DNA from: a virus
DNA: 24,290 nucleotides
Virus record (IMG/VR): IMGVR_UViG_3300007523_000088
Span: 1-24,290 of that record
Direction: 5' to 3' (one strand)
Below, in pieces: positions 1 to 24,290 of this stretch (positions are counted from its first letter, which is position 1; each line of letters starts with the position of its first letter). The notes beneath the pieces are model-generated. The model was not told the DNA's origin. It saw only the letters and a program-made list of their open reading frames with translations, and did no database searches. A program made the translations under genes and the position numbers.

Positions 1-294
1 GAAGCACTAAATAATCAGGCCTTCCCTGGAATTGGTTCAGGATCAAAGGTTCCAACTAACAACTTCCTGGATGGAATGGGTTCTCCAAGATATTCTATTC
101 CAGAACGAGGATCTTCAAGTATACCAGTCAATAATTCAAGTGTCGTTGCCACGTCCTCACCAATGTATAATAATACATATAGCGTAAATGTAAATGTGTC
201 TGGAACAAATGCTTCTCCAGATGAAATTGCAAACGTTGTTATGGCAAAGCTTTCAAATCAAACAAGAGGAAATTTAAGGAGTTATAATTACTAA
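1..294 (+). CDS. Tail tape measure protein, C-terminal end (partial)
   Basis: This frame is open from the first base and ends at TAA 292-294, so it is the 3' end of a gene that begins upstream. The visible 97 residues are Gly/Ser/Asn-rich and end in a YSVNVNVSGTNASPDEIANV stretch followed by a short helix. I recognise this as the usual C-terminus of actinophage tape measure proteins. The protein would set tail length inside the tail tube, and its C-terminus lies at the tip, near the products of the next genes. An internal ATG at 76 gives a 72-residue ORF, but the frame continues upstream and I do not take it as the start. The stop overlaps the next ATG by one base. The family call rests on the terminal motif and position only. 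Confidence 0.75.
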   Translation, partial: EALNNQAFPGIGSGSKVPTNNFLDGMGSPRYSIPERGSSSIPVNNSSVVATSSPMYNNTYSVNVNVSGTNASPDEIANVVMAKLSNQTRGNLRSYNY

Positions 295-881
295 TGGTCA
301 GTAGTGCATATTTAAATAGCAGAAAAAAGTGGATAAGACCACAAGCAATGATTTTTTCCAACAATTCTGGTGGAATTTTAAATGGTGTTCCACAAATTTC
401 GGGAATAGAAAGAGAAGACTTCATAATCCTTTCTGACCACAATAGAAGCGATATTTCTTTTAGTGCCAATAGACTTGAGAATAGAAAGAGAATGGTCAAT
501 GGTCATATGCGTTCTTATCATATTGCAGACAAGATAGATGTATCTTTTGCATATAATTTATTACCCTCCAGGTCTTATGATGGAGATCCAGAATTTGGTG
601 ACAACGGAGTTGCCACAGTTACTGGACTGTCCGAATATACAGCAGACGGTGGGGCTGGTGGAGCAGAGTTGCTGGAGTGGTACACTGCAAATCCTGGATC
701 ATTCTATGTATTTTTATCATACGATAAGCCACAAACCTTTGCTGATGAAATATATCAAAACTTAGATAAGTATTCAGACATTTTAGAAGTGTTCTTTTCA
801 AATTTTAGCTACAACATAGTTAAAAGAGGCGGGACTAACCACGACCTTTGGGATATTTCTATCGCTCTCGAGGAAGTCTAA
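294..881 (+). CDS. Distal-tail / minor tail protein
   Basis: A 195-residue protein starting at an ATG that overlaps the tape measure stop (TAATG), with AAGGAG about 12 nt upstream. It has no signal peptide or membrane segment. The central part (residues about 66-125) carries RMVNGHMRSYHIADK, then a LLPSRSYD segment and a Gly-rich TADGGAGGAELLEWY segment, a pattern I associate with conserved minor tail proteins encoded just after the tape measure in actinophages. Its place between tape measure and tail hub is where the distal tail (Dit-like) protein normally lies. A structural role joining tail tube and hub is inferred from position. The stop overlaps the next start. Confidence 0.65.
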   Translation: MVSSAYLNSRKKWIRPQAMIFSNNSGGILNGVPQISGIEREDFIILSDHNRSDISFSANRLENRKRMVNGHMRSYHIADKIDVSFAYNLLPSRSYDGDPEFGDNGVATVTGLSEYTADGGAGGAELLEWYTANPGSFYVFLSYDKPQTFADEIYQNLDKYSDILEVFFSNFSYNIVKRGGTNHDLWDISIALEEV

Positions 882-3800
882 TGTTCTCAGACAATGATTT
901 AATAAATTATCTTGAAACAAATAATAGTATTGATATCGATTCATTAGTAATTGTTGAATGGAATCAAAATGACCTTCTTAATCTTGATAATTGTGGTAAT
1001 TATAGATGGAGGCCAGAAAGCTCCAGCGTGGTATACAGAACACTCTATCCAGAATATGACTCCCAAGATAATGCAAATGTTTATACAGATGCAATGGATT
1101 CTAATATAATTTCTCAGTATAGAACAGAGGATGAAGATGAGCCACTAACTTTTATTACAAAAGAAACAAGTAGAGAGTTATATTATTCTTTAAAAGATTG
1201 CATTAAACCATTTAGACCGAGGTCTGGTATTAATAAGATGCTATTCTTTGATGAACCTGCTATTGAGAATAAAAAGTTTGTAGATAGTATTAGATCTGGA
1301 GCAAGACCAAGATATTACTTCTCTTCAAGATTTGACAAATTTAAATATTGGAATTCTTATAGAAAAGAAAATGGTGAAGAATTTGGAATTTCAAGCAAGG
1401 TGGCAACACTTTTTACAACTGCAGATCCTTCTTACAAGATAAACGATTGTGTTCCATTTGTTGTTTATAAAAATGAAGTGGCAACTAATAGAATAGTTAT
1501 AAAGATGCAGACTAATTTAGCAGATCCATCAGCAGTTGGTGTAAATGGAGAGATCCTGGTATCTGAAAGAGTTAGAACTGGGAATATATTGTATGACGAG
1601 CCCCTACAAGATATAAAGAAATCTTCAGTACCAAAAAGATGGAAGATTCAATATTTAGACTCCAGCAATAACTGGAATGATGCAATATCTTTTAATGAAA
1701 CGTCAAGAAGAAAAGATGGTTCCAGAGTAGTGCTTTGGAATGGGCATGTAGAAATCTATTATGGAATTAAAATACCAGAAGAATATAGAACAAATTTTCA
1801 TCTATTTCAATATTTGGACACAGTAGAACAACTACCAGATACCAGCACCTATAATGCTAATGGAGTTAAAGATGGACATGCCTATGTCGTTGGAAGCTCC
1901 ACGTCTAATCCTGGAACCTTGTATATCTGGAGTTCAGGAAAGTCAGACTGGGTAACTTCTATTGCAGATTATGGGTTTTCTTTATTAGAAGATGATGATA
2001 CAAAAAGAATTGGTCTAATTAAAAAAATAGTAGATCCTGATTATTTTGTTGTTGAAGGAACAAACACTTATAGAGACTTTATTTTTATAAAGGGAATTAG
2101 AGTTGTTGTTGAAACAATGTATGCCCCGAATACACCATTTGATTTAATTGAAATATCTCCTAGATTGAAGACTGATTTAACAGACTACACGTTAGATTAT
2201 GAAATAAATAAGAATATTTCTGCCACAGACTATGGCTTACCTGTTGGTGGACTTGTAGCGTCTACTGGATCAATAAATCTTTCTAATCATGACGGAGCCT
2301 TTACAGAGCTTAATACTTTTAATAGTTCTACTAAGACTGGAAGTATTATTGCAAATAATTTAAAGCCACAGGTCAAAATTGAATTCTATGAATCAATTTT
2401 AGATGTAAATGGATATGACAAGTTCGTTCCATTAAAAACTTTTTATTCAGAAAATGCAGCAGTAGCGACTAGTGGCATACAAGATGTTTCATTAAATTTA
2501 AGAGATGCCTTCTTCCTTTTAGAATCAAACAATGCAACTCCAATATTTTTACAGAACTGCACATTAACAATGGCAACTGCATTACTATTAGACGGTATTG
2601 GGTTTAGTAATTATATATTTAAAAATATTAATACTGCAAATGATCCAGTAGTTCCATTTTTCTTTGTTGAGCCAGACGTTTCAGTTGCAGAAGTTTTGCA
2701 AAGACTCGCACAAGCAACTCAAACAGCCATGTTCTTTGATGAATATAACAACTTCGTAATCATGCCAAAAGAATATCTAATGCCAAATATTTCAGTAAGA
2801 GATGATAACTCTTCAATTACTGAAAGATTGACAACGCTATATGGCCAAAAGACTGATGGATTTGTTCCAAATATTGAAGGAATTTCGGGATTTGAAACTA
2901 AAATTATCAATGATGGTCAAATTAATTACACTACAAGGTATATCCAAAGAGAAGTGTCCAGATTAGAACAGGCAAGTTTAGATTTAAGTGAAAGAACTTA
3001 TGGCTATAAAAGTTCTATTTTATGGGAGCTCGGACAACAGGCAGAGTCAAGAACTATAAATCAACCAGCTGCAAATGTCGGATATGCACTTGGAGCAGTT
3101 CCTTTAGCAACAAATCTTAACAATCTTGCACCATATGTAGAAAACTATCAGATTAAAAATAATGTAATCGATGTTGGAGATAGTGCATTTTGGCTTCCAA
3201 GATTCCAAGGGTATCTATTTTCCAATGGAGAAATCATAAGATATGATGCTCATGAATATGTTGTAGATGTTAAAACTGCATCTGCAACAAATAATATTGT
3301 CTGGATAACAGATAATAGTGAGTATCAGAAATATTTTTCTCAACTTGTATTTAATGGAAAAATGACTATGACTGGAAAATTAAGAATTTATACAGAGCCG
3401 TATTATGAAAACGCATCTGGATCTAATTTTGATAATCTGGAAGAAAATGTTAGGTATAAAAATGGTGAAGTAAAGTCTCACGGTAGGGGGCAGTTTGGAA
3501 CGAGCATAGCTACTCATCCTCATGGTCTGGACGACTATTGGAAAACTCCTGAAATAAAACGATCTTTTAGAATGGACTCTAGCAAACTTTTTAGCACAAC
3601 TTCAACAGAGCTTATAGAATATGCATCTATTTCTGCATCTGTCTCTGCTTCAGCGTACCCACTTGGAGACGACCTAGTTTCTAAAAATCAGACTTTGGTA
3701 AGCAGTAAAATTGTAAATTGGATGAAGCAGTCTGCAAGGTCTGAATATAATTTTTCTACTGTAAAGGATACGGATGTTGGCGGAATTCAACTATCAGCAC

Positions 3801-5371
3801 TAGTACTTTCAGGGCCAACTCCAGTAAAGCAGATGGTAGGAACCCCACTATCTGGATCAGACTCCATAGACCTATTAAACTATGTCTATAAAGATTTGGA
3901 TAGCGATTACAAGCATGTTGGCACAAGATTGAGAATAATCGGGACAAAGAAAGACGATAGTACTCAAAGTGCACTAAATTCAACAACCTATTTTAAAGGA
4001 CTTAATATAGATGTTGCTAATTCAAATGCAAACCTTACAGAGCTTTCTGGAGGATCTGGTGGGATAGGGTATATGGTAGATCCTGATACAAATTCTGGAT
4101 ATTATTTGGAAATTGCAGCACTCTCATCTGATATATTATCTTATTATAGTAGTGCCTCAGTTAATTTGTTAGGATCTGTACAAGTTCTTGAAAATATTAT
4201 TTTTTATAAAGTTGAAAAAACTCCATACTCTGTTCAACCTGCTGAAAAGATAAATATGGCTGTTCCAAAAAAACTTTGGGGATCTCTTGCAAGAATTCTT
4301 GTTGACGAAGGGAAATTTGCTGGATCAGATAGACTTGTGTCTCAAGAAATTCCAGTATACGATCTTGCCATAGAGGCAGAAATATTAGATAAAAAGATAA
4401 ACTTTTTCTTATATTTAAATAATAAGTTAATTGGAACTGTCACCGATGACAAGCCCTTGAATATGCCAGAAGGAGGTTTAAAAGTTTGCCTATTTACAAG
4501 AGCATCGTCAAAATGTATGTTTGAAAATATATATGCTTTAAAAAACAAGGCAGCAAATACTCAGTCTTTAACTGCAGGAACTGGCATAGATCTATCTATT
4601 TCGGAATCCTTGAGAAAATATTCTCTTCCATCAATAGTTCAATCAACATATATGTCCAGCATTTCTACAGAAACTTCTCCAAGAATTGAATATTACTTTG
4701 AAGAATTTGGAACTATTATGAGAGAGTGTGCATACTTTAATATTAAATATGATCAAGCCTACCCAGCAATAATTGCAAAAATTGTTCCACCATTTAGTAG
4801 CGAAAAGTCTTACGCAATATCAGGATTCTTGCCAGGGTCGTATGGAGCTGAGTTCTTAATCTTTAATACAACGGATAAAGCAATAGACCTGAGTGAAAGT
4901 TCAACTAATAGAATCATGATTCAAGGAATAACCTTCACGCAAAATATCTCAAATGTTCTAACAGTTGATGATTATTTTAAAGAGTTGTCAAACTTTTCAG
5001 ATCCAGTAATTAGCAATAGTTTAATCACATCTCCAGGAAGGTCTGAAAAAGTTTATAATAGTGTAAAAAATAGCAGGGCAATTCATGGAAACAAATCTTT
5101 CTCTATAAATTCTATATATATCCAAAATGAAGATTCTGCAAAAGATATCATGAAATGGATTTTAGATAAAACTATTAGACCAAGAAAAGTATTTGAAGTT
5201 GACACATTTGGAACACAACATATCCAACTTGGAGATTTGGTAAAAATTAATTTTGATTTACCAGAAGGTGTTAAAATGGTAGATGAGAATAAGAAATTTG
5301 TTGTAATATCTGCCACATATGGAAGATCTTCTTCAAATGTAAAAAGTCAATTAAGGTTAATGGAGGTTTAG
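881..5371 (+). CDS. Very large tail hub / minor tail protein with inserted modules
   Basis: I choose ATG 881 (1496 residues). It overlaps the previous stop as TAATG and has GAGGA six nt upstream; an in-frame ATG at 848 would add 11 residues but overlap the preceding gene by 34 nt without a good ribosome site. The C-terminal 95 residues (about 1400-1496), with VFEVDTFGTQHIQLGDLVKI, look like the final domain of phage tail hub (gp27/Tal-like) proteins, and residues about 430-650 resemble hub-type beta domains. Between them lie apparent insertions. Residues about 330-367 have a glycine-rich module (AYVVG, then LYIW and W) known from tail fibres. Residues about 1160-1225 resemble a LamG/concanavalin-like beta sandwich that could bind glycans. 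It would form the tail tip and contact the host. The hub role is fairly secure; the domain boundaries and binding role are inference. Confidence 0.7.
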   Translation: MFSDNDLINYLETNNSIDIDSLVIVEWNQNDLLNLDNCGNYRWRPESSSVVYRTLYPEYDSQDNANVYTDAMDSNIISQYRTEDEDEPLTFITKETSRELYYSLKDCIKPFRPRSGINKMLFFDEPAIENKKFVDSIRSGARPRYYFSSRFDKFKYWNSYRKENGEEFGISSKVATLFTTADPSYKINDCVPFVVYKNEVATNRIVIKMQTNLADPSAVGVNGEILVSERVRTGNILYDEPLQDIKKSSVPKRWKIQYLDSSNNWNDAISFNETSRRKDGSRVVLWNGHVEIYYGIKIPEEYRTNFHLFQYLDTVEQLPDTSTYNANGVKDGHAYVVGSSTSNPGTLYIWSSGKSDWVTSIADYGFSLLEDDDTKRIGLIKKIVDPDYFVVEGTNTYRDFIFIKGIRVVVETMYAPNTPFDLIEISPRLKTDLTDYTLDYEINKNISATDYGLPVGGLVASTGSINLSNHDGAFTELNTFNSSTKTGSIIANNLKPQVKIEFYESILDVNGYDKFVPLKTFYSENAAVATSGIQDVSLNLRDAFFLLESNNATPIFLQNCTLTMATALLLDGIGFSNYIFKNINTANDPVVPFFFVEPDVSVAEVLQRLAQATQTAMFFDEYNNFVIMPKEYLMPNISVRDDNSSITERLTTLYGQKTDGFVPNIEGISGFETKIINDGQINYTTRYIQREVSRLEQASLDLSERTYGYKSSILWELGQQAESRTINQPAANVGYALGAVPLATNLNNLAPYVENYQIKNNVIDVGDSAFWLPRFQGYLFSNGEIIRYDAHEYVVDVKTASATNNIVWITDNSEYQKYFSQLVFNGKMTMTGKLRIYTEPYYENASGSNFDNLEENVRYKNGEVKSHGRGQFGTSIATHPHGLDDYWKTPEIKRSFRMDSSKLFSTTSTELIEYASISASVSASAYPLGDDLVSKNQTLVSSKIVNWMKQSARSEYNFSTVKDTDVGGIQLSALVLSGPTPVKQMVGTPLSGSDSIDLLNYVYKDLDSDYKHVGTRLRIIGTKKDDSTQSALNSTTYFKGLNIDVANSNANLTELSGGSGGIGYMVDPDTNSGYYLEIAALSSDILSYYSSASVNLLGSVQVLENIIFYKVEKTPYSVQPAEKINMAVPKKLWGSLARILVDEGKFAGSDRLVSQEIPVYDLAIEAEILDKKINFFLYLNNKLIGTVTDDKPLNMPEGGLKVCLFTRASSKCMFENIYALKNKAANTQSLTAGTGIDLSISESLRKYSLPSIVQSTYMSSISTETSPRIEYYFEEFGTIMRECAYFNIKYDQAYPAIIAKIVPPFSSEKSYAISGFLPGSYGAEFLIFNTTDKAIDLSESSTNRIMIQGITFTQNISNVLTVDDYFKELSNFSDPVISNSLITSPGRSEKVYNSVKNSRAIHGNKSFSINSIYIQNEDSAKDIMKWILDKTIRPRKVFEVDTFGTQHIQLGDLVKINFDLPEGVKMVDENKKFVVISATYGRSSSNVKSQLRLMEV

Positions 5372-5372
5372 T

Positions 5373-6215
5373 ATGCAAGCAAAAAGATCAGGTGGTGGTA
5401 CTGCTACCCCTAAACCAGTTGCATTAAGCGATTCTGCTCAAGAAAGGGCAAGAGTGGCAAAAGCTAAAACTCCTTCATTAACAGACTCAGCAGAACAAAG
5501 AGCCAGGGATGCTAAAGCTGCACAAATAAAAAAACCAGTTAGAGATGCTCATGACGCACCACCTGCCCGTAAGCCAGATGCTATGGCTGCACCGACATCT
5601 AAACCAACGACTGACATAGACAAAGGTGGTGGAGGAAATCCTAAGGAGGTTTCAGGACCATACGAAACTGTAAACCCAGCGATGGATCCAATTCCAATGC
5701 CAGTAGCGGCAACAACTCCTGAAGTGGTTATAGTAAAAACACCAACAAGAAACATTACAGACATTTCTTCATTAGTCCCACAGTATGATGCACAGCAGAT
5801 TGCAGAGTTACTTTTTGAAAATCTTTCTGCTGTAGAGCTTTCAATAATTGAAAGGCATGACACAATTGAGGGTATTGATCAAAAGTATTCGATAGTATCA
5901 AACCTTTCTGACATAAGAAAAAGGTATGACATTACAAAGCAACTTACTACAATGGATAAGTTTAATACTTTATCCAGCATTTTCCCTGTTAAAATTCAAG
6001 ACAAAATTCCGCAGGAAGACTATATTATTTTAGAAGGCTTAAATTCAACATATCAATATCTTGACGAGAATGATGTATTAGTTACTCGAGAAAAGGGATA
6101 TTACTATATTGATACCAACGGAGACCTTGTTTTAGAGCTTATTAATTTAGAACAGAGTCAACAGGTAGAAATATTGATAGACAAAACTGGTACAATGTAT
6201 AAGGTGGAATCATGA
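5373..6215 (+). CDS. Tail-associated protein with repeat-bearing disordered N-terminus
   Basis: A 280-residue protein with GGAGG 6 nt before ATG 5373, one base after the hub gene stop. The N-terminal 120 residues are low-complexity, rich in Ala, Lys, Pro and Gly. They contain two copies of a 15-residue unit, ALSDSAQERARVAKA and SLTDSAEQRARDAKA (residues about 18-50), that would form short charged helices. Residues about 130-280 look folded: an alpha-helical part, then a beta-rich end with YYYIDTNGDLVLELI. I do not recognise a named family. Its position in the tail operon, overlapping the next tail gene by 4 nt, suggests a virion component of the tail tip. Function unknown. Confidence 0.6.
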   Translation: MQAKRSGGGTATPKPVALSDSAQERARVAKAKTPSLTDSAEQRARDAKAAQIKKPVRDAHDAPPARKPDAMAAPTSKPTTDIDKGGGGNPKEVSGPYETVNPAMDPIPMPVAATTPEVVIVKTPTRNITDISSLVPQYDAQQIAELLFENLSAVELSIIERHDTIEGIDQKYSIVSNLSDIRKRYDITKQLTTMDKFNTLSSIFPVKIQDKIPQEDYIILEGLNSTYQYLDENDVLVTREKGYYYIDTNGDLVLELINLEQSQQVEILIDKTGTMYKVES

Positions 6216-7357
6216 TTACAACTAATGGAAAAAATATTATAGCAAAATACCTTTTAAACCAGGCTCCAGAATTTGCAAGCCATATTGCAGTTGGGGTTGG
6301 TGGAAGAGCCTATCCAACGTCTTCTTCAGCCACGTTTACAGACGATGCAAAATCTCTAAATTTTGAAGTAGCAAGGGTCCCAATTTTATCAAAGGGTCTT
6401 TTGAAAGAAGACGGTCAAGAAAAAATTGTTTTCAAGGCAGAACTTCCCCTTGAACAAAGGTATCAAATTACTGAAATTGGACTATTTCCAGCGAATAAGA
6501 ATGAGATAGCGGGAACTTTTGACAGTAAAGTAATTTCAACCTTTAGCAATACAGAGCCTTGGGCATATTCTAACAACGAGAACGACTCTTCAACTGTTTT
6601 ATATATAGGTCCAATTCCAATTGATCAAGTTATTGTTGGCAATATTGATGTCAGTCAAAGCAACTTCTTCGATATTCTTTTCATAAATAACAATTCTCCA
6701 ATTTTTCAATATTCAGAAAGAGTGTTAAGAGGCGAGCAGCCAAGATATTTGAGCAGAGGAATGATGGTTTCTGGAAGCACGTCAATAGTTTCGGGAGTTT
6801 CTGCAAGTAGTTCTTTGATTGACACTTCAAGCAGTGCGTCCTATTACGCTGAAAATAATTCTATAAATTTAAACTTGGGAAAAAATCTACCAACAGACGA
6901 GATCAAGTTAGCATTCTCAATAGTTAGTAAGGCAAGGGAGGGAGTCGAAGCGCAAGCACCAGACCATGTAAAGATTAGGATAGAGTTTCTAAATAATGTT
7001 AGCGACTCTCCACCTAAAGCTTATTTAAACATTGCTATACAGGACACAGATATAGACGACATGAGGTATCAAGTGGTCACAAAAAGAATTTCTGACTTCA
7101 CTACCAATGAAAATTTCTCATGGAGTGCAATAAATGCTATAAGAATATACACCTGTCTTCATGATGATTTAAATGAAAATACTGCAGAGCATTTTGTTAT
7201 TTATGATGGATTGAGGTTTGAGAATGTTTCGAGTTATAATCCACTATATTCTTTGGTAGCCGCAGAATATATGAAAACATTAGATAGTAATCCAATTTTG
7301 AAGAAAGAGAATTCAACAAGCTATGTTGAGTACAGACTTGGATTAGGAATTTTATAA
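6212..7357 (+). CDS. Tail fibre / baseplate-like protein
   Basis: A 381-residue protein whose ATG overlaps the previous stop by 4 nt (ATGA). The N-terminus has the pattern seen at the start of many tail-collar or fibre proteins: GKNIIAKYLLNQAPEFASHI followed by AVGVGG (residues about 6-31), then a beta-rich segment ending ITEIGLFPA (about 85-93). The C-terminal half (about 175-345) is beta-rich with Ser/Asn-rich turns and resembles a jelly-roll or carbohydrate-binding fold, with HFVIYDGLRFENV near its end. It probably attaches to the tail tip and may take part in surface recognition. The N-terminal resemblance is seen in sequence; the C-terminal binding role is inferred. Confidence 0.6.
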   Translation: MITTNGKNIIAKYLLNQAPEFASHIAVGVGGRAYPTSSSATFTDDAKSLNFEVARVPILSKGLLKEDGQEKIVFKAELPLEQRYQITEIGLFPANKNEIAGTFDSKVISTFSNTEPWAYSNNENDSSTVLYIGPIPIDQVIVGNIDVSQSNFFDILFINNNSPIFQYSERVLRGEQPRYLSRGMMVSGSTSIVSGVSASSSLIDTSSSASYYAENNSINLNLGKNLPTDEIKLAFSIVSKAREGVEAQAPDHVKIRIEFLNNVSDSPPKAYLNIAIQDTDIDDMRYQVVTKRISDFTTNENFSWSAINAIRIYTCLHDDLNENTAEHFVIYDGLRFENVSSYNPLYSLVAAEYMKTLDSNPILKKENSTSYVEYRLGLGIL

Positions 7358-7956
7358 TGGCAGAAATAAGAATTCCCTTGGATAATTTACCTCCACCAGA
7401 TTCTAATGGGGATCATTTTTTTCAATTTAGAATTATATCTGTTGATAAAAACCAGTGGTCAGCATGGTCACAATTATATGAAATAAAAAGTATTGGTCAA
7501 TTTCGACCATTACCATCAGCGTATACAGTTTCACCAGTTTCGGGAACAGAGGCCTTTATAAATCTTGCATGGGATACTCCAGAAGTTTATAACTATGCTG
7601 ACTCTCTTGCTTCGGCAGCACTTGATCATGATCATAGTCAAGAGGTACACTATGCAGATGTTTTTGCCAAGTGGAGCGGAGAAGATTTTTATTATCATGG
7701 TAGAGTAGCTATAGACGCAATTAGTATTATGAAAAAGGATGGAGAAACCTCTTTAAGAGTTGTTGTACTTTCTCCTATAAAAAATATTCCACATCATGAG
7801 CCGTATGAAGAAGAAATTGATTTTCAAAATAGACTTGATGAATTTTTAGGAGCCCCAGTCGACTTCGTTTTACCAGACCCAATACCTGAAGCAGTTCCTG
7901 GGGCTGCCTACAGTTTATTTAAAATATTAGATACTGGAACAATGTCACTAATCTGA
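7357..7956 (+). CDS. Minor tail protein, Ig/fibronectin-like region
   Basis: A 199-residue protein with a one-base overlap (TAATG) with the gene before. Residues about 1-75 resemble a fibronectin III or Ig-like beta sandwich (FFQFRIISVDKNQWSAWSQL), of a kind often found in virion proteins. Residues about 75-160 form a second beta-rich domain with an acidic and His-rich loop (LDHDHSQEVHYAD) that could bind a metal. The last 40 residues are Pro-rich. It lies last in the tightly coupled tail-tip block. A structural role is inferred from context; no enzyme motif is visible. Confidence 0.55.
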   Translation: MAEIRIPLDNLPPPDSNGDHFFQFRIISVDKNQWSAWSQLYEIKSIGQFRPLPSAYTVSPVSGTEAFINLAWDTPEVYNYADSLASAALDHDHSQEVHYADVFAKWSGEDFYYHGRVAIDAISIMKKDGETSLRVVVLSPIKNIPHHEPYEEEIDFQNRLDEFLGAPVDFVLPDPIPEAVPGAAYSLFKILDTGTMSLI

Positions 7957-7962
7957 TATAAT
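7954..7962 (+). promoter_or_regulatory. Extended -10 promoter before the 7978 gene
   Basis: TGATATAAT matches the extended -10 consensus TGnTATAAT exactly, and its TGA is also the stop of the preceding gene. The best -35 at 17 nt spacing is CTGGAA (7934-7939), only 3 of 6 matches. Transcription would begin near 7969, inside or just before the AGGAG ribosome site (7968-7972) of the next gene. The same extended -10 pattern recurs at 10684, 11908 and 13959, which strengthens the call. Confidence 0.5.
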
Positions 7963-7977
7963 TAGGTAGGAGAACAA

Positions 7978-8412
7978 ATGCCACAATTAGAAACGCCCGA
8001 TAGGGGTCAACCTTTAGATATATCTTATCTTTTTAGAATGGTGCAAGAAATTAATCGTGTTTCAAGTTTGATAGGAAATAGTCTGTCAAAGATTAAATAT
8101 GTAGGTCGTGCAACTGCTTCACAAGTTTTAACATCAAATTTAGTATTTCATGCTGAAACTATAAAGCTTGCAAATGCAAATCTTTCTACAACTTCAAACC
8201 TGGCAGGATCATTTAACTACGATGGAATTTTTAAAACTACTCCAATAGTAATTTCATCAGTAACCTCTGTTTCTGGTGTTACAAACCTATATTGTGTTTT
8301 AAGCAATATTACTCAAGGCTCTTGTAGCGTAAACGTTTATTCTTCTTCAACAAGTGGGTCAGTTGACGCTGAAGTTTCAATTATAGCCATTGGCGAAAAA
8401 ATTAGTTCTTAG
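7978..8412 (+). CDS. Small virion-like protein, helical N-terminus and beta C-terminus
   Basis: A 144-residue protein with AGGAG five nt before ATG 7978. Residues about 12-45 (LDISYLFRMVQEINRVSSLI) form an amphipathic helix suited to trimeric coiled-coil assembly. Residues about 60-140 are Ser/Thr/Val-rich beta strands ending in a regular VSIIAIGEKI strand. Such a small helix-then-beta-domain layout is common in phage tail or head-decoration proteins. It follows the tail genes but is set apart by its own -10 element. A virion role is plausible but not proven; I do not recognise a named family. Confidence 0.5.
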   Translation: MPQLETPDRGQPLDISYLFRMVQEINRVSSLIGNSLSKIKYVGRATASQVLTSNLVFHAETIKLANANLSTTSNLAGSFNYDGIFKTTPIVISSVTSVSGVTNLYCVLSNITQGSCSVNVYSSSTSGSVDAEVSIIAIGEKISS

Positions 8413-8421
8413 GCAGGTAAA

Positions 8422-8934
8422 ATGTCACAACCGCAGGACAAGATAGTCCCTTGTAAAAAGTTATTCTTTTTAAATAAAGACCTTGTAAGAGTTATTCACA
8501 TTAATAAAGCCAGCAATATTGTTAGTTTTTATAATATTATTCAAGGTAAAAGTCAAACTATGTTGTATTCCGATTTTAAAAAGCATAGAAGAAGGTGCTA
8601 TACCGTAGCCAATACAGCAAAAATATTAAATAGGTCAAGAGTTCAATTTCAAAGATGGGTCGCCAGGGGCGTATTTCCTGAATCAATAGGGGATAGTCTT
8701 GGTGGAAAAAGAGGATTCCAGATAAATGCTTATTATTCTGAAGATCATCTATTTGAAATTAGGGAAATCATGACAACAATTCATATGGGAAAGCCAAGAA
8801 TTGATGGAAAAATTACCTCATACAAAGTATTAACAGAACAGGACTTGCGTTCTCGGATAGGAGATGCTATAATGCTATATACAAGGACATCGGATGGACG
8901 TTTCATCCCCACTTGGCAAGAACAGACATGGTAG
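8422..8934 (+). CDS. MerR/excisionase-type helix-turn-helix DNA-binding protein
   Basis: A 170-residue protein 9 nt after the previous stop, with GCAGG before ATG. Residues about 56-90 (YTVANTAKILNRSRVQFQRW, then VARGVFPES) match the winged-helix start of MerR/excisionase-like proteins: a helix beginning at TVANTAKIL, a recognition helix RVQFQRWV, then G-V-F-P at the wing. The N-terminal 50 residues (beta-rich, Lys-rich) and the C-terminal 60 residues have no recognised motif. Actinophages often encode such a protein near replication genes. It may regulate the replication block or act in DNA transactions. No integrase is visible, so excisionase function is unsupported. Confidence 0.65.
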   Translation: MSQPQDKIVPCKKLFFLNKDLVRVIHINKASNIVSFYNIIQGKSQTMLYSDFKKHRRRCYTVANTAKILNRSRVQFQRWVARGVFPESIGDSLGGKRGFQINAYYSEDHLFEIREIMTTIHMGKPRIDGKITSYKVLTEQDLRSRIGDAIMLYTRTSDGRFIPTWQEQTW

Positions 8935-8943
8935 GAGACCAAA

Positions 8944-9147
8944 ATGTCAGAAACAACAAATGTTTCAGTAACGCTCGGTTACACACTTAATTTAGGAAAT
9001 TTCCAAAGTCTTAGGATTGATATAGGAATTACAGATTTTGTTCGTAGTGGAGAAAATACAGATCAAGCTCTTGATAGAGTTTATGAATTTGTAGAAAATA
9101 AAGTTATTCAGAAAGTAGAAGAAGCCAAAAAAGAACTAGAAGACTAG
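8944..9147 (+). CDS. Small conserved phage protein, unknown function
   Basis: A 67-residue acidic protein with AGGAG 6 nt before ATG. Residues 9-30 (VTLGYTLNLGNFQSLRIDIG) are predicted beta strands and residues 38-65 a long charged helix (DQALDRVYEFVENKVIQKVE). I have the impression that very similar small proteins precede the helicase gene in actinophages, but no function is known to me. Its last base is shared with the GTG start of the next gene, suggesting translational coupling into the helicase block. Confidence 0.55.
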   Translation: MSETTNVSVTLGYTLNLGNFQSLRIDIGITDFVRSGENTDQALDRVYEFVENKVIQKVEEAKKELED

Positions 9148-9455
9148 TGGCCGATAAGAAATATCGTTTTGCACTAATATCCAGATATAAGAGTTTGATA
9201 AAAAAAAGAAACTTAGATGACGAGAATATAAATCTTCATATTCAGCAGTGGGCTTCAGACTCACTAATCGAATCTTATGGCATGGAGAAGTGCTACGATT
9301 TACTCGAGTATTACGTTAGGGTTTCTGCACATCCAAATTGGAAGTGGTTTACAAATAATGCTGACAAGGTGTATGATGCAAAAACAATTAAAGAAAATGA
9401 TGATAGAACAAGAGAGCTCCTAAGGTCACAGGCAAAAGAATGGTTGGATAAATAG
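9147..9455 (+). CDS. Small helical protein next to helicase; possible helicase accessory
   Basis: A 102-residue basic, mainly helical protein. It starts at GTG 9147, which overlaps the preceding TAG by one base, and its own TAG overlaps the helicase GTG by one base, so three genes are coupled in a row. Residues 1-65 look like a compact helical bundle (LIKKRNLDDENINLHIQQWA) and include an aromatic cluster (HPNWKWF, residues 62-68). No catalytic motif is visible. Position directly before a DnaB-type helicase makes a helicase-loader or accessory role thinkable, but there is no sequence proof of it. Confidence 0.5.
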   Translation: MADKKYRFALISRYKSLIKKRNLDDENINLHIQQWASDSLIESYGMEKCYDLLEYYVRVSAHPNWKWFTNNADKVYDAKTIKENDDRTRELLRSQAKEWLDK

Positions 9456-10666
9456 TGTTAGATTTAGAAGCAAGGGTAATTTCTGCTGTTTTAAAAGATA
9501 AGCAGATACATGTTTTATTTCAAGCAAATCCTGATGCGCTATTTAGAACACATAAAGATGTTTGGGACTTTGTTAAAAATTATTATGAGCAAAATTCAAC
9601 AGTTCCAACACAATCGTTATTGGTAGAAAAGTTTAGAGATTTTTCACCAGAGGGTGAAGTTGGAACTACAAAGCATCATCTTGAAGAGCTTAGAACTAAA
9701 TATTTAGAAGATAATCTTAAGAATATTTTGATGGAAGGTGCTAAACAATTAAATAATCATCAACCAATTGAAGCTTTGAATACTGTTATATCAAAGACTT
9801 CAGATTTGAAAAGACTTAGTGCAAATGTAAGAGATATTGATGCAACAGACATTGAAGATGCCTCTGCACACTTTACTTTAATTAAGGAGTTAAATGAACA
9901 AGGTATTCATGGTATTAAAACTAATCTTGCAGGTTTCGATAATTATCTTCCTGCTGGGATTACTGCTGGCCAGTTTGGTATTCTACTTGCCTATCCAGCT
10001 ATTGGTAAGTCTTGGCTCGCTATTTTTATGGCCGTTCAAGCGTGGAAGTCAGGAAAAGTTCCGCTAGTTATTTCTCTTGAAATGACAGAAAAAGAAGTTC
10101 GTAATCGTGTTTATACAATTATGGGAGATGGAATGTTCTCTCATAGAAGATTGAGTTCTGGATTAATTGATGTTGAAGGATTCGAGGTGTGGGCTAATCA
10201 GCACTTAAAAGACAAGCCTCCGTTTTATATAGTTTCTAGCGATGGTCTTGGAGAAGTTTCTCCCTCTATAATTAGAGGAAAGATTGATCAATATTCTCCA
10301 GATGTTGTTTTTGTTGATTACATTCAACTCATGCAACCAAATAGTCAAACTGATAATGAAGTTGTAAAGATTAAGAATATCTCCAGAGAGTTAAAAGTGT
10401 TAGCCGTTTCATCAGAAGTTCCAATCATAGCTATTGCCTCAGCAACACCAAGTGATGCAACAGATATGGAGAGCGTTCCGTCACTTGGACAGGTCGCTTG
10501 GTCTAAGCAGTTAGCGTACGATGCTGACTGGGTCTTAGCCCTGGGACGTGCTGGTGGCAGTACAATTCTTGAATGTGTATTTAGAAAGAACCGACATGGA
10601 TTCTGTGGAGAGTTTATGATTGATATTGATTTCGATAGCGGTAGATTTATTTACAAGGACTTGTAA
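9455..10666 (+). CDS. dnaB: DnaB-like replicative DNA helicase
   Basis: A 403-residue RecA-fold helicase that would unwind DNA ahead of the phage polymerase as a ring hexamer. It starts at GTG 9455. Residues 1-110 form a DnaB-like N-terminal helical domain (shorter than in cellular DnaB), followed by a linker. The ATPase domain has a P-loop AYPAIGKS (about 179-186), the H1a-like ISLEM (206-210), Walker B DVVFVDYIQLM (about 283-293) and an arginine-finger region RKNR (377-380). The usual Gln-containing SQLN motif H4 is replaced here by ASATPSDAT (about 329-337), which is odd for the family. It is coupled to the gene upstream and is followed by a promoter for the gene at 10699. Confidence 0.9.
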   Translation: MLDLEARVISAVLKDKQIHVLFQANPDALFRTHKDVWDFVKNYYEQNSTVPTQSLLVEKFRDFSPEGEVGTTKHHLEELRTKYLEDNLKNILMEGAKQLNNHQPIEALNTVISKTSDLKRLSANVRDIDATDIEDASAHFTLIKELNEQGIHGIKTNLAGFDNYLPAGITAGQFGILLAYPAIGKSWLAIFMAVQAWKSGKVPLVISLEMTEKEVRNRVYTIMGDGMFSHRRLSSGLIDVEGFEVWANQHLKDKPPFYIVSSDGLGEVSPSIIRGKIDQYSPDVVFVDYIQLMQPNSQTDNEVVKIKNISRELKVLAVSSEVPIIAIASATPSDATDMESVPSLGQVAWSKQLAYDADWVLALGRAGGSTILECVFRKNRHGFCGEFMIDIDFDSGRFIYKDL

Positions 10667-10674
10667 AAACAAGT
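10651..10674 (+). repeat. Overlapping inverted repeats at the helicase stop codon
   Basis: Two perfect inverted repeats share an arm. TTACAAG (10651-10657) pairs with CTTGTAA (10660-10666) around a 2-nt centre, and ACTTGT (10659-10664) pairs with ACAAGT (10669-10674) around an AAAA loop. They cover the helicase stop and end about 10 nt before the extended -10 at 10684. They could form alternative hairpins or be an operator for a dimeric regulator. There is no clean T-run directly after the second stem, so an intrinsic terminator is not well supported. Confidence 0.4.
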
Positions 10675-10683
10675 TAATTACTT

Positions 10684-10692
10684 TGATATAAT
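10684..10692 (+). promoter_or_regulatory. Extended -10 promoter giving a leaderless mRNA
   Basis: TGATATAAT is an exact extended -10 (TGnTATAAT). The hexamer ends at 10692 and the ATG of the next gene begins at 10699, exactly 6 nt later, so the start site would coincide with the A of the start codon. No ribosome-binding site precedes that ATG, which agrees with leaderless translation. No good -35 is present at 17 nt; TTGTAA at 10661 would need a 20-nt spacer. Confidence 0.6.
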
Positions 10693-10698
10693 TAAAGT

Positions 10699-11010
10699 AT
10701 GTACGCTCATAAGTCAATAAAAAGATTTAGCCTTGATGGTGAAATTTATGATGATTCTCACATCGTTAGACTTAAAGAGCAGTACTACTCTATGATTGTT
10801 ATGGGAATGAGATCTGATGGATATGTCCCAAGATATGATATTGACACAGACTTTACAATAAGCTATAATGGTAAGACATTCGATTTTGAAATATCGATAT
10901 ACGGTATATATGTAGGAAAGAGAACGGCAGAATGTATAGTGGGAATAAACAAAAACAAGCCAGTCATGGCTACTTCTACTCAGAAGATCAAATCAAAAGA
11001 AGTCTGCTAA
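10699..11010 (+). CDS. Small conserved phage protein, probably leaderless
   Basis: A 103-residue protein beginning 6 nt after a perfect extended -10 and lacking a ribosome-binding site. The middle is beta-rich with a distinctive stretch GYVPRYDIDTDFTISYNG (residues about 41-58), followed by FDFEISIYGIYVGKR and ending in a Lys-rich tail. I have seen similar small proteins between helicase and primase in actinophages but know no function. The last 79 nt overlap the primase frame, which is long for this genome and may mean that one of the two boundaries is wrong. Confidence 0.5.
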   Translation: MYAHKSIKRFSLDGEIYDDSHIVRLKEQYYSMIVMGMRSDGYVPRYDIDTDFTISYNGKTFDFEISIYGIYVGKRTAECIVGINKNKPVMATSTQKIKSKEVC

Positions 11011-11885
11011 CCGCAGGTATTGATGTAGTCTATGAAGTAGAAAGTGACTTTATAATTTTTTGTCCCTATCATAATAATTATAGATCTCCTGCTGCAGAAA
11101 TATCAAAAGAAAGCGGATTATTCTACTGCTTTGGATGTCAAGAATCTCATTCACTAATTGAAGTTATTATGTATGTAACCAAGAGATCATATTTTGAATC
11201 TGCAAGAATGGTTGATTCTAAATCAGAGAATGTAAACTTTCTTGAAAGTCTTGAATCAAAACTTGATACCAAGCCAGAATTTATAGAGTTTGATAATGAT
11301 GTTATCCAGAGACTAAACCAGATGGCACTTGCCTCAAGAAGGGCTGCAGAATATTATTTAGGTCGGGGAATAACAAAAGATAGTGTTCAAAAATATCTAC
11401 TTGGATATTCTGAAAATCAAGATATGGTTACAATACCAGTTCATTCTCCAGATGGAATATGTTTAGGATTTGTTGGAAGGTCTGTAGAGGGTAAGAAATT
11501 CAAGAATACTCCTGGACTACCAAAAGCAAAAACAATGTTTAATCTATTTAGAGCAAAGAGGTTTGACAAGGTATTTGTTGTTGAGTCAGCATTCGATGCA
11601 ATACGCTTAGAACAGGCAGGAGCACACGCTGTAGCCACTTTGGGAGCTTCTGTGTCGGGAAAACAGAGGGAACTCTTAAAACAGTATTTTAACAATGTAA
11701 TAGTTTTAGGAGACAACGATACTGCGGGAATAGAGATGGCTAAAAAGCTATGTAACATTCTTGGAACAAGTGCAATAAACGCAAAACTTCCAGAATCAGT
11801 AAAAGACGTATCAGAGTTATCAGAAGATGATTTAAAAAAGTTTACATCTCAATTTGATAACTTGATAGCAAATGTCTTACAGTAG
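10932..11885 (+). CDS. dnaG: DnaG-like DNA primase
   Basis: A 317-residue primase that would make RNA primers on the lagging strand. It has a CHC2-type zinc site at C44, H47, C66 and C69 (CPYHNN and YCFGCQ), a short RNA-polymerase-like part with FVGRS (about 180-184), and a Toprim domain with the conserved Glu in FVVESAFDAIRL (E218) and the DxD in LGDNDTAG (261-263). It lacks the long C-terminal helicase-interaction domain of cellular DnaG. ATG 10932 is the only good in-frame start but gives a 79-nt overlap with the gene before and has only a weak purine-rich stretch upstream. The conserved fold begins near residue 19, so the first residues may not be native. Confidence 0.88.
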   Translation: MYSGNKQKQASHGYFYSEDQIKRSLLTAGIDVVYEVESDFIIFCPYHNNYRSPAAEISKESGLFYCFGCQESHSLIEVIMYVTKRSYFESARMVDSKSENVNFLESLESKLDTKPEFIEFDNDVIQRLNQMALASRRAAEYYLGRGITKDSVQKYLLGYSENQDMVTIPVHSPDGICLGFVGRSVEGKKFKNTPGLPKAKTMFNLFRAKRFDKVFVVESAFDAIRLEQAGAHAVATLGASVSGKQRELLKQYFNNVIVLGDNDTAGIEMAKKLCNILGTSAINAKLPESVKDVSELSEDDLKKFTSQFDNLIANVLQ

Positions 11886-11886
11886 T

Positions 11887-11915
11887 TTGACATCTATTAG
11901 TCATAATGGTATAAT
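11887..11915 (+). promoter_or_regulatory. Consensus sigma-70-type promoter of the SSB gene
   Basis: TTGACA (11887-11892) and TATAAT (11910-11915) are both perfect and are 17 nt apart, and TGG just before the -10 adds the extended element. It is the strongest promoter visible in the window. Transcription would start near 11922, leaving a leader of about 39 nt. In that leader GTCC (11926-11929) can pair with GGAC (11937-11940) in a small hairpin, followed by the ribosome site GGGAG (11949-11953). Confidence 0.85.
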
Positions 11916-11960
11916 AGTAATAACTGTCCACATACAGGACGAAACATTGGGAGAAATAAT

Positions 11961-12611
11961 ATGGCAATTGTAAAAGGGCTAAAAAATATCGAAGCAATGC
12001 TCGATAGGCCAAAGTACGAAAATAGTGGTCCACGCATGACGTGGCTTAAGTTAGAAGATAGTCAAAGTATGTCAATTCGTTTTGTAAACGAACTTGATGC
12101 AGACTCACCAAGCTATGATGAAAACAATGGTCTTGCCATTGTAGTTTCAGAACACTCAAATCCAAAGGACTATAAGCGCAAGGCAGCATGTTCTGCCGAG
12201 AGCGAAGGCCGCTGCTTTGGTTGTGAAATGCATAGAAAAGATATGAAAGCTGGATGGAGATCCCGTCTACGCTTCTATATTAACGTTCTGGCTGATGACG
12301 GAGTAAATGATCCGTATATTGCAGTATGGAGCATGGGCGTAGCAAAGTCTGCAACATTTGACACAATTCGTGAATATGTTCAAGACTCACAGGCTCTTTC
12401 AAATATGACATGGAAGCTAAAGCGAAATGGCAAGGGAACAGAGACAACCTATATTCTAATCGGTGGTAAGCAAGACACAGAAAAGTTTGATTGGTCAAAA
12501 TACGAGATTCCAAATCTTGAATCAGTTGTAAGAGAAATTCCTTATGCTGAACAAGAATCGTTCTTTCTTGGTTTTGACAATCCGTCTGTGTCAACTTCTG
12601 TAGATTGGTAA
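11961..12611 (+). CDS. ssb: Single-stranded DNA-binding protein, gp32-like
   Basis: A 216-residue ssDNA-binding protein with GGGAG 7 nt before ATG. H65, C77, C85 and C88 (EHSNP, then AACSAE, then RCFGCE) give a His-Cys-Cys-Cys zinc pattern with nearly the same numbering as the known zinc ligands of T4 gp32 (His64, Cys77, Cys87, Cys90). The core from about 95 to 170 is an OB-like beta domain (RSRLRFYINVL, then YIAVWSMG). The C-terminal part is acidic and aromatic, as expected for contacts with replication partners. It would coat unwound DNA during replication and recombination. It is flanked by its own consensus promoter and a strong terminator, so a separate, abundant mRNA is likely. Confidence 0.85.
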   Translation: MAIVKGLKNIEAMLDRPKYENSGPRMTWLKLEDSQSMSIRFVNELDADSPSYDENNGLAIVVSEHSNPKDYKRKAACSAESEGRCFGCEMHRKDMKAGWRSRLRFYINVLADDGVNDPYIAVWSMGVAKSATFDTIREYVQDSQALSNMTWKLKRNGKGTETTYILIGGKQDTEKFDWSKYEIPNLESVVREIPYAEQESFFLGFDNPSVSTSVDW

Positions 12612-12615
12612 TTGC

Positions 12616-12645
12616 AGTGGGGGAGAAATACTCCCCCACTCTTTT
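12616..12645 (+). terminator. Intrinsic terminator after the SSB gene
   Basis: AGTGGGGGAG (12616-12625) pairs perfectly with CTCCCCCACT (12631-12640) around the 5-nt loop AAATA, followed by CTTTT. This 10-bp GC-rich stem is exceptional in this AT-rich sequence and begins 5 nt after the SSB stop codon. No separate promoter is obvious before the polymerase gene at 12661, so some read-through is probably needed for it. Confidence 0.88.
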
Positions 12646-12660
12646 AATTGAAAGGTTAAA

Positions 12661-13950
12661 ATGACTTACGTTCCACTTCATGTACACACTCACTACTCCC
12701 TAATGGATGGAGTTGCGACACCAGAAGAATATGCAAAACGTGCTTCTGAGATTGGACTATCTGCTATTGCAGTAACAGACCACGGCGTTCTGTCGGGCCA
12801 TAGACCAATGTATAGGGCTGCAAAAGCAAATGGAATAAAGCCTATATTGGGCATTGAAGGCTATATCACAGCAGATAGATTTGACACAAGAGATAAATCT
12901 GAAAGAACTGATCCATTAGACATGGTTTATAACCACATAGTTCTTCTTGCAAAAAATGATAAAGGTTTGGAAAATTTAAATAAGTTAAATGAGTTAGCTT
13001 GGACTGAAGGATATTACAGAAAGCCAAGAATTGACTTTGAAATTTTAGAAAAATATAAAGAGGGAATTATAGTATTGTCAGCCTGTATGAGTGGGCTTCT
13101 TGCTAAAGCAATTGAGCATAAAGAATATGCTGCTGCAAAAAAACTAATGACTTGGTTCAAAGAAAACTTTGGGGATGACTTTTATGTTGAGCTTATGCCA
13201 CATAATCCTGCGGAACTAAATAAAGAATTATTAGAAATGGCTGACACCTACGATGTCAAGCCAGTAGTAACACCTGATTGCCACCACTCTGACAAGAGTC
13301 AAAAAGTAATCCAGGAAATGATGCTACTTCTTAATACCCATGCAAAGGTTAAGAAAGATACAACTTTTGAAAAGGCTTCAAAGATTGAAGACCCAATGAA
13401 AAGACTTGACTATTTATATGGGGAAGATAGAATGATGAGTTTTAGAACATTTGATATTCACCTATTGTCTTATGAAGAAATTAAAACTGCCATGCAAAAT
13501 CAGGGAATCAAGCGTGAAGATATCTATGAAAATACTGTTGAGATTGCAAACAAGGTTGAAGAATATACAATTCATAGTGGGCTCGAACTTCTTCCAATAA
13601 ATGTTGAAGATCCAGATCAAGAACTTATGGCACTTGCTTATAGAGGAATAAATCTAAAGGGATTCTCTGAAAATAAAGAATATTTAGATAGATTAGATTT
13701 AGAACTTAGTGTTATTAAGTCAAAAAACTTTTCACCATATTTCTTAGTTGTTAATAATATGATTAGTTGGGCAAAAGAGCAAGGCATTATGGTTGGTCCA
13801 GGTCGAGGTAGTGCTGCAGGTTCTTTGGTATGCTATGCACTTGGAATTACAGATATTGATCCTATTGAATATGGATTGCTTTTCTTTAGATTTATAAGTG
13901 GTGACCAGGCTAAGTGGGAAAGTTTTTCAGGTTTTGATTTGGCCATTTGA
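12661..13950 (+). CDS. dnaE: DNA polymerase III alpha (DnaE), N-terminal fragment
   Basis: A 429-residue N-terminal part of a C-family replicative polymerase; AAAGG lies 5 nt before ATG. The PHP domain is at residues 1-270, with its metal motifs intact (HVHTHYSLMDG at 7-17, TDHG at 39-42, DCHH at 206-209). The start of the palm follows, with the phosphate-binding loop GPGRGSAAGS (379-388), then GITDIDP and GLLFFRFIS ending at residue 413. Normal DnaE would continue within about 6 residues to the PDxDxDF catalytic motif. Here 16 unrelated residues follow and then TGA, so this product has no catalytic aspartates and cannot polymerise alone. The missing part is encoded at 14494-16755. It could be one half of a two-chain polymerase, or an exon if the insertion is spliced. 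Confidence 0.88.
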   Translation: MTYVPLHVHTHYSLMDGVATPEEYAKRASEIGLSAIAVTDHGVLSGHRPMYRAAKANGIKPILGIEGYITADRFDTRDKSERTDPLDMVYNHIVLLAKNDKGLENLNKLNELAWTEGYYRKPRIDFEILEKYKEGIIVLSACMSGLLAKAIEHKEYAAAKKLMTWFKENFGDDFYVELMPHNPAELNKELLEMADTYDVKPVVTPDCHHSDKSQKVIQEMMLLLNTHAKVKKDTTFEKASKIEDPMKRLDYLYGEDRMMSFRTFDIHLLSYEEIKTAMQNQGIKREDIYENTVEIANKVEEYTIHSGLELLPINVEDPDQELMALAYRGINLKGFSENKEYLDRLDLELSVIKSKNFSPYFLVVNNMISWAKEQGIMVGPGRGSAAGSLVCYALGITDIDPIEYGLLFFRFISGDQAKWESFSGFDLAI

Positions 13951-13967
13951 TGAATGTGTGATATACT
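13939..13967 (+). promoter_or_regulatory. Extended -10 promoter of the HNH gene, leaderless
   Basis: TGATATACT (13959-13967) is an extended -10 with one mismatch, and TTGGCC (13939-13944) is a moderate -35 (4 of 6) at 17-nt spacing. The hexamer ends 6 nt before the HNH ATG at 13974, the same geometry as at 10684/10699, so the mRNA would start at the ATG. It lies right after the DnaE N-fragment stop and would let the endonuclease be made independently of the polymerase transcript. Confidence 0.6.
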
Positions 13968-13973
13968 TAAATT

Positions 13974-14552
13974 ATGAAAAGATGTCCCCTATGCGGAATT
14001 ACTAAAGATTTTTCAGAGTATCACAGAAGCTCTAAGACATCTAATGGTGTTCAGGGTCATTGTAAAGAGTGTAAGAAGGTCCTGTCAAAAAAATATGAAG
14101 CAACTAGAAGCAAGGAAAAAAAGAGTGAGTACGGGAAAGCTCGCTGGCAAAAAGTAAGAGGTGACCCCGTTTATTTAAAAAAGCATAAAGAATGGCGTGA
14201 TCGAAATCCCGAAAGAATAAAAGAGACTCTAGCAATATATAGGAAAAAGAATAGGGTTCAGCTACTCGCTCACAGGAGTAATCAAAAGTGTAGGAATAAG
14301 GGTTATCCTGGTATACTAAGCGTGAAAGAGTGGGAAGCGGCACTACAATTAACAAAGTATCTATGCATTGCCTGTGAAGAAGTTTTTGCAGATAGTGTAG
14401 ACCATGTAATTCCATTGATTAATGGGGGCCATAACGCCTATGACAATATACAGCCAATGTGCCTGAGGTGCAACTTAAAGAAAGGTAGAAGACATGTCGA
14501 TTTTAGACCTGAAGGATTTAGTGAGTCAATCAAAGAGATCTGTTCTAGATGA
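13974..14552 (+). CDS. HNH homing-type endonuclease with N-terminal zinc finger
   Basis: A 192-residue protein. Residues 4-33 hold a CxxC...CxxC zinc finger (C4, C7, C30, C33), common at the N-terminus of actinophage HNH endonucleases. A very basic helical linker follows (about 35-110). The HNH/beta-beta-alpha-metal domain occupies about 128-171: zinc Cys pairs C131/C134 and C163/C166, catalytic DH at 143-144, GGHN at 151-154, N158, and CNLKKG at the end, so the active site looks intact. It would cut a DNA target, most plausibly an uninterrupted dnaE of a related phage, to spread its own gene. It has its own leaderless promoter, and its last 59 nt overlap the start of the DnaE C-terminal gene. 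Confidence 0.85.
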   Translation: MKRCPLCGITKDFSEYHRSSKTSNGVQGHCKECKKVLSKKYEATRSKEKKSEYGKARWQKVRGDPVYLKKHKEWRDRNPERIKETLAIYRKKNRVQLLAHRSNQKCRNKGYPGILSVKEWEAALQLTKYLCIACEEVFADSVDHVIPLINGGHNAYDNIQPMCLRCNLKKGRRHVDFRPEGFSESIKEICSR

Positions 14553-16755
14553 TTCGTGGGTAGTTGACGAGATATGTGCAATAAATAATCTTAAAATTGA
14601 AGATCTATATCTGAAGCATGTTGGTAAAGAAAAGGTATCTAACAAGATTTCTTCTTCAGTTGCATACTTGATTGGGATAACAGATGAAGAACCAAAGACC
14701 TATCCTGTAGGCTTAGAGGTTTATCATGGCCGCGAGGACTTCCCAGACATAGATACTGACTTTGCAGATGATAGGCGAGAAGAAGTAAAGTCATATCTTG
14801 AACGGGAATATAAAAATGTTGCATCTATTGCTACATTCTTAGAATTTAAAGAAAAGGGTGTTGTAAGAGATGTTGCCAGAGCATTTAACATCCCTCTTAA
14901 TGATGTGAATAAAGTTTTGAAGAGTGTTGACACTTGGGAAGACTTTACAAGATCAGCAGGAGCACAATGGTTTAGAATGAAATACCCTGAAATTGTTAAA
15001 TATGGTGAGCAACTTAGAGGAAGAATCCGTGGAACTGGAATCCATGCTGCAGGAGTTGTTACTGCAAAGGATGAAATTTTTAAATATGCACCACTTGAAA
15101 CACGGGTAGCCCCAGGTAGTAAGAAAAGAATTCCAGTAGTCGCAGTTGATATGGAAGAAGCTGCTGAAATTGGACTTATTAAACTTGATATTCTTGGTCT
15201 AAAAACATTGACTGTAATTGATCAGACTATTAAAACAATTAAAGAACGTCACGGAATAGATATTGATCTAAAGGCAATACCCCTAAATGACAGAAAAGTA
15301 TTTGAAATGCTGTCTGAGGGGCGTACTAAGGGTGTCTTCCAGTGTGAGGCAAGGCCTTATACAAATCTTTTGATTAAGTTGAGGGTTAATAACTTTGATG
15401 AATTAGTTGCATCCAATGCTCTTGTTAGACCAGGTGCTATGAATACCATTGGAAAATCATACATTGCCCGTAAGCATGGCAAGGAGATGGTGGAATATAT
15501 TCATCCGTCTATGAATGATTATTTGAAAGATACCTATGGATGTGTTTTGTATCAGGAGCAAGTAATGCAAGCGTGTGTTATTCTCGGTGGCATGACAATG
15601 GTTGAGGCGGACAAGGTTCGTAAGATTATTGGAAAGAAAAAGGATGCCAAAGAGTTTGACCTCTTTAAAGATAAGTTTATTAACAATGCAGAAAAGCATA
15701 TCGGAATTAGGGCAACAAAGTTATGGCACGATTTCGAGGCTCATGCAGGATATTCCTTTAACAAGTCTCACGCTGTCGCATACTCAACGCTATCCTATTG
15801 GACTGCTTGGCTTAAGCAATACTACCCAATCGAATTTATATTCTCAATTCTAAAGAGTGAGAAAGATAGCGATACCCGTACAGAATATTTAATTGAGGCA
15901 AAGCGCATGGGAATCTCGTTAAAGCTTCCACATATCAATGAGTCAGATTCAGACTTCAAAATTGAGGGCAATGGCATTAGATTTGGCCTTGCTGCAATCA
16001 AGTGGCTATCTGACGGAGTTGCCAAGAAGATTATTTTAGGTAGACCGTTTCAGTCGAAGCAAGAGTTCCAAGACTTCTCTCATGAAAAGGCAAGTGGAAT
16101 TAGTTCAAGAGCAGTCGAAGCACTTGATTCAATTGGCGCATTAACATTTGCAGATAATCCGAGGGATGAAGAAAGGGTAAGAGAAAATCTTTATGAGTAT
16201 CTTAATCTACCTGAATTGAATACAAGCATTCCTCAACACTATTATGCTTATGTAAGTTTGATAGAAGAATTTGATGAAGAAAATGTATTTGTTCTTCTTG
16301 GCATTGCAAAAAATATTAAGCGTGGTAAAGGTTGGTCAAGAGTAGAAATTATGGACTCAACTGGAGTAGTCGGAATATTTGATGAAGAAGAGACTAAAAT
16401 TGAGCCTGGAAGAACATATTTAATTCTTGCAGGTGCAAATAGAATCTCTGAAGCAATTCCAGTTGATGAATTAAAAGAGCATAAAGATAGTCCTCTTATT
16501 AAGTTTTTAAACTATAAGCAAGTCCCATTTGCAAATGATGAGCACTTTGTGCTATCATTTACTCCAAGGGTTACTAAGGCTGGAAAAAGAATGGCTAATA
16601 TGATTGTTGCTAATAGTTCAAGAGAGATGATTGCTGCAATGGTATTTCCAACAATGTTCTCGACTGGGTACATGAAGTGTCAGCCAGGTAGCGTGGCAAA
16701 GATTAATTTTGGAAAGACAAAAGAAGGAACTACTACACTAATGGAGGTATTATAA
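14494..16755 (+). CDS. dnaE: DNA polymerase III alpha (DnaE), C-terminal fragment
   Basis: A 753-residue fragment with the catalytic core. Clear DnaE sequence begins at residue 80 with REDFPDIDTDF, giving the aspartates D85 and D87; the third is D232 in IKLDILGLKTL. Next come the fingers, with ALVRPG, LYQEQVM and HAGYSFNKSHAVAYSTLSY, then a helix-hairpin-helix-like part and a C-terminal OB-like region (about 590-750). Together with the 429-residue fragment the total (1182) is near normal DnaE length. ATG 14494 lies inside the HNH gene, with AAAGG 8 nt upstream; no other ATG occurs before residue 162, so the start is plausible. Residues 43-79 resemble a degenerate copy of the segment ending the N-fragment. 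Catalysis would need the partner for the PHP domain and the GPGRG loop. Confidence 0.88.
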   Translation: MSILDLKDLVSQSKRSVLDDSWVVDEICAINNLKIEDLYLKHVGKEKVSNKISSSVAYLIGITDEEPKTYPVGLEVYHGREDFPDIDTDFADDRREEVKSYLEREYKNVASIATFLEFKEKGVVRDVARAFNIPLNDVNKVLKSVDTWEDFTRSAGAQWFRMKYPEIVKYGEQLRGRIRGTGIHAAGVVTAKDEIFKYAPLETRVAPGSKKRIPVVAVDMEEAAEIGLIKLDILGLKTLTVIDQTIKTIKERHGIDIDLKAIPLNDRKVFEMLSEGRTKGVFQCEARPYTNLLIKLRVNNFDELVASNALVRPGAMNTIGKSYIARKHGKEMVEYIHPSMNDYLKDTYGCVLYQEQVMQACVILGGMTMVEADKVRKIIGKKKDAKEFDLFKDKFINNAEKHIGIRATKLWHDFEAHAGYSFNKSHAVAYSTLSYWTAWLKQYYPIEFIFSILKSEKDSDTRTEYLIEAKRMGISLKLPHINESDSDFKIEGNGIRFGLAAIKWLSDGVAKKIILGRPFQSKQEFQDFSHEKASGISSRAVEALDSIGALTFADNPRDEERVRENLYEYLNLPELNTSIPQHYYAYVSLIEEFDEENVFVLLGIAKNIKRGKGWSRVEIMDSTGVVGIFDEEETKIEPGRTYLILAGANRISEAIPVDELKEHKDSPLIKFLNYKQVPFANDEHFVLSFTPRVTKAGKRMANMIVANSSREMIAAMVFPTMFSTGYMKCQPGSVAKINFGKTKEGTTTLMEVL

Positions 16756-17082
16756 ATGGCTATTGTAATTGACGAGTTTGCGGCAGTGATTCACGCAAAT
16801 GCAAGAGATAAGGGATTCTGGGATGATAATAACGGAACAATTTTCTATCTAAAACAGCTTGCGATGGTGCACTCAGAAGTGTCTGAGGTACTAGAGGCAA
16901 TACGCAAGGAGAAGGGTGACGAGCAGGTAGTGGAAGAACTAGCCGACATCGTTATTAGAGTCTTAGACTTATATGCTGGTTTAGTTAGAGATAAATATAC
17001 AAATATATCTTTAGAAGAATCTTTGAAAAGAAAAGTTTTAAAGAATACAGAACGTCTAAAGATGCATGGGGTTTTAGCATGA
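16756..17082 (+). CDS. MazG-like nucleotide pyrophosphohydrolase
   Basis: A 108-residue all-alpha NTP pyrophosphohydrolase of the MazG family, starting 8 nt after GGAGG that is encoded in the end of the polymerase gene. The metal-binding pattern is visible: E41, E44 and E47 in HSEVSEVLEAIRK, and E60, E61 and D64 in VVEELADIVIRVLDL. Such enzymes hydrolyse NTPs or dNTPs to monophosphates; in phages they are thought to clean the nucleotide pool or lower alarmone levels. The position between polymerase and recA, with a 4-nt overlap with recA, fits a role in nucleotide metabolism during replication. Confidence 0.85.
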   Translation: MAIVIDEFAAVIHANARDKGFWDDNNGTIFYLKQLAMVHSEVSEVLEAIRKEKGDEQVVEELADIVIRVLDLYAGLVRDKYTNISLEESLKRKVLKNTERLKMHGVLA

Positions 17083-18092
17083 CAAAGATAGACCTTGATG
17101 AATTTTTATCTCAACTTGATCCAAAATTACGAAAGAAGATTACAAGTGGAGCTACTATCGAAATTACTAAGCAAAAGACTCCAAGTATTAGTTTAAACAA
17201 TGCTCTAAAAGGTGGGCTGGCCTATGGTCGACAAGTGCTTGTTTGGGGAAACAAGTCTGCTGGCAAGTCATCATTTTGTTTGCAGATGATTGCCGATGCA
17301 CAAAAAGAGGGAAAGATTTGTGCTTGGATTGATGCTGAGGCATCATTTGATCCAGAATGGGCAAGAAAACTTGGGGTAGATGTTGAACAATTAATTTATT
17401 CAAATGCCAGAAGTATTAATGAAATGGTTGATGTTGGTGTACAACTTATGAAAGCTGGAGTTGATATTCTAATAGTTGATTCCATATCTGCACTACTTCC
17501 TGCAATTTACTTTGAAAAAGATTCTGAAGAATTAAAACAATTAGAAAATACAAAACAAATTGGTGCTGAAGCAAGAGATATGACAAATGCAGTCAAGATG
17601 CTTAACTATTCTAATAATAATGAGAAGCCAACACTTCTTATCTTAATATCTCAGCAACGTAATAATATCGGTGCAATGTTTGCAAGTCATCAGCCGACTG
17701 GTGGTCATGCTGTTAAGTTCTTCAGTAGCACAATTATAAAACTATGGTCAAGCGAATCAGATAATCAGGCAATTAAAGGCAAGATTGTTTCTGGAGATAA
17801 GATTATAGAATCTAAAATTGGTCGTGTAGTTAATTGGCATATTGATTTTAATAAAACTGGTCCAGCATTTGTTGCAGGTTCTTACGATTTCTATTTCGAT
17901 GGAGACGGAGAGATGGGCGTAGACAAGGTAGCAGATTTAGTTGATACCGCAGAGCTGGTTGGAGCAATTAAAAAGGGCGGAGCCTGGTATACCATTGGAG
18001 AAGAAAAACTCCAGGGTAGAGAAAGCGTTATTAAATGGCTTAGAGAAGATCCAAAAAGAATAGTAGAGTTAGAGGCAAAAGTAAATGTCTAA
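17079..18092 (+). CDS. recA: RecA/UvsX-like recombinase
   Basis: A 337-residue strand-exchange ATPase starting at ATG 17079 in an ATGA overlap with mazG. It has Walker A GNKSAGKS (57-64), the catalytic Glu region IDAEASFDPEWA (84-95), Walker B ILIVDS (130-135), and a Gln switch with loop L2 at ISQQRNNIGAMFASHQPTGG (about 191-210). It lacks most of the N-terminal helix domain and the long C-terminal domain of bacterial RecA, which is typical of phage versions. It would form filaments on SSB-coated DNA for repair and recombination-dependent replication, working with the resolvase-like nucleases and Cas4-like exonuclease that follow. Confidence 0.92.
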   Translation: MTKIDLDEFLSQLDPKLRKKITSGATIEITKQKTPSISLNNALKGGLAYGRQVLVWGNKSAGKSSFCLQMIADAQKEGKICAWIDAEASFDPEWARKLGVDVEQLIYSNARSINEMVDVGVQLMKAGVDILIVDSISALLPAIYFEKDSEELKQLENTKQIGAEARDMTNAVKMLNYSNNNEKPTLLILISQQRNNIGAMFASHQPTGGHAVKFFSSTIIKLWSSESDNQAIKGKIVSGDKIIESKIGRVVNWHIDFNKTGPAFVAGSYDFYFDGDGEMGVDKVADLVDTAELVGAIKKGGAWYTIGEEKLQGRESVIKWLREDPKRIVELEAKVNV

Positions 18093-18119
18093 AGTAAATA
18101 TTAATGTCAAGGGGTACTG

Positions 18120-18419
18120 ATGAGTGAACGTGCTGAATTAAAGAGAGCAGGGCTAAAGGCTCACAAGAACTCTGGAAGAGGTGCTGTCAAAGCTGACGGT
18201 AGCGATGACGAGTTCGTAGTAGACGTTAAGGAATACTCTAAAAGTTTTTCCATTAGCCAAGATAATTGGGCAAAGATTGTGACAGACACGTTGAAAGTAG
18301 ATCGGTCAAAGAATCCAGCACTAATGTTAGTAATTGGTGAGGGAAGTAAAAAAGTCAGACTCGCTGTAATTGAATGGGAAGTCTTTGAAGAATTGAGGAA
18401 TAATGGAAACAACAGTTGA
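18120..18419 (+). CDS. Small PD-(D/E)XK nuclease, Hjc-like resolvase candidate
   Basis: A 99-residue basic protein with AAGGGG upstream of ATG. Residues 17-46 contain NSGRGAVKADGSDD followed by FVVDVKEYSKSFS, which resembles the active site of small archaeal Hjc-type resolvases: a conserved early Glu (E5), an Asp about D26-D30, then DxK (D35, K37). The remainder (DNWAKIVTDTL, then LAVIEWEVFEEL) fits the compact beta-alpha fold. It would cleave branched DNA. The match is by motif order only, and the pre-motif Asp is ambiguous. It lies between recA and the Cas4-like gene in a recombination cluster, and its end overlaps the next gene by 17 nt. Confidence 0.6.
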   Translation: MSERAELKRAGLKAHKNSGRGAVKADGSDDEFVVDVKEYSKSFSISQDNWAKIVTDTLKVDRSKNPALMLVIGEGSKKVRLAVIEWEVFEELRNNGNNS

Positions 18420-18720
18420 GTTATTAAATCAGGTGAATGGTTTTAATGAAATATCTGAGCATATGAAAGACGAAGAGCTAACTCATGCTCTTGCACTTAT
18501 TGCAAAGCTAATTTCTAAGCCAGATATTCCAGCAGCAGTTGGCATCGAGTTGATTGTAAGACTACAATCGTACTCTGCAAAATTTGCAATGCTTGCTGCC
18601 TGGTATACTAATGTTAAGAAAGATGAAAGAGATAAAAAGAATATTTACTATTCAGCAGCAGCGGCAACCGAAAAGTTGGCTGACGCTTTAAAATATACAG
18701 TTAGGAACAGTCATGGCTAA
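18403..18720 (+). CDS. Small helical phage protein, unknown function
   Basis: A 105-residue, nearly all-helical protein; GAGGAA lies just before ATG and its start overlaps the preceding gene. Residues 22-60 (LTHALALIAKLISKP, then AVGIELIVRLQ) and 78-100 form amphipathic helices. No cysteine or catalytic motif is visible. Its stop overlaps the Cas4-like gene by 8 nt, so co-translation with that nuclease is likely and a partner role is possible. I do not recognise a characterised family. Confidence 0.55.
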   Translation: METTVELLNQVNGFNEISEHMKDEELTHALALIAKLISKPDIPAAVGIELIVRLQSYSAKFAMLAAWYTNVKKDERDKKNIYYSAAAATEKLADALKYTVRNSHG

Positions 18721-19492
18721 GACCCTTATAAGCAAGTTAGTAGACAAACCAAAGAAGAGTGAGGAAAGTTTAATCAATAGTCAAGAAATTGTTGACAAGA
18801 TTAAAGAAGGTTATGCCGCACAAAGAAAAGGTTCTTTTAAAAAGAGAGATAGTTTTACCCCGTCATCATTAACCTATGGTGCAGGAAAGTGTCCAAGATT
18901 TTGGTATCTTTGGTTTGAGGGCAACGAGGCAGAGTCTAAGACAGACTGGTTCTCAGTTGCAAATATGGATAGTGGTACAGATAGGCATGGACGTATTGAA
19001 AAAGCTATGGAACATGCTGGCATTCTGGTTACGAATGAAGAAAGATTGACCCACGATGATCCACCAATCTCAGGTAGAACTGATGCAGTTATTCGATGGA
19101 ATGATATGGATATTCTTACTGAAATTAAAACATTAAATGAAGATTCATTTCATTATTTAAATGTTAAGGGTGAGCCAAGAAAATATCATGTTGAACAACT
19201 TCTAATCTATATGAAGATTCTTAAGAAGGGCTTTGCTTTTCTTCTATATGAATCAAAAAATAGTCATGAGATTTCTATGTTCCCGATCAAAATTAGTCAG
19301 CATTATAAAGATTTTATAAACTATTTCTTTGACTGGATGCGAGAAGTTAAGAAAGCGTCTGACGAAGGACTACTCCCAGAGAATCCATACCGTTCAAATT
19401 CTAAGGTCTGCAAGGGTTGTGATTTTCAGACAGCCTGTTATGCAAAACCAAAGGGTGATATTAAAATAAAGCCAAGGAAAGACCTTGACTAA
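18713..19492 (+). CDS. Cas4-like Fe-S exonuclease (PD-(D/E)XK)
   Basis: A 259-residue RecB/Cas4-family nuclease. Four cysteines fit an iron-sulphur cluster: C60 (GAGKCPRFW), then C233, C236 and C242 (VCKGCDFQTACY). The nuclease motifs are H92 (DRHGRIE), D124 in SGRTDAVI, E137 and K139 in LTEIKT, and Q162 in YHVEQLLIY. All are intact. No Cas1, Cas2 or CRISPR array is visible, so this is a phage replication/recombination exonuclease rather than part of an adaptation module. It would resect DNA ends to give substrates for RecA. Its start lies within the 3' end of the preceding gene and its stop overlaps the next start. Confidence 0.85.
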   Translation: MAKTLISKLVDKPKKSEESLINSQEIVDKIKEGYAAQRKGSFKKRDSFTPSSLTYGAGKCPRFWYLWFEGNEAESKTDWFSVANMDSGTDRHGRIEKAMEHAGILVTNEERLTHDDPPISGRTDAVIRWNDMDILTEIKTLNEDSFHYLNVKGEPRKYHVEQLLIYMKILKKGFAFLLYESKNSHEISMFPIKISQHYKDFINYFFDWMREVKKASDEGLLPENPYRSNSKVCKGCDFQTACYAKPKGDIKIKPRKDLD

Positions 19493-19778
19493 ATTTTGTA
19501 AATTTTGCGACATCCAATTTCAAAGTAACAATAAGAATCAAATCTATTGTTCCTCTGATTGTAGAGTAAACGCTACAAAAGAAAAGATTGTCAAAAGACA
19601 CAAAATTTTACAAATAAAATCCCGTGCCAGTAGAAGTAGAAAGTGTGCGGGTGGTTGCGGAATAGAAATTAGTATCTATAACGACATTGGTTTTTGCAAT
19701 ATTTGTATGATGAGCAAAAGAAAGTTAGAACAAACACTGAAAGATATTAGGGGGTTCTTTGACTATGAGCAAACTTAG
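19485..19778 (+). CDS. Small double zinc-finger protein
   Basis: A 97-residue basic protein beginning at TTG 19485, overlapping the previous gene by 8 nt; the next in-frame ATG is near residue 75, so TTG is the reasonable choice. It has two cysteine quartets, C5/C8/C22/C26 (CKFC and CSSDC) and C54/C58/C71/C74 (CAGGC and CNIC), which should bind two zincs, joined by a Lys/Arg-rich helix suited to nucleic acid binding. No nuclease motif is visible. It lies between two recombination nucleases and may assist them; its exact role is unknown. Confidence 0.6.
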   Translation: MTKFCKFCDIQFQSNNKNQIYCSSDCRVNATKEKIVKRHKILQIKSRASRSRKCAGGCGIEISIYNDIGFCNICMMSKRKLEQTLKDIRGFFDYEQT

Positions 19779-20352
19779 TTGGAAAGATGTTGGAAAGCCA
19801 AAAAGATTTATATCTGTAGATGCCTCTTCAACTTCAGTTGCATTTGCAATATTTGAAAATGATAATTTAGTAAAGTTTGGAAAAGTTAATTTTGTTGGCA
19901 ACGACCACTACCAAAAAGCTGGAGATGCTTGTAAAAAACTTACTCCAATATTAAAAGATTTTAATGTTGAAGCTATGGTTATTGAAAACACTATATTTGC
20001 AAACTCTCCAAAGGTGTCTATGCAACTGGCTCTTGCACAAGGAGCAGTTGTTAGTGCAGCATATTTAAATGGTGTTAAAAATATCTATCCTTGTACACCA
20101 GTTGCTTGGCAGAACTGGATCGGAAACAAAGTGTTAACAAAAGAAGAAAAGTTTGTGCTAAGGAAAGACACCCCTGGAAAGTCAGAGTCCTGGTATAAAG
20201 GAAAAGAAAGAGAGTTCAGAAAAAATAGAACTATTAGACTTGTTAACATAGAGTTCATGACGGATGTAGACGATAACGATGTTGCAGATGCAATTGCTAT
20301 TGGATGGTATTCAACAAAAAACTGGAATAAGATAACGAAACTTGACTTATAG
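19765..20352 (+). CDS. ruvC: RuvC-like Holliday junction resolvase
   Basis: A 195-residue RNase H-fold nuclease. The four acidic residues fit RuvC: D19 in ISVDASSTSVAFA, E74 in AMVIENTIF, and D172 and D175 in NDVADAIAIG. It would resolve Holliday junctions made by the phage RecA or trim branches before packaging. Two starts are possible, TTG 19759 and ATG 19765; AGGGGG (19749-19754) serves both, and I prefer ATG. The gene overlaps the zinc protein gene. A second resolvase-like gene (18120) lies nearby, so functions may be divided. Confidence 0.85.
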   Translation: MSKLSWKDVGKPKRFISVDASSTSVAFAIFENDNLVKFGKVNFVGNDHYQKAGDACKKLTPILKDFNVEAMVIENTIFANSPKVSMQLALAQGAVVSAAYLNGVKNIYPCTPVAWQNWIGNKVLTKEEKFVLRKDTPGKSESWYKGKEREFRKNRTIRLVNIEFMTDVDDNDVADAIAIGWYSTKNWNKITKLDL

Positions 20353-20368
20353 ATGAGATTATTATAAA
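20342..20368 (+). promoter_or_regulatory. Weak promoter candidate before the small HTH gene
   Basis: TTGACT (20342-20347) and TATAAA (20363-20368) are 15 nt apart, overlapping the ruvC-like stop. Six nt after TATAAA is a second ATG (20375), which would repeat the leaderless geometry seen at 10699 and 13974. The last base of the -10 and the short spacer are poor matches, so this is tentative. Confidence 0.25.
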
Positions 20369-20521
20369 ATGAAAATGTATACCAATAAAAATTGGTTAAC
20401 TAAAAGGTACTTGGTAGATAAAAAAACCCCAGAAGACATTGCAAAAGAGTGTGGAGTGTCTGCTGAAACTATCTATGTATATCTTGGTAAATTTGAATTA
20501 AAAAAGAGTAGGAGAAAGTAA
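20369..20521 (+). CDS. 50-residue helix-turn-helix protein
   Basis: A short gene filling the gap between ruvC and the next gene: 50 residues from ATG 20369 (or 48 from ATG 20375) to TAA 20519-20521, whose last base is the A of the next ATG. The core KTPEDIAKECGVSAETIYVY followed by LGKFELKK is a typical homeodomain-like helix-turn-helix, as in resolvase C-termini and small phage regulators, and the C-terminus is basic (KKSRRK). The precise fit to its neighbours and the clear fold support a real gene. It may be a small DNA-binding regulator; its target is unknown. Confidence 0.65.
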   Translation: MKMYTNKNWLTKRYLVDKKTPEDIAKECGVSAETIYVYLGKFELKKSRRK

Positions 20522-20859
20522 TGGCAGAATATAATTTACCAGACTATAAAAAGGGTTGGGTAAAAGATTTTGAAGACCTTTATGACTTATCTTTGAAAGC
20601 ACCGTCTGGAGATAGTATTCTAAGAGAATGTTTGGAAATAGCAAATCTTTTAATTAGTAAGAATATCTCTTATGGTAGTGCTTTCAATAAGCCAATAAGT
20701 ATTTTTAGTAATGCAAGTCCAAAAGAACAGATTCGTAGTAGAATTGATGATAAGCTAAATCGTATTAAAAATGGTAAAGAGTTTGGTACAGAAGATACTG
20801 TGCTTGATCTAATTGGATATCTTACCCTATATAGAATTTTGGAAAAAGAAAGTGATTAA
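20521..20859 (+). CDS. Small helical protein, possible nucleotide-related (DUF1599/MazG-like)
   Basis: A 112-residue protein with GGAG 6-7 nt before ATG, and a one-base overlap with the HTH gene. Residues 36-110 are helical: LEIANLLISKNISYGSAFNK, then RSRIDDKLNRIKN and EDTVLDLIGYLTLYRIL. The order 'KxxxYG ... K.NRI ... ED..LDLIGYL' resembles phage nucleotide-modification-associated (DUF1599-type) proteins, which are distantly MazG-like. The ED..LD segment could bind metal. This is an impression from motif order; a nucleotide-related function is plausible, not shown. Confidence 0.5.
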   Translation: MAEYNLPDYKKGWVKDFEDLYDLSLKAPSGDSILRECLEIANLLISKNISYGSAFNKPISIFSNASPKEQIRSRIDDKLNRIKNGKEFGTEDTVLDLIGYLTLYRILEKESD

Positions 20860-21145
20860 AAGAAACAGGTCTAAGGTATTAGATCCATACATAAGAGAGT
20901 GTTCTATGATAACTACTTCTGGTCATTTGGTAGAGCAAGGAGACTTGATAAAGGTAGTTGGAGAACATGGAATGACTTTTAAGTTTATACAGCTATCAAC
21001 AAATCCAAATAATGATAAGGTGTGGGTAGACTGTTATGAGTTACACAAAGGTGCTTCTGGACCGCAAAGATCGTTTGAATCTGATAGAATTAAGGTAGTA
21101 AAGAAAAGAGGTAAGCGTGTCAAACGAGGAAGTAGCACTAGTTAA
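20852..21145 (+). CDS. Small SH3-like protein, unknown function
   Basis: I choose GTG 20852 (97 residues), which overlaps the preceding stop as GTGATTAA. An upstream in-frame ATG at 20813 would add 13 residues buried in the neighbour, and ATG 20906 would cut off a conserved-looking VLDPYIRECSMITTSG segment. The body has beta-strand spacing like a KOW/SH3 fold: GDLIKVVGEHG, FKFIQLST and VWVDCYEL, ending in RSFESDRIKVVKKRGKR, which is basic and may bind nucleic acid. Similar small proteins occur before terminase in actinophages as far as I recall. Function unknown. Confidence 0.55.
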   Translation: MIKRNRSKVLDPYIRECSMITTSGHLVEQGDLIKVVGEHGMTFKFIQLSTNPNNDKVWVDCYELHKGASGPQRSFESDRIKVVKKRGKRVKRGSSTS

Positions 21146-21644
21146 TCATTTAGACCTTGTAAACAAGGTTGCATCAGAGTACCTAAAAGGATCTGATACC
21201 TCAGATATTGCAAAAACATTGAGTCTCCCAAGACAAAGGGTTGTCGAACTCCTTACTGACTGGAGAGTAATGGCTGCAAACAATCAGGCAATCCATGCCA
21301 GAGCAAAAGAAGCCCTTGCAGGAGCAGACCAACACTTCTCATCTCTGATTAAAAAAGCATATGAGGTTATTGACTCTGCAGATGCAAGTGCAAATCTAAC
21401 AGCAAAGACAACGTCTATTAAATTAATCGCAGACATTGAGGGCAAGAGACTTGAGATGTTACAAAAAGCAGGTCTTTTAGATAATCAAGAACTTGCTGAT
21501 GAATTGTTAGAGACAGAGAGAAAGCAAGAAATTCTAATCTCTATTTTAAAGGAAGTGACATCTTCATGTGATTCCTGTCGTCCAAAGGTGTTGGCAAAAT
21601 TATCACAAGTAAATGAAGGCGGAGTTGTTGTAATTGACAATTGA
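21117..21644 (+). CDS. Terminase small subunit-like HTH protein
   Basis: A 175-residue protein starting at GTG 21117 and overlapping the gene before by 29 nt. Residues 18-50 (ASEYLKGSDTSDIAKTLSL, then RQRVVELLTDW) form a helix-turn-helix, followed by a long helical region (about 55-150) suited to ring assembly. It directly precedes the terminase large subunit and overlaps it by 11 nt, the standard place for the small subunit that recognises packaging DNA. Family identity is inferred from fold and position. A CDSC pair near residue 151 is of unknown meaning. Confidence 0.65.
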   Translation: MSNEEVALVNHLDLVNKVASEYLKGSDTSDIAKTLSLPRQRVVELLTDWRVMAANNQAIHARAKEALAGADQHFSSLIKKAYEVIDSADASANLTAKTTSIKLIADIEGKRLEMLQKAGLLDNQELADELLETERKQEILISILKEVTSSCDSCRPKVLAKLSQVNEGGVVVIDN

Positions 21645-23412
21645 TATTAGTGACTTCATGGAAGCACTTGACGAAAGTCCATTTGCAGAATTTCCAGTAG
21701 ATGTCAGAACATTCGTCATGGGAGACCATTATCTAAAGCAACCACCACTTTCTGAATACCAATATGTGCTTGTCGAATGTATGAGTCAAATTTATTTAGA
21801 AAAAGATCTGGCAAGATTCATGGGAGCTGAAAAAGCTTCAGAACATTATAGAAAATATACCAAGAGTGAGGTTATCCTCATGTGCGGAAAAGGATCAGGA
21901 AAAGATTTTACTTCTACAGTAGGAACTGCCTATCTTGTTTACAAACTTCTTTGTTTAAAAGATCCATCAAGATATTTTGGAAAGCCAACAGATGATGCTA
22001 TCGACTTAATGAATGTTGCAATCAATGCTAAACAGGCCAAGAATGTTTTCTTCAAAGGATTCCGTTCAAAGATTGTAAACTCACCCTGGTTTGCGGGCAA
22101 GTATGATTCAAAAATGGATACTATTGAGTTTGATAAATCTATTACTGTCTATTCTGGTCACTCAGAAAGAGAGTCTGCAGAAGGACTAAACTTGATGCTG
22201 GCAGTACTTGATGAGATTTCTGGTTTTGCTATGGAATCTATTGCAGGAAATGATAATGCTAAGACTGCTGATAATATTTATAAAGCCTTTAGAGGATCTG
22301 TTGATTCTCGTTTTCCAGATTTTGGAAAAGTAATCTTGCTATCATTCCCTCGATTCAAGGGAGACTTTATTTCGCAAAGGTATGATGAAGTAATTGCAGA
22401 AAAAGAAACAATAGTTAGAAAACATGAGTTTATAATTAATCCAACACTATCTGAAGAGGATCCTTCTAATAAGTTTGAGATTGAATGGGAAGAAGATAAT
22501 ATTGAATCATATAAATACCCTGGAGTATTTGCACTAAGAAGAACTACATGGAATATGAATCCAACAAGAAGTATTGAAGATTTTAAGATTTCATTTTTTA
22601 CAGATCCAATAGATGCTCTCATGCGTTTTGCATGTATGGCAACAACTTCCTCAGATGCATTCTTTAAGAATAGAGAAAAACTACAAAAGGCTTTTCAAAA
22701 GCATAACCCAATCGATGTTGGAAAAAGACTTGAAGAGTCGTTCACACCAGATCCTGAAGCGGTATACTATGTCCACGCTGACCTTGCACAAAAGCATGAC
22801 AAGTGTGCAGTTGCAATTGGGCACGTTGACAAATGGGTAAAGGTACAATCTTTTAATGACTATGAACAGATAGTTCCATTTGTTATAGTAGATGCAATTG
22901 TTTATTGGGAGCCTCGTAAAGAAGGTCCAGTAGATTTATCAGAGGTAAAAAACTGGATCATTGATTTAAAAAGAAAAGGCTTTAATTTAGGGCTTGTAAC
23001 ATTTGATAGATGGAACTCTTTTGATATTCAAAGAGATCTTAAGAGTGTTGGAATTAATACAGAGACGTTGTCTGTTGCTAAGAAACACTATGAAGATTTA
23101 TCGATGCTTGTATATGAAGAAAGAGTTATTCTTCCACAAATAGACTTATTACTTGAAGAACTTCAAGAGTTGAGAATTATGAATAATAATAAAGTTGATC
23201 ACCCTCGTAAAAAATCTAAGGATTTAGCTGACGCTATGTGTGGGGCAGTGTATAATGCAATCAGCCATACAAGAAGAGAGAAAATCCAGGAAGTAGATGT
23301 ACATACATGGTCATCATCTAAGCTTGACAAGAAGGATGAAAATGTGGTAAAATCTAAGCCTGAGATGACAGAAGATATTAGAATGTTTTTAGATAGTTTT
23401 AAACTAGTTTAG
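21634..23412 (+). CDS. terL: Terminase large subunit (packaging ATPase-nuclease)
   Basis: A 592-residue DNA packaging motor. TTG 21634 has GGAG 9 nt upstream; the alternative ATG 21658 lacks a ribosome site. ATPase: P-loop CGKGSGKD (84-91), in which the usual Ser/Thr after Lys is Asp, a variant I have seen in phage terminases; Walker B LAVLDE (189-194); and a coupling-type LLSFPRFKGDFI (235-246). RNase H-like nuclease: D383 (YYVHADLAQ), D458 (LVTFDRW), and D530 and D533 (KDLADAMCG). Both domains look intact and full length. It would cut concatemers and pump DNA into the procapsid. Portal and capsid genes are not in the window. Confidence 0.93.
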   Translation: MTIDISDFMEALDESPFAEFPVDVRTFVMGDHYLKQPPLSEYQYVLVECMSQIYLEKDLARFMGAEKASEHYRKYTKSEVILMCGKGSGKDFTSTVGTAYLVYKLLCLKDPSRYFGKPTDDAIDLMNVAINAKQAKNVFFKGFRSKIVNSPWFAGKYDSKMDTIEFDKSITVYSGHSERESAEGLNLMLAVLDEISGFAMESIAGNDNAKTADNIYKAFRGSVDSRFPDFGKVILLSFPRFKGDFISQRYDEVIAEKETIVRKHEFIINPTLSEEDPSNKFEIEWEEDNIESYKYPGVFALRRTTWNMNPTRSIEDFKISFFTDPIDALMRFACMATTSSDAFFKNREKLQKAFQKHNPIDVGKRLEESFTPDPEAVYYVHADLAQKHDKCAVAIGHVDKWVKVQSFNDYEQIVPFVIVDAIVYWEPRKEGPVDLSEVKNWIIDLKRKGFNLGLVTFDRWNSFDIQRDLKSVGINTETLSVAKKHYEDLSMLVYEERVILPQIDLLLEELQELRIMNNNKVDHPRKKSKDLADAMCGAVYNAISHTRREKIQEVDVHTWSSSKLDKKDENVVKSKPEMTEDIRMFLDSFKLV

Positions 23413-23428
23413 TAGAAATGGCAAAGCC

Positions 23429-24290
23429 TTGAAAGAATACTTAGAAAATAATGACATCTGTTTTGATGATATCTTAATGGTTCCTCAATATTCAGAAGTT
23501 GTTAGTAGAAGTTCTGTTGATTTAAAAATGCTAGTAGCAAGATCTTGCTGGTTAGATTTTCCAGTAATTGCGTCCCCTATGGATACCGTTTGTGAGACTG
23601 AGATGGCATCTGCTATGGCATACGCAGGAGGGATGGGAATTATCCATAGATTTATGTCTGTTAAAAGACAGCTTGCGATGGTAGAAGAAGCTTCAGAATT
23701 AGGACTTGTTGCAGTAGGTGCAGCAATTTCATCTACATTTACTGAAGAGCAAGTAAGAAAACTTATAAATGCTGGGGCATCATTGTTACTAATTGATTCA
23801 GCTAATGGTCATAGTAAGATGGTGATAGATGCAACAAAAAGGCTAAAAGATGTTGTTGGACATAGTGTATCTATCATGTCTGGGAATGTTTCTACAGTAG
23901 CAGGATATCTCGCACTAAGCGATGCTGGCGCAGACTCTATTAGAGTAGGTATAGGTGGTGGCAGCATGTGCACAACGAGGATTGTGTCAGGACATGGTGT
24001 TCCAACACTGTCTTCAATTATAAACATCCGACAGGCAAGAGATAAGTTTAGCTTAAGTGCTGGAATCGTTGCTGATGGTGGCATACGCAATACTGGAGAT
24101 ATGATCAAGGCTTTTGCAGCAGGAGCAGACTCAGTTATGCTTGGATCGATGCTGGCAGGTACAGACGAATCTCCAGGGTCTATATATATGAATGGTAATA
24201 AAAAATATAAATCATTTAGAGGTATGGCAAGCAAAGAAGCTAATAAAACAAAAGATATTGCAGTTGCAGAAGGAGTTTCAGGAATGATTC
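23429..24290 (+). CDS. guaB: IMP dehydrogenase-like protein lacking CBS domains (partial)
   Basis: The frame is open to the window end; 287 residues are seen and the 3' end is missing. Start TTG 23429 is chosen because the conserved FDDILMVPQYS begins at residue 12 and the first in-frame ATG is inside it. A four-codon ORF (ATG 23418 to TGA 23432) overlaps the TTG and may couple translation. The barrel shows SPMDTV (49-54), LLIDSANGHS (120-129), the active-site loop GIGGGSMCTTR (174-184, catalytic Cys about 181), DGGI, and MLAGTDESPG followed by YKSFRGMAS. The Arg in that last motif favours IMP dehydrogenase over GMP reductase. The regulatory CBS pair, usually inserted after the HR.MS region, is absent. 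It would convert IMP to XMP, raising guanine nucleotide supply. Confidence 0.85.
   Translation, partial: MKEYLENNDICFDDILMVPQYSEVVSRSSVDLKMLVARSCWLDFPVIASPMDTVCETEMASAMAYAGGMGIIHRFMSVKRQLAMVEEASELGLVAVGAAISSTFTEEQVRKLINAGASLLLIDSANGHSKMVIDATKRLKDVVGHSVSIMSGNVSTVAGYLALSDAGADSIRVGIGGGSMCTTRIVSGHGVPTLSSIINIRQARDKFSLSAGIVADGGIRNTGDMIKAFAAGADSVMLGSMLAGTDESPGSIYMNGNKKYKSFRGMASKEANKTKDIAVAEGVSGMI

Follow-up and report, generated by a model that had tools for sequence, protein, structure and literature searches.

Polymerases and reductases that come in pieces through homing endonucleases are known from experiment, and a DNA polymerase III alpha split within the palm has been predicted. The ribonucleotide reductase NrdA of Aeromonas phage Aeh1 and gp43 of Aeromonas phage 25 are both active as two chains (PMC2988022). 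The two-chain NrdA was made by the insertion of a homing endonuclease (PMC2988022, PMC3653736). Its locus, nrdA-a/mobE/nrdA-b, resembles the dnaE locus described here in that an HNH gene lies between separately translated halves, that the break is in a functionally critical region and that there is no self-splicing intron. It differs in encoding a ribonucleotide reductase and in that the function of the split enzyme was shown by experiment. Gene 43 of Aeromonas phages 25 (seg43) and 44RR (43A/43B) likewise gives a replicative polymerase as two chains. Those of phage 25 gp43 co-purify and are active, with a homing endonuclease between them, and the endonuclease may have invaded a gene that was already split (PMC2988022). 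Both gene 43 products, however, belong to family B (PolB), with another fold and another split position.

In the group 2.2 jumbo phages, a minimal DNA polymerase III alpha is predicted to be split into an NTP-binding protein and a protein that binds Mg2+ and the template (PMC7824862). As at the present locus, a C-family catalytic domain is divided into an N-terminal NTP-binding part and a C-terminal Mg2+-binding part. The jumbo-phage enzyme is unlike the present one in being minimal, without the other Pol III domains, and in being encoded at distant loci beside PolB. It is a prediction, and no homing endonuclease between the two genes is reported in PMC7824862.

The dnaE of Bacillus phage G (gp329, homing endonuclease gp330, gp339) is interrupted between KLP and DIDIDF, no more than about 8 codons from the present site. 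Its 3′ piece has no start codon, in contrast to the gene described here, and the frame is closed 4 codons upstream; the interruption is likely an intron. The same gene is interrupted a second time and shows an intein-like C-terminus at the GRGS motif. Two PHROG families, 7513 ending and 12219 beginning at the present site, were also considered and fit phage G best. Bacillus phage KLEB27-3 resembles the present phage in having two dnaE coding sequences with an HNH gene between them, but the cut lies in the fingers (reference residues 621–636), the ends are exon-like and do not overlap, and the 3′ piece, again different from ours, lacks a start codon and has its frame closed 3 codons upstream. 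From their sequences, the dnaE inserts of both Bacillus phages look like introns. In Rhodococcus phage Peregrin, Mycobacterium phage Aikoy and Microbacterium phage FreddieHg, DnaE is also made as two chains, but the cut is at a domain boundary before the palm and leaves the palm whole.

To our knowledge, replicative C-family polymerases are nearly always a single chain across the palm. In the open-access literature we found no description of a complete DnaE, PHP domain included, that is broken within the palm into halves whose ends overlap and of which the second starts separately.

An HNH gene between two halves of dnaE

The window, the whole stretch of DNA analysed here (24,290 nucleotides), is a complete IMG/VR virus record (IMGVR_UViG_3300007523_000088) of an uncultured phage. 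Its genes, which share one strand, include tail genes and the genes for a DnaB-like helicase, primase, SSB, DnaE, a MazG-like pyrophosphatase, RecA/UvsX, Holliday junction resolvases, a Cas4-type exonuclease and terminase. The dnaE consists of two ORFs, p1 and p2, with an HNH gene in between (Table 1). The ORFs, coordinates and motifs given by an earlier, sequence-only reading of this DNA were found to be as described when ORFs and domains were analysed again.

Table 1. Features of the split dnaE locus (positions in the window)
Feature	Position	Strand	Basis or content
dnaE-N (p1, 429 aa)	12661..13950	+	PHP domain and first half of palm; residues 1-412 native
GPGRGSAAGS loop (dNTP-phosphate-binding motif) in p1	13795..13824	+	sequence; kept in relatives
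Native palm segment in p1, GSLVCYALGITDIDPIEYGLLFFRFI, overlapping with the p2 copy	13819..13896	+	sequence, relatives
Promoter-like TTGGCC-N17-TATACT, TG preceding second hexamer	13939..13967	+	consensus match only
HNH homing-type endonuclease, 192 aa	13974..14552	+	Pfam HNH/HNH_5; PHROG 1035
GAAAGG Shine-Dalgarno of p2, within HNH gene	14480..14485	+	same motif precedes p1
dnaE-C (p2, 753 aa)	14494..16755	+	extension, catalytic palm half, fingers, HHH, C-terminal domains
N-terminal extension of p2, 79 aa	14494..14730	+	missing from intact relatives
Second, divergent palm-segment copy in p2, SSSVAYLIGITDEEPKTYPVGLEVYHG	14650..14730	+	protein-level similarity
Catalytic D85 and D87 (PDIDTD) of p2	14746..14754	+	invariant among homologues
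Third catalytic aspartate D232 of p2	15187..15189	+	invariant among homologues

The PHP domain covers residues 6–181 of p1, and the DNA_pol3_alpha domain begins in p1 at residues 336–415. The Shine-Dalgarno GAAAGG lies immediately 5′ of p1. At its other end, p1 follows the palm through LLFFRFI, continues with an unrelated tail of 15–17 residues and stops at TGATGA. In p2, DNA_pol3_alpha covers residues 53–235, the fingers 238–401 and HHH 473–557. D85, D87 and D232 are invariant in the 26 homologues compared, and the signature of a C-family DNA polymerase III alpha (PHP, GS motif, three catalytic Asp) is complete across p1 and p2. As to read-through from p1 into p2, frame 1 carries many stops between the two genes. 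The two lengths had been said to add up to a normal DnaE; they exceed it, 429 + 753 being 1182 aa versus 1089 aa in intact relatives, and the excess of 93 is made up of the p1 tail (15–17 aa) and the p2 extension (~79 aa).

A predicted endonuclease gene, identified as HNH from its sequence, sits at the break. The ORF matches PHROG 1035 endonuclease VII and HNH families, and its product matches HNH genes of phages, Streptomyces phages among them, at 25–36%. It has no Shine-Dalgarno sequence. A promoter-like element with an extended −10-like box ends 6 nt 5′ of its start codon, and a transcript from this element would possibly be nearly leaderless; promoter-like matches in the region show no clear excess over shuffles. 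The search of IMG/VR for close relatives of the HNH gene returned only one contig, L043.

That contig (56,237 b) has the same split arrangement. It is 99.93% identical to the window across 14,259 bp, with 10 SNPs over this length and 0 in the insert. The order p1/HNH/p2 is found in two IMG/VR assemblies and the split is therefore not an assembly accident.

The comparison set comprised 74 loci from IMG/VR, and those that span the site are all uninterrupted except L043. A search for close phages with an uninterrupted dnaE, which the sequence-only reading had proposed as a check, gave over 40 intact contigs at ~87–90% identity, with one dnaE of 1089 aa. Intact relatives carry LLFFRFINPDRNDFPDID in a single frame, and the close ones read LLFFRFINPDR(N/D)DFPDIDSDIADD at the site. 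The closest isolates are BillNye-like Streptomyces phages, at ~50% identity, and BillNye itself is intact. Apart from L043, no relative examined shares the insert.

Interruption of the palm could mean that dnaE is inactivated and that the phage relies on another polymerase or on that of the host. Such decay is very improbable in view of both genes, the frames of which are open and strongly constrained, and of the agreement of two assemblies. Compared with the intact relative L046, p1 and p2 each have a dN/dS of 0.06, much like pairs of intact relatives. The differences in p1 codons 331–413 are mostly synonymous, and the palm half is conserved to LLFFRFI. Both halves are under strong purifying selection relative to intact relatives, and the low dN/dS may mostly predate the split. 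The view that the locus reflects function rather than decay thus gains from a dN/dS of ~0.06 in each half and from two open frames, on evidence that is not datable to the time after the split. Against inactivation, too, the rest of the replication operon around dnaE is intact, and a search of the 56-kb contig for DnaE palm domains, the one polymerase family covered, found no second one. In the remainder of that contig, beyond what it shares with the window, ORFs of >420 aa occur only at the tail-gene end.

The N-terminal extension of p2 and the palm

The sequence-only reading had not noticed that the p2 extension is in part DnaE-like: its residues 53–79 are homologous to the DnaE segment that also ends p1, and so repeat it. 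The DnaE models of Pfam, PHROG and NCBIfam mostly match p2 from residue 52–54, so that 27–29 positions are shared with the end of p1. When SSSVAYLIGITDEEPKTY was aligned to GSLVCYALGITDIDPIEY, Z was 9 and 0 of 1000 shuffles did as well. Scored with a profile that spans all of the 150-residue region, 12 of ~5000 shuffles reach as high a value anywhere, and the real match of the extension falls within ~2 residues of register. Homology does not rise above shuffles for p2 residues 1–52 against the palm start, nor for the p1 tail against the PDID region.

At the DNA level, the similarity of the p2 copy to the p1 copy is not significant, and against the relatives it is inconsistent. A recent simple duplication as origin of the extension was considered and is unlikely, the overlap being seen in protein and not in DNA. 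Lacking any detectable similarity to p1 as DNA, the extension would come either from a distant dnaE or from an old copy that retained its protein character. A search of IMG/VR for the donor, with IGITDEEP and YPVGLEVYHG, returned only L043, the other IGITDEEP matches being non-DnaE, and a PDB sequence search with the extension gave no match.

The start of p2 is a GAAAGG well spaced from the ATG at 14494, and 86 codons 5′ of DFPDID, the ATG among them, are free of stops. Of 4000 dinucleotide shuffles, 10 (0.25%) leave the 59 codons past the HNH stop open, and in all 10 the codon usage is further from that of the phage than in the real extension, which has the codon usage of the phage. Since an open frame with such codon usage runs through the extension from a Shine-Dalgarno sequence and ATG, p2 probably has its own translation start and would be translated separately from 14494.

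The palm-like residues 53–79 raise the question of whether p2 is self-sufficient, with the extension replacing the first palm half and p1 being a separate PHP protein, in the way that Peregrin, Aikoy and FreddieHg encode PHP and polymerase apart. This arrangement is highly unlikely. The extension has no GxGRGSxxGS, with KVSNKISSS in its place, and the palm half of p1, with its mostly synonymous changes, is conserved up to its last native residues. Structure prediction points the same way. AlphaFold2 was run on p2 alone with an alignment of 26 sequences, in which the extension has no alignment support. In this model pLDDT is <50 for residues 1–118 and 178–233, the palm, and the catalytic strand is absent, while much of the fingers and C-terminal domains is predicted at good confidence; the Foldseek matches of the model are Pol III alpha. 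When the same region of L046 was predicted together with the p1 half of the palm, at equal alignment depth, the first palm helices reached pLDDT ~80–93 and the PDIDSD strand ~81; the seam falls within a block of lower confidence (61). Because the palm has low confidence in the p2 model and is confident in L046 with the p1 half, it seems that p2 depends on the p1 half to form its palm, a part in which the extension is not predicted to stand in for p1.

Possible splicing of RNA or protein

The main rival to a two-gene polymerase is a group I (or other self-splicing) intron in which the HNH protein is encoded and whose splicing would restore a DnaE of 1089 aa, the start and open frame of p2 being fortuitous. 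The sequence-only reading had offered an intron as an alternative, to be sought with covariance models. We consider it a rather unlikely explanation given the open, DnaE-like extension of p2, yet it is the one that weighs most against our own. The homing endonucleases in the dnaE of phage G and KLEB27-3 occupy intron-like inserts. The insert without the HNH ORF is 249 nt, the right size, leaving room for a minimal group I intron. Enumeration of splice pairs identified one, 13893/14719, in which the exon ends in U and the intron in G and which yields a native-length in-frame product, LLFFRFVYHGREDFPDID, with the conserved Arg kept. Such native-length U/G pairs are no commoner than chance, however, with 2 seen and ~2 expected.

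The Rfam search of the insert, at gathering and at permissive thresholds, returned no intron family, group I or group II, at E ≤ 10. Its sensitivity is limited, for among the positive controls the T4 nrdB intron was found and the T4 td intron was missed, so that the missing match counts as weak evidence. A home-made search for the group I core (P3/P7/P8) also failed to find the T4 td intron, used as a control, and was set aside. The insert folds no better than its shuffles (z = +0.85), which speaks against an intron. So do the 59-codon open frame past the HNH gene with phage codon usage (P ~0.0025), and a Shine-Dalgarno/ATG start and an in-register DnaE-like stretch, which would be unexpected inside an intron. 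A group II intron was rejected: no GUGYG...AY pair gives a native-length in-frame product, in line with the Rfam result for this class.

A split or contiguous intein was likewise rejected, as Hint-domain motifs are missing at the junctions. The p2 junction reads YHG/RED, without the His-Asn of an intein end, and the searches of the p1 tail and p2 extension against Pfam and NCBIfam found no intein family at E ≤ 10, which supports the earlier statement that no intein motifs are present.

A proposed polymerase joined across the palm

The locus probably encodes a genes-in-pieces polymerase that arose by homing-endonuclease insertion and is assembled non-covalently across the palm; its assembly in trans, its activity and the route of insertion are inferred. 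An HNH homing-endonuclease cassette would have entered dnaE after the helix LLFFRFI and before the catalytic strand PDIDxD, in the most conserved stretch of the gene, and left two separately translated genes, with p2 beginning within the HNH gene. Because the overlap is visible in protein and not in DNA, it is suggested that the cassette carried in part of a distant dnaE. The p1 chain would supply PHP, the GS (dNTP-phosphate) motif and the first palm helices, and the p2 chain the 79-aa extension, all catalytic aspartates and the remainder of the enzyme. The two chains would co-fold or associate non-covalently, rebuilding the palm and giving an active replicative polymerase. A more specific form, in which the divergent palm segment borne by the cassette serves the catalytic chain as an assembly element at the palm seam, is tentative and doubtful.

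The sequence-only reading had raised a polymerase that works as two chains joined inside the palm and had called it unusual. The two-chain polymerase stands as the best reading; the adjective is somewhat too strong, a palm-split Pol III alpha having been predicted in jumbo phages (PMC7824862) and two-piece polymerases and reductases made by homing endonucleases being known from experiment (PMC2988022).

Taken with phage G, the present site suggests that homing endonucleases repeatedly target dnaE at the DNA that encodes its catalytic DxD motif. If the two-chain reading is true, a selfish endonuclease can make two genes of one essential gene with its function kept. A natural two-chain polymerase whose seam adjoins the catalytic aspartates would then offer an experimental handle on the split Pol III alpha predicted in jumbo phages, and intact relatives at ~87–90% identity make a direct comparison feasible.

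Interruptions of dnaE in two Bacillus phages

The dnaE gene of Bacillus phage G (positions 238000-252000, locus L150) is divided into at least three coding pieces, and its first break is no more than about 8 codons from the break in the dnaE of the window. Within the GRGS motif, gp329 contains an intein-like C-terminus, VYDLTV...AVHN/SAAGS. In Bacillus phage KLEB27-3, dnaE is broken in the fingers between GLFQIE and ..GMQKMFKG. The ends flanking the insert are exon-like, and the insert gave no Rfam intron matches.

In Rhodococcus phage Peregrin (L130), Mycobacterium phage Aikoy (L142) and Microbacterium phage FreddieHg (L143), DnaE is encoded by two separate, adjacent genes, one for its PHP domain and one for its polymerase part.

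Features of the compared loci and of the window
Feature	Position	Description
Phage G dnaE piece 1		gp329; ends at NPTRGKLP
Phage G dnaE piece 2	from about 4700 of L150	unannotated; 3' of homing endonuclease gp330; begins DIDIDFCIKNRG
Phage G dnaE piece 3		gp339
KLEB27-3 dnaE interruption	4870-5879 of L120 (phage locus)	1-kb insert with HNH gene
DnaB-like helicase, window	9455-10666	start codon GTG
Hairpin, window	12616-12640	terminator-like
Extended -10 site, window	13939-13967	promoter-like
Partial ORF, end of window	23429-24289	resembles IMP dehydrogenase / GMP reductase by sequence appearance

Helicase and candidate signals in the window

The PHROG profile match of the DnaB-like helicase begins only at position 160 of 621; the protein therefore seems to be devoid of an N-terminal domain.

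The hairpin between the SSB gene and dnaE-N is strong, with 10 pairs (7 G-C) and a T-rich tail. The promoter-like site ends 6 nt upstream of the start codon (ATG) of the HNH gene. No Shine-Dalgarno sequence precedes this ATG, and the HNH mRNA could be leaderless.
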